DNA of 64,000 bases from Capsulimonas corticalis (GTDB taxonomy: Bacteria > Armatimonadota > Armatimonadia > Armatimonadales > Capsulimonadaceae). The translations under genes were made by a program, and so were the position numbers. Under the pieces are notes generated by a model. It ran no database searches. It was not told the origin of the DNA and saw only the letters and a list, made by a program, of their open reading frames with translations. Each line of letters opens with the position of its first letter. Position 1 is the first letter of the stretch. Of this stretch, positions 1 through 64,000 are shown one piece after another. The stretch lies in assembly GCF_003574315.2 (NCBI RefSeq), contig NZ_AP025739.1, positions 7,440,001-7,504,000 on the forward strand, written 5' to 3'.

Positions 1-267
1 TTCGTCGAACGACAGGGCCGGCTCCAGCGACCGATGCTGGCGCAGCCAGGTGTAGGTGGTGTTGCGCACGATGCGCAGGAGCCAGGGGCGGCCGTCATCG
101 CCGCCGCGATACCCGTCGAACGATCGGAACGCCCGCACACAAGCTTCCTGCACCACATCCTCCGCATCCTGTTCGTTGCGAGTCAGCCAGCGGGCGAGGT
201 TGTACGCCGCCGCCAAATGCGGCAGGATCGCGTTTTCAAAGCGCGAGCGCGTGTCTCGTTGTTGCAC
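1..267 (-). CDS. ECF-type RNA polymerase sigma factor, 5' part (cut by window edge)
   Basis: The first 89 residues of a sigma-70 family ECF sigma factor are visible; the rest lies beyond the left edge. The segment YNLARWLTRNEQDAEDVVQE followed by RAFRSFDGYRGG is a canonical sigma region 2 (core binding and -10 recognition), and WLLRIVRNTTYTWLRQH is the usual end of region 2 before the linker to region 4. A GTG start at 267 is chosen because GAGGG lies about 9 bases upstream and nothing upstream in frame resembles the family. It is divergent from the metallophosphoesterase/cytochrome operon and may control it, which is inference. No anti-sigma factor is visible in the window. Confidence 0.85.
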   Translation of the reverse strand, partial: MQQRDTRSRFENAILPHLAAAYNLARWLTRNEQDAEDVVQEACVRAFRSFDGYRGGDDGRPWLLRIVRNTTYTWLRQHRSLEPALSFDE

Positions 268-424
268 CGAATTTATCCCTCTTTTTGCGCCCAACTGTAA
301 ACAAGACCGATTTTCGCGGCGATTTATTCCCGCCCCCGGCGCCAAAAATAAATCGAATTCAGCCGGGAATAAAATCGCGATCGGGTTAGTCTAGAAAGCA
401 CAACACACCGCGGAGGAGATTGAC
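268..424. promoter_or_regulatory. Divergent promoter region, sigma factor / metallophosphoesterase operon
   Basis: This 157-bp spacer separates two divergent genes and must hold both promoters. A strong ribosome binding site, GGAGGAG at 412-418, precedes the ATG at 425. I see no convincing -35/-10 pair, which would fit promoters read by an alternative sigma factor, but absence of a match is weak evidence. Confidence 0.4.
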
Positions 425-1435
425 ATGATCGAACCACTGGACCGCAATCGCGAAGAGTTGACCGACGATAACCACAAGGACGGCATCGATCGGCGAGGAT
501 TCCTGAAGTGCATGGCCTGGGCCGGCACGGGAATGCTCTGGACTTTGAACGGCGGCGTCTTGTCGTCCCGAGTCTTCGGGGCGGATAATGCGTCCGCCGG
601 TAAATCGATGAACTTCGTACAGATCAGCGACAGCCATATCGGTTTCAACAAGGCGGCCAACAACGATGTCACCGCCACGCTTCAGGAAGCCGTCGCCAAG
701 ATCAATGCGCTTCCGACCCCGCCCGCGTTCATCCTGCACACGGGCGATCTGACCCAGCTCTCACAGGCAGACCAGTTCGACACGGTCGACCAGATTTTGA
801 AAGGCGCGAAGACAACGACGGGCAATGTGTTTTACGTGCCCGGAGAACACGATGTGCTGGGCGACGGCGGCAAACTCTACCTGGCCCGTTACGGCAAAGG
901 GACCCAGGGGAGCGGCTGGCACAGCTTTGACTACAACGGCGTGCATTTCATCGGGCTGGTCAACGTGCTCAGCCTGAAGGAGAAAGGCATGGGCGATCTG
1001 GGCCAGGAGCAGCTGACATGGCTGAAGAACGATGTCGCGGGGCTCGCCAGCAGCACGCCCATCGTCGTCTTCGCCCATATCCCGCTCTGGGAAGTATACC
1101 CGCAGTGGGGATGGGGCACCGACGACGGGGCGCAGGCGCTTTCCTATCTCAAGCGCTTCGGATCGGTGACGGTGCTGAACGGGCACATTCACCAGACGCT
1201 GCAAAAGATCGAAGGCGGCGTCCATTTCCACACAGCCATGTCGACGGCGTTTCCACAGCCCGCGCCGGGTACGGCCGCGACGCCCGGTCCGATGGTGGTG
1301 CCGGCCGGCCAGCTTCGCCACGTCCTGGGCGTCACCAACGTCAATTACGTCCCCGGGAAGCATCCGCTGGCGCTCGTGGACCTGCCGCTCCTCTCGTCCA
1401 CGGCGGCTCCGGCGCCCGAGGGCGACGCGCAATGA
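425..1435 (+). CDS. Tat-exported calcineurin-like metallophosphoesterase
   Basis: A 336-residue phosphohydrolase of the calcineurin-like superfamily. Residues 22-28 (DRRGFLK) followed by a hydrophobic stretch form a twin-arginine signal, so the folded enzyme is probably exported. Metal-ligand motifs appear in order: D69-x-H71, GD at 107-108, GEHD at 140-143 (Glu where most relatives have Asn in GNHD), FAHIPL near 212 and NGHIH near 254. It is the first gene of a tight operon: its stop overlaps the start of the next gene (ATGA), then two cytochromes c follow. Substrate is unknown. The setting suggests a periplasmic function linked to a small electron-transfer unit, which is inference. Confidence 0.85.
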   Translation: MIEPLDRNREELTDDNHKDGIDRRGFLKCMAWAGTGMLWTLNGGVLSSRVFGADNASAGKSMNFVQISDSHIGFNKAANNDVTATLQEAVAKINALPTPPAFILHTGDLTQLSQADQFDTVDQILKGAKTTTGNVFYVPGEHDVLGDGGKLYLARYGKGTQGSGWHSFDYNGVHFIGLVNVLSLKEKGMGDLGQEQLTWLKNDVAGLASSTPIVVFAHIPLWEVYPQWGWGTDDGAQALSYLKRFGSVTVLNGHIHQTLQKIEGGVHFHTAMSTAFPQPAPGTAATPGPMVVPAGQLRHVLGVTNVNYVPGKHPLALVDLPLLSSTAAPAPEGDAQ

Positions 1436-1854
1436 ACAGCGCGCTTTTCGCCAGAATGCATGGGGGAACAACGCATTTTCCGATCGGACTGGTGATCGCC
1501 TCCCTGATCTTTGACGTCCTGGCTCTGGTCGTCAAAGATCCTGATCACCAGTCAGGGCTGCGCGCGGCGGGGTTCTACTCCTTGCAGCTCGGAGCGTTAT
1601 CGTCGTTCGCCGCCGTGCTGTCGGGACTCCTCCTGACACACGGCGACCTGATGGGAAGCGGGAAACTTGCCAAACACCATCTTTTTTTGTGGCCGGCCTT
1701 CGCGATGATTGTCGGCATGGCCGTGTGGCGCATGGCTGTCCGGGATCGAGCGTCCCGGAAGGCGTACGGCGTCTATCTCGCGCTGACACTGACGGCGTCC
1801 TGTCTCATGGCCGCCGCCGGGTATTGGGGCGGCGAGATTTTACTTGGCGGATGA
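1432..1854 (+). CDS. DUF2231-like four-helix membrane protein
   Basis: A 140-residue integral membrane protein with about four hydrophobic helices and conserved-looking histidines: HGGTTHFPIGL near the N-terminus, LLTHGDL after helix two and AKHHLF before helix three. This layout is that of DUF2231-type proteins, often found beside cytochromes c and probably haem- or quinone-associated, although no function is established. The ATG overlaps the stop of the metallophosphoesterase by four bases, implying translational coupling. An in-frame upstream extension exists but would lie inside the upstream gene and is rejected. Confidence 0.75.
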   Translation: MNSALFARMHGGTTHFPIGLVIASLIFDVLALVVKDPDHQSGLRAAGFYSLQLGALSSFAAVLSGLLLTHGDLMGSGKLAKHHLFLWPAFAMIVGMAVWRMAVRDRASRKAYGVYLALTLTASCLMAAAGYWGGEILLGG

Positions 1855-1864
1855 AAGGACAGAG

Positions 1865-2239
1865 ATGTTGAAGACGATTCCATTGACTACGATGTTAACA
1901 ATAATTCTGGTGGTTCTTGCGGTTATCGCTTTTAATACGCCTTCACAGGCGCGAAAAGGCGCGGCCAAACCGAAGGCCGCAGCGGCTGCAAAATCCGCCG
2001 CGCCGGAAGCCCTGGTGGCCCGGGGCCATGAAGTATTTCTGACCAACTGCGCGCCCTGCCACGGCGCCGACGCCCAGGGGGATGACGGGCCGAGCCTGCG
2101 TCACAAGGGCCTGCCGGAGGCGGCGATCTCGGGGGCCGTCACGCACGGCTTCCAGGGTGAGATGCCGGCCTTCGGCGGCAAGCTTAACGCGCCGGACCAG
2201 CAGGCCGTCGTGAGTTATGTCCAATCGCTGCAGAAATAA
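1865..2239 (+). CDS. Monohaem class I cytochrome c, membrane-anchored or secreted
   Basis: A 124-residue protein with an N-terminal hydrophobic signal or anchor (TMLTIILVVLAVIAF), an Ala/Lys-rich linker, and one class I cytochrome c domain. The haem-binding motif is CAPCH (near residues 59-63) and the likely axial methionine is in GEMPAFGG. The domain is short, as in cytochrome c551/c6-like carriers or the cytochrome subunits of oxidoreductases. The ATG at 1865 has AAAGGA upstream. It lies 10 bases after the DUF2231-like gene and is followed by a second, related cytochrome, so the two may pass electrons in series. Confidence 0.9.
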   Translation: MLKTIPLTTMLTIILVVLAVIAFNTPSQARKGAAKPKAAAAAKSAAPEALVARGHEVFLTNCAPCHGADAQGDDGPSLRHKGLPEAAISGAVTHGFQGEMPAFGGKLNAPDQQAVVSYVQSLQK

Positions 2240-2272
2240 GAAGACGATGACGGAGATGGGGAGGAGAGGCAA

Positions 2273-2707
2273 TTGCCGGAAGAGATGAAAGGCGATTCGA
2301 AAACAACGCCGCTGGAAGTCCGGGCCGCCGGCCTGGCCGTGGCGGCGTCGTGCGCCGCTCTCGTAGCCACATACGGCGTGTCGTCATGGATTCGCGGGGC
2401 AACGACCGCGCCCGCTTCACCGTCGCCGGTGGCTGCCACGCTGCGCCCGGCGGCCCGAGAAGACGGCGAGCCATCCACGCAGCTCGTTCGTGGACACGCG
2501 CTGTTCACGCAAGAATGCGTGTCCTGCCATGGCAGTCACGCGCAAGGGGGCATCGGCCCGGATCTGCGCCAGCTCGAAATCTCGGACGCGCAGATCGCGA
2601 TGACGATCAAGGCGGGAGTGAAGCCGGAAATGCCCGCCTACGGGAGCAAATATGGCGACGACGACCTTCAGGCGCTCACGCATTACATTCGTTCACTGAA
2701 AAAGTAA
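2273..2707 (+). CDS. Monohaem class I cytochrome c, second copy
   Basis: A 144-residue cytochrome c with an N-terminal transmembrane segment (AAGLAVAASCAALVATYGV), a Pro/Ala-rich linker and one haem domain with CVSCH; the likely Met ligand is in PEMPAYGS. It resembles the preceding cytochrome in domain length and in the helix before the C-terminus (HYIRSLKK versus SYVQSLQK), so an old duplication is likely. A TTG start at 2273 is chosen because GGAGGAGAGG lies 3-12 bases upstream; the in-frame ATG at 2285 has no usable spacing. Part of the metallophosphoesterase operon. Confidence 0.88.
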   Translation: MPEEMKGDSKTTPLEVRAAGLAVAASCAALVATYGVSSWIRGATTAPASPSPVAATLRPAAREDGEPSTQLVRGHALFTQECVSCHGSHAQGGIGPDLRQLEISDAQIAMTIKAGVKPEMPAYGSKYGDDDLQALTHYIRSLKK

Positions 2708-2721
2708 AGGAAACAGACACC

Positions 2722-3180
2722 ATGCTTACGAAGAAGAATTCCGCGATCCTGATGGGATACGCGGCGGCCTTGAGCTTTCTATTCGCGACGCCCGCGCAGG
2801 CGTCCCCTTCCCGCTCGATCGCTCGCGAGCACTGGCAAGCGATCGCCGGGGGCGATGTGAGCTCCGTGATGGCGGATTACCGCCCGGACGCCGCTTCCCA
2901 CTGGAGGAACGGCGGCTTGAAAGGCGACTACAGCGGCGCGGCGGCGATCCGCTCCGCCTGGATGCAGTTCGCCAAGACAAGATCGCCGCTCACGCTGGCC
3001 GTTCGCAATATTCAAGAGACAAAGAGCGGGAAGGATCAAGATGTCGTCACGGCAGAGGTTACTTTCAGCAGCGCCGAGTGGACTTACCCCCTGGAGTGCC
3101 GCCTGATTTTCCACGACGGGAAAATCGCGGAAGAGACCTGGAGCCAGGCCGGCTATGACGCCGATCCAGGCTCGATCTGA
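2722..3180 (+). CDS. Secreted NTF2-like (SnoaL-type) protein
   Basis: A 152-residue protein with a cleavable signal peptide (GYAAALSFLFATPAQA then SPSRS). The mature part has the nuclear-transport-factor-2-like layout: helix REHWQAIAGGDVSSVMADYRPDA, then GDYSGAAAIRSAW, then alternating beta strands ending in CRLIFHDGKIAEETW. Such proteins are small-ligand binders or isomerase-like enzymes, and no catalytic residues can be named here. Last gene of the operon, 14 bases after the second cytochrome. The start ATG is preceded by AAAGGAAA. Confidence 0.65.
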   Translation: MLTKKNSAILMGYAAALSFLFATPAQASPSRSIAREHWQAIAGGDVSSVMADYRPDAASHWRNGGLKGDYSGAAAIRSAWMQFAKTRSPLTLAVRNIQETKSGKDQDVVTAEVTFSSAEWTYPLECRLIFHDGKIAEETWSQAGYDADPGSI

Positions 3181-3195
3181 ACCGAAATCAGCCGG

Positions 3196-3783
3196 TCATT
3201 CCGGCCGATAGTATGCGATGCTCAGTCCCTCGCCCACCGGATCCACGGAATGCTCGAAATCGTCACGAGCGGCGAGGGCGGAGAGATAACCCGCGATCTC
3301 CTCCGGGTGGGAATGGACGTTGTCGGCGAGCAGCAGGCCGCCGGGCGTCAATTTCGAGAGAAATTGCGTGAGCAGCGCGGGATAGGCAATGCGGTCGGCG
3401 TCGAGAAAGACGAGATCGAAGGGTCCGTCGAGCACGGACAGGATCTCGGAGGCGTCGCCGGCGCGCAGTGTCACCCAATCGGTCAGGCCGGCGCGCTCCA
3501 GATTCGCGGCCGCCAGCTCCTGCTTCGCCCGATCTTTGTCGATGCTGGTGACATGCCCGCCGTTTTCCCGCGCCGACCAAGCCAGCCAGATCAGGCTGTA
3601 GCCATTCGATGTCCCGATCTCCAAAATCCGCGTGCTGTGATTGCTGAGCGCCAGATCGCTCAGTTTTTTCGCGGTGTCGGGATGCAGGTTCAGCATCTTC
3701 ATCGCTCGGTCCGTCTCGCGGGCGTCGTTCTCGCGGCCCGAAGCTTCCAGGTCCGCCAGTACTTGTTTGATCTGCTCGTCCAT
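3196..3783 (-). CDS. Class I SAM-dependent O-methyltransferase (family 3 type)
   Basis: A 195-residue methyltransferase of the catechol/caffeoyl-CoA O-methyltransferase type. SAM-binding motif I is ILEIGTSNGYSLIWLA; the acidic loop after strand two is SIDKDRAK; and FDLVFLDADR matches the metal-binding DAD region of the family. GGLLLADNV follows, as in metal-dependent O-methyltransferases. The frame is open far upstream, but the ATG at 3783 has AAGGAG eight bases before it and gives the usual family length. The acceptor substrate cannot be predicted. It is convergent with the NTF2-like gene and divergent from the PNPOx-like gene. Confidence 0.85.
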   Translation of the reverse strand: MDEQIKQVLADLEASGRENDARETDRAMKMLNLHPDTAKKLSDLALSNHSTRILEIGTSNGYSLIWLAWSARENGGHVTSIDKDRAKQELAAANLERAGLTDWVTLRAGDASEILSVLDGPFDLVFLDADRIAYPALLTQFLSKLTPGGLLLADNVHSHPEEIAGYLSALAARDDFEHSVDPVGEGLSIAYYRPE

Positions 3784-3910
3784 AACATACGCTCCTTCAT
3801 CGGTCACATTTTCACGATTAAACTTACCCATGTTATTGTGTTTCCCCGTCACATTGACGGTCAAGCGCAGGTATTCTTGAATCGGGAAGTTTCCAGGAAA
3901 GGAATGGATC

Positions 3911-4477
3911 ATGAGCAAGCAGATCGATTCGATCGACGAGGAGCTGTCGGAGTGGCTGCGGCGGCAGCACGTCTTTTTCGTCGCGACGGCGCCGCTTTGC
4001 GCCGATGGCCATATCAATTGCTCGCCGAAAGGCGGGGACAGTTTCCGCGTCTTAGGCCCGCTGGAAGTCGCGTATCAAGACTATACGGGCAGCGGCGCGG
4101 AGACGGCGGCGCACCTGCGGGAGAATGGCCGCATCCTGCTGATGTTCTGCGGATTTGAAGGCAAACCGAATATCGCGCGCCTGCACGGACAAGGCGAGGT
4201 GATCGCGCCGGACCACGCCGACTACGAATCGCTCGACGCGCTCTTCCCAGTCAATCCCGGCACGCGCTGCTATGTGCGCGTCCAGGTCGAACGCGTCTCC
4301 ACCTCGTGCGGCTTTTCCGTGCCGTTCATGGACTTCCGAAGCGACCGGGATACGCTGGACAAGTTCGCGGCGTCGAAAGGACCGGCGGGCCTGGCCGAGT
4401 ACCGGGCGCAGAAAAACGCCGTCAGCATCGATGGGATGCCGGCGCTTCCCATGCCGGCCATGAATGATTCGAATTAA
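3911..4477 (+). CDS. Pyridoxamine 5'-phosphate oxidase-like FMN-binding protein
   Basis: A 188-residue protein with the FMN-binding split-barrel fold of the PNPOx-like superfamily. Recognisable elements are the early barrel strand FFVATAPLCADGHINCSPKG, the strand pair VAYQDYTGSGAETAAHLRENGRILLMFCGF and KPNIARLHGQGEV. It belongs to the general stress/flavin subgroup rather than true PdxH. AGGAAAGGA sits about 9 bases upstream of the start. The gene ends 3 bases before coaA and probably shares its transcript. Confidence 0.8.
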   Translation: MSKQIDSIDEELSEWLRRQHVFFVATAPLCADGHINCSPKGGDSFRVLGPLEVAYQDYTGSGAETAAHLRENGRILLMFCGFEGKPNIARLHGQGEVIAPDHADYESLDALFPVNPGTRCYVRVQVERVSTSCGFSVPFMDFRSDRDTLDKFAASKGPAGLAEYRAQKNAVSIDGMPALPMPAMNDSN

Positions 4478-4480
4478 GCG

Positions 4481-5446
4481 ATGACAACTCAAGACACGCC
4501 CCCGGCCGGCGGGCAGCGCCCCGCGCAGTTCACTCAATTTTCACGCGGCGAATGGGCGGCCCTGCGCGCGTCCACGCCGCTTCAGCTAACCGAGGATGAC
4601 CTTGCCGCCGTCCGAGGCATCAACGAGCGTCTGTCGCTCGAAGACGCGGCGGAGGTTTACCTCCCTCTGACGCGCCTGCTCAATCTCCAGGTAACGGCGA
4701 CTCAGCAGCTTCGCCGGGTCACGGACACGTTTCTGGGCTCGCCCGCCGCGCCGGCGCCGTTTGTCATCGGCCTCGCGGGAAGTGTCGCGGTCGGCAAAAG
4801 CACCGCCGCTCGCTTGCTCCAAACACTGCTCGCACGCTGGCCGGAGCATCCACGCGTCGCCCTCGTCACGACGGACGGGTTTCTGTACCCCAACGCCGTG
4901 CTCGAACAGCAGGGGCTGATGACGCGCAAGGGCTTTCCCGAGAGCTACGATCGATCGCGCCTGCTCCAATTCGTGCGCGATGTGAAGGATGGCAAGCCCC
5001 ACGTGTCGGCGCCCGTCTACTCGCATTTGATCTACAACATCGCGCCGGGCGAAGCGCAGATCGTGGACCGGCCCGATATTTTGATTTTGGAAGGGTTAAA
5101 CGTCCTCCAGCGCGGCCTGGAGCCGGAGACGACGGGGCGGCGCTTCGTGTCCGATTACTTCGATTTCTCGATCTATATCGACGCCGAGGAAGACGACATC
5201 CGGCAATGGTTTCTCAATCGTTTTTTGAAGCTGCGCGAAACGGCGTTTCTGGACGAGCAATCGTACTTCCGGCACTACGCGCGGATGCCGGAGGACGACG
5301 CGCTGGAGATCGCACGCGGAATCTGGGAGCGGATCAACGGCAAAAACCTGCGCGAAAACATCGCGCCGACGCGTGAGATGGCGAATCTGGTGCTGAGAAA
5401 GGGGCCGGACCACGGCGTCACCGAGGTGCGGCTGCGGCGTTCGTGA
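4481..5446 (+). CDS. coaA: Type I pantothenate kinase
   Basis: A 321-residue bacterial type I (CoaA) pantothenate kinase, which phosphorylates pantothenate in the first step of coenzyme A synthesis. The P-loop is GSVAVGKST at 100-108. [31 protein letters not shown] and ILEGLNVLQ are all family landmarks, and the C-terminus [12 protein letters not shown] matches the family end. Length is standard. It follows the PNPOx-like gene by 3 bases. Confidence 0.95.
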
Positions 5447-5493
5447 GCAATAATTTCCCCGACCTGGAACCATGGGCGCATGGCGCGCATTGA

Positions 5494-6368
<875 letters not shown>

Positions 6369-6376
6369 TAGAATAT

Positions 6377-6691
6377 ATGTTCGTAGACACCGCCATGGAA
6401 GAGGCCATCACGCTTCTCAAAACTCGCCTGGAAGAAGGCGTCAAAGCGTCCCCGCTGTGCATCGCCGTCATCGGCTGGCTCACGGAGGTTCGGACTGAGC
6501 CGTACATCGCCGATATTCGCCGCTCCGGCGAAGGCCGCGTCTGGCTGCGCATGTCCGACGAAGACACTCTCTCGCCGCTGTGCTCGTTCTACGAATTCCT
6601 CGGCCAGGTCCGCATCATCTGCCAGGTCATCAAAATGACCGAAGAACAAAGCAGCCAAATCGTCTCGCTCGCACGGCACCGGTTGGGGTAA
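6377..6691 (+). CDS. Conserved-looking small hypothetical protein
   Basis: A 104-residue soluble protein I do not recognise. Predicted fold is mixed alpha/beta: helix MEEAITLLKTRLEEG, strand PLCIAVIGWLTEVRTEPYIADIRRSG, strand RVWLRMSDEDTLSPLCSFYEFLGQVRIICQVI and a C-terminal helix EEQSSQIVSLARHRL. It begins 8 bases after the thioesterase. TATAATAGAATAT overlaps that junction and could be its own -10 region. Codon use matches the neighbours. Confidence 0.6.
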   Translation: MFVDTAMEEAITLLKTRLEEGVKASPLCIAVIGWLTEVRTEPYIADIRRSGEGRVWLRMSDEDTLSPLCSFYEFLGQVRIICQVIKMTEEQSSQIVSLARHRLG

Positions 6692-6764
6692 TCCCTATTC
6701 CCCCGCGAAGCGGCTTGCTGGGAAAAAAGGGGAAAGCGCTTTAGCGCCGGGGGAATAGGGATTA
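6689..6764. repeat. Intergenic palindrome with 17-bp perfect arms
   Basis: TAATCCCTATTCCCCCG at 6689-6705 is exactly complementary to 6748-6764, with a 42-base intervening segment. The inner part contains a second, weaker pairing (AAGCGCTTTAGCGC). It sits between two convergent genes and could act as a bidirectional terminator or be a dispersed repetitive element. No T tract follows. Confidence 0.8.
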
Positions 6765-6780
6765 CGGCAAATAGCCTCCC

Positions 6781-7287
6781 TCATCGCCACACAACTCCCA
6801 CCAGCCCTGCAATCCCAACAATCGCGATGACGGGAACGCGCCGCGTCATCGCAAGCCCGATTGCGGCGAGGGTGATGGTCAGGGTGCGTGGGCTGACGCC
6901 GACGCTGTGCAGAATGCCGAACATGGCGACGAGGAAGACGCCGACGACGGCGAGGCCGAGGCCGCGCACGAAGCCTTCGACGGCGGGGTGATGCTGGATA
7001 CGGCGGTATAATCGCTCGATCACCATGATCAGCATCGGCGGCAGGAGGATGGCGAGCAGCGCGAGCAGGGTTCCGCGCAGTCCGTCCGTCAGATACCCCA
7101 AACAGATCACCCACAGGCCGCTTGGGCCGGGCGAGATCTGGCCAATCGTCAGCGACTCTCCAAACTCCCCATCGCTCGCCCACCCCCGCGCCAGCATATC
7201 CGCGTGGATGCTCGGCAGGTTGCCGCTCCCGCCGGTCGAGAACAGCGACGCCTTCAGGAAAATCCAGAAGTAGACAAGCGCGTTCAT
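6781..7287 (-). CDS. chrA: Chromate transporter, CHR-domain protein (second half)
   Basis: A 168-residue membrane protein with one CHR domain: FLKASLFSTGGSGNLPSIHADML then TIGQISPGPSGLWVICLGYLTDG, the conserved G-Q-x-x-P-G-P region. Short-chain CHR proteins are encoded in pairs and are proposed to form one antiparallel heterodimeric carrier exporting chromate by exchange. The ATG at 7287 overlaps the TGA of the upstream partner (ATGA). The frame is open further upstream, but that part lies inside the partner gene. Confidence 0.85.
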   Translation of the reverse strand: MNALVYFWIFLKASLFSTGGSGNLPSIHADMLARGWASDGEFGESLTIGQISPGPSGLWVICLGYLTDGLRGTLLALLAILLPPMLIMVIERLYRRIQHHPAVEGFVRGLGLAVVGVFLVAMFGILHSVGVSPRTLTITLAAIGLAMTRRVPVIAIVGIAGLVGVVWR

Positions 7288-7904
7288 GGCTGCTCGCCTC
7301 GCCGGCCATGGCGCCGCCACGACCAGGCGGCGCCCACCGCTGCCGCGCCCAGCAGGATGAATACGACCGGAACGCGACGCTCCCATGCGGCGACCACGCT
7401 TCCCACGATCAAAAGAATCGCCAGAAAGAAGCTGTCCTTTCCCTCACGGCGGCTTTGATCGAGCGGAGGACGCGCGATTTGCCAGACCGTCACGAGACCG
7501 AGCCCAACGACCGCCGGGACGATTCCGCTCAGCGCCTCACGCATCCATCGATCGTGTTCGACGCGCGCGAACGCCATCGTCAGAATCAGGGTGATCGTGA
7601 CGCTGGGGAGGAGCAGGCCGAAGAGCGCGAGCGCGATGCCGAGCGCGCCGCCGGACTTACGCCCGAGCAGGATCGTCAGCGCCAGCAAGTTGATCCCGGG
7701 CGCCAACTGCACCAGCGACCAGAAGCGCGCGAACTCTTCCGGGCTGATCCACTGGCGCTCCTCCACGATCTCGCGGCGGATCAGCGACAGTGTCGCCGTC
7801 CCGCCGCCGAATGACTGCGCGCCGAGCAACAGCCAGACGCGCAGGATTTCCCCGGAACTGGGCTTGGCGTGTTCATTGGAAAGATGGGAATCGCTTGGGG
7901 GCAC
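7284..7904 (-). CDS. chrA: Chromate transporter, CHR-domain protein (first half)
   Basis: A 206-residue membrane protein with one CHR domain: LLLGAQSFGGGTATLSLIRREIVEERQWIS then FWSLVQLAPGINLLALTILLGRKSGG. With the downstream CHR gene it makes a short-chain pair equivalent to the two halves of classical ChrA. I place the start at GTG 7904: TGCTACAAT, an extended -10 element, sits only 7-15 bases upstream, so the mRNA would be leaderless or nearly so. Upstream in-frame codons would lie before the promoter. Chromate or sulfate-like oxyanion export is the family role. Confidence 0.8.
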   Translation of the reverse strand: MPPSDSHLSNEHAKPSSGEILRVWLLLGAQSFGGGTATLSLIRREIVEERQWISPEEFARFWSLVQLAPGINLLALTILLGRKSGGALGIALALFGLLLPSVTITLILTMAFARVEHDRWMREALSGIVPAVVGLGLVTVWQIARPPLDQSRREGKDSFFLAILLIVGSVVAAWERRVPVVFILLGAAAVGAAWSWRRHGRRGEQP

Positions 7905-7910
7905 AACCCC

Positions 7911-7919
7911 ATTGTAGCA
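7911..7919 (-). promoter_or_regulatory. Extended -10 promoter of the chromate transporter pair
   Basis: On the minus strand the sequence reads TGCTACAAT, an extended -10 box. The predicted first transcribed base falls at or within a base or two of the GTG start at 7904. No clear -35 hexamer is seen at 17 bases, as expected for extended -10 promoters. Confidence 0.5.
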
Positions 7920-8052
7920 TGCCGGTAAAAGGAACGGAAACCAATGCCGTCGAACAATGTCGGCAAGCGCGGACACGCTGACCGTGGAAACCGGTCCGGA
8001 CGCCTCGCAAACCAAACCCCGCACCGGCTTCGCCCTATTCTTCGACTGCCGT

Positions 8053-11000
8053 TTAAGGCGTGATCCTCAGCGTCACGATCTCCAGAGGCGACAGGGCGAT
8101 TGCGGAAGCGATCGGCTTGCCGCCCTGCCCCCAGAGGTCCGTCTTCCATATTCGAGGGGACTTCGCTCCCCGCCAGCCGACAGTCACGCGCTGACTTCGG
8201 TCGGCGCCGTTGAATAACCGGACGATCCAGCCGCGCCCTTCTTCCGCGGGGCGACAGGAGGTCACGAGCACGGCGCTGCTGGAAAGCGTCAGTCCCAGAT
8301 GCGCGTCGGGCTGCGATGGCGCAACCTCGGCGACGATCAGAGGCTGGCTCTGCGCAACCCCGAATTGCTGCGCCGCGACCTGATCGTACTTGCCGTGCGG
8401 CTTCAGTGCGTATCGGAATGTGACGAGGCCCTCCTGGGACGCCTTGTAATTGGTGCGCCAGTAATTGTTCATCACGTTCCAGTAAATCGCGCTTCCCGGC
8501 TGCGAGGTCTTGAGCCAATCGCCCCACGCTTCGCGCGGAAGCGTGATCTTCCCAATCTGCATCAATGGCGTGTCCGGCGCGGCGCACGTAACGCCCAGCG
8601 TGTCGTTGGAGACATCCACCCAGCGGCTGATGGGATACACGTTCTTGTTGGCGTTCAGCGTCTGGTCAATGTCCGGCCGCACCACGGAGAACGGCATGTC
8701 CATATGGACCGTACTGCCGGGAACGTGGAAACTGAAGCCGATATGCACAGCTTCCTCGTCGGGATACACGGCCTGTTTGTCGAGCGTATCGGCGATACGG
8801 ATCTCGTCCAGTCCATCGACGACCTGAACAACGCGCGAAAGGGATTTCCCGCCCGGCGCCTCCGAATCGATCCGCACGGAGGCGACCAGCGGTCCGCGAT
8901 CCAGCACGGTGATCCTGGCGCCGGAGGCGTATTGCGCCTTCGCGTTATCGCCGCCCAGAACGTAGAGATAGTCGTTCAGTCCACGGCAGGTTTTGTTTTC
9001 GGCGTCGACAAGCTCCGCGCCTCCCGCCATCTTGAGGCTGGAGATCGCACCGCTGGTCATGTCGAATGTCAGCGCCAGCTTCCCGGCGCTAAGCGTGGCC
9101 GATCCGGCCGCCGCCGAGCCTTGCGTTGTGGATACTCCCGGTGAAACCGTGAACTTGCGTGAGGACATTGCGGGGATGTCCGCCGCAATGAACGCCAGCG
9201 AACCATCGGACAAACGCTGCGAGGGAACGGCGACTCCCCGCTCGTTCTTCACCACATCTCCCGCCCGGCTCCGCGCGGCCGAAAGGATCACCAGATCGCG
9301 GCGTTTCCACGACCCCGTATTGAACACGGCGAATGTCTCGGACGCCCCAGCGGCGATGCTCTTGACCGCGTCCCGCCGCAGCGCTTGCGCCTGCCGAGCC
9401 CCATCCAGCGCAAACTGCTGCTTTGTCGCCCACTGCGCCTTGACGAAATGACTGTTCGGATCGCTGAAACTGCTGTACGCGCCCCACGTATGCTCGTCGA
9501 ACAGCAGGATGTCGCGCCAGGCGTCCGCGAACCGGCCGTGCGGATAGTGGGAGGGATCGAGCATGGACCAGAGGATTTCGTTCTGCGCCAGCTCCTCCGC
9601 CGCGCGCCGGTTGATCGCGAGCGCCCGCGCCGTGGACGCCGCGCCGTCCTCCCAGTATCCGGTGTAGTCGCCGCGAACGGTCTTCAGCGTGCTTCCATAC
9701 TTCGCCTCGAAATCGTGGAACATATGGCTCGTGGTGGAGATCACCAGATGCGGATAGGCGTATCGCTTGTTCCAGCTTTCCACGAAACCCGAGAGCCTGG
9801 GATCCGCCCCGGCGTTGTCGCCCGTGGTGTATCGAATATAGACCATGTCCCACGGCGAGTTCGGGAAGCGTTGACGGTAGCTTCCCATGAACCTCTTGAC
9901 GGACGCGTCATTGTCTTCAAAGCCCGGCGGATTGTAAGGCGCGGGGCTTTGCCAAACCAGAACTTTATCCTTGCCCGAAGGTCCGCTCCAATAAAAAGCT
10001 TCATTGTCCCAGCGATGCGCGTATCCCGTATGGTCGCCTGAGTTCGGCCCCCACGAGAAGTACTTCACGCCGCTCTGGGCCATGATTGAGGCGAGGCTCC
10101 CGGTGTACCCCGGCACGTCGCTGATCATCGCGCTGTCGATTGTCAGATGGTATTTTTGCCGAAGACGATTTGAGCAAGCCAGATAGGAAACTAACTCTTC
10201 CGGCCGGCATAATCCCGTCAGCTCGTTCGCGTAGAGGGCGTCCAATCCCAGTCCGCCCGTACGCGCTGTTTGGAGGAATGTGTCGATTTGTTTCGGCGAC
10301 GCGGTTTTCAGCCAATCATCGATCTCGTAAAGCGTCTCGATATTCCATTTGAAGCGCGCATCAGGCGGCAGCTTCGCCGTGCTCGCGGCGAGCGCCATAC
10401 CTTCTTCCAGATACCGCTGATGCTTCGCCAGCGCATCCGCCTGCACGTCGGTATAGCCAATATCCGTATGCGAGTGCGGCAGGATATAGATCGTATAGCG
10501 CCGGCTGGGGGTCCGCGCGGCCCGCAGCGCCTCGCCGAGCGGCGCGCCATCCGCCAAAAGCTGGATTGTATCGGTGACAGCCCGATCCGTCTCGGGAAAA
10601 GAGAAATCGATATTGGCTTGCCCGTGCGGAACCGTGATGGCGCGGATCGGTTCGGAGTCGACTTTCAGATCGACGGCGCGCGGAGCGCCGTTGTTGATCG
10701 TACTGAGCGTGAGGATCTGGCGGAGTCCCGCTTTGTCTCGCCGCAGGATGTCCGGCGCCCAGTGGGCGGCGATCAGCCGCGTCACGACCGGCGCGGGCGC
10801 AATCGTCACGCTGGCCGGGCCGCTCAAGGTCAAGGCGTCCCAGACCGCCCAGGATCCACGGACACTTTCGATTTGAATGGTGTTCGCCCCGGGCCGAAGC
10901 AGGCTTGCCGGAAAGTCCAGAACGATATCGAACTTACGCCCAAGTTCAGGACTCCCCTCCAGCGCGCCGTCGCCGCTTCCAGGCTCCGTGGATTTGATCC

Positions 11001-11397
11001 AGGATTCCCCATTGACGGTGATCTTCAAAGCAGGCGGCTGCCCGGAATGGGCGTCGACGAAATGCAGCGCCAAGCGGCACTCTCCCGTCGCGACGCTCCC
11101 AGCCACGCCGAAGACAACACTGGCGCGGTGCGATGTCCCGCCGGCCCAGCGATCGTCCGGCCCCGGCAGAACATAGGGCCAGTCTTTGTGCGCATCGCTC
11201 GCGCCAACGGTATACAGACCATCCTGTCCGTACCGCGCGTAATCTCCCGGCGCCAGGGCCAGCTCACGGTCGTCGCCATCGGCTTGACCGATCTCCCAGA
11301 GGAGATGTCCCGGGGAATCGGCGGCGCGGACAGGGGCGGCGCACAGGGCCGCAGCCGCAAAGACAGCCACGCCCCACGAGAAATACGAACGTTTCAA
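8053..11397 (-). CDS. Secreted GH38-type glycosidase with N-terminal carbohydrate-binding-like domain
   Basis: A 1114-residue exported protein. Residues 1-25 are a signal peptide. Residues 30-195 look like a beta-sandwich ligand-binding domain of the kind found in rhamnogalacturonan lyases (WAGGTSHRASVVFGV ... LALHFVDAH ... NTIQIESVRGSWAVWDALTL). A linker is followed by a GH38 alpha-mannosidase-like catalytic domain: H308-x-H310-x-D312 in LPHSHTDIGYTD, and the probable nucleophile D427 in MISDVPGYTG. Beta-sandwich C-terminal domains with typical GH38 late motifs fill residues 700-1114. The start is TTG with GAGG six bases upstream. It lies 9 bases downstream of the dioxygenase gene, so the two form one operon. 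The sugar substrate is uncertain. Confidence 0.85.
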   Translation of the reverse strand: MKRSYFSWGVAVFAAAALCAAPVRAADSPGHLLWEIGQADGDDRELALAPGDYARYGQDGLYTVGASDAHKDWPYVLPGPDDRWAGGTSHRASVVFGVAGSVATGECRLALHFVDAHSGQPPALKITVNGESWIKSTEPGSGDGALEGSPELGRKFDIVLDFPASLLRPGANTIQIESVRGSWAVWDALTLSGPASVTIAPAPVVTRLIAAHWAPDILRRDKAGLRQILTLSTINNGAPRAVDLKVDSEPIRAITVPHGQANIDFSFPETDRAVTDTIQLLADGAPLGEALRAARTPSRRYTIYILPHSHTDIGYTDVQADALAKHQRYLEEGMALAASTAKLPPDARFKWNIETLYEIDDWLKTASPKQIDTFLQTARTGGLGLDALYANELTGLCRPEELVSYLACSNRLRQKYHLTIDSAMISDVPGYTGSLASIMAQSGVKYFSWGPNSGDHTGYAHRWDNEAFYWSGPSGKDKVLVWQSPAPYNPPGFEDNDASVKRFMGSYRQRFPNSPWDMVYIRYTTGDNAGADPRLSGFVESWNKRYAYPHLVISTTSHMFHDFEAKYGSTLKTVRGDYTGYWEDGAASTARALAINRRAAEELAQNEILWSMLDPSHYPHGRFADAWRDILLFDEHTWGAYSSFSDPNSHFVKAQWATKQQFALDGARQAQALRRDAVKSIAAGASETFAVFNTGSWKRRDLVILSAARSRAGDVVKNERGVAVPSQRLSDGSLAFIAADIPAMSSRKFTVSPGVSTTQGSAAAGSATLSAGKLALTFDMTSGAISSLKMAGGAELVDAENKTCRGLNDYLYVLGGDNAKAQYASGARITVLDRGPLVASVRIDSEAPGGKSLSRVVQVVDGLDEIRIADTLDKQAVYPDEEAVHIGFSFHVPGSTVHMDMPFSVVRPDIDQTLNANKNVYPISRWVDVSNDTLGVTCAAPDTPLMQIGKITLPREAWGDWLKTSQPGSAIYWNVMNNYWRTNYKASQEGLVTFRYALKPHGKYDQVAAQQFGVAQSQPLIVAEVAPSQPDAHLGLTLSSSAVLVTSCRPAEEGRGWIVRLFNGADRSQRVTVGWRGAKSPRIWKTDLWGQGGKPIASAIALSPLEIVTLRITP

Positions 11398-11406
11398 AGA
11401 AGCCTC

Positions 11407-12162
11407 TTACTTATTCGCCACCCGGCACGTCGGGTCGATCCCCGCGAGCATCATCCCCTGCCCCAGCGAATCATGGGTCTGCACCGTCGGCGGATCGGCG
11501 GGATCGCGCATCTGGACGAGCAGTGTCGTCCGCGCTTCATGGCTTTCATTGACGCCGGATCCATGGATGGTCAAGTAGGAGAAAAAGACGACGTCGCCCG
11601 CCTTCGCCGGCAGCGGCAGCGCGTTCTCGACTGAGTATTGCTCGGCGGACAGATGAAAATTCCCCTGCGATTCATGCTCCAGCATGCCCAGCTTGTGCGA
11701 GCCGGGAACGACGCGAAGGCATCCCTTCTCCAGCGGCGCGTCGTCGAAGTGGATGATGGCGGCGATCATCGTGTGGTTGTCATGCGGGAAGTACGGGGCG
11801 TCCTGATGCATCGGAAACGGCGCGCCGGTCTCCGACGGCTTGATAAACATCTTGGTGTGGTGCAGCTGGACATTCGGTCCGAGGATTCCGGCGGCCGCGC
11901 CGGCGAAGCGCTCGTCCACCAGCAGCCGCGTGAAGGCGGCGGAGTAGAACTGGACGTCATGACAGTGCAGCAGCCGCGTCTTCTTCGTAGTGACGGTCTG
12001 CGCGCTGCCCCACGCGGCGTCCACGTCGCGCACCCGCTGAAGGCGCTCGATCAGCGCATGCGACTCCGCGCGATAGGCCGCCGCTTCCTCGGCGGTGAAG
12101 AGTGAGGGAACGACGACGTAGCCGTTCTCATGATAAAAGGCGATCTGTTCGGGTGTCAGCAT
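11407..12162 (-). CDS. Phytanoyl-CoA dioxygenase (PhyH) family protein
   Basis: A 251-residue non-haem Fe(II)/2-oxoglutarate-dependent oxygenase of the PhyH family. The iron ligands are visible as H-x-D in MHQDAPYF (near 118-120) and the distal His in LTIHGSGVN; the Arg that binds 2-oxoglutarate is probably in HEARTTLLVQ. The N-terminus LTPEQIAFYHENGYVVV is the standard family opening. AGGAG lies 7 bases before the ATG. It is the first gene of an operon with the GH38 enzyme and divergent from an AraC regulator. Substrate unknown; the setting suggests a sugar-linked small molecule. Confidence 0.85.
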   Translation of the reverse strand: MLTPEQIAFYHENGYVVVPSLFTAEEAAAYRAESHALIERLQRVRDVDAAWGSAQTVTTKKTRLLHCHDVQFYSAAFTRLLVDERFAGAAAGILGPNVQLHHTKMFIKPSETGAPFPMHQDAPYFPHDNHTMIAAIIHFDDAPLEKGCLRVVPGSHKLGMLEHESQGNFHLSAEQYSVENALPLPAKAGDVVFFSYLTIHGSGVNESHEARTTLLVQMRDPADPPTVQTHDSLGQGMMLAGIDPTCRVANK

Positions 12163-12196
12163 TGGTGTTCTCCTAAATGGACAGTTGCGCGCCGGC

Positions 12197-12222
12197 GTGT
12201 GATTGGTTATACTATATCACAC
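12197..12222. promoter_or_regulatory. Inverted repeat between divergent PhyH and AraC genes
   Basis: GTGTGAT (12197-12203) and ATCACAC (12216-12222) are perfect 7-bp arms separated by 12 bp, and the spacer includes TTATACTAT, which resembles a -10 box. Placed in the 114-bp divergent spacer, this is a plausible operator for the AraC regulator or a CRP-like protein. The binding protein is inferred. Confidence 0.5.
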
Positions 12223-12276
12223 AGCGGATCGACCGTACAGAGAGTATTCTCACTATTTTTCTTGTCAAAAATCACT

Positions 12277-13056
12277 ATGAAGATTCCTCAACTCACCTGG
12301 AGCATGCCCCTGGCCGAGCGTCCCCGCGCCATGCTGATGGCGGTCGGCGTGCATGGTCCACACCGCACGGAGCGTCACTATACGCGCGGTTTCTGGGCGC
12401 TGCATCTTTACGGATATCAATCGAGCATGGACGTCTCCGGCGTCACGCTGCCGATCCGCCCCGGCTATGTTGGGATCACGCCTCCCGACATCGAATGCCT
12501 GTATCGCTTTGAAGACCGCTCGGCGCATCTCTGCGCTCACTTCGCGCTGCCGCCGTCGGAAGCGGGCCTCACAGTGCCGGCCATGCAGGATCTTGGCGCC
12601 GATTACGCCGATTTTTACAAAGCGATGGAGGAAGGAATCGCGTGCTTCCGCGCCAATCCGGAGCGCGCCGAAGTGCGCCTCTGGGACTTGCTCTGGCGCC
12701 TGGCCGACCGGCGCTCCGGGCAGCTCATCGTCCACGACAATCCGGCGGCGATGACCCAGGCCTGCGAGCACATCGAGATGCGCCTCAGCGAACCGATCAG
12801 CGTGGAGGCGCTCGCCGCCGAAGTCGGCGTGTCGCACAACCATCTGACGCGCCTCTTCCGAAAGCGATTTGGGACAACTGTCGTGGGATACATTCGCCAG
12901 CGCCGCGTGGAGCGCGCCGGCTATCTGCTGCGCAGCACGGGACTGCCGGTGCATATTGTGGCGGCGCAGGTGGGGGTGGAAGATCCAAGGCAGTTCAGCA
13001 AAATCGTCCGCGCGGCGACGGGGATGTCGCCGACGGAGGTGCGGCGGGCGGGGTGA
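12277..13056 (+). CDS. AraC-family transcriptional regulator (PhyH-GH38 locus)
   Basis: A 259-residue regulator with an N-terminal cupin-like sensor part (residues 1-150) and a C-terminal double helix-turn-helix: ISVEALAAEVGVSHNHLTRLFRKRFG and LPVHIVAAQVGVEDPRQFSKIVRAATGMSP. It is divergent from the PhyH-GH38 operon and is the likely activator of that sugar-degradation unit. The ATG at 12277 is chosen because protein similarity starts there; no strong ribosome binding site is seen. An in-frame extension upstream would cover the promoter region. It is not closely similar to the two AraC paralogues further right. Confidence 0.85.
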   Translation: MKIPQLTWSMPLAERPRAMLMAVGVHGPHRTERHYTRGFWALHLYGYQSSMDVSGVTLPIRPGYVGITPPDIECLYRFEDRSAHLCAHFALPPSEAGLTVPAMQDLGADYADFYKAMEEGIACFRANPERAEVRLWDLLWRLADRRSGQLIVHDNPAAMTQACEHIEMRLSEPISVEALAAEVGVSHNHLTRLFRKRFGTTVVGYIRQRRVERAGYLLRSTGLPVHIVAAQVGVEDPRQFSKIVRAATGMSPTEVRRAG

Positions 13057-13064
13057 GAGAAAGA

Positions 13065-13207
13065 GGCCCTCATCCCCCAGCCCCTTCTCCCAAGTTTGGG
13101 AGAAGGGGAGTCAGATTTTTTGATTTTTCAGATCTTATCAAGAAGCTTTGTCTTCATCTGACTCCCCCTCTCCCAAGTTTGGGAGAGGGGGCCGGGGGGC
13201 GAGGGCC
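13065..13207. repeat. Large nested inverted repeat, family A copy 1
   Basis: A 143-bp non-coding element whose left (13065-13115) and right (about 13157-13207) arms are imperfectly complementary. Each arm also contains its own small palindrome CTCCCAAGTTTGGGAG. The outer ends are GGCCCTC and GAGGGCC. A copy with the same architecture lies at 19108-19247. It resembles dispersed intergenic palindromic elements of bacterial chromosomes. Located between convergent araC and dps. Confidence 0.85.
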
Positions 13208-13213
13208 GTCCCC

Positions 13214-13762
13214 CTAATCCGCGTCCCGCTGGGCCGCCTCAAACAGGAACCAGGTGCGGCGCTCGGTTTCGTCGATGAAGACTTCCAGGAAGCTGGCGGT
13301 GGCGACGTCTTTGTTGTCATCGCAGACTTCGTGCGCTTTGCGCATGTTCGCGGCCATGTTCTTATTTTCGCCGATCAAGTCGTTGAGGATATCGATTGGC
13401 GCGACGAACTCCTCGTTCGAATCTTTGACGGTCTGGAGCGCGGCGATGTGGCTGACGCTGCGGATCGTCGAGCCGCCGACTTTGCGGACGCGCTCGGCGA
13501 GGACGTCGATGGTGGCGAAGATCTGCTCGGCGTGCTCGTCCAGCAGCAGGTGGTAGTCGCGGAAGTGGCTGCCCGACATGTGCCAGTGGTAGTTCTTCGT
13601 CTTGATATACAGAGCGAAAGCGTCGGCGACCAGCGGGTTGATCGCTTCGGTGATTTCCTGGGTGGCTTTCGCGCCAAGGTCGTTGGGAACGTTCAGCTGC
13701 CGCGGCGGCTTGCCGCTGTTCAATTTCGCGGCGTCGGCGGGTTTTTGCAATGTAGTAACCAT
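13214..13762 (-). CDS. dps: Dps-family DNA-protecting ferritin-like protein
   Basis: A 182-residue Dps protein: iron-storing dodecamer that binds DNA and detoxifies peroxide. The ferroxidase-site region KTKNYHWHMSGSHFRDYHLLLDEH matches the family, as do ERVRKVGGSTI and the C-terminal helix ASFLEVFIDETERRTWFLFEA. The N-terminal tail has several lysines that could contact DNA. The ATG at 13762 has AAAGGAAA upstream. Divergent from an AraC-family regulator; joint regulation is possible but not shown. Confidence 0.93.
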   Translation of the reverse strand: MVTTLQKPADAAKLNSGKPPRQLNVPNDLGAKATQEITEAINPLVADAFALYIKTKNYHWHMSGSHFRDYHLLLDEHAEQIFATIDVLAERVRKVGGSTIRSVSHIAALQTVKDSNEEFVAPIDILNDLIGENKNMAANMRKAHEVCDDNKDVATASFLEVFIDETERRTWFLFEAAQRDAD

Positions 13763-13882
13763 GGTGATTTCCTTTGGGGCAAAATAGCGCGCGGAGATGT
13801 TGCGCGAACGCTGTTGTTATGCCCAATACTGCCCCCAATTAATCCTGAATTTAGCAGGCGAGCGCGAATCTCTTTTCGCCAC

Positions 13883-13910
13883 GGAACACCAGCGCAAATC
13901 GCGGTGTTCC
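13883..13910. promoter_or_regulatory. Inverted repeat directly before AraC copy 1
   Basis: GGAACACC and GGTGTTCC form perfect 8-bp arms with a 12-bp spacer, ending 6 bases before the ATG at 13917. A related but degenerate element (GGAACA...GGTGTT, 15951-15976) occupies the same position before the duplicated AraC gene. Conservation in both copies suggests an autoregulatory operator. Confidence 0.55.
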
Positions 13911-13916
13911 AGCGTT

Positions 13917-14804
13917 ATGGCGACATCGTTTCCCTCCAATTTCAGCCGTTCGTATCCGGGCGAATCCGCGCTGTTCAAGATCCAAACGGACTGGGCGAGT
14001 CTCAGCGTCGATCACCTGCGTCACGAGCCAGGCGTGCGCGAAGCGCCGCCGCTGCCGTACCACCTGATCACGTTCGCTCAGGCGACGCTGCCGACACTCG
14101 TCCAGAAGCGCGCCGGCTTACGGCATACCAGCCCGATCCAGCGCGGCGAAATTACGATCACGCCGGCCGGACATGACGACTGGCGACGCTGGACGGAGCC
14201 TTGCGAGATGGTGTGTATCTGGCTGGAGGAGCGATACTTTCAGGAAATCGCGGCGCAGGACGACAGCGCGATGAACGGCGGCGGCGCTCGGATTCTTAGC
14301 CGTTTTCGATTCCGCGACCCGCACCTGGAGTATCTGGCCTCGGCATTGCTTTCCGAAACCAAGAAACCGGGCGATCTGCAAAACTTCACGATCGATTCCC
14401 TGCGAAATCTGCTCGCCGTCCACCTGCTGCGCCATCACTCGACGATCCAACCCGAGACCATAGTAACAAGCGGCGGCCTCACGCCCCGGCGGCTGCGCCG
14501 CGCCGTGGATTTCATTCACGACCATCTGGGCGAATCGCTGGACCTGGATTCCATCGCCGAAAGCGCGGGGCTCAGCTCCTATCATTTCTCGCGCTGCTTC
14601 AAACACGCGATGGGAATCTCGCCGCATCAATATGTGATCCAGCAGCGAGTCGAACACGCCAAACGCCTGATCAGATCGAATGATTTACCGATCGGCGATA
14701 TCGCTTACCAGGTAGGTTTCGGCAGCCAGAGCCACCTCAACTATCATTTCCGACGCCTGGTCGGGGTCAATCCCACGCAATTCCAAAACCAGGCGCAAGA
14801 ATAA
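13917..14804 (+). CDS. AraC-family regulator, duplicated module copy 1
   Basis: A 295-residue AraC/XylS-type regulator. The N-terminal half is a sensor of unknown ligand with a cupin-like segment (RGEITITPAGHDDWRRW). The C-terminal DNA-binding part has LDLDSIAESAGLSSYHFSRCFKHAMG and LPIGDIAYQVGFGSQSHLNYHFRRLVGVNPTQF. It is collinear over its full length with the regulator at 15985-16869; the shared start region (N-x-S-R-S-Y-P-x-E-S-A-L) supports this ATG rather than the longer frame. It probably activates the adjacent oxidoreductase gene through the conserved intergenic element. Confidence 0.88.
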   Translation: MATSFPSNFSRSYPGESALFKIQTDWASLSVDHLRHEPGVREAPPLPYHLITFAQATLPTLVQKRAGLRHTSPIQRGEITITPAGHDDWRRWTEPCEMVCIWLEERYFQEIAAQDDSAMNGGGARILSRFRFRDPHLEYLASALLSETKKPGDLQNFTIDSLRNLLAVHLLRHHSTIQPETIVTSGGLTPRRLRRAVDFIHDHLGESLDLDSIAESAGLSSYHFSRCFKHAMGISPHQYVIQQRVEHAKRLIRSNDLPIGDIAYQVGFGSQSHLNYHFRRLVGVNPTQFQNQAQE

Positions 14805-14813
14805 GCTAACGCC

Positions 14814-14882
14814 CGCAAGATCTGGAAAGCCGGCGGCGTCCTCTCCTTCCATACTCACAAACGAAACGGCGAACGCTGTTTC
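14814..14882 (+). promoter_or_regulatory. Conserved promoter/operator element, module copy 1
   Basis: A roughly 69-bp stretch between AraC copy 1 and its oxidoreductase gene, strongly similar to 16879-16946. Shared blocks are CGCAAGATCT, AAGCCGGCGGC, TCTC-TTC-ATACTCA and AACGAAACGGCG. CATACT at 14850-14855 is the likely -10. No -35 match exists at the right distance, as expected for an activator-dependent promoter. Confidence 0.6.
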
Positions 14883-14929
14883 CATGCGGGCAATTTTGCT
14901 CCATGAGGACGAATGGAAGAGGATCCCCA

Positions 14930-15940
14930 ATGAAATCTTATTATATCGGCGACGGAGTTGGCCTGGACGGTCTGACGCTGATCGATCGGCCCGAACCGAA
15001 CGCCGCGCCGGGCCGCGTCGTCGTCCGCATGCGCGCCTTTTCGTTGAACTTCCGAGATTTGGAAATCGTCCACGGCCGCTTCGGCCCGCAGACTCCCCGG
15101 CATATGGTCCCGGTTTCGGACGGCGTCGGCGAGGTGGTCGCCGTCGGCGAAGGCGTGACGCGTTTTTCCGTCGGCGACCGCGTCTCCGGCAACTTTATGC
15201 AGGAATGGGTCGACGGCGCCTTCGACATCGGAATCCATAACTCAGCCCTGGGCGGCCCCATCGACGGCGTCCTCGCCGAATACGTCGCCTTCCCCGAACA
15301 CAGTCTGGTCAAAGTCCCGGCTTATCTCACGGACGAAGAGGCGGCGACGCTTCCCTGCGCCGCCGTCACTGTCTGGAACGCGCTGTTTGCTGGGGGAAAC
15401 GCCCGTCCCGGGCAAACGATCGTCATCCAGGGAACCGGCGGGGTCTCGATCTTCGCCCTGCAATTCGCCAAACTCGCCGGACTCAAAACCATCGTCACCA
15501 GCAGCAGCGACGCGAAACTGGCGCGCGTCGTCACCATGGGCGCGGACGCAGTCATCAACTATCGAACCACGCCGGATTGGGATCACGAAGTCCTCACGCT
15601 CACGGACGGGCGCGGCGCGGATATCGTGCTGGACGTCAGCGGTGAAGACACTATCGCCCGCTCGATCAACGCCGCCCGCAGCCTCGGCGATGTCCCGATC
15701 GTCGGCTTCCTCTCCGGCAAAAGCTTCACCGCCTCTCTCATGCCGCTGCTCCTGAAAAACGTGATCGTCCGGGGCGTCAGCGTCGGCTCCCGACGCATGT
15801 TCGAGCAGATGAACGAAGCGATCTCTCATCACGAACTGCATCCCGTGATCGATCGTGTGTTTGAGTTCGAAGAAGCGCGCGCGGCGTATGAGTATCTGGA
15901 AAGCGGAAAGCACTTTGGAAAAGTCGTGATCCGGGCGTAA
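14930..15940 (+). CDS. Zinc-independent MDR oxidoreductase (quinone-reductase type), module copy 1
   Basis: A 336-residue NAD(P)-dependent medium-chain dehydrogenase/reductase. N-terminal GroES-like domain (VVRMRAFSLNFRDLEIVHGRFG, VPVSDGVGEVVAVGEGVTRFSVGDRV) and Rossmann domain (IVIQGTGGVSIFALQFAKLAGLKTIVTSSS). The structural-zinc Cys cluster and the catalytic Cys/His of classical alcohol dehydrogenases are missing, so it is of the quinone oxidoreductase/enoyl-reductase-like subgroup. AGAGGA lies 7 bases before the ATG. It is most similar to the second copy at 16997-18010. Confidence 0.88.
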   Translation: MKSYYIGDGVGLDGLTLIDRPEPNAAPGRVVVRMRAFSLNFRDLEIVHGRFGPQTPRHMVPVSDGVGEVVAVGEGVTRFSVGDRVSGNFMQEWVDGAFDIGIHNSALGGPIDGVLAEYVAFPEHSLVKVPAYLTDEEAATLPCAAVTVWNALFAGGNARPGQTIVIQGTGGVSIFALQFAKLAGLKTIVTSSSDAKLARVVTMGADAVINYRTTPDWDHEVLTLTDGRGADIVLDVSGEDTIARSINAARSLGDVPIVGFLSGKSFTASLMPLLLKNVIVRGVSVGSRRMFEQMNEAISHHELHPVIDRVFEFEEARAAYEYLESGKHFGKVVIRA

Positions 15941-15950
15941 GACAGCGCAT

Positions 15951-15978
15951 GGAACAATCGGCGTCGTGGCGGTGTTGC
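15951..15978. promoter_or_regulatory. Degenerate inverted repeat before AraC copy 2
   Basis: GGAACA at 15951-15956 and GGTGTT at 15971-15976, positioned as in the perfect inverted repeat before AraC copy 1, and followed by a shared CA-CGT-ATG context. It lies in the 44-bp gap between the first oxidoreductase and the second AraC gene. Confidence 0.4.
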
Positions 15979-15984
15979 AACGTC

Positions 15985-16869
15985 ATGACGCCTTATCCAC
16001 GACCTGAGTTTTGCCGTCTGTATCCCACCGAGTCCGCGCTCTCCAGCGTGCAAACGAACTGGCCGGGACTGAGCATCGACCATGTGCGGCACGCGCCCGG
16101 ATTTCGTGAGGCGCCGCCGATGCCTTACCATCTCATCACCTTCACTCTGGACACAATGCCGTCGCTCGCGCAAAAACGCGGCGGCCTGCAATTTGACGGC
16201 CCCATGCAGCGCGGCGACATCACGATCACGCCGGCGCAGCACGGCGATTGGCGCCTGTGGTCGGGACCATGCCATGTCCTTTGCCTCTGGCTGGAGGAAA
16301 CTTACTTACAGGAAGTCGCCGCGCAGGGCGAGAGTCCCCGACGCGGTGAGATTGAGATTGTCAGCCGATTTCGCGTGCGCGATCCGCACATCGAATACCT
16401 CGCGGGCGCCTTGCTTGCGGAATTAGACCGTCCGAGCGACTTGCAGCAGCTCACCATCGAATCGCTGCGCACCGTCCTCGCCGTCCATTTGGTGCGTCAC
16501 TATTCGAATTTGGATCAGAGCGCGACACAGATCAACGGAGGACTTTCCCCCGCCCAGTTGCGCCGCGCCATGGATTTCATCCACGGTCATTTGGAAGGAC
16601 CGATGGACCTGCTCTCGATCGCCGAAAGCACGGGGCTGAGCTCCTACCACTTCGCGCGGCGGTTTAAGCGCGCCACGGGCGTCTCCCCCCATCAATATGT
16701 GATCCAGCAGCGGATCGAGCAGGCCAAACGACTGCTTGTCTCGGACGCGCTGCCCGTCGGCGAGATCGCCTATCGGGTCGGATTCAGCAGCCAGAGCCAC
16801 CTCAATCACCATTTCCGCCGCCTGGTCGGCGTCAGTCCCACACAGTTCCAAAACAAAGCGCAAGTTTAA
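15985..16869 (+). CDS. AraC-family regulator, duplicated module copy 2
   Basis: A 294-residue paralogue of the regulator at 13917-14804, collinear throughout. DNA-binding helices: MDLLSIAESTGLSSYHFARRFKRATG and LPVGEIAYRVGFSSQSHLNHHFRRLVGVSPTQF. The recognition-helix residues (SSYHFxRxFK, SQSHLNxHFR) are nearly the same in both copies, so both proteins probably bind similar sites, whereas the N-terminal sensor halves differ more. The start at 15985 follows copy 1. It is followed by the second oxidoreductase. Confidence 0.88.
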   Translation: MTPYPRPEFCRLYPTESALSSVQTNWPGLSIDHVRHAPGFREAPPMPYHLITFTLDTMPSLAQKRGGLQFDGPMQRGDITITPAQHGDWRLWSGPCHVLCLWLEETYLQEVAAQGESPRRGEIEIVSRFRVRDPHIEYLAGALLAELDRPSDLQQLTIESLRTVLAVHLVRHYSNLDQSATQINGGLSPAQLRRAMDFIHGHLEGPMDLLSIAESTGLSSYHFARRFKRATGVSPHQYVIQQRIEQAKRLLVSDALPVGEIAYRVGFSSQSHLNHHFRRLVGVSPTQFQNKAQV

Positions 16870-16878
16870 ACAAACACA

Positions 16879-16946
16879 CGCAAGATCTCGGAAGCCGGCG
16901 GCCATCGTCTCGTTCTATACTCAGAACGAAACGGCGGCCGCCGTTT
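16879..16946 (+). promoter_or_regulatory. Conserved promoter/operator element, module copy 2
   Basis: Counterpart of 14814-14882. Here the -10 is TATACT (16916-16921) and the distance to the downstream ATG (about 75 bases) is the same as in copy 1. Block-wise conservation while flanking bases have diverged indicates selection on the element. Confidence 0.6.
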
Positions 16947-16996
16947 TCGTGCGCGTTTCGCGCTCGGATGAACAGTTCTGAGAAAGGTGAAAAAAG

Positions 16997-18010
16997 ATGA
17001 AATCCTATTATATCGGCGATGGAGACGGTCTGGAGGCTCTGACGCTCATCGACCGCCCCGAACCGGCCGCCGAGCCGGGCCGCGTGGTCGTGCGCATGCG
17101 CGCCTTTTCGCTCAACTATCGGGATGTGGAGATCGCGAACGGCCGGTATGGCGCCGGCCAGAGTCCCCGCCATCTCGTCCCGCTGTCGGACGGCGTGGGC
17201 GAGGTGGTCGCGGTCGGCGCGGGCGTCACGCGCCTCGCCGTCGGCGACCGTGTGACGGCGGCGTTCATGCAGGAGTGGATCGACGGCGCGTTTGACGCCG
17301 GCGTTCACAAATCCGCGCTCGGCGGCTCCATCGACGGCGTCTTCGCGGAGTATGTCTCTTTCCCGGATTACGGCCTCGTCAAGGTCCCGGGCTATCTGAC
17401 GGACGAAGAGGCGGCGACGCTGACCTGCGCCGGCGTGACCGCCTGGAACGCGTTATTCGTCGCCGGCAACGCGAAACCCGGCCAGACGATCGTGATCCTG
17501 GGAACGGGCGGCGTCGCCATCTTCGCCCTGCAATTCGCCAAGCTCGCCGGTCTCAAAACCATCGTCACCAGCGGATCCGACGAAAAGCTCGCCCGCGCCG
17601 CCGCGCTTGGCGCCGACTTTGGAATTAACTATCGCGCCACCCCCGACTGGGACGAAGAAGTCTTAAAACTCACCGACGGGCGCGGCGCGGAGATCGTCGT
17701 CGAGATCGGCGGCGAAAACACGCTCCCCCACTCCATCCGCGCCGCGCGCGGACTCGGCTACATCCCCGTCATCGGTTACGTCTCCGGCAAAAGCTTCACC
17801 CTATCGCTCATGCCGCTCTTTCTCAAGAACCTGAACATTCGAGGAATCAGCGTCGGATCGCGCCGGATGTTTGAGCAGATGAATGAGACGCTCGCCCAGC
17901 GCGAACTGCATCCCGTGGTCGACCGCGTGTTTGAGTTTGGAGAAGCGCGCGCGGCGTTTGAGTATCTGGAGAGCGGCAAGCACTTCGGAAAAGTCGTGAT
18001 CCGGGCGTAA
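16997..18010 (+). CDS. Zinc-independent MDR oxidoreductase, module copy 2
   Basis: A 337-residue paralogue of 14930-15940 with the same domain order: GroES-like (VVRMRAFSLNYRDVEIANGRYG) and Rossmann fold (IVILGTGGVAIFALQFAKLAGLKTIVTSGS). The C-termini of the two copies are almost the same (LESGKHFGKVVIRA). No zinc ligands are visible. AGAAAGGTG precedes the ATG. Most changes lie in the substrate-domain loops and in the nucleotide-domain helices, so a related but different substrate is possible. Confidence 0.88.
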   Translation: MKSYYIGDGDGLEALTLIDRPEPAAEPGRVVVRMRAFSLNYRDVEIANGRYGAGQSPRHLVPLSDGVGEVVAVGAGVTRLAVGDRVTAAFMQEWIDGAFDAGVHKSALGGSIDGVFAEYVSFPDYGLVKVPGYLTDEEAATLTCAGVTAWNALFVAGNAKPGQTIVILGTGGVAIFALQFAKLAGLKTIVTSGSDEKLARAAALGADFGINYRATPDWDEEVLKLTDGRGAEIVVEIGGENTLPHSIRAARGLGYIPVIGYVSGKSFTLSLMPLFLKNLNIRGISVGSRRMFEQMNETLAQRELHPVVDRVFEFGEARAAFEYLESGKHFGKVVIRA

Positions 18011-18060
18011 ACGCCTCGTTCACACACAGGTGCTCACGGAGAAAAACAAAGGATTTAGGT

Positions 18061-19074
18061 ATGGATACGATCGTAAAATTTCATCAACTCGGCGGACCGG
18101 AAGTGCTCACGCTGGAGCAGTTCCCCTCGCCTCAGCCACAAGCAAATGAAGTCAGAATCCAAGTCGAAGCGTTCGGTCTCAATCGCGCGGAAGCGCTGTT
18201 CCGGCGCGGGCAGTATCTGGAGCAGCCGGCGTTCCCGTCCAAGATCGGGATTGAGGCCGCCGGCGTCGTCGAGAGCGTCGGACCAGGCGTCACCCAGGTG
18301 CGCGTCGGCGACCGCGTCGCCGTGGCGCCAGGGCAAAGCATGGCGCAATACGGAACGCACGGCGACGCGGCGATTGTGCCCGCCTCCGTGCTGGTGAAGT
18401 ATCCGGAGAGCCTCTCGCCCATCGAAGCGGCGGCATCCTTCATGCAATACCTCACCGCCTACTTCGCCTTTGTGGAGCTTGCCAACGTCCAGCCGGGACA
18501 AACCATTCTGATCACCGCCGCCTCCAGCAGCACGGGCGTCGCCGCCATCGAATTGGCGCACCTGCTGGGCGCGAAGGCGATCGCCACAACGCGAACGCAG
18601 GCAAAGCGCCAGGCTGTCTTAAACGCGGGAGCGGACGACGTCATTGTCACGGAGGAAGAGAATTTGCCCGAACGCGTGAAGGAGATCACCGGAGGCAAGG
18701 GCGCCGATCTGATTTACGATCCCATCGCCGGCGCCTCGCTTCCCCTGCTCGCGGAATCCGTCGCCTGGGGCGGTCAGATCATCCTTTATGGCTTTTTGGA
18801 CGATGCGCCAACAGAATTCCCTTTGTTCAGCGCATTCTTCCGAAACTTCGTATTGCGAACGTATATGATCTACAACTTTACAGGGCACGCCGGGTTAGGC
18901 ATCGCCCGGAACGAGACTGCCTATCAGAAAGGCGTGGCGTTTGTGGTGAAAGCGCTCGCCGAAGGAGCGCTGAAGCCGGTGATCGCGAAGACTTTCCCAC
19001 TGGAGGAGATCGTTCAGGCGCACCAGTATCTTGAGTCGAATCAGCAAATTGGGAAGATCGTGGTGACGGTGTAA
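18061..19074 (+). CDS. Third MDR oxidoreductase (zinc-dependent-family name, quinone-reductase type)
   Basis: A 337-residue medium-chain reductase, more distant from the two module copies. GroES-like part: QVEAFGLNRAEALFRRGQY, IGIEAAGVVESVGPGVTQVRVGDRV; cofactor part: ILITAASSSTGVAAIELAHLLGAKAIATTRT, with Ser residues in place of a classical GxGxxG, as in some NADPH quinone reductases. The catalytic zinc ligands are not present. It lies 50 bases after module copy 2, with no AraC gene of its own, and may share that transcript. Confidence 0.85.
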   Translation: MDTIVKFHQLGGPEVLTLEQFPSPQPQANEVRIQVEAFGLNRAEALFRRGQYLEQPAFPSKIGIEAAGVVESVGPGVTQVRVGDRVAVAPGQSMAQYGTHGDAAIVPASVLVKYPESLSPIEAAASFMQYLTAYFAFVELANVQPGQTILITAASSSTGVAAIELAHLLGAKAIATTRTQAKRQAVLNAGADDVIVTEEENLPERVKEITGGKGADLIYDPIAGASLPLLAESVAWGGQIILYGFLDDAPTEFPLFSAFFRNFVLRTYMIYNFTGHAGLGIARNETAYQKGVAFVVKALAEGALKPVIAKTFPLEEIVQAHQYLESNQQIGKIVVTV

Positions 19075-19107
19075 ACGGAGTGATTTATTGTTGGGGCTTC
19101 GAAGAAC

Positions 19108-19247
19108 GGCCCTCACCCCCACCCCTCTCCCAATTCTGGGAGAAGGGAGTAAGATTTGGATCTTTGATCCAAAAGATCTTAGCTGAAAACTCTGCCTCTG
19201 ACTCCCCCTCTCCCAGAATTGGGAGAGGGGGCTGGGGGGTGAGGGCC
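19108..19247. repeat. Large nested inverted repeat, family A copy 2
   Basis: A 140-bp element with the same design as 13065-13207: outer GGCCCTC/GAGGGCC ends, C-rich arms, and an internal small palindrome in each arm (CTCCCAATTCTGGGAG and its near-complement). It sits between convergent genes. The two copies share the central GACTCCCCCTCTCCCA block but differ at the hairpin tips in complementary fashion. Confidence 0.85.
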
Positions 19248-19262
19248 GAATCTTCCAGGTAA

Positions 19263-19916
19263 CTAAACCGCCCCCGCAAGCCACTCCCGCAATTCCCCCA
19301 CGCTCTTCAATAACGCGTCCGGCGACATTGCCGCAAGCTTCGCCGCGTCGGTAGAATCTGCCCACGCCGCGCCGATCACCCGAACGCCGACTTCGCGGGC
19401 AGCGGTGACGTCGGAGGGCGCGTCGCCGACGTAGACGACGTCGGCGGGCGTCATCGCCCACTCCGCCAGCACTTCACGGATCGCTTGGGGTTTGATCGAG
19501 CCTTCGGGCGATCCCGGTTTGACAATCTCAAAGTGACCGTTCAGCTCCAGACGCCGCAGGGAGATGGCGGCGCTCTGCGCGCCTTTTCCCGTCACGATCG
19601 CCACCAGGACGCCCCGCGCGCGCAGCCAGTCCAGCAATGCAATGACGCCCGGAAACGGGCCGGGGCAGAGATCGTGCACGCGCTCGTATTCCGCGAGGTA
19701 GGTGGCGAGACAGGCTTGCCAGTCGCCGGGAATCGCCTTGCGGATGCACCCTTCCTCATTGGGGCCGAACATCGCCTCGATCTCCGCATCGGAAAGATGA
19801 CGGTCGGCGTGCACCGCGAAGGCGTGGCGGAAGGCGGCGAAGATCACAGGGAAGGTGTCGGCGAGCGTGCCGTCGAGGTCAAAAATGACGCCGCGCACGG
19901 GGGCGGTGGTGGGCAT
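19263..19916 (-). CDS. HAD-superfamily hydrolase (phosphoglycolate-phosphatase-like)
   Basis: A 217-residue HAD phosphatase. Motif I is VIFDLDGTLADT, motif II is VAIVTGKG, the motif III lysine is probably in SIKPQAI and motif IV is VVYVGDAPSDVTAA. The alpha-helical cap inserted after motif I (FRHAFAVHADRHLSDAEIEAMFG) is of the phosphoglycolate phosphatase/beta-phosphoglucomutase type. The ATG at 19916 with AAGGAGA upstream is preferred over the longer frame, which would run into the divergent promoter. Substrate not determinable. Confidence 0.88.
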   Translation of the reverse strand: MPTTAPVRGVIFDLDGTLADTFPVIFAAFRHAFAVHADRHLSDAEIEAMFGPNEEGCIRKAIPGDWQACLATYLAEYERVHDLCPGPFPGVIALLDWLRARGVLVAIVTGKGAQSAAISLRRLELNGHFEIVKPGSPEGSIKPQAIREVLAEWAMTPADVVYVGDAPSDVTAAREVGVRVIGAAWADSTDAAKLAAMSPDALLKSVGELREWLAGAV

Positions 19917-19964
19917 GGAAAATCTCCTTTTCGTCGCCTCATGGTACCTTAAGAAAAATAAGAC

Positions 19965-19993
19965 TTGACATTTACTATGTATGCATATATAAT
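19965..19993 (+). promoter_or_regulatory. Consensus sigma-70 promoter of the EVE-MarR operon
   Basis: TTGACA at 19965-19970, a 17-bp spacer and TATAAT at 19988-19993: both hexamers match the consensus exactly. The transcription start is expected near 20000, followed by CAGGAG (20016-20021) before the ATG at 20029. The promoter is embedded in the 39-bp palindrome described separately. Confidence 0.9.
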
Positions 19994-20008
19994 GCATACA
20001 TAGTAAAT
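19970..20008. promoter_or_regulatory. 39-bp palindromic operator over the EVE-MarR promoter
   Basis: ATTTACTATGTATGCAT (19970-19986) and its perfect complement (19992-20008) flank a 5-bp centre. The palindrome covers the spacer, the -10 box and the initiation region, so a bound dimer would block RNA polymerase. The MarR-family protein encoded in the operon is the obvious candidate, which is inference from position. Confidence 0.85.
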
Positions 20009-20028
20009 TTACACTTCAGGAGAAGCTC

Positions 20029-20460
20029 ATGGACACACGGTACTGGATCGGCGTCGTTTCACAGTCTCATGTTGAGCGCGGCGTGGCGGGCGGCTTCGCG
20101 CAGCTTTGCCACGGCAAATGCGCGCCGCTGCGCCGGATGAATGTCGGCGACTGGCTCGTTTATTACTCTCCCAAAACAGACATGACGGACGGTGAGCCGC
20201 TGCAAATGTTCACGGCGATCGGCCAGGTCGTCGGTGAAAGCGCTTATGAGTACGAGATGAGCCCGAAGTTTATCCCGTTCCGCCGCGACATTGTTTACGC
20301 GGCCTGCAAGCCGGCGGCCATCCAGCCGCTGCTGCCCCGCCTGTCGTTCATTCACGATGTCAAACGCTGGGGCTACCCATTCCGCAGCGGTCACTTCGAA
20401 ATGACGAAGGCGGATTTCGATCTGATCGCCCAGCAAATGGAGGTTCACCATGCGGAATGA
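20029..20460 (+). CDS. EVE-domain protein
   Basis: A 143-residue single EVE domain (PUA-like fold). Landmarks are YWIGVVSQSHVERGVAGGFAQLCHGK, MNVGDWLVYYSPK, FTAIGQVVGESAYEY and the late aromatic segment RWGYPFRSGHFEM. EVE domains form aromatic cages that bind modified bases in DNA or RNA (for example 5-methylcytosine derivatives), and stand-alone versions are common next to regulators. First gene of a three-gene operon; its 3' end overlaps the MarR gene by 11 bases. Confidence 0.88.
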   Translation: MDTRYWIGVVSQSHVERGVAGGFAQLCHGKCAPLRRMNVGDWLVYYSPKTDMTDGEPLQMFTAIGQVVGESAYEYEMSPKFIPFRRDIVYAACKPAAIQPLLPRLSFIHDVKRWGYPFRSGHFEMTKADFDLIAQQMEVHHAE

Positions 20461-20917
20461 GCGCGAGCCGTTTTCCGTGGAGGACGCCGATGACAGCACC
20501 GGATTTTTGCTCTGGCAGGTGACGGCGATCTGGCAGCGCGCCATTGCCGCCGCGCTGCGCCCGCACGATTTCACCCAGGTGCAGTACGCCCTGCTGGCGA
20601 GCCTGCTCTGGATGTCCGGCCGGGAAGAGTGGATCACGCAGACGATGCTGGCGCGGCATGCGAAGCTGGACATGATGATGACGTCCCAGGTGCTGCGCGC
20701 GATGGAGACAAAGGGTCTCGTCGAGCGGCGCGCGCACCCCACCGACACGCGCGCCAAGGTTCTGATGCTGACGGAAAGCGGCGCGGAGCGCATTCGCAAA
20801 GCCATCCCGGAAGTCGAGAAGGCCGACGCCGAGTTTTTTCAGGCGGTCTGTTCGCAGCGGCGTGAGTTCCACGCCTCGCTGCGCGCATTGATCGAACAAG
20901 CCAAAGATCCAAAATAA
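20450..20917 (+). CDS. MarR-family transcriptional regulator
   Basis: A 155-residue winged-helix regulator. Dimerisation helix FLLWQVTAIWQRAIAAAL, recognition region TQTMLARHAKLDMMMTSQVLRAMETKGLVERR and wing AHPTDTRAKVLMLTESG are textbook MarR. Its gene overlaps the EVE gene and is downstream of the palindromic operator at 19970-20008, so autorepression with release by a small ligand is likely. The possible ligand is unknown. Confidence 0.92.
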   Translation: MRNEREPFSVEDADDSTGFLLWQVTAIWQRAIAAALRPHDFTQVQYALLASLLWMSGREEWITQTMLARHAKLDMMMTSQVLRAMETKGLVERRAHPTDTRAKVLMLTESGAERIRKAIPEVEKADAEFFQAVCSQRREFHASLRALIEQAKDPK

Positions 20918-20944
20918 TCAAGGTCCCAAATAACGAGGAGAGAG

Positions 20945-21367
20945 ATGATGTGGCGTTCCCACTATGAAACAACGACGGATGTTCCGGCGGAAACCCTGTA
21001 CCGCGTGATTTCAGATATCGAGAATTGGAGCCGGTGGGACGACGAGCTGGAATTCGTTCGTATGGAGGGCGATGTGCGCCCAGGCGCGCGGTTTGTTCTG
21101 AAACCTAAAGGCGGTCCCAACGTCTCGATGTCCATCGAATCCGTTCTGCCGCCAAGCCGCCTGGTCGATATCGCCTATCTTCCCGGGGCGAAGCTCAGAA
21201 CAATCCATGAGTTTTTACCCGCAGGCAATCAAACGACCGTGCGGTTCACGCTGGAAATCTGGGGAATTCTTGGGTTCTTGTGGCGCAAGGCCGTTGGGGA
21301 AAAGCAAATCGCAGGAGCGGCGGCGCAAATCGAGGCGCTCGCGCGTTACGCCCGGAGTCTCGATTGA
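20945..21367 (+). CDS. SRPBCC-family (polyketide cyclase/START-like) protein
   Basis: A 140-residue helix-grip protein: TTDVPAETLYRVISDIENWSRWDDELEFVRMEG is the SRPBCC opening and the C-terminal helix IAGAAAQIEALARYARSL closes the pocket. Such proteins bind hydrophobic ligands. Third gene of the EVE-MarR operon, 27 bases after the MarR stop, with GAGGAGAG before the start (ATG at 20945 or 20948). It may bind the ligand sensed by the MarR protein, which is inference. Confidence 0.8.
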   Translation: MMWRSHYETTTDVPAETLYRVISDIENWSRWDDELEFVRMEGDVRPGARFVLKPKGGPNVSMSIESVLPPSRLVDIAYLPGAKLRTIHEFLPAGNQTTVRFTLEIWGILGFLWRKAVGEKQIAGAAAQIEALARYARSLD

Positions 21368-21376
21368 CGCGTCCCG

Positions 21377-21420
21377 CCCCAGCCCTGCGAACACTGCGCG
21401 GGGCTGGGGATTTGGATTTA
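21377..21420. terminator. Bidirectional terminator between SRPBCC and PhoU genes
   Basis: CCCCAGCCC (21377-21385) pairs with GGGCTGGGG (21401-21409) and is followed by ATTTGGATTTA on the plus strand. It lies between convergent genes. Confidence 0.6.
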
Positions 21421-22122
21421 CGCGGCCGGCAAAGCGCGCGTCGAACGGCCGGTCATGACGTAGGAGAGGCGCTCACTGATATCGACGGCCAGCTCGGCAA
21501 TTTCTCCGAGGTGATGGGCTGCGGACAGCAGGTAGGACGCCGTGACGCCGGCGGTGGATCCATGCTCCAGCGCCGCCTGCGTGGATGTCTCCAGGCGATC
21601 CAGCGCGTCTTCCGCCTCCAGGCCGCTCAAGATTACTTCCGACGCCCCGCAGAGTTCTTGTGTGTCAAGAATGGCGCTCACCGCTTGCATCATGCCGCGC
21701 GCCACGCCGATCAGATGGAGAAGGTCGTTCGGCGCCTGCCCCCGACCGCTCATCGGCAGCCGGGAGGTGATCCGAGCGATCTTCCGCGCGTGCTCGCCGA
21801 TCCGCTGAAGGTCCATCGCGATGGTCACGGCGCCGCTGATCTGCCGAAGGTCCCGGCCTACCGGCTGCTGCAAGGCGATGATCTCCAAACAATGCTTTTC
21901 GATTTCGATCTCGCAAAGATCCACGGTCTCGGCCCCGCGCAGCATGATCTCCGCCATTTCCGTATTGCCATAGGCGAGCGCCTGCGTCGCCTGCGCCAGC
22001 AGCGCATCCACCGTCGTCGCCATCCGGGTCAGCGAAGCCGACAGCGTCTTCAATTCTTCACAGTAATGTTTGCGTGTCATTTGCTCCCGCTCCACCCCTT
22101 TCTCTGTACTGGCGGTCGTCAC
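21418..22122 (-). CDS. PhoU-family phosphate regulator protein
   Basis: A 234-residue PhoU-like protein with two three-helix bundle repeats: first KTLSASLTRMATTVDALLAQATQAL ... VDLCEIEIEKHCLEIIALQQPVGRDLRQISGAVTIAMDLQRIGEHARKIA, second ending AAHHLGEIAELAVDISERLSYVMTGR. The E-x-x-x-D/R-x-G-E-H-A helices are the metal-binding PhoU signature. The GTG at 22122 overlaps the ArsR stop as GTGA and has GAGG upstream; an in-frame ATG at 22080 is the alternative. No pst transporter or phoR/phoB genes lie in the window, so the partner is unclear. Confidence 0.88.
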   Translation of the reverse strand: MTTASTEKGVEREQMTRKHYCEELKTLSASLTRMATTVDALLAQATQALAYGNTEMAEIMLRGAETVDLCEIEIEKHCLEIIALQQPVGRDLRQISGAVTIAMDLQRIGEHARKIARITSRLPMSGRGQAPNDLLHLIGVARGMMQAVSAILDTQELCGASEVILSGLEAEDALDRLETSTQAALEHGSTAGVTASYLLSAAHHLGEIAELAVDISERLSYVMTGRSTRALPAA

Positions 22123-22526
22123 GCCGCCTCGGAAATCTCTATGTCACGATCGCCGGACACGTCATCCGAAAGCGGGGCCGCGTCCGTGCTGGCCAGAAAC
22201 TCCGACAGCGCGTCGATCGCCTTCTGCGAGACGCCGCAGACCATGGTCTTGCCCTGCCGATGGATCGAGATCAGGCCCGCGAGACGCATCTCCTTGAGAT
22301 GATGCGAAACCTTGGCGGTGATCTTTTTCGATCCGCTCACGACGCGAGAAACTTCGCCGACCGTAGGACCGACTGACATCCATTTGTCCTCGCCGTCCTC
22401 CACGGTGACGGGCCAGCACCGGTGACGCAAATAGCGGAAGATCCGAATACGCGTCGGATCTCCCAGCGTTTTGAACATCAGCGCCAGATCCTTGGCCGAT
22501 TCGACCGTTTTCTCTTTTTTTGGCAT
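22119..22526 (-). CDS. ArsR-family transcriptional regulator
   Basis: A 135-residue winged-helix regulator: ALMFKTLGDPTRIRIFRYLRHR is the ArsR opening, and GSKKITAKVSHHLKEMRLAGLISIHRQGKTMVCGVSQKA is the recognition helix and wing. The classic CxC metal site of arsenic sensors is not present, although C37 and C97 exist. A C-terminal acidic tail of about 20 residues is added. It forms a translationally coupled operon with the PhoU gene. Upstream, AATAATATT centred in an AT-rich run may be its operator. Confidence 0.88.
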   Translation of the reverse strand: MPKKEKTVESAKDLALMFKTLGDPTRIRIFRYLRHRCWPVTVEDGEDKWMSVGPTVGEVSRVVSGSKKITAKVSHHLKEMRLAGLISIHRQGKTMVCGVSQKAIDALSEFLASTDAAPLSDDVSGDRDIEISEAA

Positions 22527-22670
22527 CTTACAATAATATTACCACATTTCGCATACCGTTTGAATGTTCAGCGTACTGATGGCGATTTCCCCGTAACAAT
22601 TCTTCTGGCAATCTGCCGATAATGGATTACCCGCGCCCAAAGAGACACGCATCCCCGCGCGGAAAAAGCG

Positions 22671-22699
22671 TTGAAGATCCTGGGGCGCCATGGTATGAT
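22671..22699 (+). promoter_or_regulatory. Promoter of the GAF-HATPase gene
   Basis: TTGAAG (22671-22676), 17-bp spacer, TATGAT (22694-22699). The predicted start of transcription is about 22706, so the coding region must begin at one of the GTG codons just downstream. Confidence 0.65.
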
Positions 22700-22708
22700 A
22701 GTACCGAT

Positions 22709-23860
22709 GTGTCTCAGAAAGATTGCGTGGTCCGTGTGAGCAAATCCCATATTCCAACAACTGCCGCCGCACAGAGTTCTTTTCCCCAGGACAAGGCGAC
22801 GATCGATTTGATGAATGAGACTGTGCGCCGGCAATCGATTTTGATCGCCACGCAGCACGAGATCGCTCATGCGGAGCGCGAGCTGGACGCCGTGCTGTCG
22901 ATTGTCACGCGCCGCGCGCAGGAGCTTTCCGAGGCGGACGGCGCCGTGGTGGAGATGGCCGACGGCGATGAAATGGTTTACCGGTCGGCGAGCGGCTCCG
23001 CCGCCCAGCAGATCGGAATGCGCCTGAGCCGCCACACCAGCCTTTCCGGCCGGTGCGTGGGCGAAAGCCGCGTGCTTTCCTGTGAGGATAGTGAGACCGA
23101 TCCGCGCGTCAACCGTGAAGCCTGTCGCAAGGTCGGCCTGCGCTCCATGGTGGTCGTGCCGCTGCAATTTCTGGGGCAGACGATCGGCGTGCTCAAGGTT
23201 TACTCGTCCCGCCCGAACGCCTTTGGCGACGCGGTTCTGCCGCTGCTGGAGATGATGGTGAGTTTGATCGTGGCCGCGATGAGCGCCGTCTCCGAGGCCG
23301 AAGCGCGCAAGGCGCTATCGATCAGCGAAGCGCGGCAGCAGACTTTGCTGCGCGATGTGCTCGCGAGCGTCACCGAAGGAAAGCTGCGGCTTTGCAGCTG
23401 CGCCGATGATCTGCCGGAGCCGCTGACGCCGTTCGGCCAGCCGGTCACCCTGGCGGAAAGAATGGGCCTATGCGAGCTGCGCAATTTGGCGCAGGAAGCG
23501 GCCCGGTTCGCCGGCCACCCGGAAAGCCGTCAGAGCGATATCGCCACGGCCGCCAGCGAAGCGGGAATGAACGCCATGGTCCACGGCGGCGGCGGCGTCG
23601 CTCGGGTCTTCACTGGAGCAAATGGGATCGTGCGGATCCGCGTGGAAGACCATGGATCGGGGATCGCCATGGAAAACCTGCCCAAAGCAACCCTCGCCCG
23701 CGGCTTCAGCACTAAAGCGACCCTGGGGCACGGCCTCAAAATGATGCTGGAAACCAGCGACCGTCTGTACCTCTTGACCGGCCCCAGCGGCACCACCGTG
23801 GTCATCGAACAAGAAGAAAATCCCCCGCTCCCCGCCTGGCTCGCCGACGCCTTCGAATAA
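22709..23860 (+). CDS. GAF-domain sensor with RsbW-like HATPase domain
   Basis: About 383 residues. A coiled segment is followed by a GAF domain (ADGAVVEMADGDEMVYRSASG ... LSGRCVGESRVLSCEDSETDPRVN ... RSMVVVPLQFLGQTIGVLKVY), a linker LLRDVLASVTEGKLRL, and a C-terminal ATPase of the serine-kinase/anti-sigma type: N box SEAGMNAMVHGGGG, G1 box VEDHGSGI, G2 HGLKMMLETSD. No phospho-accepting histidine domain is present, so it is not a standard sensor kinase but probably a switch kinase acting on an anti-anti-sigma-like partner. GTG at 22709 is preferred from the promoter position; GTG 22727 or 22736 are alternatives. Convergent with a paralogue. Confidence 0.82.
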   Translation: MSQKDCVVRVSKSHIPTTAAAQSSFPQDKATIDLMNETVRRQSILIATQHEIAHAERELDAVLSIVTRRAQELSEADGAVVEMADGDEMVYRSASGSAAQQIGMRLSRHTSLSGRCVGESRVLSCEDSETDPRVNREACRKVGLRSMVVVPLQFLGQTIGVLKVYSSRPNAFGDAVLPLLEMMVSLIVAAMSAVSEAEARKALSISEARQQTLLRDVLASVTEGKLRLCSCADDLPEPLTPFGQPVTLAERMGLCELRNLAQEAARFAGHPESRQSDIATAASEAGMNAMVHGGGGVARVFTGANGIVRIRVEDHGSGIAMENLPKATLARGFSTKATLGHGLKMMLETSDRLYLLTGPSGTTVVIEQEENPPLPAWLADAFE

Positions 23861-23874
23861 GCCATCCCCCGGCT

Positions 23875-25623
23875 CTACATCGCGTCGACGGCCCACGCGG
23901 GCGGCGGCGGGGTTCGGTCCTGCTCCAGGACGATGGTCGTGCCGGTTGGACCGGTGAGCAGATACATGCGGTCCACGGTTTGCAGCATGAGCCAGAAGCC
24001 GTGTCCAAGGCTTCCCGCCGTCGTCCAGCCGCGCTCCAGAGTGGCTTTGGGAAGGTTCTCCATCAAGATCCCGGCGCCTTTGTCTTCAATCCACACTTGA
24101 ACCGTCTCCGCACCGTCGCCGCAAACGCGGGCCGCGCCGCCGCCAGCGTGCACGATGGCGTTCATGGCCGCTTCGGACACCGCCGTAATCAGATTCTGCC
24201 AGCGCAGATCACTGAAGCCGAGCGCGATGGCGGCCTCCTTTGTGGCGTTCCGCAGCAGGCGCATGTCGCTGGACGCGATAAGCGGGACGTTCGCGAAGGT
24301 TATCGGGAAGCTTTCCGGCAGCTCGTGGGGATGGTCGATCAGCCGAAGCTTTCCTTCGGTGACGCTCGCGAGGATATCGCGCAGAAAGACACGCTGTCGC
24401 AGCTCCGCCGCCTCGACTTCCCGGCGCAGGCGGCTTTCGGCGGCTTCCGCGCTTTTCCTCTGGGTGATATCGCGCAGATACGCCGTAAAGATCGTCTCCC
24501 CGTCAATCGCAACCGGGATAATCGACACCTCCACCGGAAATTCCGATCTGTCTTTGCGCCGTCCCAGCAGCTCCAATTGCCGTCCGGCGATTCCCCCATC
24601 GCTGACCACAAGATAGCGTTCGACGCCTTCGCCCGACGCGTGGGACGGCGGCGCGATCAGCTCCGGCATCGATCGGCCTAACACATCCTGCCGCCGGAAT
24701 CCGAACGCCTGCTCCGCCGCCGGGTTAAACTCCACGATCGTGCCGCTGGCGTCCACCGTGATGATGCAGTCGATCGCGACATCCAGAATGGCGGCCTTGC
24801 GCATCTCGCTCTGCTTCAGCGCCTGCTCGGTCGCCTTGCGGTCCGAGATATCCTCGGCGATCCCATAAACGCCAATGACCGCGCCGTTCACGACCAGCGG
24901 CACATTGGTCACATAGATAGCAACCCGCACCCCGACTTTGTGAACGATCGACACTTCATAGTGCTGCGGCGGCCCCTCGGCGGCGGCGGCGAGATGGCTC
25001 AGCGTGCGCGCCAGATCGTCCGGCGCGATCAATTCGGCGCATGACATTTCCAGCAGCTCCGACACATGGTATCCGGTCAGAAGCTCGCACGAATGATTCG
25101 CGCTTAGGAATTTGCCGTTCAAATCGAGTGAAAAAATGGCGTCGGGATGGTAGTCAAAGAGAGATTTGAACCGCTGCCGGCTTTCCGCCAGATCCTGCTC
25201 TGTGACCCGGTGGTCCGTCAGGTCCATCGCCAGGATCGCGAAACCAAGCACTTCCCCGTTCGGGCCGATGTTCGGCATATACGATCCACGCGTAAACCGC
25301 GTTTGCCCGTCCGGCCAGGTCAGCTCCTGCTCGTAAGCGCTGGGCGCGCCCGCCAGCGCCTGATCGATCGTCGGCTTCACCGCGTCAAAGACCTGATCGC
25401 CCAGGACTTCACGCATATGCCGCCCCACGAGCTCCGTGTGCGGACGGCCGATCCATGTCGTGTAGGTCTGATTATTAAACCGATATCGCATCTCGGAATC
25501 GACGTAAGCAATCAGCACGGGAAGCGCGTCGGCGGCAAAACGCAGAGCCGCTTCGGAGTCTTGAACGCCGGCCTCGATCCCCGCATGGCGGTTCGTTAAG
25601 ATAAGCTCGAATTCGTTGCTCAA
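23875..25623 (-). CDS. Triple-PAS sensor with RsbW-like HATPase domain
   Basis: A 582-residue soluble sensor: PAS1 at about 25-150 (LPVLIAYVDSEMRYRFNNQTYTTWIG), PAS2 at 150-275 (YHPDAIFSLDLNGKFLSANHSCELLTGY), PAS3 at 275-400 (AIDCIITVDASGTIVEFNPAAEQAFGF), each ending in a D-[LI]-[TS]-[DQ]-R motif. Then comes the same linker as its neighbour (FLRDILASVTEGKLRL) and an HATPase domain (SEAAMNAIVHAGGG, IEDKGAGI, LGHGFWLMLQTVD). No DHp histidine domain. The C-terminal half is clearly paralogous to the convergent GAF protein, so different sensors feed the same kind of kinase output. Confidence 0.85.
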   Translation of the reverse strand: MSNEFELILTNRHAGIEAGVQDSEAALRFAADALPVLIAYVDSEMRYRFNNQTYTTWIGRPHTELVGRHMREVLGDQVFDAVKPTIDQALAGAPSAYEQELTWPDGQTRFTRGSYMPNIGPNGEVLGFAILAMDLTDHRVTEQDLAESRQRFKSLFDYHPDAIFSLDLNGKFLSANHSCELLTGYHVSELLEMSCAELIAPDDLARTLSHLAAAAEGPPQHYEVSIVHKVGVRVAIYVTNVPLVVNGAVIGVYGIAEDISDRKATEQALKQSEMRKAAILDVAIDCIITVDASGTIVEFNPAAEQAFGFRRQDVLGRSMPELIAPPSHASGEGVERYLVVSDGGIAGRQLELLGRRKDRSEFPVEVSIIPVAIDGETIFTAYLRDITQRKSAEAAESRLRREVEAAELRQRVFLRDILASVTEGKLRLIDHPHELPESFPITFANVPLIASSDMRLLRNATKEAAIALGFSDLRWQNLITAVSEAAMNAIVHAGGGAARVCGDGAETVQVWIEDKGAGILMENLPKATLERGWTTAGSLGHGFWLMLQTVDRMYLLTGPTGTTIVLEQDRTPPPPAWAVDAM

Positions 25624-26163
25624 AGGATCGTTCTTTCCATTCGGACCAATTCCACGGCAAGTTCGCTCTGCTCACATTATACAACGTTCCGGTCTATGTT
25701 TCCGCATGACTCGGGCGGGGTATTTCTCTTTGTCGCGAAACGATCCGCGAAGAAAGAATCATACCATGGGATGCCTGCTGCCTCTCGGTCGAAACGGATG
25801 CATCGGCTGCGCCGGATGCGTCATTCCGCTGATTTTTACGCTTGTCTGTCTGAGCGCATTTCCCGCTTACCGCGCCTGGACACATCACGCCCAGCTCCTT
25901 CCTCCAGCCGCCGCCTCTGCGGCGCGACCGCGTTTGCCGCATCATTAAATGTCATCAGACTTAAAACGCCTGTATGCTTGATATAACATGGTAAACTAAC
26001 ACAGAATTGAAATTCAGCGGGACGAAATTCGATGGCAAACCAACTAAAATTCAGTGTAAGTAGAATGCTCTCCGTATAAATGGATGCTCATATGGCAGTC
26101 CTATTAAACGACAGCTAAAACAATACTTCCTCTTCGGCTCCTTTCAAATAACGGACAATTTTC
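25624..26163. other. 540-bp largely non-coding spacer
   Basis: It contains the promoter region of the PAS-sensor gene at its left end and a doubtful 60-codon frame at 25766-25948. The right part (25950-26163) is AT-richer than its surroundings and leads into the next hypothetical gene. I see no RNA gene or strong palindrome. Confidence 0.5.
25766..25948 (+). CDS. Possible small Cys-rich membrane peptide
   Basis: A 60-residue frame: MGCLLPLGRNGCIGCAGC followed by one hydrophobic helix (VIPLIFTLVCLSAF) and a Pro/His tail. The CxxCxxC spacing in front of a membrane helix is suggestive, but the ribosome binding site is weak (AAGAAAG) and no homologue is recalled. It could be noise in a long spacer. 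Confidence 0.3.
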   Translation: MGCLLPLGRNGCIGCAGCVIPLIFTLVCLSAFPAYRAWTHHAQLLPPAAASAARPRLPHH

Positions 26164-26991
26164 ATGTGTATTGAAGTTTTTCTTGGGTCGGACCAGCCAC
26201 AGCCTATCACGCCCAACGATGGCTCATGGCCGTCCATACAGCTGCGTGAGCTTAGAGACGAACAGGAAATCGTTCGAAAGCATTTCTCGAAACCTTTCGT
26301 ATATGTAATAGGCGCTGGCAACGCCTGTTCTTGCGTATTTAGATACACCCCACAAAGCACTGGATGCAGTGACAAGGGGCCGGAGTTTGTGAAGCTTTTA
26401 CACGATATCGTGGAAGACGCGGCGCAATCGGGCACAGCAGAGGTGTATTGCTGCTGGTGGAATGAATTGCAGCATCCACCTTTCTCCTGCATCAATGTCA
26501 AGCCCAATCACTTTGGCGGAGAGCGTTTCGGGTTTTCCTGCGGCGAAATACTCACGGTTGTATCCAGCTCGTATGAAGAGTTCACAGGATCATTCACGGG
26601 TCTGAAACAGCAAATTACCGAGGGCGACGAAGTTTACATCCGTGGCATTGTTCACAATGAAGCAGAGCGATCACTCAAAATCAGCTTCGGTCGCGATCCT
26701 TATACATTACTGGCTGACAGAGCGATAGTGTTCAAAGACGTATGGGACTATTTGGATACGCCACGACCCTATGAGCCCCCAGTCGATGAAGAAATAGGAG
26801 AATGGGATGACGAGGAAGAGATTGTTTCTGAGGAATCCGCCTCCTTCGATGCGCTTCTCGGAATTCACGAAAATGCGGAGGATCAAGAGACAGCCTATCA
26901 AATCAATACCGCGCTTCGCACTATAAGCTTTCGCACGGCCAATCCCCCGGTGTTATCTCTAGCCGCTGAAGAGATTATAGGAATTGTATGA
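26164..26991 (+). CDS. Hypothetical protein, possible accessory gene
   Basis: A 275-residue soluble protein without a domain I can name. The N-terminal half (MCIEVFLGSDQPQP, KPFVYVIGAGNACSCVFRY, EVYCCWWNELQHPP) resembles a conserved group of uncharacterised bacterial proteins that begin MCI and contain Cys-x-Cys. The C-terminal part is acidic (DEEIGEWDDEEEIVSEES). Base composition is lower in GC than the flanks, and it stands alone with long spacers, which suggests a mobile or recently gained gene. No signal peptide. Confidence 0.7.
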   Translation: MCIEVFLGSDQPQPITPNDGSWPSIQLRELRDEQEIVRKHFSKPFVYVIGAGNACSCVFRYTPQSTGCSDKGPEFVKLLHDIVEDAAQSGTAEVYCCWWNELQHPPFSCINVKPNHFGGERFGFSCGEILTVVSSSYEEFTGSFTGLKQQITEGDEVYIRGIVHNEAERSLKISFGRDPYTLLADRAIVFKDVWDYLDTPRPYEPPVDEEIGEWDDEEEIVSEESASFDALLGIHENAEDQETAYQINTALRTISFRTANPPVLSLAAEEIIGIV

Positions 26992-27233
26992 TCGCTCCGG
27001 AAGAATACCTATTTCAACAGATGTGATATAATTTAGTAGGAGCTTACGGATTTACGCATGGAATATCAATTTTTGAATGCTACACCCTCGACATCAGGCT
27101 CTACTTCCAACAATCATTTCCTCGCCTAATAAAAACCATAATTCCCTCGTCAAGCAATCTTCTGTCCGCAATATGTCTACTTTATATTTGCAGGAGAACG
27201 AACTTGTCGGGAAAGACTATTTGACAAACCAAT

Positions 27234-27746
27234 ATGCCATCTCCCACACGGATTCGACGACTCACTTCGGATGATTTTGACGCTTACCAATCCGCCCTGC
27301 TGAGAAGCGTGGCCGATCAGCCGGAATGTTTCCGTATTACCGAGGAAGACATCACAGGCTCCCCGTCTCCATTCGACGACGAAACGGAGGACGACTTCAC
27401 GCTCGGCGCATTTCGTGAAGACGACGCGCTCATCGGAGCCGTGAGCCTGCGCCGCGAACGGCAAGTCAAGCTCCGTCATAAGGCCTTGCTCTTTCGGATG
27501 TTCGTGGCTCAGGAGGCGGCGGGGCGAGGCGTGGGGCGCGCGCTCATTCGGGAAGCAATCCGTCAGGCTCGCCTGCGCCCGGGGCTGGAGCGGATCAACC
27601 TGACGGTGATCGCCTCCAATGAACGCGCCAAAGCGCTCTATACATCGGAAGGGTTTGTCCGTTTCTCCATGGAAAAACAGGCCGTTCGGAGCGGAAAGAT
27701 CGATCTGGATGAGGAGATGATGGCGCTGGAGCTCCATCCATCGTGA
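27234..27746 (+). CDS. GNAT-family N-acetyltransferase
   Basis: A 170-residue acetyltransferase. The acetyl-CoA-binding motif A is LFRMFVAQEAAGRGVGRALIREAIRQAR (Q/R-x-x-G-x-G/A), followed by motif B LERINLTVIASNERAKALYTSEGFVRFSME. The N-terminus IRRLTSDDFDAYQSALLRS is a usual GNAT opening. The acceptor is unknown. Its stop codon lies in the base of the terminator hairpin that follows. Confidence 0.88.
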   Translation: MPSPTRIRRLTSDDFDAYQSALLRSVADQPECFRITEEDITGSPSPFDDETEDDFTLGAFREDDALIGAVSLRRERQVKLRHKALLFRMFVAQEAAGRGVGRALIREAIRQARLRPGLERINLTVIASNERAKALYTSEGFVRFSMEKQAVRSGKIDLDEEMMALELHPS

Positions 27747-27800
27747 CACAATGCATAGGGCGTTCTCCCTTGGAAACCGTCCTATGCATTGCCATGTCAC
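27743..27800. terminator. Bidirectional terminator hairpin between GNAT and secreted-protein genes
   Basis: CAATGCATAGG (27749-27759) and CCTATGCATTG (27781-27791) are perfectly complementary; outer GTGACA/TGTCAC bases extend the stem. Short T/A-rich flanks follow. The hairpin serves both convergent genes. Confidence 0.7.
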
Positions 27801-27815
27801 TTTAAGTGATTAAAC

Positions 27816-28157
27816 TTATCGGACCTGATTGTCGTGCTTCTGTCGATAGATCGCATGACTGGTCCGATTTTCCTCACGACGCATACGCGCTCGTTCGCTC
27901 GGGGTAAACCGGTCGCCCGTTTCGCGCAGATGATGCTCCTGACGATGGAGACGCCATTCGCGCCGGTTCAGATGCGCCGCCTCGCGGCGTGTGAGCTGGC
28001 CGCTGCGCTCGCCCTGCACAATCCGCTCATGCTCATGATGCAGGCGCGCATTGATGCTATGGGTGCGATGATATGTGTCAGCCTGAGCGGCCATCGGAAT
28101 CATCATTGTCCCCATCAGCGCCGCAGGGACCAGCAGCTTCGAAAAGATCGCTTTCAT
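27816..28157 (-). CDS. Small secreted basic helical protein
   Basis: A 113-residue protein with a signal peptide (KLLVPAALMGTMMIPMAAQA). The mature part is strongly charged and helical with a repeated pattern: INARLHHEHERIVQGERSGQLTRREAAHLNRREWRLHRQEHHLRETGDRFTPSERARMRREEN. Similar Arg/His-rich secreted proteins occur in several phyla without known function; a nucleic-acid-binding, metal-buffering or chaperone-like role is possible. Confidence 0.75.
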   Translation of the reverse strand: MKAIFSKLLVPAALMGTMMIPMAAQADTYHRTHSINARLHHEHERIVQGERSGQLTRREAAHLNRREWRLHRQEHHLRETGDRFTPSERARMRREENRTSHAIYRQKHDNQVR

Positions 28158-28348
28158 ACTTGCTCCAATCTTTCAATAACTTCGCCGGCATCGGTCGGTG
28201 TTTTCTCGCCGTCCCTGGCGCCGATCCCGATGCGACACCTCTATTGACGCAGCCGCCCCCGCAGATGTTCCAACAATGACCAATACTATTCCGTCCATCC
28301 AGCCCGGAATACAAACCTTTAAGGAAATGGCAGCTTCCCGGCAAATCA

Positions 28349-29473
28349 TCATGCGCGGTCGCTTCCATGCGCCGCGATCTCCGCAGTGTCACGCTCGAAA
28401 CTATCGCAGATCGATCCCAGAAATTTCGCGGCGCCGAGGCCGTTTATCAAGCGATGATCGAAACCAAGCACAAGATTGACCATTAAGCCGCCGTTTTGCG
28501 GATAGGTGTCGCCGATGAAGAGAATGGCGATCGCGGGCGATACTAGCACGGGAATGGCGTCCGTCACGCCGGCGCCGATCATGGAGCTGAGCAGTAATGG
28601 GACAGGCTCGCTCATTTGATCCTCGCCGTGGCGAGCCCGGCGCATGCTGTCATTGGTCGCCTCGCGGAAGGCGGGGAGGTCCAGTGTGTCGGCTTGCTTT
28701 ACGACCGCAGTGGTTAGTTCGTCATTTCGCAGCGCCACCGCGAATCCCAGATTGATGTGGTCAAACTGCCGAACACGCGAGGAGCCAATCAGGATCGAGC
28801 GAAATTTCGGATGCGACGCCGCCGCTCGCGCGGCGGCAAAGGCGATCAATTGGAACCTTGTCACCTGCGCGCCGCCCGGAATCGAGCGCGCTTTCTCGCG
28901 CGCCTTCTCGACGGCGCCCCAGTCAAGCGTGCGTTTCACGACGGCGAGTATCGGACCGTTGTCACGATCTTGCCGCGCGCGCGTGATGAAGATGCGCTGA
29001 CTGGGGGTAAGTTCACTGTCCACGTATTCCTGCGCGAGCGCGAGCTTACTGGGAGCGGGCTTGGCCGGCTTGTCTTTCTGCTCGATGTAGCGCAAAATAT
29101 CGTCTTCGGTCAAGGTTCCAGTGGCTGAGGGGATCTGGGAGATCAGTTCGTCCGCGATCTGCAATTCCCGGCACAGAGCGCGCGATCTGGGCGGAATTCG
29201 GCGTGTGACGGCGCTGCTGGCGGCGGACGTCGTCAGCCGCGCGATGGGAGCTCCGACCGCGACCGTCTCGCCTTCCTCGGCGAGCCATGCGTCCAGAACC
29301 CCGCTGTGCGTGGCTTCCACCTCCACGTTCGCCTTATCGGTTTCCATCGCGAACAGCGGCTCATCCTGTTCGATCTTGTCGCCATGTTTTTTGAGATGAG
29401 CGATGATCCGCACTTCCCGCAAGCCTTCGCCCATTTGCGGCGCTCGGACCAATATTGTGTCGCTGTCTGTCAC
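28349..29473 (-). CDS. 2-oxoacid dehydrogenase E2 (lipoyl acyltransferase), atypical active site
   Basis: A 374-residue dihydrolipoamide acyltransferase: one lipoyl domain with lysine K47 in METDKANVE, a short peripheral-subunit-binding domain (IPPRSRALCRELQIADELISQI), and a catalytic domain with the acyltransferase end at 339-350. There the usual DHRxxDG reads DHRLING, so the conserved Asp is Asn344; the catalytic His340 is kept. The GTG start overlaps the E1 stop (GTGA). With the fused E1 it forms a branched-chain-keto-acid- or acetoin-type complex. No E3 gene is adjacent. Confidence 0.85.
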   Translation of the reverse strand: MTDSDTILVRAPQMGEGLREVRIIAHLKKHGDKIEQDEPLFAMETDKANVEVEATHSGVLDAWLAEEGETVAVGAPIARLTTSAASSAVTRRIPPRSRALCRELQIADELISQIPSATGTLTEDDILRYIEQKDKPAKPAPSKLALAQEYVDSELTPSQRIFITRARQDRDNGPILAVVKRTLDWGAVEKAREKARSIPGGAQVTRFQLIAFAAARAAASHPKFRSILIGSSRVRQFDHINLGFAVALRNDELTTAVVKQADTLDLPAFREATNDSMRRARHGEDQMSEPVPLLLSSMIGAGVTDAIPVLVSPAIAILFIGDTYPQNGGLMVNLVLGFDHRLINGLGAAKFLGSICDSFERDTAEIAAHGSDRA

Positions 29474-31461
29474 TGAAGCACCTCGACCACCGCAGCGATC
29501 ACGCGATCGACGCTGGGCAGTATTTGATATTCTTGTTCCACGCAAAATGGCATGTGAACATCCATCCGGGAAACCAATCGCGGCGGCGCGGCAAGCATGT
29601 AAAACCGGTCGATCTCCGTCGTTATCTCCGAGACAATGGCCTGACCGAAGCTGCACGTCAAGACATCCTCCTGAACGATGACGATCCGCCCCGTCTTCCG
29701 TAGAGAATTGGTGAGCGATTCCCAGTCGCAGGGTACAAGAGAGCGCAGGTCGATGACCTCGGCGGAGATACGATCGTTTTGTAACCGCGACGCCGCCTCC
29801 ATGCAGATCTCGACGCAATTACCCCAGGCGACGAGTGTCACATCGGTTCCTTCGCGGCGGATCGCGGCGCTTCCGAATGGAACGACGGCGTAGTGCTCGA
29901 CGGGAACCCGCTCCCTCAGCAAGTGCTTGGGCAGTAAAATGACCGTCGGATCGTCGTCATGCGCGGCGGCCCAAAAGAGTCCCGCCGCGTCCGCAGGCGT
30001 GGAGGGAACGGCGACGCGCAAGCCCGGCATATGCGCCAGCAGCGCCTCGTTGCTCTGGCTGTGCCAAATCCCGCCTCCAGGGATATAGGCGCCGTAGGGC
30101 GCATAAAGCACAAAGGGACAGGTCCACTCCCCGCCGGAGCGCCACCGAAGCGTCGCGGCTTGATTGTAGAGCTGATTGAGCGCTGTCCCGATGAAGTCCA
30201 TGAACTGGAGTTCAAAGATCGGCCGGATGCCCGTGGCGGCCAATCCCACCGCCGCGCCGACAATCGTCGCCTCCGCCAGCGGCGAGTTCAACACGCGGCC
30301 GGGAAACGCGCCGCTCAAACCGCGCGTCAGACCAAACACACCGCCCTTGGGGTCTTCCACATCCTGACCGAAGATAAGCGTGCGCGGGTCCGACGCCAGC
30401 GAGGCTCGGAGAACGCCATTGACGGCGTCCACCATCGTGGGCAGCACGGGCGCCGGAGACGGCAAGGATAACGAGAGATCGGGATAGCGCGATGTCGCGG
30501 GGCCGTAAAGATGCTGGGCGATATCCCCGCTGTCCGGTCCCGATTCCTCAGCCGCATTCTCATACGCGGACCGGACCCGGCCTTTGATTTCCTCGCGGTC
30601 CGCATGCAGCGACGCAGCGGTCACCACGCCGTTCGCGATCAGTTTTTCCGACAAGATTTTTATGGGATCGTTGGCCTGAGCGGTTTCCAGATCGCCGGCG
30701 GAGCGGTAGACGCGATGATCGTCCGCGCTGGTATGGGAATCCAGACGATCGATCCGGCACCAAAGGATTCCCGGCCCGCCGCCGGCCCGTGCTTTCTCGA
30801 CCAGCCCTCTCCCGCGTACGAAGACGTTTTCGGCGTCGCGGCCGTCGATCGCCGTAATCAGCTCCGGAGCGAATATTCCAAGGTGCAGGGGCGTCATCGT
30901 ATCGGTCGGAGTGCTAATCCCGTACTTGTTGTCCTCCACGACAAACACGATCGGGAGGCGCTCCTGAACGGCGAAGCAGACCGCCTCGTAGAATTCTCCC
31001 TGGCGTGTGGCGGCGTCGCCAATAAAGCACAGGGAAACATTCATCGGATCATCGTCACGGCCCAGCAGCTTCTTGGCCCAGGCCGCTCCCGCCGCAGGCA
31101 GGCACTGTGACCCAGTCGGGGTGGCGGCGGAAAAGAAGCCCAGTTCCCGGGACGAAAGATGACTGGGCATATTCCTGCCGACCGCGCTGGACGACGCCTT
31201 GGCGAAAAACACGCGCGCCGTTTCCTCGATCGACACGCCGCGCGCATACGCGACGGCCTTATCCCGATAGTAGGGAAAGATATCGTCGTTTGGCTTCAGC
31301 AGATAAACTAACGCGGCAAGCCCTTCATGACCGGAACAGGACACGTGAAAGGAGCCCGCGCCTTGCCTGACAAGTACGCCTTCGCGCCGGTCTCCTTCAC
31401 GCGCGGTGACCATTGTGAGAAGCAGGTCACGAGCGGACATAAGAAAGTGTGGGTCTAGCAT
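29470..31461 (-). CDS. Fused alpha-beta E1 component of a 2-oxoacid dehydrogenase
   Basis: A 663-residue thiamine-diphosphate enzyme in which the E1 alpha domain (1-310) and E1 beta domain (about 340-663) are joined. The ThDP motif is GDAATRQGEFYEAVCFA ... VEDNKYGIST; the beta part has GQDVEDPKGGVFGLTRGL, LNSPLAEATIVGAAVGLAATGIRP and the C-terminal RIVIVQEDVLTCSFGQAIVSEI. Such fusions are usual in branched-chain keto acid dehydrogenases of Bacteroidetes and related groups. The ATG at 31461 has AGGA upstream; an ATG 30 bases earlier is possible. It is translationally coupled to the E2 gene. Confidence 0.9.
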   Translation of the reverse strand: MLDPHFLMSARDLLLTMVTAREGDRREGVLVRQGAGSFHVSCSGHEGLAALVYLLKPNDDIFPYYRDKAVAYARGVSIEETARVFFAKASSSAVGRNMPSHLSSRELGFFSAATPTGSQCLPAAGAAWAKKLLGRDDDPMNVSLCFIGDAATRQGEFYEAVCFAVQERLPIVFVVEDNKYGISTPTDTMTPLHLGIFAPELITAIDGRDAENVFVRGRGLVEKARAGGGPGILWCRIDRLDSHTSADDHRVYRSAGDLETAQANDPIKILSEKLIANGVVTAASLHADREEIKGRVRSAYENAAEESGPDSGDIAQHLYGPATSRYPDLSLSLPSPAPVLPTMVDAVNGVLRASLASDPRTLIFGQDVEDPKGGVFGLTRGLSGAFPGRVLNSPLAEATIVGAAVGLAATGIRPIFELQFMDFIGTALNQLYNQAATLRWRSGGEWTCPFVLYAPYGAYIPGGGIWHSQSNEALLAHMPGLRVAVPSTPADAAGLFWAAAHDDDPTVILLPKHLLRERVPVEHYAVVPFGSAAIRREGTDVTLVAWGNCVEICMEAASRLQNDRISAEVIDLRSLVPCDWESLTNSLRKTGRIVIVQEDVLTCSFGQAIVSEITTEIDRFYMLAAPPRLVSRMDVHMPFCVEQEYQILPSVDRVIAAVVEVLQ

Positions 31462-31726
31462 TGATCGCTGTCCTATTAATGATATCGCCATTCTGCGATC
31501 GACATGGCCTGACGCGAATTGAATCGGGACAACGCGGAAGCGGTTGCGATGAACTATGGCCGCCAGCTTCGCCGGCAGCGTTAAGATACGTAATTCTCAT
31601 TACCGCATCGGGCAATGACAATGGTGGGGCCGAGGGAATATGGGTGATTGCGGCTCAAATTAACCTTGTAGATCGTATGACAAGACAATAGCAGATGATA
31701 CCCAATGAGCGACCAATCCTGCCGAT

Positions 31727-32245
31727 TTATTTGTTGCGGCTTCTTGTGGAAGGCTTCTGCGCCTTGCCGCGCTTTGCCGAATTCGAGCCGGGTTTCTCGG
31801 AAATTTTCGCGGCGGCCTGCGGGAGATGCGCGTTGCGCTCTCTCAATATCACATCAATCTGCTTCTGCGTGACGCTGGAGGGAAGCACCTCGATCACTCT
31901 TCCGTAAATATTGCTGAGCGGAGTCCACCCATTTTCCCTGCCGTCTCGCCGGCAGATCAGAAACATCCAATCCTCTTTCTCATGCCGGATCTGCTTGATC
32001 ATATGCGTATAATGGTAGGGGCCGACTTTGCAAAAGACAACCTGCCCGCGCTCCAGCATCTCCGGGGCGCCCACCGGCGCGTAGACACACTTTTGACGAT
32101 GCTTAATGATCGGATCCATCGAATTTCCAGGCTCTCCGAACACCACGGTCTCGCCGTTTTTCAAGCGTTCAATATAGGCGTCTCTGCCCACGATCTTATT
32201 CGCGACATCGTCCGTATGAACGGAGCGATCTTCATTTATTCCCAT
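31727..32245 (-). CDS. Stand-alone S24/S26-like (LexA/signal-peptidase fold) protein
   Basis: A 172-residue protein. GEPGNSMDPIIKHRQKCVYAP has the G-x-S-M-x-P nucleophile signature (S42) of S24/S26 serine proteases, and K84 in YTHMIKQIR is 42 residues on, close to the Ser-Lys spacing of LexA. RGQVVFCKVG is the usual strand between them. There is no N-terminal HTH and no membrane helix; the C-terminus is Lys/Arg-rich. Related small proteins occur in phages and genomic islands. Whether it cleaves anything is unknown. Confidence 0.6.
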   Translation of the reverse strand: MGINEDRSVHTDDVANKIVGRDAYIERLKNGETVVFGEPGNSMDPIIKHRQKCVYAPVGAPEMLERGQVVFCKVGPYHYTHMIKQIRHEKEDWMFLICRRDGRENGWTPLSNIYGRVIEVLPSSVTQKQIDVILRERNAHLPQAAAKISEKPGSNSAKRGKAQKPSTRSRNK

Positions 32246-32560
32246 GTAAAATTATTATCCACTTTTGTCGTCTTCCCAAAACAAATTGGGTAAATATATC
32301 TTTCACAACCTACGTCCATCGGTGATTGAACAAAACGGAAATTACATCAGTCACACTTTTATCGTAAGACAAATTTGGATCGCGATCGCCGATAATCTCT
32401 GGACAAACGGAGTATAGTTTAAGAGCATAAATGCATTCTATTGAAAGAAACTTTTAACAATTTCAATAAAAACAAGTATTCAGTTTGGCGCTTACGCGGT
32501 ATAATAGCCGACAGCGTTATCCCACGCAAGTTCAATCTCAAATGCAAGGATGTAAAATAT
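32246..32560. other. AT-rich spacer with promoter-like sequence
   Basis: A 315-bp spacer between divergent genes. GGTATAATAG provides a -10-like TATAAT at 32500-32505 for the rightward gene; no good -35 is found 17 bp away. The base composition is noticeably lower in GC than the window average. No RNA structure recognised. Confidence 0.5.
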
Positions 32561-32968
32561 ATGGCCATTGAATGGTACTCCACCTCGGCAGCCGCCACAG
32601 TTCAACAGACTGATTATAAAATCGCGAAATCGACCATCGTACTCTCTGAGCAAGGTCAAGGAAAGCTACCCGATGGGACTTCCGTCAAACTAGGTTATGA
32701 CGCCGATCGCAATGGAATCGCCATCGCCCCGGCTTCGGAAGGCGACAAAACCGCGTTCAAAATCGCGCGGCGCGGACGTGGAATCCAGCAGCAAATCGCG
32801 GCCAAGAAGTTATTTCAGCGCTTTGGAATTGACCCCATCGCCAATGCAGTCGAAGGAAATTTTGAAGAAATCGATGGAGTAATCTTTGCATCGCTTTCCG
32901 GCAGCGGCGCTCCAAAGCGACGCCGCCGCACCAAGGCGGAAATGGCCGCAGCGCAAGCAGCGGAATAG
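32561..32968 (+). CDS. Hypothetical protein with basic C-terminal tail
   Basis: A 135-residue protein I do not recognise. The N-terminal half is beta-rich (TIVLSEQGQGKLPDGTSVKLGYDADRNGIAIAPAS), the middle contains AFKIARRGRGIQQQIAAKKLFQRFGID, and the C-terminus ends in KRRRRTKAEMAAAQ, a nucleic-acid-binding-like tail. The ATG at 32561 has AAGGA 11 bases upstream; the longer frame overlaps the promoter. Beside the S24-like gene, it may belong to a small mobile or stress module. Confidence 0.6.
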   Translation: MAIEWYSTSAAATVQQTDYKIAKSTIVLSEQGQGKLPDGTSVKLGYDADRNGIAIAPASEGDKTAFKIARRGRGIQQQIAAKKLFQRFGIDPIANAVEGNFEEIDGVIFASLSGSGAPKRRRRTKAEMAAAQAAE

Positions 32969-33065
32969 TTTTCATTCCTTCGGACCATTCCCGGTTTAAT
33001 GCTTGATTTCACCGGGAACAGGCCGTTCTGCGCCGCGTTTATTTCTTCCAAAGATCGAACCAATT

Positions 33066-33107
33066 CGGCCGTTAATATCGCCATGGAAATGGCGATATTA
33101 ACGGCCG
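33066..33107. repeat. Perfect 19-bp-arm hairpin in a spacer
   Basis: CGGCCGTTAATATCGCCAT (33066-33084) and its exact complement (33089-33107) are separated by GGAA only. It lies 98 bases after the hypothetical gene and well before the tRNA. It may be a terminator without a T tract or an RNA-processing site. Confidence 0.8.
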
Positions 33108-33261
33108 TTCCTCCCTCCATAGATCCCGTCTTCTCAAAACAAATTGTCTCCCGTCCTCCATATTCATCGTTTCGCTTGGTGATTTCCAGGTGCTGGGAAG
33201 AATAGCGGGTTCAGGATTGGGAGAAGGGATCGCGGCGGTCAAGAGAAAACAGTTCCGTGAT

Positions 33262-33309
33262 AAAAAACGAAAAAACCGTAAAATCGAAGCACGCGCTCGA
33301 TCTTACGGT
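33262..33309 (-). terminator. Intrinsic terminator of the tRNA-Asp gene
   Basis: On the minus strand ACCGTAAGATCGA pairs with TCGATTTTACGGT around a short loop (33275-33309), followed by T-rich sequence (33262-33274). It starts about 10 bases after the tRNA 3' end and is a strong Rho-independent terminator. Confidence 0.85.
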
Positions 33310-33319
33310 CGTTTTCTAC

Positions 33320-33396
33320 TGGCGGGGATGACGGGACTTGAACCCGCGGCCTCTGCCTTGACAGGGCAGCGCTCTAACCAATTGAGCTACACCCCC
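33320..33396 (-). tRNA. tRNA-Asp (GTC anticodon)
   Basis: The minus strand folds as a full cloverleaf of 77 bases. The acceptor stem GGGGGTG pairs with CATCCCC with one G-U pair, the D arm contains AGCTCAATTGGTTAGAGC, and the anticodon stem CTGCC/GGCAG carries loop CTGTCAA, giving anticodon GTC for aspartate. The T arm contains GGGTTCAAGTCCC. The discriminator base is G and CCA is encoded. Confidence 0.97.
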
Positions 33397-33512
33397 ATGG
33401 CCTTTTCGCTTTTTCCGCACTTCTCAGTAGCGGGCGAACGAGAACAAGTATACCCGGCGCTTCCCCCGGTGTCAATACCCTATCGCCAATATTTTCTAGA
33501 AGCCTTTTCGTA

Positions 33513-33541
33513 TTGACGACCCGCTCCCCTCCTGCCATAAT
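33513..33541 (+). promoter_or_regulatory. Promoter of the Gfo/Idh/MocA gene
   Basis: TTGACG (33513-33518), 17-bp spacer, CATAAT (33536-33541). Transcription should begin about 33548, two to three bases before the ATG at 33551, so the message would have essentially no leader. Confidence 0.7.
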
Positions 33542-33550
33542 GGTGGCATC

Positions 33551-34561
33551 ATGACAAAACTCACCACCGCCTTCCTGGGCGTCGCCCACATTCACACGCC
33601 GGATTTCGTACGCCGTCTCAATGCACGAAGCGGCGAGATCACCGTCAAATATGTTTATGACCGAGAAGCTGAGCGCGGGACGAAAGTCGCGGGCGAAGTG
33701 AACGCGCAGTTCGTATCCGATGTGGACACGATTCTGAACGACTCCGAAGTCACCTCCATTATCGTCTGCTCTGAGACGAAATTCCACGAGGATCTCGTAA
33801 TCCGCGCGGCCAAGGCGGGCAAGGATCTCTTTGTCGAGAAGCCTTTGGGATTCGGGGCGAAAGATTCGCAGGCGATCGCCGCCGCGATCAAGGAGGCGGG
33901 AGTTCTGTTCCAAACAGGCTTCTTCCAGCGCAGCAGTCCCATCAACCAGTTTATCAAGCGTGAGATCGAGGCCGGCAACCTGGGCAAGATCACCCGCGTG
34001 AGCTACTCCAACTGTCACCAGGCGGCGCTGGACGGCTGGTTCGACACCGACTGGCGTTGGCTCGCCGACAAATCCCTCGCCGGCGGCGGCGCGATGCTGG
34101 ACCTGGGCGCGCACATGCTGGACCTGATCATAGACACGATCATCCCCAGCGAAGGCGAAGTCACGAACCTCGCGGCGGCGCTCGGCAACAAGGGCGGCCG
34201 CTATGGAACGGAGATCGACGAGTTCGGCACGGCGCTCCTCACCTTCGCCTCCGGCGCCACGGCGGTATTCGACGCCAGCTGGATCGATCCCAAACTGCGC
34301 TCCGCCTGGGAGATCTATGGAACCGAAGGGCAGATTCAGGTCGCCGGAAATGACGTCCTGTACTTCTCCCAAAAAGTTGAAGGCGCGGACGGCTCCGCCG
34401 TCACCGACCTCCCCGAAAACGCGCCGCACGCCTTTGACCTGTGGGTCAACGCCCTCCAGGGCAAAGAACTCGTCGTCCCGCTCGTCAGCGTCGATCAAGC
34501 CGCCCTCGGCAGCACACTGATGGAGCGCATCTACATCGCGGCGGGGCGGACGACACGGTAA
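33551..34561 (+). CDS. Gfo/Idh/MocA-family NAD(P)-dependent oxidoreductase
   Basis: A 336-residue sugar- or inositol-type dehydrogenase. N-terminal Rossmann domain (TAFLGVAHIHTPDFVRRL, with an unusual GVAHIH in the glycine loop), the EKP motif in LFVEKPLG, and the C-terminal substrate domain with GGGAMLDLGAHMLDL carrying the catalytic His. No ribosome binding site precedes the ATG; the promoter position implies a leaderless message. The substrate is unknown; it stands alone. Confidence 0.9.
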   Translation: MTKLTTAFLGVAHIHTPDFVRRLNARSGEITVKYVYDREAERGTKVAGEVNAQFVSDVDTILNDSEVTSIIVCSETKFHEDLVIRAAKAGKDLFVEKPLGFGAKDSQAIAAAIKEAGVLFQTGFFQRSSPINQFIKREIEAGNLGKITRVSYSNCHQAALDGWFDTDWRWLADKSLAGGGAMLDLGAHMLDLIIDTIIPSEGEVTNLAAALGNKGGRYGTEIDEFGTALLTFASGATAVFDASWIDPKLRSAWEIYGTEGQIQVAGNDVLYFSQKVEGADGSAVTDLPENAPHAFDLWVNALQGKELVVPLVSVDQAALGSTLMERIYIAAGRTTR

Positions 34562-34596
34562 GCGATCAGGTTCGCAGTTAGGAGGGGTTCTTTCTT

Positions 34597-35379
34597 ATGT
34601 ACGAAGGTGAGTTCATCCACACGCAACAAAACTTAGACGACCGCAACAGTTGGCTCACCGTCAATGCCGCAGAAGTAGAACCCTTCCTTACTGCCCCGCG
34701 TGACTGCACAATTTTTACGTATAGCCGTTCAGAGCCTTCGGATCGGGCGACAACTCGATATGGCGGCTTGCCCTATTGGCCGAAAAACCGTCCGTGGCCC
34801 ATTTGTTCAGGACATGGACAGCATCAAGCCATGTCGATGCCCTATGTCGGGCAAATCGATTTTCGTCACACTCCAGAACACGACGCCATTCCTGGTGATG
34901 TATTGGTGCTGCATTACTGCTTTAAGTGCTCCACCTGGAACAGTCATGAGCGTCACACCGATCCAACCTGCGTTCTAACATGGTTAAGCAATATTCCTGA
35001 CGAAGACATAATCCAAGCAGACGATTTGCCTGCCTTCAGCAGCTCAGATGTCATTGGCCCTTTCTATGGCGCCCCTTGTATCACAGAAGACTATGAAGCT
35101 CCCAGCGAGTCTTACGGCGGAAATATTGCGGGCGAAAGTTATACGTTTCTGCAATTCACTCTGCAAGGGACAAAAATCGGAGGGTATCCGCCTCGCATTC
35201 AGGATGATTCTGTTGCGCCTGCACAGAAGTTTTTATGCGCCTTTGGTTCAATCCAACCGGCTGGGCTTGGCGAGACAGGCTATCACGGCGACGTATGTTG
35301 GGGGGATATGGGAAGTTTGATTGTTTATGTATCCAACAACCACCCCGGTGTGCTCTCCTGGTCAATTCAAAGCTATTGA
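34597..35379 (+). CDS. DUF1963-like (YwqG-type) hypothetical protein
   Basis: A 260-residue protein. The pattern TRYGGLPYWPKNRPWPIC, MPYVGQIDF, the central GDVLVLHYC, FTLQGTKIGGYPPRIQ and the late GDMGSLIVYVSN is that of DUF1963/YwqG-like proteins, which have no established activity and are often found near polymorphic-toxin immunity genes. Cysteines in HYCFKCSTW may bind a metal. GGAGG lies a little upstream of the start. GC content is below that of its neighbours. Confidence 0.65.
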   Translation: MYEGEFIHTQQNLDDRNSWLTVNAAEVEPFLTAPRDCTIFTYSRSEPSDRATTRYGGLPYWPKNRPWPICSGHGQHQAMSMPYVGQIDFRHTPEHDAIPGDVLVLHYCFKCSTWNSHERHTDPTCVLTWLSNIPDEDIIQADDLPAFSSSDVIGPFYGAPCITEDYEAPSESYGGNIAGESYTFLQFTLQGTKIGGYPPRIQDDSVAPAQKFLCAFGSIQPAGLGETGYHGDVCWGDMGSLIVYVSNNHPGVLSWSIQSY

Positions 35380-35396
35380 TCGCAAGCAAGGATAGG

Positions 35397-36212
35397 TTAC
35401 ACCGCCTCCGCCTCATAGTACTCCCCATTTTTCCTCACTTCCACCCGCGCGCCAAACAGCGCCGACAGATTCTCCGTCGTCAGTATTTCCGCCTTTGGCC
35501 CGTCTCGGAAAATCCGGCCGTCTTGCATTAAGATCACGCGCTGGATTTCCGGTAGGATCTCCGTAATGTGATGCGTGACCAGGATCAGGGTTTTGCCCTG
35601 GGCGGCAATTCGGCGCAGGGTTTCCAGAAAACGGCGGCTGGCGACGAGGTCGAGGCCCGTGGTCGGCTCATCCATCAGCAGGGCGCGGGGGTCTCGGACC
35701 AGGGCGCGGGCAATAAGAACGCGGCGGGCTTCGCCGGTGGACATCTGCTCCATGGGCTTTTGCGCCAGATGCTCCCCTTCCACCCACCTCAAGGCCGTGC
35801 GCGCCGCCGCGTGCATGTCGGGGGTGACGGTATGGTGGCTCGCCAACCCCTGGCTGGCGAAGAAGCCGGAGATGACGGCGTCGTAGCCGATCAGTTCGCT
35901 GTCGGTCGTGAAGGCCAGGTGGACGTCGGCGGAAACGATCCCGAGCAGCGCGCGCAGGTCGAAGACGTTCCAGCGGTCCTGGCCGAACAGGCTGATCGAT
36001 GGGCGATTGTCCGGGTGCGCCAGGGCGTAGTGCTGGCGCGTGATGAGTTTGATCAGCGTGGATTTACCGGATCCGTTCGGGCCGACAATGGCCGTATGTT
36101 CGCCCTCGGCGATCTCCAGCGAAAGCGCGTCCAAAATGTGGCGGCCGTTCCGCGACACCGTAGCCTCGTCGATCTTCAGCAGAGGAGCGCCGGATTTTGT
36201 GATTTCGTTCAT
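35397..36212 (-). CDS. ABC transporter ATP-binding protein (ModF/YlmA-like)
   Basis: A 271-residue ABC ATPase. Walker A is GPNGSGKST, the Q loop is in SLFGQD, the signature is MSTGEARRVLIARAL, Walker B is ALLMDEPTTGLD and the switch His is in LVTHH. No permease is adjacent. The sequence resembles the single-domain ATPases related to iron-siderophore and molybdate (ModF-type) systems. AGGAG precedes the ATG at 36212; the longer frame lies upstream without a site. Confidence 0.85.
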   Translation of the reverse strand: MNEITKSGAPLLKIDEATVSRNGRHILDALSLEIAEGEHTAIVGPNGSGKSTLIKLITRQHYALAHPDNRPSISLFGQDRWNVFDLRALLGIVSADVHLAFTTDSELIGYDAVISGFFASQGLASHHTVTPDMHAAARTALRWVEGEHLAQKPMEQMSTGEARRVLIARALVRDPRALLMDEPTTGLDLVASRRFLETLRRIAAQGKTLILVTHHITEILPEIQRVILMQDGRIFRDGPKAEILTTENLSALFGARVEVRKNGEYYEAEAV

Positions 36213-36318
36213 CGGGTCTCCTGAATGGGATGCGTTTCTTTTGTGACGTGTTCGATAATCCCGCCAAGGAGGGTTTCGGCAGCGGCGCCTCGGGAGAAGA
36301 CGGGTAGTTTGTCCCAGC

Positions 36319-37029
36319 TTAGCGCGCGAGCAGCAAACTGCGTTTGAAGTCTGGACCGAGCTCGGCGAGGGTGAGTTTGATATCGACGGGGCCTTGCGCG
36401 TAAGCGGCGACTTCGTAGGGATCGAACCAGAAGCGCAGACCGTCCGGCTCCACGACAAAGCGATTGAGCTGGGTGGGTGAGAGCTGGACAACTTCGCCGA
36501 TAAAGTCCGCGCGCGAATCGTGATGGAGCTTGTCCATCAATTTTGTCTCGACCTGCTTGCGGTAATCGGAGCCGTTCGTGAAGAAGTCCTTGAGAAACAT
36601 GCGCTGGGGCTTACCGTCCACCTCGGCAAAGTTGTACATCACGCGATAGGAATTGCCGTGGGCGCCGTCCGTGTACTCATAAAACTCCATGCCGACGCTG
36701 TAAAGGCGCGGAAACCAGTAGCGCTGATACATCGGGCTGGCGTCGAAACCATAGGGGTTTCGGGGCGGTTCTTTAGCCGTCTCCTGAAGCGCCATGCGCA
36801 CAAACGCCTGCTGCTGCTTTCGCACATCGGCGGCGATCGTGCGGTTCGCCAGCTCCGCCAGCGGCGTGTTGCTTCGCAGGACCGGATATTTGCACGTCGC
36901 CTCATAACGCTTGGCGCGCGACGCATGAATCGTGCGCAGTTTCGTCGGCGCCTGCGCGGTGGCGGCGGCCACGCAGGACAGCACGGCGACTGCGGCAGTC
37001 AAAGAAGCGAGACGATGGGATGTGATCAT
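36319..37029 (-). CDS. Secreted DUF3298-type protein
   Basis: A 236-residue exported protein: signal peptide LASLTAAVAVLSCVAAATAQA, then an N-terminal alpha/beta part (YPVLRSNTPLAELANRTIAADVRKQQQAF) and a C-terminal DUF3298 domain (SRADFIGEVVQLSPTQLNRFVVEPDGLRFWFDPYEVAAYAQGPVDIKLTLAEL), as in RsiV/PdaC-like proteins that bind lysozyme or peptidoglycan. It lacks an anti-sigma region. A GTG 12 bases earlier is a possible start. Confidence 0.75.
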   Translation of the reverse strand: MITSHRLASLTAAVAVLSCVAAATAQAPTKLRTIHASRAKRYEATCKYPVLRSNTPLAELANRTIAADVRKQQQAFVRMALQETAKEPPRNPYGFDASPMYQRYWFPRLYSVGMEFYEYTDGAHGNSYRVMYNFAEVDGKPQRMFLKDFFTNGSDYRKQVETKLMDKLHHDSRADFIGEVVQLSPTQLNRFVVEPDGLRFWFDPYEVAAYAQGPVDIKLTLAELGPDFKRSLLLAR

Positions 37030-37054
37030 GCGGTTTCTCACGCGAAACGGGCGG

Positions 37055-37990
37055 TTACTTGGCGGCGCGTTTTTGCGCGAGTTCGATCTGCCGCTGGCGC
37101 TCGGTGGCGCGGCGGCGCTTTTGCTCCGTCAGGCCGTCGTGGCAGTGCGGACAGCAAATGCCTTCTTCGTACTTCTCCGAAAGCTTGTCATCCGCCGTAA
37201 TCGCGCCGCCGCAGCCGAAGCAGCGGATCAAATCGCCGGGCTGCAATGCATGGTCGACCGCGACACGCTCGTCGAAGACGAAACACTCGCCGCGCCAGCG
37301 GCTCTCCTCCGCCGGAACCGTCTCCAGATACTTGAGGATGCCGCCCTGCAAATGGTAGACCTCCGGGAAGCCCTGGTCGATCATATAGGCCGACGCCTTT
37401 TCGCATCGGATCCCGCCGGTGCAGTACATCGCGATCTTTGTGTGGCGCTCCGGGTCGAGGTTGGCGCGGACGAATTCGGGGAAATCGCGGAACGTCCGCG
37501 TGTTCGGATCCACCGCGCCCTCGAACGTCCCGACCGCGACTTCGTAATCGTTGCGGGTATCGATCAACAGCACGCTGGGATCGGCGATCAGATCGTTCCA
37601 TTCCTCGGCGGGCACGTAAACCCCGACCTGACGGATCGAGCCGGCGCCGGGATCGCCCAGCCCCATGATCTCCCGCTTCAGGCGCACTTTCATGCGGGCG
37701 AAGGGAATGGTCTGGGAGTAGGACTCTTTGTGCTCCAGATCGGCAAACGGGCCGAGCGAACGCAGGCGCGCAAGCACCGCCTCCACGCCCGCGCGCGGGC
37801 CGGCGATCGTGCCGTTGACGCCTTCGGGGGCCAGGAGGATCGTCCCGCGCACGCCGCCGGCGTCACAGACGGCGCGCAGCGGCTCGCGAAGCTCGGCGAA
37901 CTCGGGGAAAGGAATAAATTTGTAGAAGGCGGCCACGAGATATTGAGACGCGGCGGCTTCCTCGGATTGCATGTTCATACCAAGAGACAT
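37055..37990 (-). CDS. trhO: tRNA uridine-34 hydroxylase (rhodanese-related, TrhO/YceA)
   Basis: A 311-residue protein of the TrhO family, which hydroxylates wobble uridine 34 of certain tRNAs using molecular oxygen. The N-terminal acylphosphatase-like domain (GVRGTILLAPEGVNGTIAG) and the rhodanese domain with active loop CTGGIRCEKASAYM are both complete. A C-terminal Cys-rich part (IRCFGCGGAI ... CCPHCH) is probably a zinc site. It is flanked by same-strand genes. Start chosen at the ATG giving MSLGMNMQ; MNMQ is possible. Confidence 0.92.
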   Translation of the reverse strand: MSLGMNMQSEEAAASQYLVAAFYKFIPFPEFAELREPLRAVCDAGGVRGTILLAPEGVNGTIAGPRAGVEAVLARLRSLGPFADLEHKESYSQTIPFARMKVRLKREIMGLGDPGAGSIRQVGVYVPAEEWNDLIADPSVLLIDTRNDYEVAVGTFEGAVDPNTRTFRDFPEFVRANLDPERHTKIAMYCTGGIRCEKASAYMIDQGFPEVYHLQGGILKYLETVPAEESRWRGECFVFDERVAVDHALQPGDLIRCFGCGGAITADDKLSEKYEEGICCPHCHDGLTEQKRRRATERQRQIELAQKRAAK

Positions 37991-38006
37991 GATACCCGAC
38001 ACCGCC

Positions 38007-38072
38007 GATTACGTCAGCGGCTGCGGGCGATTACGTCAGCGGCTGCGGGCGATTACGTCAGCGGCTGCGGGG
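38007..38072. repeat. Three tandem 22-bp repeats at a gene 3' end
   Basis: A 22-bp unit beginning GATTACGTCAGCGGCTGCGG is present at 38007, 38029 and 38051. The last copy encodes the C-terminal residues PQPLT and stop of the adjacent minus-strand gene, so the other two look like slippage or duplication copies placed after the stop codon. Confidence 0.85.
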
Positions 38073-39270
38073 CGATTTCCGCAAGCTGGGCGGGAGTGGG
38101 GAAACCGCGCACACGAAAACGCGGCGGGTAGAGGTCCTGCGCTTCGAACAGATCGCCGGCGACGGCGGCGACACGCTCCCAGGGCGCCGCGCCGAGCAGG
38201 ACGATGCCGCCGGCGGGGTCACGCTCGCTCAGCAGGATCTGATCCGCGCGGGGCAGCAGACTATCGACATCCCGCGCCCAGGAGGCCGAGGCCGTGACGA
38301 CGCCCGTTTTTTTATCCCGGTACGCCATGTACTCGGCGACGAAGATATCGGTGTTGTCCTTCGCATGCAGGGCGTTGAGGGAATTGGCCTGCTGCTGATA
38401 GTACTGCGCGAGCGCCTGGGCCGAAAGCAGCTTCAGCAGCGCATGGGCCGGATGCTCCGGCGGCGGCAGGTACGCTTCCCAGCGCGCTCCGAGCTGAAAG
38501 GCGAAGCCGGACATCGGGCGAGGTTTCTGAAGCACGTCCTGCGCGTACTTCGCCATTGCGACCAGCCCCTCAGGATCCTCGCTTCCGGTGACGATCAGCA
38601 CATCGCGGCTCGGGACCATCGCGACATGGCGTCCCTTCACGGCCAATGACGGAACGATCTCGGGCAATGGAAGGCGTGACGCGTCGTAGTTATCACGCCA
38701 CTCGGAGAGATAGAGACCAGAGCGCAGCGTTTTGAATCGGGAAGGACCGTCCGAAAGAAGATTTTGCGCGCCGAGCGACAGCGCCTCCTCGAAGGTCATC
38801 CCCCACTCCGCCAATTGATCGCGGCTGACCGAACGAATCGCCTGCGGCAGATCGTAGACGACCTCGACCGTGAGATGGTCGCCCAGGACGCGATACGGAG
38901 TGTCCATGGCCTGCGCGCCGCCAACGCGGTTTTCCAGCTTGAGATGCTCGAAGATGATCCGCTCCCGGACGCGCGCGCGCAGGTTCGCGCGGGCGTCGTC
39001 AGGCGAAATCGTCCCCACTGAGTCCAGGCTCGCGTAGAGGCGGGCGAAGCGCTCGATGACGCCGCGCCGGTTCCAGGGGAGAGCGGCCCGGTACTCGTCG
39101 TAGGCGTTCACCAGATACATGACCGCGACGCCGTCGCCGGGCGGCTTCAGGCAAAACCGATCCGAGTCGTACACCAGCGAATCCGAGTGGCCGGCCGCTT
39201 TCGCGGCGGCCATCATCAGCGCGGCGAAATCGTCTCCGCTCGCCGGTGGGAAAAGTTTACCGAACGCCAT
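38053..39270 (-). CDS. Large hypothetical protein, possibly DUF1444 (YtpQ)-like
   Basis: A 405-residue soluble protein. The middle segment PSLAVKGRHVAMVPSRDVLIVTGSEDPEGLVAMAKYAQDVL is reminiscent of DUF1444/YtpQ proteins, and the N-terminal part has DRFCLKPPGDGVAVMYLVNAYDEY. The family has no known activity. No signal peptide or membrane helix. The C-terminal end coincides with a tandem repeat. Part of a minus-strand cluster of housekeeping-like genes. Confidence 0.65.
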   Translation of the reverse strand: MAFGKLFPPASGDDFAALMMAAAKAAGHSDSLVYDSDRFCLKPPGDGVAVMYLVNAYDEYRAALPWNRRGVIERFARLYASLDSVGTISPDDARANLRARVRERIIFEHLKLENRVGGAQAMDTPYRVLGDHLTVEVVYDLPQAIRSVSRDQLAEWGMTFEEALSLGAQNLLSDGPSRFKTLRSGLYLSEWRDNYDASRLPLPEIVPSLAVKGRHVAMVPSRDVLIVTGSEDPEGLVAMAKYAQDVLQKPRPMSGFAFQLGARWEAYLPPPEHPAHALLKLLSAQALAQYYQQQANSLNALHAKDNTDIFVAEYMAYRDKKTGVVTASASWARDVDSLLPRADQILLSERDPAGGIVLLGAAPWERVAAVAGDLFEAQDLYPPRFRVRGFPTPAQLAEIAPQPLT

Positions 39271-39303
39271 TCCTTTGGTTCACGCGCCCGACGGCGCCGC
39301 CCT

Positions 39304-39798
39304 TCACGCGATATTCTGCGCTAAGTATATCCCAATCAAGCGCCCGCTTGCTGGAATCACGTTCAGCCAATCGTTGACATCGAACTCCAGATGCGCCAGC
39401 GTGGCGGTCGGCATATGCACGGCCGCGCCTCCAGGCAGCGCCAGCAGGTCCGCCAGCTCCTCAAAACCCGGATTGTGGCCCACCATCAGCACCCGCGACT
39501 TTTCCGCCGGAAGCGTGTTCACCACGAGCAGCAGCGTTCCCACGGTCGCCTCATAGATTGACGACGCCGTCACGATCTCTTCCGTGTATCCGGAAGCGCT
39601 CGCGGCGATCTGCGCCGTACGCCGGGCGCGACGAGCCCCCGACGTCACAACGCAATCCGGACGCCCGCCAAGAGCCGTCAGATGCCGCCCGATCTTTCGA
39701 ATGTCGGCTTCCCCGCGCTCGGTCAGATCGCGATCCGCATCTCCGCCCGGCGCATGCGCCTCCGCTTTTCCATGCCGCAGAAGAAACAACGTTTTCAT
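39304..39798 (-). CDS. SixA-like phosphohistidine phosphatase (histidine phosphatase superfamily)
   Basis: A 164-residue protein. The catalytic motif FLLRHGKAEA holds the nucleophilic His; RDLTERGEADI, VVTSGARRARRTAQIAA and VLMVGHNPGFEELADLL (second His) complete the pocket. Size fits SixA, which removes phosphate from phosphohistidine in phosphotransfer proteins. This window also encodes a hybrid kinase with an HPt domain, a possible but unproven target. Confidence 0.88.
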   Translation of the reverse strand: MKTLFLLRHGKAEAHAPGGDADRDLTERGEADIRKIGRHLTALGGRPDCVVTSGARRARRTAQIAASASGYTEEIVTASSIYEATVGTLLLVVNTLPAEKSRVLMVGHNPGFEELADLLALPGGAAVHMPTATLAHLEFDVNDWLNVIPASGRLIGIYLAQNIA

Positions 39799-39837
39799 GA
39801 GTCTCTCTTTCGGTGCAGATCCTCTTCACAGATTTCT

Positions 39838-40146
39838 TTACGCAGGCCGATCGTGGCCGCAGTTCCAGCAGGACGTAAATTGCCCTTCGACTTCTTCCCC
39901 ACATTGCGGGCAGGTCCAATCCGGAGCTTCCGTCGGAGTCTTCCCGCGCGCAATGATCCGCGCGGCCTCGGGCGCATCCGACTCGTTCACGACCCAGACT
40001 TCCGGCCAGATATCGGCGAAGCCCGCCATGTTGGTCTGACCGCGAATAAACTCGTGGTTCAGGCGCGTCGCGATGCCCTGGCTTTCCAGCTCGCCGCGAA
40101 CGACTTCCACGTCCATGATATAGGGAGAGGTGAATACTTTGATCAT
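39838..40146 (-). CDS. DUF2007-like domain with zinc ribbon
   Basis: A 102-residue protein: N-terminal DUF2007-like signal-transducing fold (MIKVFTSPYIMDVEVVRGELESQGIATRLNHEF ... EVWVVNESDAPEAARIIA) and a C-terminal zinc ribbon CPQC ... CWNC. Such proteins are small regulators of unknown partner. 39 bases before the SixA-like gene, same strand. Confidence 0.8.
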   Translation of the reverse strand: MIKVFTSPYIMDVEVVRGELESQGIATRLNHEFIRGQTNMAGFADIWPEVWVVNESDAPEAARIIARGKTPTEAPDWTCPQCGEEVEGQFTSCWNCGHDRPA

Positions 40147-40173
40147 TGGTATCTCGGTCGTCCGTCTGAAGGG

Positions 40174-41616
40174 TCACACACGTTCGAAGTCGATAAATCC
40201 CTGTTCCGGATCGACATTTGTCAGGCGGACGTGAACTCGGTCGCCGACGTCGAGTCCGCGTTCACCGTGCATGATGCGGCCTTCGACGGGCGGCGCGACG
40301 AGACGGACATAGGTCCCCTGCGCTTTGACGCCGGTAACGATCGCCGTAAATGTCTCGCCGATTCGGCCGTGCAGCAGTACGGCGGCGGCGGATTTGCGCA
40401 GGATCCGCTCCACGCGCTGCGCCGCGCTCGCGCGCTCGTTGCAGTGAGCCGCGATTGCGGTCAGCTCGTCGAGCGAGTAGGGACAGGGCGCGTCGATGCA
40501 CGCGGCTTTGAGAAGACGCTGGGTCACCAGATCGATATAGCGCCGGTTGGGCGCCGTCGAGTGCGTGTAGCCGTACACGGCGAGGCCGAAGTGCTCGCCC
40601 AGGTCGCCGCCCGCCGGGACCACGGTGTACTCACCCGGACCAAGCAGCTTGACGACGCTCAGGCACAGGTCGGGGAAATGGTCGGGATCGGCGGCTTTGC
40701 GGCGGGTGAGAAACCCGGAAAGCGCCACCGCGTCCGGCTCCGCCGGGAGCGCCTCGCCGAGCGGGCGCGCCAGCTCCACGATGCGCTCCCAGCGCGCCGG
40801 CCGGCGCACGATGCGCTGGATGGATGGAAACGAATGGGATTGGAGAAACCCGGAAACGGCCGTGTTCGCCGCCACCATGAAGTTCTCAATCAAATAGCGC
40901 GCATGGCCGCGCGGAGTCACCGCCAGATCGACCACGCGGCCGTTCTCAAGCACCGGACGAGCCTCGATGGTGTCGAACTCCAGAGCGCCCGCCGACAGGC
41001 GCACTTTGCGCAGATGCATCGAAACAGCGTCCTGCGTGCGCAGCTGCGCCGCCAATCCCGGCGTCGCCGCAATGGCTTCCGGGACAAGCGGGGCGCCTTC
41101 CAGCCAGGCGCCGACGGAATCGTAGGACAGCTTGGCGCGGCTGCGCACCCAGGCGCGGTAAATCCCGCTTTCCAGCACGTTGCCGTCGGGACCGACATGC
41201 AGCTCCGTCACCATCGCGAGGCGGTCCTGGCCGTCCCACAGCGAAGTCGCTCCCTCGGAGAGATCGCGCGGAAGCATGGGAAAGTTCTCGACGCCCGTGT
41301 AAACGGTCGTCGTGCGCTCGGCCGCCGCCCGGTCCAGCGGCGAACCGAGCGGCGCGAACGCGTCCACATCCGCGATGCCGACCATCAGCCGCACGCTCCC
41401 GTCGGACTGCGCCTCCGCGACCTCCACCTGGTCCAGATCCCGCGAATCCGGATTGTCGATTGACGACCAGAGCAGGCCGCGCAGGTCTCGCGCCCCGTCG
41501 TCATCCACCGAAGCGGGATGCTGCGCCTGTTCCAGGGTGGCGGGCGCAAATTCGATCGGGAACCCGGCGCCGAGCATTGCGCGCCGGGCGGCGGCGTGGA
41601 GGTCAAACGTGGACAT
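40174..41616 (-). CDS. RNB-domain exoribonuclease (RNase II/R family)
   Basis: A 480-residue 3'-to-5' exoribonuclease with an RNB domain (about 35-370) and a C-terminal S1 domain (about 405-480), and without the N-terminal cold-shock domains of RNase II/R. The active-site stretch IDNPDSRDLDQVEVAE has D54, D60 and D62, but Gln63 where E. coli RNase II has the fourth Asp. This form is seen in the Deinococcus-type subfamily. Later RNB motifs are LPRDLSEGATSL and TAPNRRYIDLVTQRLL. Probably turns over RNA in stress. Confidence 0.88.
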   Translation of the reverse strand: MSTFDLHAAARRAMLGAGFPIEFAPATLEQAQHPASVDDDGARDLRGLLWSSIDNPDSRDLDQVEVAEAQSDGSVRLMVGIADVDAFAPLGSPLDRAAAERTTTVYTGVENFPMLPRDLSEGATSLWDGQDRLAMVTELHVGPDGNVLESGIYRAWVRSRAKLSYDSVGAWLEGAPLVPEAIAATPGLAAQLRTQDAVSMHLRKVRLSAGALEFDTIEARPVLENGRVVDLAVTPRGHARYLIENFMVAANTAVSGFLQSHSFPSIQRIVRRPARWERIVELARPLGEALPAEPDAVALSGFLTRRKAADPDHFPDLCLSVVKLLGPGEYTVVPAGGDLGEHFGLAVYGYTHSTAPNRRYIDLVTQRLLKAACIDAPCPYSLDELTAIAAHCNERASAAQRVERILRKSAAAVLLHGRIGETFTAIVTGVKAQGTYVRLVAPPVEGRIMHGERGLDVGDRVHVRLTNVDPEQGFIDFERV

Positions 41617-41631
41617 GAAAAGTACTTTCTT

Positions 41632-42088
41632 TCAGGAGGCTTCGTTCAATATACCCACGTATGTGACCTGTCCCTGATGATATGTCATATTCCAGTACGG
41701 ATAAGAGATGATCTGCTCCATCGTCATCGGACCGAACGGCGTTTGCAGCTCCAGCGCCAGCTCTTCGTCGGATACGCCCTCGATGGCCGCCAGCAGTCCC
41801 GGCAGGTTCTCGGAGAGCGTGGCGCTCGCCGTCGCCCAGTCTTTGGCGATCGCGGCTTTTTCTTCGCCATACTGCTGAAACGACGTCAGCGGCCAATCGC
41901 GAGCCGTGACCACCGTGGTCGTGTACTTATTCAGCAGCGCACTCGGCGACCTGATCGACCATGGTTCGGCCTTTGTCCAGCGGGCTCCAGGCGCGGCTGC
42001 CTTCGGGCGCTCCCTGACCGGCGGCGATCAGATCCTGTGCGGCCTTCTCGGTAAGTCCGACGATATATTCCTGAACAGATTTCGGCAT
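41632..42088 (-). pseudogene. DinB-like (DUF664-type) gene with a frameshift
   Basis: Two overlapping minus-strand frames together give one DinB-family protein. The first part starts at ATG 42088 with AAAGGAG eight bases upstream and reads MPKSVQEYIVGLTEKAAQDL to TMVDQVAECAAE, then stops at 41927. The second part continues in another frame: LLNKYTTTVVTARDWPLTSF through QTPFGPMTMEQIISYPYWNMTYHQGQVTYVGILNEAS to 41632. The join falls around 41930-41945 in GCTGCTGAATAAG. Either a real mutation, a sequencing error or a programmed shift. DinB-fold proteins are metal-dependent thiol-linked transferases. Confidence 0.75.
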
Positions 42089-42465
42089 AGAGTAGTCTCC
42101 TTTGCGGATTACGCAGCGTGAGGGCGCCGGGGCGAAGACAGCAGCAGCCGGCGAAAGAACGGAAGATCTTCGAGAGGAGTAATACGACGTGGAGAGGGGC
42201 GCGTCCTGCGTCAATTGCAGTCCTGGGCGTGACCGATGATTGTTACGCACCCGTCCCACGACTGAAGCAGTGGGACGGGAGATGCAGTCTTTATGCCTGG
42301 CTCCGGCGTGAAGCCGAATCAAGTGCGGTCAAATTGGGTAGAACTAGGGCGAACGGTTCGCAGGATCGTTTCATCGGGAGGCGAGATCGTATTTGAAAAC
42401 GTTTGGCAGAACGTTCTCGGAGAGCGGATCTCGTCTCCCAACACTCACATGGCTCGCGCCAGCGG
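42089..42465. other. 377-bp spacer with a small hairpin
   Basis: No supported gene. CCGTCCCAC (42251-42259) and GTGGGACGG (42270-42278) form a 9-bp stem with a 10-base loop, without a following T tract. Some weak open frames exist on both strands but none has a family signature. Confidence 0.5.
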
Positions 42466-42672
42466 TCAGACTGCCGATGTCTCGGCGAGCTCCAGCCGGT
42501 GCGGCCACGCGACATGCTTCGAAGCCTCCAAAATCTCCAGCCCAATGAGCCGGCGGCCGCCGTCGTAATAGAGGATCAGGCCGTTCGGGCGATTCTCCGT
42601 GGCCTTGACGGGCGTGTCGCAAAAGAAAATGCTCACGGTATCCGAATTCGCATTGTGTGTAATTTTAGTCAT
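42466..42672 (-). CDS. DUF2283-family small protein
   Basis: A 68-residue protein: KITHNANSDTVSIFFCDTPVKATENRPNGLILYYDGGRRLIGLEILEASKHV matches the DUF2283 pattern (two beta hairpins, the final IGLEILEAS being the hallmark). Such proteins are often one half of a toxin-antitoxin-like pair, but no DUF4258-type partner is next to it. It stands alone on the minus strand. Confidence 0.75.
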   Translation of the reverse strand: MTKITHNANSDTVSIFFCDTPVKATENRPNGLILYYDGGRRLIGLEILEASKHVAWPHRLELAETSAV

Positions 42673-42827
42673 ATTGCTCTGTTATTCTTGGGGTGCGTTA
42701 AGAATAGCCATCCTCAGCTCGGGTGTGAGAGACGGCAAGACGCCATTGGCGAGCCAGGTAACGCGCGCCGTTGTCTTATATGAGCAATATCGCTGGTCTG
42801 AGGGGAAAAGTTGGGCGTAGACGAATT

Positions 42828-43613
42828 CTAAGATTCGTCTTCGGAGGCAGCGGCGGCCTCGGGCTTCGGCTTGCGGCGCAGCGAGCGCTTGGGCTTCGCC
42901 TTGCGCAGCCGAAACGCCTCGATCTTGCCGTGGTGATTGACCTGGTAGTAGGTGAATTCCGGCACGCCGTCGATCTCTTCTTCCGGATCGAAGGCCGCCA
43001 TCGTCAGCTTTCCGTCGGGGAGGAAGGCGCCGGTGTCGATGCCGATCTTGTTCGCCATGACGAGCGGCTGGAGCGTCGGGATAATCGTGTGGCCGAAGAC
43101 GACGATGGCGCCGAAGTCCTGCTCGCTTTCGATAAACTCGTCGCGAATCCACAGGCGCGGCTCGCGCGGCATCTCGGGAGCGTCGTGCGGGGGAATGCCG
43201 GCGTGGACAAAATGATATCGCCCAGCGGGATATTCCAGCAGGGTTCCGGCGATCAGGTCGCGGTCGGCTTCCGGAAGCTGGCTGAACCATTCGGGCGAAT
43301 GGATAATGCCATAGCTGGCGAGCGTCTCCCAGCCCCCATTAAAAAGCCAGAGGCTTTCTTCTTCGGGATCGAATCGCGCCGTCAGCAGCATATCTTCATG
43401 ATTGCCGCGTAAGAAGACAACACGCTCTTCGCCATGATGCGCGCGGAACTGGTGCAGCAGCTCAAAGACGCCGCGACTATCCGGCCCGCGATCGACATAG
43501 TCGCCCATAAAGACGACCGTATCCTCTGGAGCCAGTAAGTTCTGGATCAGATAGTTAAGCGCCGTGGCGAGCATCTCCGCCTGCCCATGAATGTCCCCGA
43601 TCGCATAAATCAT
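42828..43613 (-). CDS. PPP-family serine/threonine protein phosphatase-like enzyme
   Basis: A 261-residue metallophosphatase with the bacterial PPP signature: GDIHGQ at the N-terminus, GDYVDRGPDS, LRGNHE, then the His ligands in FVHAGIPP and VFGHT. It is similar to PrpA/ApaH-like phosphatases. The C-terminal 35 residues are Lys/Arg-rich, then acidic (KPKRSLRRKPKPEAAAASEDES). Could dephosphorylate Ser/Thr or hydrolyse diadenosine tetraphosphate. Confidence 0.88.
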   Translation of the reverse strand: MIYAIGDIHGQAEMLATALNYLIQNLLAPEDTVVFMGDYVDRGPDSRGVFELLHQFRAHHGEERVVFLRGNHEDMLLTARFDPEEESLWLFNGGWETLASYGIIHSPEWFSQLPEADRDLIAGTLLEYPAGRYHFVHAGIPPHDAPEMPREPRLWIRDEFIESEQDFGAIVVFGHTIIPTLQPLVMANKIGIDTGAFLPDGKLTMAAFDPEEEIDGVPEFTYYQVNHHGKIEAFRLRKAKPKRSLRRKPKPEAAAASEDES

Positions 43614-43670
43614 GATGAGAGTGTTGAGTAGCGCGCAACGGCGGCCGCGCGGCCGCCGTTGCGCGCGAGG

Positions 43671-45572
43671 CTACTTGAGGATGAACTCAACCTTACGCTT
43701 GTCGAAGCCTTCCGGCTCTTTCTTCGAATCGAATGTCCAGCGGTTCGCGCGCTCCGAGAACGCGGTGTAGCCGCTCAAGATGCTTGCGAGCAGCCGGCGC
43801 GGCGTGCGGCGGACGATGTTGACTTCCGTCAGCAGCGCCAGGAACGACGCGCCCTTGTGGTGGTGCTCCAGGATGGTGCGGACGATATCGTAGGTGGAGA
43901 CCGGGCCGCCCTCGACTTCCGAACGATAGTCGGTCAGCACGGAGAAGCGCTCGGCGTTCACATAGACATCCTTGTCGGTCTCGTTGCCGAAGCCGAAGAT
44001 GAACTCGGCGGGATCATCCGTTTTCTCCAGCGTGAAGACCGCTCCGGAGTCGGCGGCGATGTCGGCGTAGACGTCGAACAGGCCGTACACGAGCTGCACA
44101 TCGTAGTCCACGTAGACCGGGTACGCCGCGCCCGAGGCGTCGCGCAGGGTCACTTCGACGATGTTCGGCTCGGCGGGGAAGAACCCGCGCGGGACCTGCG
44201 CCAGCGGGAAGGTGCCGATCTCTTTGTGATGCGACTTGAGCACGAGGCGCAGCGACTTCGATTCGGCGGAGACGCCGTCGGGCCACAGCGTGACCTCGCC
44301 GTCTTCCTGATCGTTGACATCCTGCGCCAGCGGATCCAGGATCGCATCCTGAAGGCCGCGGTCAAACGCGTCGTCGGCCAGCGACTGGTCGAGGATCTCG
44401 CCATCGGCGGTCTCGAAGCGCGGCAGGACCGGGAAGGTCAGGGATTCCGGAACCTGTCCCAGGTACGGCGGCAGGGTGTCCGGCGCATGGAAGCGGCTGG
44501 TGCCGACCCAGATGAAGTCCTCGGCCTGCGTGCGCAGATACTCGGTGAGCGTGACGATATCGGCGTCGAACGTCTTGGATCCGGGCAGGACCTCGAAGAC
44601 ATTCTCCAGCAGCTCCTGCGCGGTGACGACTTCGTCGCGGTCCGCGAAGTAGCGCTGCAGCTCGGCCAGATCGCCTTCGGTGACGGACAGCGGCGCGGCG
44701 GGCTCGTCGCTGACTTCCGGGGCCAGGTCCTCGGCGCTTTCGCCGACGGTCGCGGCCAGCGCGGTCCACTCAGCGCGCACGTCTTCCAGAGCGGTCGCGG
44801 AGACCCAGCGATGGTCCGGAAGCGCGATAAACAGATCCGGGCTGCGGAACATCGCGTCGTAGAGCGCGGGGCCGTCGAAATCATCGTCGCCCAGGGCTTT
44901 CCAGGCGTAGTACTGAACGATCCGATTGTCCACGGGAGCGCCTTCGGCGGAATCCACAAGCACGCTGGCGGAGCCGACGGGATCGCTTTCCCAGTCCAGG
45001 CCCTCGGCGGCGGCGGCGAACGCGGCGACGCTATCCTTGGTCAGATAGTTATAGAAGAGGACGTCGGCTTCTTTCGGGCTTTCGATATCCAGAAGCCAGG
45101 CGCTAAGGCCGTACGAATCCTCGCCGCCGGCGAAGTAGGCGCTTCCCCGGAAAAGGCGCGGCGCGACCTGGTCGAAGTGCTCGTGGACGCGGCCGTAGAT
45201 GTGTCCCAGCTCGGTGGCGGCTTCGAGGACCGGCATCGGCTGGCCGTAGATCCCGACGATCTCCTCCAGCGTGCGGACCACGGGGCGCTGCTTATCGAGG
45301 TAGCGCTGCGTGACGTCCCAGCGGCGATCCACCGCGACAAAGCGGCGCGGGTTCGTCTCCAGCGTGTGCCGGACCAGACCGGTGGTGATCGCCTCATCGC
45401 CGATCTCCCGGACCAGTTCGCTGATGCGGGCCGGCTCGCCCAGGGCGACCAGGCCCTGATGCAGCCGAGCGATCAGCAGTTCATTGGCAAGATTCGCCTT
45501 GGGATCGGCGTCTGTTTGAGCGCCGGACTTCTTGCCGGTCGGCTTCTTTTCTGCGGTCTTCGTGGTCGCCAT
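43671..45572 (-). CDS. Large acidic protein of unknown function with winged-helix-like repeats
   Basis: A 633-residue soluble acidic protein with no family I can name. A basic N-terminal tail (ATTKTAEKKPTGKKSG) precedes a winged-helix-like segment (33-95: ARLHQGLVALGEPARISELV ... RRFVAVDRRWDV). A second similar unit lies at about 310-370 (YFADRDEVVTAQELLENV ... FIWVGTSRFHA), and a third near the C-terminus (ILEHHHKGASFLALLTEV ... RANRWTFDSKK), each ending in an aromatic strand, like HARE-HTH or RNA polymerase delta domains. Beta-rich parts lie between them. Same strand as the PPP phosphatase (57 bases downstream of it) and as rimO. Confidence 0.75.
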   Translation of the reverse strand: MATTKTAEKKPTGKKSGAQTDADPKANLANELLIARLHQGLVALGEPARISELVREIGDEAITTGLVRHTLETNPRRFVAVDRRWDVTQRYLDKQRPVVRTLEEIVGIYGQPMPVLEAATELGHIYGRVHEHFDQVAPRLFRGSAYFAGGEDSYGLSAWLLDIESPKEADVLFYNYLTKDSVAAFAAAAEGLDWESDPVGSASVLVDSAEGAPVDNRIVQYYAWKALGDDDFDGPALYDAMFRSPDLFIALPDHRWVSATALEDVRAEWTALAATVGESAEDLAPEVSDEPAAPLSVTEGDLAELQRYFADRDEVVTAQELLENVFEVLPGSKTFDADIVTLTEYLRTQAEDFIWVGTSRFHAPDTLPPYLGQVPESLTFPVLPRFETADGEILDQSLADDAFDRGLQDAILDPLAQDVNDQEDGEVTLWPDGVSAESKSLRLVLKSHHKEIGTFPLAQVPRGFFPAEPNIVEVTLRDASGAAYPVYVDYDVQLVYGLFDVYADIAADSGAVFTLEKTDDPAEFIFGFGNETDKDVYVNAERFSVLTDYRSEVEGGPVSTYDIVRTILEHHHKGASFLALLTEVNIVRRTPRRLLASILSGYTAFSERANRWTFDSKKEPEGFDKRKVEFILK

Positions 45573-45643
45573 GCGTTCTCCTCGAGATGATTGACAAATA
45601 GTGAATACGGCGCCCCGGCGCGCCCAGACTTACGGGTGAAAGA

Positions 45644-46969
45644 CTATACGGCGGCGGCGCAAAGGTCGTAGGGCAGCGCTTCGGTGACCCGCGCGCGCAC
45701 CACGGTTCCCGGCGCGGCGTCCGTTCCCGCGACCATTACCTCGCCGTCGATTTCCGGCGCATCGCGGAACGAGCGCCCCACGGCAGCCTCTCCGCGTCGG
45801 CCTTCAATCAGGACATCCAGCTCGCGGCCCACCCAGCGATTGTTTCGCTCCAGGCTGATCGGCTGCTGGATCGCCATCAAGGCGTCCTTGCGGCGGCGCA
45901 TGACGTCGTCGGGAATAGGATCGGCCATCTCATGCGCCGGCGTTCCCTCTTCCGACGAGAAGGTGAACACGCCGACACGGTCGAACCGCACATCACGCAC
46001 GAACTGCGCCAGGTTCTCGAACTGCTCTTCGGTTTCACCGGGAAAGCCAACCAAAAACGTGGTGCGCAGCGTCAGATCCGGGATCGCTTCGCGCATCCGG
46101 TCGAACAAGCGCCGATACTGATCGACATTGCCGCCGCGCTTCATCTTATTGAGCATGGCGTCGTCGCCGTGCTGGAGCGGCATATCGATATAGGGAATGA
46201 CCTGCGGCAGGCTGTTGATCGCCTCGATCAGCGCGGGCCGCACCATCGTCGGATAGCAGTACAGTAGGCGCAGCCACAGGATGCCCGGAACCGCCGAAAG
46301 CTTTTCGAGAAGCTCGGGCAGCGCAAGGCGACCGTAAAGGTCCATGCCGTACGCCGTGGTGTCCTGGGCGACCAGATTTAACTCGACCGCTCCCGACGCC
46401 GCCAGCTGCGTCGCTTCCTGAACAAGCCGTTCAATCGGCTTGGAGCGATGCTTGCCGCGAATGCCGGGAATCGCGCAGAACGTACAGGTATGGTCGCAGC
46501 CTTCGGAAACTTTCAGGTAAGCGGTCCAGGGAGAGCCCGAAGCGCGCAGCCGGACGGGGGGAACCAGCGGGTACTTGTCGGCGACCGCCATGACAAGGTT
46601 CTTCTGGCCGGGACGCGGGCCAAAAACGACGTTGCCGACGGCGGGGGCGCTTTCGATTCCCAGAAACGCATCGACTTCCGGGATTTCCTTCGCCAGCTCC
46701 GCGCCGTAGCGCTGCGCGAGGCATCCGGTCACAATCACGCGGGACAGCTTGCCGCGCTTTTTCAGCCGCACGGCGTCCAGGATCGCATTGATGCTTTCTT
46801 CCTTGGCGCTCTCGATGAATCCGCAGGTGTTGACGATCAGGACATCCGCGTCCTGCTTATCTCCCACGAACTGCACATCGCCTTCTCCGGCGAGCGCGCC
46901 CAGCATCTCCTCGCCATCCACCTGATTTTTGGCGCAGCCCAGCTGCACCAGACCGACTTTGGTTGTCAA
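45644..46969 (-). CDS. rimO: Ribosomal protein S12 methylthiotransferase RimO
   Basis: A 441-residue radical-SAM methylthiotransferase that modifies Asp88 of ribosomal protein S12. N-terminal UPF0004 domain (KVGLVQLGCAKNQVDGEEMLG, VNTCGFI, VTGCLAQRY), radical-SAM cluster CDHTCTFC and C-terminal TRAM domain. The KNQVD sequence is specific for RimO rather than MiaB. A TTG start at 46969 with GGAG upstream gives the usual length; a GTG 39 bases earlier is less likely. Confidence 0.93.
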   Translation of the reverse strand: MTTKVGLVQLGCAKNQVDGEEMLGALAGEGDVQFVGDKQDADVLIVNTCGFIESAKEESINAILDAVRLKKRGKLSRVIVTGCLAQRYGAELAKEIPEVDAFLGIESAPAVGNVVFGPRPGQKNLVMAVADKYPLVPPVRLRASGSPWTAYLKVSEGCDHTCTFCAIPGIRGKHRSKPIERLVQEATQLAASGAVELNLVAQDTTAYGMDLYGRLALPELLEKLSAVPGILWLRLLYCYPTMVRPALIEAINSLPQVIPYIDMPLQHGDDAMLNKMKRGGNVDQYRRLFDRMREAIPDLTLRTTFLVGFPGETEEQFENLAQFVRDVRFDRVGVFTFSSEEGTPAHEMADPIPDDVMRRRKDALMAIQQPISLERNNRWVGRELDVLIEGRRGEAAVGRSFRDAPEIDGEVMVAGTDAAPGTVVRARVTEALPYDLCAAAV

Positions 46970-47073
46970 AAGATCATTACTCCGGCGCTCAGCGAATCGC
47001 CGGCGCACACAAAAACACCGCGATAGTTTACCCGGAAAGACAGAGCAGTGTCAAATCGCGATAAGCGCTTTCC

Positions 47074-47103
47074 TTGACAAAAACCTTGCGGGCGCCCCAT
47101 AAT
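47074..47103 (+). promoter_or_regulatory. Promoter of the ferredoxin-NADP reductase gene
   Basis: TTGACA (47074-47079), 18-bp spacer and CATAAT (47098-47103). It is followed by a leader of about 50 bases and GGGGAG before the TTG start. Confidence 0.75.
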
Positions 47104-47157
47104 AACGGGGCTAAAGTACAGTATTTCAAGAAATCATTTGCAAAGTGGGGAGTTACC

Positions 47158-48171
47158 TTGGCGGAAAACGCGATCAATCCAGAAGAAATTTTTGACATAG
47201 CGATTATTGGCTCCGGACCGGTTGGCCTCTATGCGGCTTACTACGCGGGCCTTCGCGGCATGAAGACGAAGATCATAGACAGCCTCCCCGAAGTCGGCGG
47301 CCAGCTTTCGGCGCTGTATCCGGAGAAGTACATCTTCGACGTCGCCGGCTACGCCAAGGTGTACGCCCGCGACCTCGTCGCCAACCTGAACGAGCAGGCG
47401 ATCCAGTACGATCCGACCCTGGCGCTCGACCAGAAGGTCACCAAACTGATTCCCGGCGACGTGATCACGCTGGAGACTGACAAGGGCCAGACGCACTACG
47501 CCAAGTCCGTCATCATCGCGGCTGGCGTCGGCGCGTTCATGCCCCGCAAGATGGATGTCCCGGGACTCGCCGAGCTTGAAGGACGCGGCCTGCACTACTT
47601 CGTCAGCGACAAGGGTTCGCTCGCCGGCAAGAAGCTCGTGATCGTCGGCGGCGGTGACAGCGCCTTCGACTGGTCGATCAACCTGCACGAGAACGCCGTC
47701 AGCGTCACCCAGATCCACCGCTCGGACAAGTTCAAGGCGCACGAAGACACGATCGAAAAGGTGAAGTCGCTTCCGATCGACCTGCGCACCTTCCATGAGC
47801 TGAAGGAAGTCCACGGCGAAGAGCATGTCGAGGCCGTCACCATCTTCGACAACCGCACCAAGGAAGAGTTCAAGCTGGAGTGTGAAGCGCTGCTGCTGAA
47901 CCTCGGCTTCCTGACGAACCTTGGCCCGATCAAGGAATGGGGGCTGGAGATCGAGAAGAACTCCATCTTCGTCAACTCGCGCATGGAAACGAACATCGCT
48001 GGCGTCTACGCCGCCGGCGACATCTGCACCTACGACGGCAAGCTCAAACTGATCGCCACCGGCTTCGGCGAAGCCGCCATCGCCGTCAACCACGCCAAGG
48101 GTTTCGTCGACCCCACCGCGAAGGTCAACCCCGGCCACTCCTCGGACCAGGCCGACAAGCCCAAGCACTAA
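47158..48171 (+). CDS. Ferredoxin--NADP+ reductase, thioredoxin-reductase-like type
   Basis: A 337-residue FAD enzyme. FAD motif DIAIIGSGPVGLYAAYYAGLRG, NADP motif KKLVIVGGGDSAFDWSINL, and the second FAD motif NIAGVYAAGDICTYDGKLKLIATGFGEAAIAVNHA. The redox-active CxxC of thioredoxin reductase is absent (the segment reads GGGDSAFDW without Cys), so it is of the YumC/ferredoxin-NADP reductase group. The TTG start at 47158 has GGGGAG five bases upstream; the frame beginning earlier would include the promoter. Confidence 0.92.
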   Translation: MAENAINPEEIFDIAIIGSGPVGLYAAYYAGLRGMKTKIIDSLPEVGGQLSALYPEKYIFDVAGYAKVYARDLVANLNEQAIQYDPTLALDQKVTKLIPGDVITLETDKGQTHYAKSVIIAAGVGAFMPRKMDVPGLAELEGRGLHYFVSDKGSLAGKKLVIVGGGDSAFDWSINLHENAVSVTQIHRSDKFKAHEDTIEKVKSLPIDLRTFHELKEVHGEEHVEAVTIFDNRTKEEFKLECEALLLNLGFLTNLGPIKEWGLEIEKNSIFVNSRMETNIAGVYAAGDICTYDGKLKLIATGFGEAAIAVNHAKGFVDPTAKVNPGHSSDQADKPKH

Positions 48172-48196
48172 GCTTTCGTGAAATAGTGACAAAACG

Positions 48197-48240
48197 AAAC
48201 AGCGCCTTCCCGATTGGGGAGGCGCTGTTTTGCTTTCCTC
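48197..48240 (+). terminator. Intrinsic terminator after ferredoxin-NADP reductase
   Basis: AAACAGCGCCTTCCC pairs with GGGGAGGCGCTGTTT around GATT (one mismatch), followed by TGCTTTCCT. Placed 26 bases after the stop. Confidence 0.85.
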
Positions 48241-48260
48241 ACAGTTGTGGGGCTCCATGT

Positions 48261-48266
48261 TATAAT
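48261..48266 (+). promoter_or_regulatory. Extended -10 box before the lipoprotein gene
   Basis: TGTTATAAT, an extended -10 element with consensus TATAAT, lies about 30 bases upstream of the ATG at 48298. GGGGGC in front of the ATG is a possible ribosome binding site. Confidence 0.6.
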
Positions 48267-48297
48267 GAGATAGTTTTGACCACGGATGGGGGCTTAC

Positions 48298-49341
48298 ATG
48301 AAGATTCTCACAAATGCGCCAAAGACGATCGCAGCCATTCGGCTTGCCATCGGCGCCTTTGCCGTCGCCGCGACGATGACGATGTCGTCTTGCGGCGGGG
48401 TTGGGCCGTCGTCAATCGCGGCGGGGCCGTCCGCGTCCGATACGACCGGAGTCATGGAAGATGCGGCGATTGCGAGCGTCACGGGGACGCCGGACCTTGG
48501 CGCTGGGGCCAGCCTGCATGGCAAGCAAGTCTTCCCGACCAACAACGCCTGGAATACGGCAATTGATACGGCGCCGGTCGATCCGAACTCGAATACGCTC
48601 ATCGCATCCATCGGCGCGGCGACGCATATTCATCCGGATTTTGGCAGTAACGCCTCGTATGGCATTCCTTATGTCGTCGTCAGCGGAACGCAGGCGAAAG
48701 TCCCGGTCTCATTTGTTTACGCCAGCGAGAGCGACAAAGGCCCCTACCCGATTCCCGCGAACGCGCCGATCGAAGGCGGCTCCGACGGCCATGTTCTGGT
48801 CATTGACCGCGACCACTGGCTGCTCTACGAAATGTTCTCCGCCAATCGCCCCGCCGGCGGCAAGGGCTGGACGGCGGGCGCGGGCGCGATCTGGAATTTG
48901 AATACGAACGCGACACGGCCAGCCGGATGGACCAGCGCCGACGCCGCCGGGCTTCCCATCTTCCCCGGGCTGGTCCGCCGCGATGAGGTGACCGCCGGTG
49001 TTATCAAACACGCCATTCGATTCACCTGCGTCCATACGCGCCACGCCTACACCGCCCCCGCAAGTCACTTCGCGAGCAGCCTGACCGGCGCACAGTATCC
49101 CCCCATGGGCATGCGCGTCCGCCTGAAAGCAAGCGTCAACATCTCTGGTTACCCCGCTGGGGCCAAAGTGGTTCTCACCGCCATGAAGAAGTACGGCATG
49201 ATCCTCGCCGACAACGGCAGCAACTGGTACTTCCAGGGGATGACCGACACCCATTGGAACGACAATGACATGAACACGCTCAAGCAGCTCAAGGGAAGCG
49301 ATTTTGAGGTCGTCAAGATGGGGACGATCGTCACCAGATAG
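48298..49341 (+). CDS. Conserved putative lipoprotein of unknown function
   Basis: A 347-residue exported protein. The N-terminal signal ends in TMSSCGG, a lipobox, so it is probably lipid-anchored at Cys (near 32). The rest is recognisable as a widely conserved but unnamed family: FPTNNAWNTAIDTAPVDPNSN, HIHPDFGS, YGIPYVVV, YPIPANAPIEGGSDGHVLVIDRD, PAGWTSADAAGLPIFPGLVRRDEV, PPMGMRVRLKASVNISGY and KKYGMILADNGS. No activity is known; the fold appears all-beta. Single-gene transcript. Confidence 0.75.
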   Translation: MKILTNAPKTIAAIRLAIGAFAVAATMTMSSCGGVGPSSIAAGPSASDTTGVMEDAAIASVTGTPDLGAGASLHGKQVFPTNNAWNTAIDTAPVDPNSNTLIASIGAATHIHPDFGSNASYGIPYVVVSGTQAKVPVSFVYASESDKGPYPIPANAPIEGGSDGHVLVIDRDHWLLYEMFSANRPAGGKGWTAGAGAIWNLNTNATRPAGWTSADAAGLPIFPGLVRRDEVTAGVIKHAIRFTCVHTRHAYTAPASHFASSLTGAQYPPMGMRVRLKASVNISGYPAGAKVVLTAMKKYGMILADNGSNWYFQGMTDTHWNDNDMNTLKQLKGSDFEVVKMGTIVTR

Positions 49342-49370
49342 TCGCGGTTTAAGCCGTCAACTCAGGGTTA

Positions 49371-50414
49371 TCAAACCCCGGGCCGCCCTCGATTTGGGGC
49401 GCTCACCGATGAACGGATAATAACCTCGCCGCGCAGCAGCGCTTTTTCGCCGGGCGTCGCGCCGTTTCTCATTTGCGCCATGATGACATCCACCGCACGC
49501 TGACCGATCATGCGCAGCGGGTGATGGATCGTGGTAAGTGGCGGGCTGGAGGCGGCGCCTTCGGGATTGTTGTTGATCCCGATGATGGAGATGTCGTCCG
49601 GGACTTTTAATCCAAACTCGTGGATCGCCTGCATCACGCCAAAGGCGATCCAGTCGTCGCCGCACACGATCGCGGTGGGCAAGCTTGCCGGATCGCCGGT
49701 GAGCAGTTCGCGCATGCGCCGGTATCCCGTGGCGGCGTTATATCTGCCGGGAAAGATCGAGCGCTCGTCGATCTCAATGCCCCATTCCGCAAGCGCCAGG
49801 CGATACCCCTGCTCGCGGCCCGAACTGCTCAGAAAGCTCGTATCCCCGCTAAAGAGCGCAATTTTCCGATGTCCCGCTTCCAGCAGATAGTTGGCCGCGT
49901 CATGCCCGGCGCCGACATTGTCCAGATCGACAACCGTAAGGGAAGGCTCCATGTGGCTCTCGCCGACGCACACGAAGGGGATGTGCGTTTTGTGAAACGA
50001 GACGAGTAATTCGTCCGGCAGAGTGGGAAGCATCAGGATCAGACCGTCGCAGCGTCCGTCGAAATACCGGACGGCGTTTTCGTACGCTTGCTCCCAGGTG
50101 TCCTCGGTCATAATCAGCGTGCTCTGACCGTAAGTCTTAGACGCTTCGAAGATTCCATCCAGGATCGGTCCGAAGTACCGATCCGACGCCAGCGCGCTCC
50201 AGTTGCAGTCAGCCATCAAAACGCCGATGATGTCCGTGTACCGGCGCGCCGCGCCGCGGCTATTGCTGCCCGGCCGATAGCCCATCTCCTCGACCATGCG
50301 AAGAATACGCTCCTGGGTCTCCGGACTGGCCGCGCCGCGCCGCTTATTTAACACGGACGAAACCGTCATCGCCGAAACGCCGCACGCCTTTGCAATATCC
50401 CTGATGGTCGCCAC
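49371..50414 (-). CDS. LacI-family transcriptional regulator
   Basis: A 347-residue repressor. HTH at the N-terminus (TIRDIAKACGVSAMTVSSVLNKRRGAASPETQERILRMVEEMGYRPG) and a periplasmic-binding-protein-like sensor (IIGVLMADCN ... FDGRCDGLILMLPTLPDELL ... PTAIVCGDDWIAFGVMQAIHEFGLKVPDDISIIGINN). The GTG at 50414 has AAAGGA six bases upstream. Divergent from the prepilin-type gene. Probable binding sites lie at 50466-50481 and 50594-50606, so it would control both itself and the prepilin gene. Confidence 0.92.
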   Translation of the reverse strand: MATIRDIAKACGVSAMTVSSVLNKRRGAASPETQERILRMVEEMGYRPGSNSRGAARRYTDIIGVLMADCNWSALASDRYFGPILDGIFEASKTYGQSTLIMTEDTWEQAYENAVRYFDGRCDGLILMLPTLPDELLVSFHKTHIPFVCVGESHMEPSLTVVDLDNVGAGHDAANYLLEAGHRKIALFSGDTSFLSSSGREQGYRLALAEWGIEIDERSIFPGRYNAATGYRRMRELLTGDPASLPTAIVCGDDWIAFGVMQAIHEFGLKVPDDISIIGINNNPEGAASSPPLTTIHHPLRMIGQRAVDVIMAQMRNGATPGEKALLRGEVIIRSSVSAPNRGRPGV

Positions 50415-50465
50415 AGAAAGTCCTTTTGCCAGCCGCCGCCATCGTCGCAAGGCGATTGAAAGCCA

Positions 50466-50481
50466 TTTGTAAACTTACAAA
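50466..50481. promoter_or_regulatory. LacI-type operator, regulator-proximal
   Basis: TTTGTAA-AC-TTACAAA: perfect 7-bp arms around a 2-bp centre, 52 bases before the LacI start. Typical symmetry of a LacI-family operator; the site at 50594-50606 shares the GTAA..TTACAAA core. Confidence 0.7.
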
Positions 50482-50547
50482 CATGGTAGCATGGGACGTT
50501 CCGAATGTCAACCGGGAGCCGAGAAGAAAGTGGTCTCAAAAAAACGC

Positions 50548-50576
50548 TTGACAGACAGTAGCGACAGTGATATAAT
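50548..50576 (+). promoter_or_regulatory. Consensus promoter of the prepilin-type gene
   Basis: TTGACA (50548-50553), 17-bp spacer, TATAAT (50571-50576): both hexamers exactly consensus. Transcription should begin near 50583, immediately before the operator-like palindrome at 50594. Confidence 0.9.
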
Positions 50577-50593
50577 TTTATTATAAACTTAAC

Positions 50594-50606
50594 GTAAGCT
50601 TACAAA
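50594..50606. promoter_or_regulatory. LacI-type operator, prepilin-gene proximal
   Basis: GTAAGCTTAC is a perfect 10-bp palindrome followed by AAA, giving the same right half (TTACAAA) as the operator at 50466-50481. It starts about 10 bases after the predicted transcription start, where a bound repressor would block elongation. Confidence 0.65.
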
Positions 50607-50663
50607 CCACTCTTATTGTCCAATCAATCATCTCTCATGGGAGATTTCGAAGAAGGAATAATC

Positions 50664-51416
50664 ATGAATCCGAATGTGAAATCAAAGACCGGCTTTACTC
50701 TCATTGAGCTCCTCGTCGTTATCGCCATCATCGCAATCCTTGCGGCGATTCTCTTTCCGGTGTTTGCGAAAGCGCGGGAAAAGGCGCGCCAGATCAGCTG
50801 CGTCAGCAACCTCAAGCAGATCGGCCTCGGGATCACGCAGTACGTACAGGACTACGACGAGACGTACCCTGTCTGCCGGCTTGGCGACGCCAGCAGCACG
50901 CCATGGCATTCGCTCATTATGCCCTACGTCAAGAGTACGGGCGTCTTCAAGTGCCCGGATGATTCGGATTCGACGTTCGTCAGCGGCACCAACAACACCA
51001 TCCCCACCAGCTATGTGGCGTCTCACGGCGGCTTCAATAACAGCTACCTTTACGGCGGCCCCGGCCCGATCAACCCCGACGCCAGTATTTGGTGGGCTAC
51101 GCCTCACTTCGACGGGCAGATCGCTATATCCGCCGTTCAGTCGGTGGCCCAGGTGATCGAGGTGGGAGAAGTCAAGAGCCGGACCGATCCGGAGTTCTGG
51201 GACGACGCCAACGATTCGCAATTCATCAACCACTCCACCCTCACGAACTTCCTGTTCTGTGACGGCCATGTGAAATCGATGCATCCCACGGACACCGGAA
51301 AAACCGTCAACATGTGGAACATCAACAACGTCACCAACATCGGCGACTCGCAGCCTGGCCCGGCCAGCAGCGGCCTGATGGCGCTGCTCCAGCAGGAACA
51401 GCAGAAAATGCAGTGA
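50664..51416 (+). CDS. Prepilin-type cleavage/methylation-domain protein (DUF1559 type)
   Basis: A 250-residue pseudopilin-like protein. The N-terminal type IV prepilin signal is [10 protein letters not shown] with the cleavage Gly before Phe and Glu5 retained, then one hydrophobic helix ([17 protein letters not shown]). The globular part has [25 protein letters not shown] and ends with the H-x9-DG-like motif ([18 protein letters not shown]). This architecture is abundant in Armatimonadota and Planctomycetes, often in many copies, and of unknown function. The ATG at 50664 has AAGGA upstream. Controlled by the divergent LacI protein, by inference. Confidence 0.92.
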
Positions 51417-51442
51417 CGCGCCGCTAACCTTCCACGACTACG

Positions 51443-51485
51443 CAAAAATCGCCTTCCCCATCGGGCAGGCGATTTTTGTGTTTAC
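51443..51485 (+). terminator. Intrinsic terminator after the prepilin-type gene
   Basis: CAAAAATCGCCT (51443-51454) and AGGCGATTTTTG (51467-51478) form a perfect 12-bp stem, continuing into GTTTAC. The A/T-rich base of the stem makes it active in both directions. Confidence 0.85.
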
Positions 51486-51585
51486 GCCTATCGTCTCAAC
51501 AGGCATCACTCCCTTTGCGACATTTCCTGCTATCCTTTACCAAACATCGCGCCGTCATCGATAGCGATGTCAAGGACGCGCCCAC

Positions 51586-52407
51586 ATGCTCTTCAATTTT
51601 CGCCTCAAACCCACCGACAAGATTGCTCCCTGGAGTACTCCCAGCCGAAACAATTCTCTCAGCCTTCATTGGTTCGGCCTGACGGACGGCTGGTTTTGGA
51701 TCGACATCGGCGGCCAGCAGCCCTTTCGCTATTCGCAGGAAATCCTCAATCACTGGGCGCAAGAGCCGCAAGCCACGATCTCACCATTGCCATTTGACGA
51801 CTATCAGGTCACGCGATATTGGGAAGATCTGCTGGAACTGGTCCCCTCAATTCTCGATCCACTTCCCAGCGACTTAGCCACGCGAGTATCCGACGCCGAC
51901 GCATGGGGCCAATGGCGAGAACGCGCGGCTGAATGGCGTGAGACATCCGAGGACGAAACTTCCTGGGAGACTTACGAGACGGCGCTGCAATGGTGGTTCA
52001 GCCGTACCTGGAGCAATGGTCATCTTCGCATCCCGCCCAAGATTTGGCTATGGTCAACCGACGATCAAGTGCATATCCGCTGGGATTGCCGTGACATCTT
52101 GCAGGATGGAGTTCTCGTTTGGGACGCAAAACATGGCGAAGTCGCCATGCCTAAGAGAGACTTCATTCACGAGGTTCAGTCGTTCGGCGCACGCTTGATC
52201 GACACGATGGCGACGCGCGTTGACGAGATCAAGAAGCATTGGGCGCGCCCTGAAATCGCAATCGATATCCACTCTTTAGAGCAAGAACAAGATTATCGCG
52301 CGACGATTTGTGAGAACGCGCTTGGCCGCATCCATAGAGACTACGAATGGGACGACGTGCGCGCGGCGATAGCGCGTATGGAAGCGGAAATCGAATATCT
52401 TAAATGA
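51586..52407 (+). CDS. DUF5984-like hypothetical protein
   Basis: A 273-residue soluble protein. The opening (FRLKPTDKIAPW ... SLHWFGLTDGWFWIDIGGQQPFRYSQEIL) and WWFSRTWSNGHLRIPPKIWLWSTDDQVHIRWD resemble the uncharacterised DUF5984 family. The C-terminal third is helical and acidic. Not obviously catalytic. AAGGA lies about 10 bases upstream of the ATG. Its stop overlaps the next start (ATGA). These families are often found near polymorphic toxin or defence islands, but no toxin is visible here. Confidence 0.7.
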   Translation: MLFNFRLKPTDKIAPWSTPSRNNSLSLHWFGLTDGWFWIDIGGQQPFRYSQEILNHWAQEPQATISPLPFDDYQVTRYWEDLLELVPSILDPLPSDLATRVSDADAWGQWRERAAEWRETSEDETSWETYETALQWWFSRTWSNGHLRIPPKIWLWSTDDQVHIRWDCRDILQDGVLVWDAKHGEVAMPKRDFIHEVQSFGARLIDTMATRVDEIKKHWARPEIAIDIHSLEQEQDYRATICENALGRIHRDYEWDDVRAAIARMEAEIEYLK

Positions 52408-53000
52408 CGCACTACATTATTTTCCAGCGCACATTCGCCCATTGCATCACGGAACTCATCCAGGCCCCATCTCTCACGGAGGCGCTGGCGGCGTACGCCG
52501 TCAAAGAATGCGGCGCTAAAATCTGTGATGACGACTCCCTCATCGATACGACGGGAATAATTTATCCGCATTCCTTAGCGATGATCGAATCGAAGCGCAA
52601 AGCAGACCGAAAATATGATGAGCTACAGCTAGACGCCTCAGGAGGAGAACTCATCAATCACTCCAGTTGGGAAATACGAGAACTGCCGTCTGAAGCCTGG
52701 AACGCGCCGAGCGCAGATATATTTTGCAGCGCAAATCCGGACGAAGTCTCTGGATACATCCGTCTATGCCGCACGGAGTTTCGAAAGCAGTATCCAAGGT
52801 CACGCGCCCGCGCCTTCGTTTGGCATCTCGTGGACGGTCCGCTTGTGACATTTTATCAGGCGAGAGACCGGGATTACCGTCGCCCGATCAAAACTCTAAA
52901 ACGCTATTTGATACCCTGGAGCCAATGGCCGGATGTGCAGGAATACCAAGGGCCCCATCAAGATATCGTCGATCAGATGCACGTGCGGTTTCCGTTTTAG
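52404..53000 (+). CDS. Hypothetical protein coupled to the DUF5984-like gene
   Basis: A 198-residue protein I do not recognise. HYIIFQRTFAHCITELIQAPSLTEALAAYA at the N-terminus, then FRKQYPRSRARAFVWHLVDGPLVTFYQARDRDYRRPIKTLKRYLIPWSQWPDVQEY. It starts inside the stop of the preceding gene (4-base overlap), so the two products are probably made together. GC is slightly lower than that of the flanks. Confidence 0.65.
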   Translation: MTHYIIFQRTFAHCITELIQAPSLTEALAAYAVKECGAKICDDDSLIDTTGIIYPHSLAMIESKRKADRKYDELQLDASGGELINHSSWEIRELPSEAWNAPSADIFCSANPDEVSGYIRLCRTEFRKQYPRSRARAFVWHLVDGPLVTFYQARDRDYRRPIKTLKRYLIPWSQWPDVQEYQGPHQDIVDQMHVRFPF

Positions 53001-53060
53001 CGCCAATGTTCCACAAAAGGCTAAGAGTTGGGAATAACGTGCTCGTAGGGACTTCAAGGT

Positions 53061-53543
53061 ATGAGCATCACTTATTCACGGAATATTTTGCTGATGGTCG
53101 GGGAGCTGCATCGGCGTGGGTATCAGCGGCTGCGGATTTCGCCGGGAATGTCGGCGTCAGGGGCGCATTGGCGGTGCGCGGTGACGCCGGTGTTGAATGT
53201 TTTGGCGGCGAATGGGGCCATGGCGGCGGACTGGAATTTGGCGGCGGTGTATTCCAGCAGTTCGCAGGGGCGGTATTTTCAGTGGGACGATGCGGAACAC
53301 TGCGATGCGGGCGGGTTGGCCCGGCTGTTTATCGCTCGATTTTCGGAGATATGCGAGGCCGGTTACGGGGCGGATTGGCTGTACGCCGGCTGGTATCTGG
53401 AGATGCTCCACCGGACCTATCCCGATTCGCTTCCCATTGCCTATCGTGATGACGAGGTGATGGACGGATCTCTCCGGGCAACGGGCGGCGACATTGTCAT
53501 ACCGCCGCCGCCTCCGGGTATGCGCTCGGGCGGATCTTCATGA
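53061..53543 (+). CDS. Conserved hypothetical protein
   Basis: A 160-residue protein. LMVGELHRRGYQRLRISPGMSASGAHWRCAVTPVLNV followed by VYSSSSQGRYFQWDDAEHCDAGGLARLFIARFSEI resembles a group of unnamed bacterial proteins. A Pro-rich tail (IPPPPPGMRSGGSS) ends it. 60 bases after the previous gene and probably in the same transcript. Confidence 0.65.
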   Translation: MSITYSRNILLMVGELHRRGYQRLRISPGMSASGAHWRCAVTPVLNVLAANGAMAADWNLAAVYSSSSQGRYFQWDDAEHCDAGGLARLFIARFSEICEAGYGADWLYAGWYLEMLHRTYPDSLPIAYRDDEVMDGSLRATGGDIVIPPPPPGMRSGGSS

Positions 53544-53685
53544 ACTTTGGAAATTTCGCGGCGCGTTTCGACTTGTAAGACGAGTCGCTATGCCATAATC
53601 ACCTCGACGTACAAACCCATCACTTTACCTCTACCCATCACACTTTAGGGCGAACTTTGTCCTGCGAACGACTGGAGACACGGCT

Positions 53686-56199
53686 ATGCTGCGACTTGCG
53701 CTGTTGTTGATGGGGACGGATTTCGTGCGAAGGCGGTGGCGCGCGCTGTCGGTATTCGGCGCGATTTCACTGGTGCTCGGAGTCGCGTTGTTTATCGACG
53801 CCCTGGATGGCGTCATCTATTTCCCACTCAGAGCTTTTGGATTCGTCATGCTGCTGGAAGCGGCGGTGACGCTGGCGATCGTTCCCAAAGGGAGCCGGAC
53901 GATGCGGGCGCTGCGGTATGTCAAGGCGCTGCTTTCGGTGATCGTCGCGCTTTTGATTATCGGGCGCCAGCACCGTTTTGACATGGCGCTGGCGATCCTC
54001 TTTGGAGTGATCTTTACGCTGGACGGAGGACTGCGCATCGCGTCGGCGGCAGTCGTGCGCTTCCATGGCTGGCGGATGGCCGTCGGCGCCGGCGTGCTGG
54101 AGCTGCTGTTCGCGATCTTCCTTTTCGAGCCGCTGCCGACCTATTACGCCGGAACGGCGGAGTACTGCATCGGCGTTTGGCTGTTCCTTGCCGGATGGAG
54201 CATGCTGCGGCTCGCGCTGCGGCTCCGAGTGATCCCCGCCGGCGCGTCCGTGGCGCATCTGCTCAATCGCGGCAACGACGGACTGCCGCCCGTTTACCCC
54301 TTCGCGGATTCCGACACACCCGCTCCGCTTCCCCTGACAGTGCATGTCTGGACGGCTGCGGGGACTGCCGACAAGCCGCTGCGGCAGCCGGTCGTGGATC
54401 GTTACATCGCCGCCGTGGACGCGCAGGGCGTGGTCTCCACCGGCCATGCGGCGCTGGAGGCGCCGCCGGATCTCTACATCAGCCATTACCCTGCCGTCGA
54501 GATCGAGCACGATCCGGACGAATTTATGCGGATCCTGCGGGCGACGGACGAGAACAATGTTGAGGGGCTCTTTCAGCCAAGCTATCCCGAGGAAGCCGCC
54601 GGATGGTGCGAATCGACGCGCAAAATCGTCTTTTCCGAGTACGATTCCGTGCGGCTGCGCGCCTTTTGGGCCGACTACAGCCGCGACAACACCTACAACT
54701 TGACCTACCGAAACTGCTCCAGCACCGTGGTGCTGGCGCTGGAAACGGCGCTGGAGGGGGTCGCGGGGAAGAAGTGGGGCCGCAACTGGGCGACATTCGC
54801 GCGCGTTCTGCTCACGCCGGAACTGTGGGTCGCGGGGGAGATGTCCAAGCGCGGCGAGACGATGGCCTGGACCCCGGGGCTGGCGCTGGATTTTGTGCGC
54901 GCCATGCACACGATCGTCCATCCGCCAAACGACATTCCAACGTCGCTGACGCAAATGCTGCTGGAGCGGAGTGAACAGGTCCGCCGCTTGCGCGATCGCC
55001 ATAACAATCCGAGCGCGGAGCCGATGGAGACCGCCGAAACGGTCGATCTGGAGCTGGCGACGCCGCCGAACGGCAGGCGTCTCGCCTCCTCCGCCGCCGT
55101 GATCGCCGTCGCCGCGATCTTCGGGCTTTCGTACGGATTGACGTCGCCGCTGATCGCTTCGAATTTAGAGTCGCGGGGCGGCAGCGCGCTCTTGATCGGC
55201 TTGAATGCGGCGATGCATGCGCTGGGGGTGCTGCTGATCGCGCCGTTTCTGCCGCGATTGACGGCGCGCTTCGGCGCGCGGGCGCTGATCGTGACGGCGC
55301 TCGCCCTCAGCGCGTCGGTCCTGACGATCTTTCCGCACGTTTCCTGGATCTGGCTCTGGTTTCCCATGCGTCTGCTGCTGGGGATCGCCGCTGAAACTTT
55401 GTTTGTACTCTCGGAAACATGGACCAACGATCTGAGCGATGCGCGCTCGCGCGGCCAGATGATGGCGATCTACACCGCCGCCCTGTCCATCGGCTTCGCC
55501 GGCGGACCGGCGATCGTGTCGCTGGCCGGCCCCGGACGGATCGCGTATATGATCGGCGCGGCCCTCGCCGCGCTCGCCGCGATTCCCATCCTGCTGCCAT
55601 GGGTGCTGCCGCCGGCGCGGACACAGGCAGAAATCACCCAGCCCTGGCGATACCTTCAGCTTGCCCCCATCGCCATTGCGACCACGCTGCTGAACGCTGG
55701 TGTGGAGACGGCCGGTCTTTCCTTCATCGCGCTTTACGCCATGCACAACGGCTGGACCGAACGCTCCGGCCTGCGCCTGGTCTCCGTCCTGATGTTCGGC
55801 GCCGTCCTCTTGCAGCTTCCCATCGGATGGCTGGCCGATAAGGTCAACCCGCGCCGCCTCGCCCTGGCGCTCGCGATCCTTTCCACTCTCGGCGCGCTGC
55901 TCTGGCCCTTAACCTTGAGCACGGCCTGGATCGCTTACACGATGGCGTTTGTCTGGGGAGGCGTGTTCGTGGGGATCTACACGGTGATGCTGACAATTGT
56001 CGGCAGCCGGTTCCGAGGCGGCGATCTGGTGGGAGTTTACGCGATCATGAGCGTCGCCTGGGGCATCGGCGCGCTCGTCGGCCCGTTCCTCGTCGGCTCC
56101 GCCATGAGCGTCAGCCCAAAATACGGCTTCCCCTACGCCGTCGCGCTCGGCTGCGCCCTATTCGCGGGATTTATGGCGGTAAAGAGGACGGAGACGTGA
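53686..56199 (+). CDS. HdeD-like membrane domain / cysteine-hydrolase-like domain / MFS transporter fusion
   Basis: An 837-residue protein in three parts. Residues 1-185: about six helices in the HdeD/DUF308 pattern. Residues 205-430: a soluble domain with GHAALE (H254) and TYNLTYRNCSSTVVLALE (C344), a His/Cys arrangement like papain-like or DUF4105-type cysteine hydrolases; order His-then-Cys is as in circularly permuted or LRAT-like members. Residues 455-837: a 12-helix MFS transporter (SAAVIAVAAIFGLSYGLTSP ... GWLADKVNPRRLALALAIL). No frameshift is seen, so it is one polypeptide. Expected topology puts the middle domain in the cytoplasm if both flanking parts have even helix counts. Function unknown. 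Confidence 0.85.
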   Translation: MLRLALLLMGTDFVRRRWRALSVFGAISLVLGVALFIDALDGVIYFPLRAFGFVMLLEAAVTLAIVPKGSRTMRALRYVKALLSVIVALLIIGRQHRFDMALAILFGVIFTLDGGLRIASAAVVRFHGWRMAVGAGVLELLFAIFLFEPLPTYYAGTAEYCIGVWLFLAGWSMLRLALRLRVIPAGASVAHLLNRGNDGLPPVYPFADSDTPAPLPLTVHVWTAAGTADKPLRQPVVDRYIAAVDAQGVVSTGHAALEAPPDLYISHYPAVEIEHDPDEFMRILRATDENNVEGLFQPSYPEEAAGWCESTRKIVFSEYDSVRLRAFWADYSRDNTYNLTYRNCSSTVVLALETALEGVAGKKWGRNWATFARVLLTPELWVAGEMSKRGETMAWTPGLALDFVRAMHTIVHPPNDIPTSLTQMLLERSEQVRRLRDRHNNPSAEPMETAETVDLELATPPNGRRLASSAAVIAVAAIFGLSYGLTSPLIASNLESRGGSALLIGLNAAMHALGVLLIAPFLPRLTARFGARALIVTALALSASVLTIFPHVSWIWLWFPMRLLLGIAAETLFVLSETWTNDLSDARSRGQMMAIYTAALSIGFAGGPAIVSLAGPGRIAYMIGAALAALAAIPILLPWVLPPARTQAEITQPWRYLQLAPIAIATTLLNAGVETAGLSFIALYAMHNGWTERSGLRLVSVLMFGAVLLQLPIGWLADKVNPRRLALALAILSTLGALLWPLTLSTAWIAYTMAFVWGGVFVGIYTVMLTIVGSRFRGGDLVGVYAIMSVAWGIGALVGPFLVGSAMSVSPKYGFPYAVALGCALFAGFMAVKRTET

Positions 56200-56249
56200 C
56201 AACCCGCCCCCCGGCGGTTCGGCCGCCCCCTCCCTGGCAAACCCACCCC

Positions 56250-56451
56250 GGCGCCGTTGCAAACCTGCCTCCGGGGCAAACCCACCCCCGGCCTTCGGCC
56301 GCCCCCTCCCGCCGACGGGAAGGGTTTGTAGGATTGCCTCTTACGAGAGTCGTCTACGATAACACACTCTGAATAACCCTTCCCGTCGGCGGGAGGGGTG
56401 GCGCGAAGCGCCGGGGTGGGTTTGCCCCGGAGGCAGGTTTGCAACGGCGCC
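56250..56451. repeat. Inverted repeat with 77-bp arms
   Basis: Left arm 56250-56326 is complementary to right arm 56375-56451 apart from a few positions in the middle of the arms. Outer ends are GGCGCCGTTGC and GCAACGGCGCC, inner ends AAGGGTT and AACCCTT, and the loop of 48 bases contains ACGAGAGTCGT. Located between two convergent genes. Not an insertion sequence: it has no coding capacity. Confidence 0.85.
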
Positions 56452-56483
56452 GGAGGCCAGGGGAGGTCGCCTTGGCGTTGGTC

Positions 56484-58706
56484 TTACGCCAGCATCTGTA
56501 GCCCGGCCATCGCGCTGCGCGTGTGCGCGTCCTCATCATCGTCGCCGATGGAGCTGACTTTGGCGTGGACGTCGCCGATGGTCGTCAGACCCTGCGCGGC
56601 TTTTTCGAGGCCGTCGGCGAACATCGTCACCATGCCGCCTCGGATGGCCGCCTGGCGGATGTCCTTGGTGTCGGACGCCTGCATGATCAGCTTGCGGATA
56701 TCGCGATCCACCGTCAGAACTTCATGCACCGCGAGGCGGCCTTTGGTTCCCTGATTGTCGCATTGCGGGCACCCGGCGGGTTCATAGACGAAGTTAGGCG
56801 CGTCGCCGGCGTACTGGGCGGCGGTGGCGGGCTCCACGGGCACTTCGCGGCGGCAGTGCGGGCAGAGGCGGCGCACCAGTCGCTGGGCGATCGAGCCGAT
56901 CAGAGTCGAGGCGATCAGATACTCAGGAATTCCCATGTCCAGCAGGCGGCTGACCGCGCCGGCGGCTTCGTTGCAGTGCAGCGTGCTCAGCACGAGGTGG
57001 CCGGTCAGTGAGGCGCGCATGGCGATCTCGGCGGTCTCGGCGTCGCGGATCTCTCCGACCAGAACGACGTCGGGGTCCTGGCGCAGAATGGCGCGCAGCT
57101 GCCGGGCGAAGGTCAGGCCGGCGCGCTCGTTGACGGCGGACTGGCTGATCCCTTCCAGCTCATACTCGATCGGATCCTCGCACGTAATGATATTGCGGCG
57201 GCCGGCGACGCCAGGCGACGAGGTGGATTTCAGGGCGTTCAGCGCGGCGTAAAGCGTGGACGTTTTTCCGGAGCCGGTCGGTCCCGTCACCAGGATCAGT
57301 CCGTGCGGCTTGTTGATCAAGTCCTGGAAGTCGGCGGCGTTCTTGCCGGTGAAGCCGATCTGCTCCAGGGAAAGGCAGGCGTTGGCGCGGTCCAGGATTC
57401 GCATGGCGACGCGCTCGCCGTAGTGCGTGGGCAGCGTCGAGATGCGCAGGTCGATCGGCCGGCCATGGATTCGCAGGGCGATACGGCCGTCGAGCGGAAG
57501 CCGGCGCTCGGAGATATCCATGTCCGCCATGATCTTGATGCGCGATGTCGTCGGCGCCAGGAACTGGCGCGGAACGGTGCGGATCGGCTGAAGCCGGCCG
57601 TCGATCCGATAAAGGATCTGGAAGTTGCGCTTCTGCGGCTCGATATGGATGTCCGAGGTGCGCCGCGCGACGGCGTCGGCGAACAGCGTGTTGACGAAAC
57701 GAATGATCGGCGCCTGATCGCTCTGGCGCATCAGCTCCGCCGTATCGATCTCGTCGGCCAGATCTTCGGACAGCAAGTCCGTGGCGGCCGCCTGGATCGA
57801 ATCCGAAAGGACATCCTCCTGGGCGTCGCTATCCACGCCGTGATACGCCTGCTCGATCGCCTCCATCAGCTCGGGCTTGCTGGCGAGGTACGGCTCGACG
57901 CGGCGGCGCGTGGTGCGCTGCACCAGGTCGATCGCCTCAATGTCCCAGGGATTCACCATCGCGAGACGCAGGCGTCCCATCTCCGAGCCTTCGAAGTCCT
58001 GGACGGAGAGCGGAAGCATTTGATGGCGGCGGGCGGTGTCGAACGGCACGAGGGCCAGCACGAACGGATCGGGGGTCTCGCGCTCCACAGCGACAAACGG
58101 CACATCCATCTGGCGGCTGCGCGCCTGCGTGATATGCGTCTCGGTCACCCACCCATGCGCCAGCAAAATCGCGCCCAGGCGCTCCCGGCTCTGCGTCTGC
58201 TCCGTCAGCGCCTGATGCAGCTGCTCGGGCGTGATCACGCCGTGATCCACCAGCAGATTGCCCAGCTGCATGTGCTGCTCGCGCAGTTCGCCGCTCAGAC
58301 TTTCGAGCTGGCCGGTGTTCAGCTTCAGCTCATCCTTCATCTTCAGGATGCGCTGCGCGACCTCGATGCGGGCGACCAGCTCGGCGGAGTCCAGCGGCTT
58401 CACCAAGAAGTCGTCGATCCCGGCGTCCAGCGCCTCCGTGCGGTCCTCGGCGTTGCCTTTGACGGTCAGCAAAATCAGATAGACGTACGGCGCGCCCTCG
58501 CGCATCCGGATGCGATGGCAGAGCTCCAGTCCATCCATCTGCGGCATCATCCAGTCGGAAAGGACCAGCCGGAACGCGCCGTTCTGCAGCGCGGTCCACG
58601 CCTTGGCGCCGTTTGTCTCCACGGTGACTTCGTGACCCATCCGCTCCAGCGCCTTGCGCAGAACGAGCGCGGAGATCGGATCGTCTTCGGCAATCAAGAT
58701 TTTCAT
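56484..58706 (-). CDS. Receiver-domain fused type II secretion/type IV pilus ATPase (PilB/GspE)
   Basis: A 740-residue protein. Residues 1-120 are a response-regulator receiver with phospho-acceptor D51 (LVLSDWMMPQMDG) and K103. A helical linker follows, then a GspE/MshE N-terminal domain (about 140-290: LLVDHGVITPEQLHQALTEQ). The ATPase occupies 325-700: Walker A GPTGSGKTS 475-483, Asp box region, Walker B VVLVGEIRD, His box and a zinc site C615/C618/C646/C649. All catalytic elements are present. The gene overlaps the hybrid kinase stop by four bases (ATGA), so the kinase and this ATPase are made together and may form one phosphorelay. Confidence 0.92.
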   Translation of the reverse strand: MKILIAEDDPISALVLRKALERMGHEVTVETNGAKAWTALQNGAFRLVLSDWMMPQMDGLELCHRIRMREGAPYVYLILLTVKGNAEDRTEALDAGIDDFLVKPLDSAELVARIEVAQRILKMKDELKLNTGQLESLSGELREQHMQLGNLLVDHGVITPEQLHQALTEQTQSRERLGAILLAHGWVTETHITQARSRQMDVPFVAVERETPDPFVLALVPFDTARRHQMLPLSVQDFEGSEMGRLRLAMVNPWDIEAIDLVQRTTRRRVEPYLASKPELMEAIEQAYHGVDSDAQEDVLSDSIQAAATDLLSEDLADEIDTAELMRQSDQAPIIRFVNTLFADAVARRTSDIHIEPQKRNFQILYRIDGRLQPIRTVPRQFLAPTTSRIKIMADMDISERRLPLDGRIALRIHGRPIDLRISTLPTHYGERVAMRILDRANACLSLEQIGFTGKNAADFQDLINKPHGLILVTGPTGSGKTSTLYAALNALKSTSSPGVAGRRNIITCEDPIEYELEGISQSAVNERAGLTFARQLRAILRQDPDVVLVGEIRDAETAEIAMRASLTGHLVLSTLHCNEAAGAVSRLLDMGIPEYLIASTLIGSIAQRLVRRLCPHCRREVPVEPATAAQYAGDAPNFVYEPAGCPQCDNQGTKGRLAVHEVLTVDRDIRKLIMQASDTKDIRQAAIRGGMVTMFADGLEKAAQGLTTIGDVHAKVSSIGDDDEDAHTRSAMAGLQMLA

Positions 58707-61700
58707 GCGGCGAGCTCCTGCTCCGGCTGCTTCAATACGGATTCAATCACCGCGCACAGGCGCTCGAACTCCTCGGAGGCCAGCGCGAAATCGGCGTCGG
58801 CGTTGGCGAGATCGCCGGCTTTGCCGGCCTGCTCCAAACGCATGGAGACATCGGCCAGCGCATCCGCTCCCAGCGTCCGGCAGCTGCCTTTCAGGGTGTG
58901 CGCCTCAAACGAGACGCGCCCGCCGTCCCGGTCCGCGACGGCTGCTTCCAGCCGCCCCAGGATCTCCGGCGTTGCGTCCAGGAACATCTCCAGAACCTCG
59001 CGGACCAGATCGGAATCCTCGCCGCAGCTTTCGAAGAGATGGTCCATGCGTAAGATAGAATTCTCGTCATTGTTCATTGTCGATGCATTCATCGTCTTTT
59101 CGTTCCTCATCGAGTTACTTCCCCAGCGCGCCAAGGCCGCATAGAGCTCGTCCGGTTTGACCGGCTTTCCAATATAGTCGTCCATTCCGCTCGCCAGGCA
59201 GTGTTCGCGATCGCCCTGCATCGTATGCGCGGTCATGGCGACCACGGCCAAACGATCGCCCGTGATCTGCTCCTGGCGGCGCAGACGCCCGACCGCCTCC
59301 AGCCCGTCCATCCCCGGCATCTGGACATCCATCAGAACCACATCGTATCGCTTCCGCGAAATGGCGCGAAGCGCCTCGGCGCCGTCGCCCACGGCGTCCG
59401 CCGCGCAGCCCCACTTTTCCAGCAGACGCAGCGCGAGCTTGCGATTCACGGCGTTGTCCTCCGCGAGCAGAACCCGCAGGTTCAAGCGGCCCATCGCCGC
59501 CGGCGCAATCACCGCCCGCTCCCGCACCTGATCCAAACGGATCAGGCTGAGACGGATCCAGAACGTGCTGCCGGAGCCGGAGACGCTTTCCAGGCCGATC
59601 TGTCCGCCCATCAGCTCCGTCAGCTGCCGGCAGATCGTCAGGCCCAGTCCCGTGCCGCCGTATTTGCGGGTGACGCTTCCATCGGCCTGCGTAAAGCTTT
59701 CGAACACGGCGGCCTGGCGCTCGGGGGGGATGCCGATGCCGGTATCCCGCACGGAGATTTGCAGATCCGTATGCGATTCCGTGACTTGCAGAGGAACCAC
59801 CGCGATGGAGACTTCGCCGCGCTCGGTAAATTTGACGGCGTTGCTCACCAGGTTTGTTACGATCTGCCGGATCCGGCCGCCGTCGCCGCGCAGGAAGCTT
59901 GGGAACTCCGGCGGCATGGCGTATGTGATCTTCAGCCCCTTCCCCTGCGCGTGCGGCGTCATCAGATCGACGACTTCCTCCAGCACGGAGCGCAGATCGA
60001 AGTCCGCCGATTCGATCGTCATCTTTCCGGCTTCGATCTTGCTGAAGTCGAGAATATCGTTGATGATCGTCAGCAGCGCATTGCCGCTATTCTGGATCGT
60101 CCGCGCGTAATCCATCTGCTCTTCACTGAGCGGAGTGTCCAGCAGCAGCCCGGTCATGCCGATGACGCCGTTCATGGGCGTGCGGATCTCATGGCTCATG
60201 TTGGCCAGAAATTCGGACTTGGCCTGCGTGGACGCCAGCGCCTGATTGCGCGCCTGCGTCAGCTCATCGGTCTGGGCGCGCAGCAGGTCCGCCGTCGCCT
60301 CCAGCTCCTCCAACGCCTGTGTCTGTCCCGCCAGCAGCTCGCGCTTTTCTTCGTAATCCGAGACCCGGGAAATGGCTGCGCCCATCAATCCCGCCATCAA
60401 TTGCAGCGTCTGCAAGTCTCGCGTATTGAAGGCGCGCGGATCGGCCGACGACGCCTTCAATACGCCGATCGTCTGCCGGTCGCGGTGCAGCGGCACGACA
60501 ATCATGGATCGGATGTTCAGTTTTCGGCAGGCGTCGGCGTTGACCCTAGGATCGACCAGGGCGTCGTCGCACCAGAGCGCCTGATCTTCGCGGACGCATC
60601 GTCCCGAGAGGCTCTCGCCTATCTTCAGTCGAAGGCCGACATTGCTCGAAACTGAGCCGCACGCCGCCCGGTAGAACAGTTCATCTCCCTCGGCGAGCTC
60701 CACGACGGCGCCATGCGCCCTGGTCAACTCCATGGTGCGCGCGACGATGAGATTGAGCGTTCCGTCAAGTTCAAAGTCCGCCGTCGCGATCTCATACTGC
60801 GTTTCGATGATCGACGCCGAGCGCTCCGCGTCGTCGTTCAGGGCCGCCTCGACCCGCCGTCGCTCCGCGATCTCTTCATGCAGCTCCTGATTGATCGCCG
60901 CCAGCTCCACGGTGCGGTCATTCACCCGCAGCTCCAGCTCATCGTGCGTGCGGCGCAGGGTCTCTTCCGCCTGCTTGTAGTCGTCGATATCGGTGCAGGT
61001 CCCAACCCAGTACAGCACTTCCTTGTCCGGGCCGAGGAATGGGTAGGCCCGTCCGAGATGCCATCGGTACTGGTTGTCCGCCCCGCGCCGCAAGCGGTAT
61101 TCGACTTCATAGTCGCCGCCGGTTTCAACCGCCCGCGACCAGCGCCTGGCGCAGTTTTCGAAATCGTTGGGGTGGATCACGTCTTTCCAGCCCCAGTCTT
61201 TCGTCTGCACGAACGTCATCCCGGTGTAGTCATACCACCGCTGATTGTAATAGTCCAGGTTGCCGTCTGGACGAGAGGTCCAGACGATCTGCGGCATCAT
61301 ATCGGCTAAAAATCGGTACTGCGCTTCGCGCGCCTGGAGCTCGTGATAAAGGTTCTGAAGATCGCGTGTGCGTTCATCGACCCGGGTCTCCAGCTCAAGG
61401 TTCTTATACTCAAGGACGACATTGTAGTCCTGAATCTGCTGCGCCTGGGAAGTGATCTTGTCCTCGGCTTGGCGGCGGTCGGTGATATCCCGAACCGTCG
61501 TCACACGCGCGCGGCGCCCCCGGTAGCTCAACGTTCGCCCGCGGATCTCCGCGGCGAACGTCGTTCCGTCGCGCCGCGCCATCCGGATCTCGTATGGCGT
61601 CTCCATCCCGGCGGCGGCGTTCGCGAGCGCCAGCTCGCGGTCTTCCGGAATGACGAGCATCAACCCCGGCTGACCGATCGCCTCATGTCGCTCGTAGCCC

Positions 61701-61915
61701 AGAATATCGACGAAGTGGCGGTTGACATCGACAATCCGGCCTTGCTCGCTGATGACGATCGCTTCGTACGACGCGTTTGAGAAGGTGCGGAATCGCGCCA
61801 GCGCCGCCAGCGCGGGCCGCGCTTTAGCGCCAAGCAGAGATCGGCCGTGGTTCTGCGACCGCCGTATGCGCTTCAAATTCCGTCCATATATCTCTTGCTG
61901 GTTCATAGCGTCCAA
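58703..61915 (-). CDS. Hybrid sensor histidine kinase PAS-PAS-GAF-HK-REC-HPt
   Basis: A 1070-residue soluble hybrid kinase. PAS1 at about 42-150 and PAS2 with PAC at 195-315, coiled linkers, GAF at 375-515, DHp with phospho-His H575 ([13 protein letters not shown]), HATPase 655-795 (N box [25 protein letters not shown]), receiver 812-930 with D863, and HPt with H1006 ([12 protein letters not shown]). The GAF part is close in sequence to that of the sensor at 22709-23860. No membrane helices. It is followed by the receiver-PilB fusion with ATGA overlap, the likely output of the HPt. Confidence 0.93.
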
Positions 61916-62046
61916 AACTGACGACGACGAGCGCGATCCCGGCGCCGTTATCTTTACCTGGTTAGATTGTCGGTTTTTTCGCCGAGAAACTCCAGTCGGA
62001 TTCCGGCCGCCTCCTTCCGCGCCGCGTGACCGGGCAGGGCGTTTTT

Positions 62047-62075
62047 TTGGATTAGGGGCGCTCTTCAGGTATACT
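62047..62075 (+). promoter_or_regulatory. Promoter of aspS
   Basis: TTGGAT (62047-62052), 17-bp spacer, TATACT (62070-62075), about 45 bases upstream of the GTG start. A GGAGGAGGA site (62106-62114) precedes the start. Confidence 0.65.
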
Positions 62076-62119
62076 AGAGCGATATTTGCACGACCAATGG
62101 CGGGCGGAGGAGGATCGGA

Positions 62120-63922
62120 GTGGCGTTTTCAAAACGGACAGTGTCATGCGGGGAAGTGTCGGAAGAACAGGTGGGCCAAGTCGTCACCGTGAACGGCTGG
62201 GTGAACCGCAATCGTGATCAGGGCGGGATCGCGTTCCTGGACGTTCGTGACCGGACGGGGATCGTACAGGTGACCGTGGACGGCAGCCAGGCGGCCGACG
62301 CGCTGGCCGTGGCGGAGAAGCTGCGGTCGGAGTTCTGCGTCAGCATCACCGGCCCGGTGCGCCGCCGTCCCGAAGGTACGGAGAACGCGAACCTGAAGAC
62401 CGGAACGGTGGAAGTCGTCGCGCAAACGATCGAGCTCCTGAACCCGGCGAAGACGCCGCCGTTCCCGATCTCCGAGGACAAAGAAGGCAAGGAAGTCGAC
62501 GAGATGGTGCGCCTGAAGTACCGTTATCTCGACCTGCGCCGGCCGAAGATGTACGAGAAGATGCGTCTGCGGCACGACGTCATCCGGACGATCCGCGAGT
62601 TTATGTACGGCCGCGACTTCATCGAAGTCGAGACGCCGATCATGACCAAGTCGTCGCCGGAAGGCGCGCGCGACTACCTGGTCCCCTATCGCCTGGAGCC
62701 GGGCCTATTCTACGCCCTTCCCCAGGCGCCGCAGCAGTTCAAGCAGCTGCTGATGGTGGCCGGGTTCGAGCGTTACTTCCAGATCGCCAAGTGCTTCCGA
62801 GACGAAGCCCAGCGCGCGGACCGGCAGCCGGAGTTCACGCAGCTCGACCTGGAGATGTCCTATGTGACCCAAGATGATATCTTGGAGCTGATCGAGTCGC
62901 TGATGATCCATGTCGTCGAGACCAATTCGACCAAGACGATCACCAAACCATTCGTACGCCTGACGTACGATGAGGCAATCGCACGCTATGGCTCGGACAA
63001 GCCCGACCTGCGCTACGGCTTGGAGCTGCAAGACTGCGCCGAAGTCTTGAAAGACACCGAGTTCGTCGTCTTCCGCGGCGCTCTGGACAGCGGCGGTCAG
63101 GTCAAACTGATCCGTTACCCTGGAGGCGCGTCGCTTTCGCGCAAAGAGATCGACGATCTTACCCAGATTGCCAAGGACTTCGGCGCCAAGGGCCTCGCGT
63201 ATCTTCTGGTGACGGAAGAAGGCGTGAAGTCGCCCATCGCGAAGTTCCTGAAGCCCGAGGAAATCGACGGACTGCTCAAGCTCGCCGAAGCGGAGCCGGG
63301 CGACATGGTCGCCTTCTCCGCCGACAAGCCCGCCGTCGTCGCGAAGGTGCTGGACCGCCTGCGCCGCGAGATCGCCGCGCGCAAGGGCCTCGCGGACAAG
63401 AACACGCTCGCCTTCGGCTGGGTCACGGACTTCCCGGTCTTTGAATGGGACGAGGACGACAAGAAGTGGACCTTCGCACACAACCCGTTCGCGATGCCGC
63501 ACGAAGAGCATCTGGACCTGCTGGAGAGCGACCCGGCCATCTGCCGCGCCTACTGCTACGATCTGGTCTGCAACGGCCAGGAATCGGCCTCCGGTTCGAT
63601 CCGTATCCACAAGCGCGACATCCAGGAGCGCATCTTCAAGATGCTGGGCAACACCGACGAGCAGATCACCGCGAAGTTCGGACACATGCTGGACGCCTTC
63701 GACTTTGGCGCCCCGCCCCACGGCGGCATCGCGCCGGGCCTTGACCGCCTGATCACGCTCTTAACGGACGACGACAGCATCCGCGAAGTCATCGCCTTCC
63801 CGAAAGCCGGCGGCGGCTACGACCCGATGATGGACGCTCCGTCCGAAGTCGAGGAAAAAGCGCTGCGTGAGCTGGGACTGACGATCAAGCGGCCGCCGAA
63901 GAAGGACGATAAGGCGGAGTAG
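62120..63922 (+). CDS. aspS: Aspartyl-tRNA synthetase, bacterial type
   Basis: A 600-residue class II synthetase. N-terminal anticodon-binding OB fold (VVTVNGWVNRNRDQGGIAFLDVRDRTG), class II motif 1 (FIEVETPIMTKSSPEGARDYLVP), the flipping/amino-acid motif LPQAPQQFKQLLM, motif 2 FRDEAQRADRQPEFTQLDLEMS, the bacterial GAD insertion (about 290-420) and motif 3 GIAPGLDRL. The GTG start has GGAGGAGGA upstream. Gln34 replaces the Leu or His that distinguishes discriminating from non-discriminating enzymes. Length and domain order are standard. Confidence 0.96.
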   Translation: MAFSKRTVSCGEVSEEQVGQVVTVNGWVNRNRDQGGIAFLDVRDRTGIVQVTVDGSQAADALAVAEKLRSEFCVSITGPVRRRPEGTENANLKTGTVEVVAQTIELLNPAKTPPFPISEDKEGKEVDEMVRLKYRYLDLRRPKMYEKMRLRHDVIRTIREFMYGRDFIEVETPIMTKSSPEGARDYLVPYRLEPGLFYALPQAPQQFKQLLMVAGFERYFQIAKCFRDEAQRADRQPEFTQLDLEMSYVTQDDILELIESLMIHVVETNSTKTITKPFVRLTYDEAIARYGSDKPDLRYGLELQDCAEVLKDTEFVVFRGALDSGGQVKLIRYPGGASLSRKEIDDLTQIAKDFGAKGLAYLLVTEEGVKSPIAKFLKPEEIDGLLKLAEAEPGDMVAFSADKPAVVAKVLDRLRREIAARKGLADKNTLAFGWVTDFPVFEWDEDDKKWTFAHNPFAMPHEEHLDLLESDPAICRAYCYDLVCNGQESASGSIRIHKRDIQERIFKMLGNTDEQITAKFGHMLDAFDFGAPPHGGIAPGLDRLITLLTDDDSIREVIAFPKAGGGYDPMMDAPSEVEEKALRELGLTIKRPPKKDDKAE

Positions 63923-63938
63923 AGACTTCGCGAAGTCT
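63923..63938 (+). terminator. Short hairpin after aspS
   Basis: AGACTTCG and CGAAGTCT form an 8-bp perfect palindrome right after the aspS stop codon, followed by TTGTATC. A weak intrinsic terminator. Confidence 0.45.
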
Positions 63939-63977
63939 TTGTATCAACCTGTTTGAAGTCTTTGTATCAACCTGTTT
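63932..63977. repeat. Two tandem 23-bp repeats at the window edge
   Basis: A 23-bp unit beginning GAAGTCTTTGTATCAACCTG occurs exactly twice, at 63932 and 63955. The first copy includes half of the hairpin after aspS. The array may continue beyond the window, but the sequence after 63977 does not start a third copy. Confidence 0.8.
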
Positions 63978-64000
63978 ATTGACCAACGCTCAAAGGCCGG

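What the first reader, a model, noticed from the sequence alone, without database searches (positions are those of the whole stretch)
53686..56199. HdeD-like / cysteine-hydrolase-like / MFS triple fusion
One uninterrupted frame joins an HdeD/DUF308-type membrane domain, a soluble domain with a GHAALE and an NCSS motif suggestive of a Cys-His hydrolase, and a complete MFS carrier. A hydrolase between two membrane modules suggests processing of a cargo coupled to its export or import. The function is unknown to me.
Basis: partly seen in the sequence, partly recalled or inferred. Interest (0 to 1): 0.6.

Follow-up and report, generated by a model that had tools for sequence, protein, structure and literature searches.

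The report
Membrane-tethered acyltransferase-like enzyme fused to transporter
A single bacterial gene joins a membrane anchor, a cysteine-histidine enzyme of a fold whose characterised relatives mostly move or cut fatty-acyl chains, and a membrane transporter; in Pseudomonadota the enzyme and the transporter are two separate genes that often sit side by side, so the fusion points to an enzyme and a pump that work together on one, still unidentified, probably lipid-like product.

Summary
The ORF is real: 53686..56199 encodes 837 aa with no break. It holds six N-terminal TM helices (HdeD-like), a soluble Cys-His domain and a 12-TM MFS carrier. H254 and C344 are invariant in the family alignments. 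AlphaFold places C344 at the start of a helix and H254 on a strand. The top structural matches are all circularly permuted papain-like enzymes: the RID effector domain (Z 8.2), PPPDE1 and DeSI. Pfam Lnb_N (DUF4105, lipoprotein N-acyltransferase) is a distant sequence relative. The positive-inside pattern puts the enzyme on the cytosolic face.

The module is not unique. It occurs in about 4% of sampled Pseudomonadota genomes as its own ~440-aa gene, variously annotated 'protease', 'MFS transporter' or 'HdeD acid-resistance protein'. A separate homologous MFS gene adjoins it in 20 of 94 loci, in three arrangements. No relative examined is fused. The window's genome is the only carrier among 291 of its phylum, so the pair was probably acquired from a Rhodanobacteraceae-like donor and then fused.

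Best explanation: a membrane-anchored thiol acyltransferase or acyl-hydrolase at the inner leaflet, whose product or lysolipid by-product the MFS half moves. Substrate and direction are inferred. Verdict: a new variant (fusion) of a widespread, uncharacterised gene pair.

The parts
53686..56199 (+). 837-aa fused gene: HdeD-like anchor, permuted papain-like Cys-His enzyme, MFS carrier
   Evidence: uninterrupted ORF; full-length model mean pLDDT 83.7, pTM 0.54; coding-like GC3 throughout
53686..54255 (+). HdeD-like module, residues 1-190, six TM helices (18-41, 48-64, 71-93, 96-124, 129-147, 157-182), N-in/C-in
   Evidence: model; mean K+R per loop in family 3.2/0.05/2.7/0.16/2.8/0.16/3.5
54328..55005 (+). 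circularly permuted papain-like Cys-His domain, residues 215-440, predicted cytosolic
   Evidence: model and VIA matches 5xn7 Z 8.2, 3ebq 6.8, 2wp7 6.3; Lnb_N in relatives
54445..54447 (+). H254, putative catalytic histidine (GHAALE)
   Evidence: invariant in A1, A3, A9
54715..54717 (+). C344, putative catalytic cysteine (YNLTxRNCSS), N-terminus of helix 344-356
   Evidence: invariant in A1, A3, A9; secondary structure
55006..55068 (+). linker, residues 441-461, low confidence at 445-458; M447 could serve as an internal start
55069..56196 (+). MFS carrier, residues 462-837, 12 TM helices
   Evidence: PF07690 E 5.5e-36; 49-66% identity to separate MFS genes adjoining the enzyme gene elsewhere; model

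Best explanation
The gene is a fused form of a conserved two-gene unit. The N-terminal half is a membrane-anchored cysteine-histidine enzyme of the circularly permuted papain-like group (RID/IcsB, Lnb/DUF4105, LRAT, PPPDE), facing the cytosol at the inner leaflet. The C-terminal half is the MFS carrier that is its neighbour elsewhere. Proposed mechanism: C344, activated by H254, takes a fatty-acyl chain (from a phospholipid, acyl-CoA or acyl-ACP) as a thioester. It passes the chain to an amine or hydroxyl acceptor, or to water. The MFS half then flips or exports the acylated product or the lysolipid by-product, and the fusion holds enzyme and carrier together at one to one. Shown: the frame, the domain layout, conservation of H254 and C344, linkage to and co-inheritance with the MFS. 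Predicted: permuted papain-like fold, cytosolic side. Inferred: acyl chemistry, substrate, direction of transport.
For: Fold: the domain model (pLDDT 80) is matched best by the MARTX RID effector domain (Z 8.2, 136 residues), then PPPDE1 (6.8) and DeSI (6.3), with H-REV107 at 4.0; all are circularly permuted papain-like. hmmsearch of the family against the PDB puts the same RID chain first (E 0.3 and 0.19; not significant alone). Sequence: Lnb_N (DUF4105) matches 16 of 23 members at E up to 0.1, best 3.2e-5; one full-length relative is above the gathering score, 22.5 vs 22.2. DUF4105 is a lipoprotein N-acyltransferase and its sister Tox-Act1 a phospholipase (PMC12994826); RID and IcsB are lysine N-fatty-acyltransferases (PMC10924143, PMC13059803). 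Neighbours: MFS in 20 of 94 loci; lysophospholipase-L2-like S33 hydrolase beside it in 10 Herbaspirillum loci, overlapping in some; an Lnb_N gene in 7; a patatin in one. Topology: textbook positive-inside pattern, N-in and C-in. Co-inheritance: the same nearest relatives in both trees, distance correlation r 0.91 over 20 pairs.
Against: No enzymatic data. The window domain itself has no Pfam match at E 0.1 or better. Foldseek gave no significant match, and Z near 8 can reflect a common arrangement. hhalign against three neighbouring Lnb_N proteins found nothing beyond the NC(S/T) motif. Lnb acts in the periplasm, whereas this domain is predicted cytosolic. Permuted papain-like folds also include isopeptidases (DeSI) and amidases (YiiX/C92). 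The MFS is YcaD-like by best NCBIfam hit (below cut-off), with no match to an LplT model, so a lipid substrate for it is not supported by sequence. Many loci have no MFS nearby (74 of 94).
Confidence: 0.5

Rival explanations
1. Cargo-processing exporter: the Cys-His domain is a peptidase or amidase that trims a peptide or small molecule on the cytosolic side, and the MFS exports the result, by analogy with C39 peptidase-ABC exporters.
For: Permuted papain-like folds include isopeptidases (DeSI 2wp7, Z 6.3; PPPDE1 3ebq, Z 6.8); cytosolic placement next to a carrier; some relatives are annotated 'protease'.
Against: No conserved small ORF or peptide gene emerged among neighbours; recurrent neighbours are lipid-active (lysophospholipase-like, Lnb_N, patatin). 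Best structural match is the RID acyltransferase.
Confidence: 0.2
2. Isopeptidase or deacylase regulator: the domain removes an acyl or isopeptide modification from proteins or from the carrier itself, gating the MFS; HdeD is the anchor.
For: PPPDE/DeSI similarity; the enzyme occurs without an adjacent MFS in most loci, so its function need not be transport of its own product.
Against: No target or matching transferase gene identified; co-inheritance with the MFS where present is strong.
Confidence: 0.12
3. The fusion has no functional meaning: it is a two-gene operon whose stop codon was lost (or misread in the assembly), possibly still giving a separate MFS from an internal start such as M447.
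For: All of 94 loci and 16 sampled genomes have separate genes; in L021 the two genes are in one frame, separated by one TGA and 18 bases; M447 has GGAG just upstream.
Against: GC3 of the linker (0.78) matches coding sequence on both sides and no frameshift is visible. This rival does not remove the gene-pair explanation; it only lowers the weight of the fusion itself. Only one genome is available.
Confidence: 0.15

Closest known systems
RID domain of Vibrio MARTX toxins and IcsB/BopA-type N-epsilon-lysine fatty-acyltransferases (k-FAT)
   Same: Best structural match (5xn7, Z 8.2); His before Cys in a permuted papain-like fold; acts at the cytosolic face of a membrane (PMC10924143). From memory, Pei and Grishin 2009 (cited there, not held) linked RID to 'a group of uncharacterized bacterial membrane proteins', which may be this family.
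   Different: Chromosomal and plasmid genes in free-living bacteria with their own TM anchor and an MFS partner, not secreted effectors; sequence similarity to RID not significant alone; third catalytic residue not identified.
Lnb / DUF4105 (PF13387) lipoprotein N-acyltransferase of Bacteroides; Tox-Act1 phospholipase toxin
   Same: Weak but recurrent sequence match of relatives; same permuted NlpC/P60 class with conserved His and Cys (PMC12994826); real Lnb_N genes adjoin this gene in 7 loci.
   Different: Window protein itself does not match; predicted cytosolic, not periplasmic; fused to HdeD-like and MFS modules.
LplT-Aas lysophospholipid remodelling system
   Same: MFS carrier plus membrane-surface acyltransferase in one operon, apparently fused into one ORF in some bacteria (PMC11416262).
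   Different: Acyltransferase fold unrelated to PlsC/Aas; MFS is YcaD-like by best hit, no match to an LplT model.
HdeD/DUF308 membrane proteins
   Same: Six-TM module at the N-terminus; RefSeq names the E. coli relative 'HdeD family acid-resistance protein'.
   Different: DUF308 scores below cut-off; the enzyme domain makes an acid-resistance role an unsafe transfer of annotation.

Membership tests
Major Facilitator Superfamily (PF07690) | MFS_1 profile above gathering score | tested here: met
   124.6 vs 33.4 bits, residues 474-800
Major Facilitator Superfamily (PF07690) | 12 TM helices with MFS fold | tested here: met
   12 TM helices 462-832; Z about 40 to Spns2, VMAT, NorA
Circularly permuted papain-like (PPPDE/LRAT/RID/Lnb group) | His before Cys, Cys at start of a helix, His on a strand, both invariant | tested here: met
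Circularly permuted papain-like (PPPDE/LRAT/RID/Lnb group) | fold match to solved members | tested here: met
   RID 8.2, PPPDE1 6.8, DeSI 6.3 at top of VIA list; Foldseek alone not significant
Circularly permuted papain-like (PPPDE/LRAT/RID/Lnb group) | third polar catalytic residue | tested here: inconclusive
   S266 is invariant, 12 residues after H254; assignment is only inference
DUF4105 / Lnb_N (PF13387) | profile above gathering score | tested here: not met
   window protein: no match at E 0.1 and none in its genome; relative L016 22.5 vs 22.2 bits
DUF4105 / Lnb_N (PF13387) | periplasmic catalytic domain | tested here: not met
   positive-inside pattern predicts cytosolic domain
RID/IcsB k-FAT | significant sequence homology | tested here: inconclusive
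   5xn7 first but E 0.3 and 0.19
RID/IcsB k-FAT | lysine N-fatty-acylation activity | not testable with these tools
   needs biochemistry
HdeD/DUF308 (PF03729) | profile above gathering score | tested here: not met
   no match for window; relatives 17.5 and 12 vs 25 bits
LplT-Aas | LplT-type MFS and PlsC acyltransferase | tested here: not met
   no LplT model or PlsC domain among hits

The most novel reading that the evidence does not exclude
The family is a resident bacterial counterpart of the toxin-type fatty-acyltransferases (RID/IcsB): an inner-membrane, cytosol-facing enzyme that fatty-acylates a bacterial amine (a protein lysine, amino acid or lipid head group) and hands the product or lysolipid to a dedicated MFS, fused here into one acyltransferase-flippase protein.
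Probability: 0.2. Interest if true: 0.75.

Novelty: new variant of a known kind. Interest (0 to 1): 0.42.

Why it matters
If the acyl-transfer reading holds, hundreds of genes now annotated as HdeD, DUF308, protease, TctB or even MFS would be renamed as membrane-bound acyl enzymes with a transporter partner. The toxin-type fatty-acyltransferases would then have a possible non-toxin relative in ordinary bacteria to study. The fusion is useful as a Rosetta-stone link saying that enzyme and carrier act on one pathway, and it gives a single-polypeptide target for purification.

Tried and rejected
Foldseek of the enzyme domain against PDB and viral models gave nothing significant. hhalign against three Lnb_N neighbours found only the NC motif, too few sequences. 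NlpC/P60 and LRAT Pfam models did not match at E 1; their absence from a fold list is no exclusion. Joint alignments of the fused protein with separate enzyme and MFS rows misaligned twice (A2, A4) until a read-through row bridged the halves (A6). A8 contained one row in the wrong frame and was replaced by A9. Broad genome samples for fused relatives found none. Anti-phage defence models do not match the gene or its neighbours. The MAG labelled Eremiobacteraeota (L039) is likely mislabelled: its gene groups with Dyella and its phylum draw lists the same genomes as the Pseudomonadota draw. The MFS structural hits to lysolipid carriers (Spns1, Spns2) are close to tied with VMAT and NorA and say nothing on substrate. 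Pei and Grishin 2009 is not held.

Full report
THE OBSERVATION. The ORF 53686..56199 (+) is uninterrupted and encodes 837 aa. Pfam finds only the MFS half (124.6 bits). GC3 is flat across HdeD part, enzyme, linker and MFS (0.79, 0.82, 0.78, 0.84), which supports one coding frame through the junction.

RELATIVES. The enzyme domain was found in only the window's genome among 291 genomes of its phylum, but tblastn found 44 plasmid records at E 1e-3, with aligned stretches at about 50-60% identity among the best rows. The 80 loci kept lie almost entirely in Pseudomonadota. An even sample gave 16 of 398 Pseudomonadota genomes. The protein is annotated inconsistently: protease, MFS transporter, TctB family, DUF4105, HdeD family acid-resistance protein.

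NOT FUSED ELSEWHERE. In all 94 loci examined the enzyme is its own gene, and none of the 16 sampled genomes has an open frame long enough for a fusion. A homologous MFS gene adjoins it in 20 of 94 loci: 11 upstream and 7 downstream on the same strand, 2 convergent. These separate MFS proteins are 49-66% identical to the window's MFS half for the genome-derived loci. In L021 the two genes lie in the same frame, separated by one TGA and 18 bases, which shows how short the path to a fusion is. Trees of the two halves agree: the window sits beside Rhodanobacter L019 and near L021, L027 and L042, all with the enzyme-then-MFS order. Pairwise distances of enzyme and MFS correlate at r 0.91 over 20 pairs; shared descent of species contributes to that figure. 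Presence in one genome of its phylum plus nesting near Rhodanobacteraceae suggests horizontal acquisition followed by fusion (inference).

ACTIVE SITE AND FOLD. H254 and C344 are invariant in 14 diverse relatives and in 23 domain sequences. C308 (in the WC motif) and S266 are also invariant. The domain model (pLDDT 80.4, pTM 0.76) has H254 at the start of a strand and C344 at the start of a helix. VIA-align's best matches are RID of a MARTX toxin (5xn7, Z 8.2, 136 residues), PPPDE1 (6.8), DeSI (6.3) and lower H-REV107 (4.0), all permuted papain-like. Foldseek alone was not significant, and Z around 8 is at the edge of what unrelated models reach, so the agreement of the top three on one fold class matters more than any one score. 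hmmsearch ranks the same RID chain first but without significance. Pfam Lnb_N (DUF4105) matches 16 of 23 members, best E 3.2e-5, and one relative passes the gathering score.

TOPOLOGY. Mean K+R counts around the six N-terminal helices alternate 3.2, 0.05, 2.7, 0.16, 2.8, 0.16, 3.5, the pattern for N-in and C-in. The enzyme is therefore predicted cytosolic, which also fits the cytosolic N-terminus of an MFS. This differs from Lnb, whose domain is periplasmic.

NEIGHBOURS. Besides MFS, recurrent neighbours are an S33 hydrolase whose best NCBIfam match is lysophospholipase L2 (10 Herbaspirillum loci, some overlapping), an Lnb_N gene (7 loci in Serratia, Yersinia, Silvimonas, Cedecea, Ochrobactrum), a patatin (Ochrobactrum), MASE1 and SMR genes in enterics. 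Lipid-active neighbours recur, though several are confined to one genus and some may be chance.

MECHANISM. The literature describes DUF4105/Lnb as a lipoprotein N-acyltransferase and its sister Tox-Act1 as a phospholipase (PMC12994826), and RID/IcsB as lysine N-fatty-acyltransferases (PMC10924143, PMC13059803). The LplT-Aas system is a precedent for an MFS and a membrane-surface acyltransferase that are fused in some bacteria (PMC11416262). On that basis a membrane-tethered thiol acyltransferase or acyl-hydrolase, with the MFS moving its product or lysolipid by-product, is the most likely reading (about 0.5). The chemistry, acceptor, donor and direction are inferred.

NOVELTY. The gene family is widespread and, as far as I could find, uncharacterised. 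From memory, kinship of RID with uncharacterised bacterial membrane proteins was noted in 2009, but that paper could not be read here. The fusion is so far seen in one genome.

Noticed in passing
window 56205-56460: Long imperfect palindrome downstream of the gene (79-nt arms, 91% complementary, 48-nt loop). About 40 dispersed similar copies were scored in the same genome, mostly at 80-95% identity, with 155 candidates in the first look: a REP/MITE-like repeat family.
   Followed up: partly
window 56484-58706 (-): Response-regulator receiver domain fused to MshEN and a type II/IV secretion or pilus ATPase (T2SSE), overlapping a hybrid histidine kinase with PAS, GAF, receiver and Hpt domains at 58703-61915.
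   Followed up: no
L053, L054, L055, L068, L091, L007, L005: A stand-alone Lnb_N (DUF4105) gene lies next to the HdeD-enzyme gene; two that were read (L053, L007) start without an obvious signal peptide, unlike the 'periplasmic' family name.
   Followed up: partly
L039 (CAJCJD010000141.1): MAG contig titled Candidatus Eremiobacteraeota carries a Dyella-like gene pair; its phylum draw lists the same genomes as the Pseudomonadota draw, so the record title is probably wrong.
   Followed up: partly
window 51586-52404 (+): DUF5984 protein (281 bits) followed by two unannotated short ORFs (52404-53000, 53061-53543) upstream of the fusion; no defence-model match.
   Followed up: no
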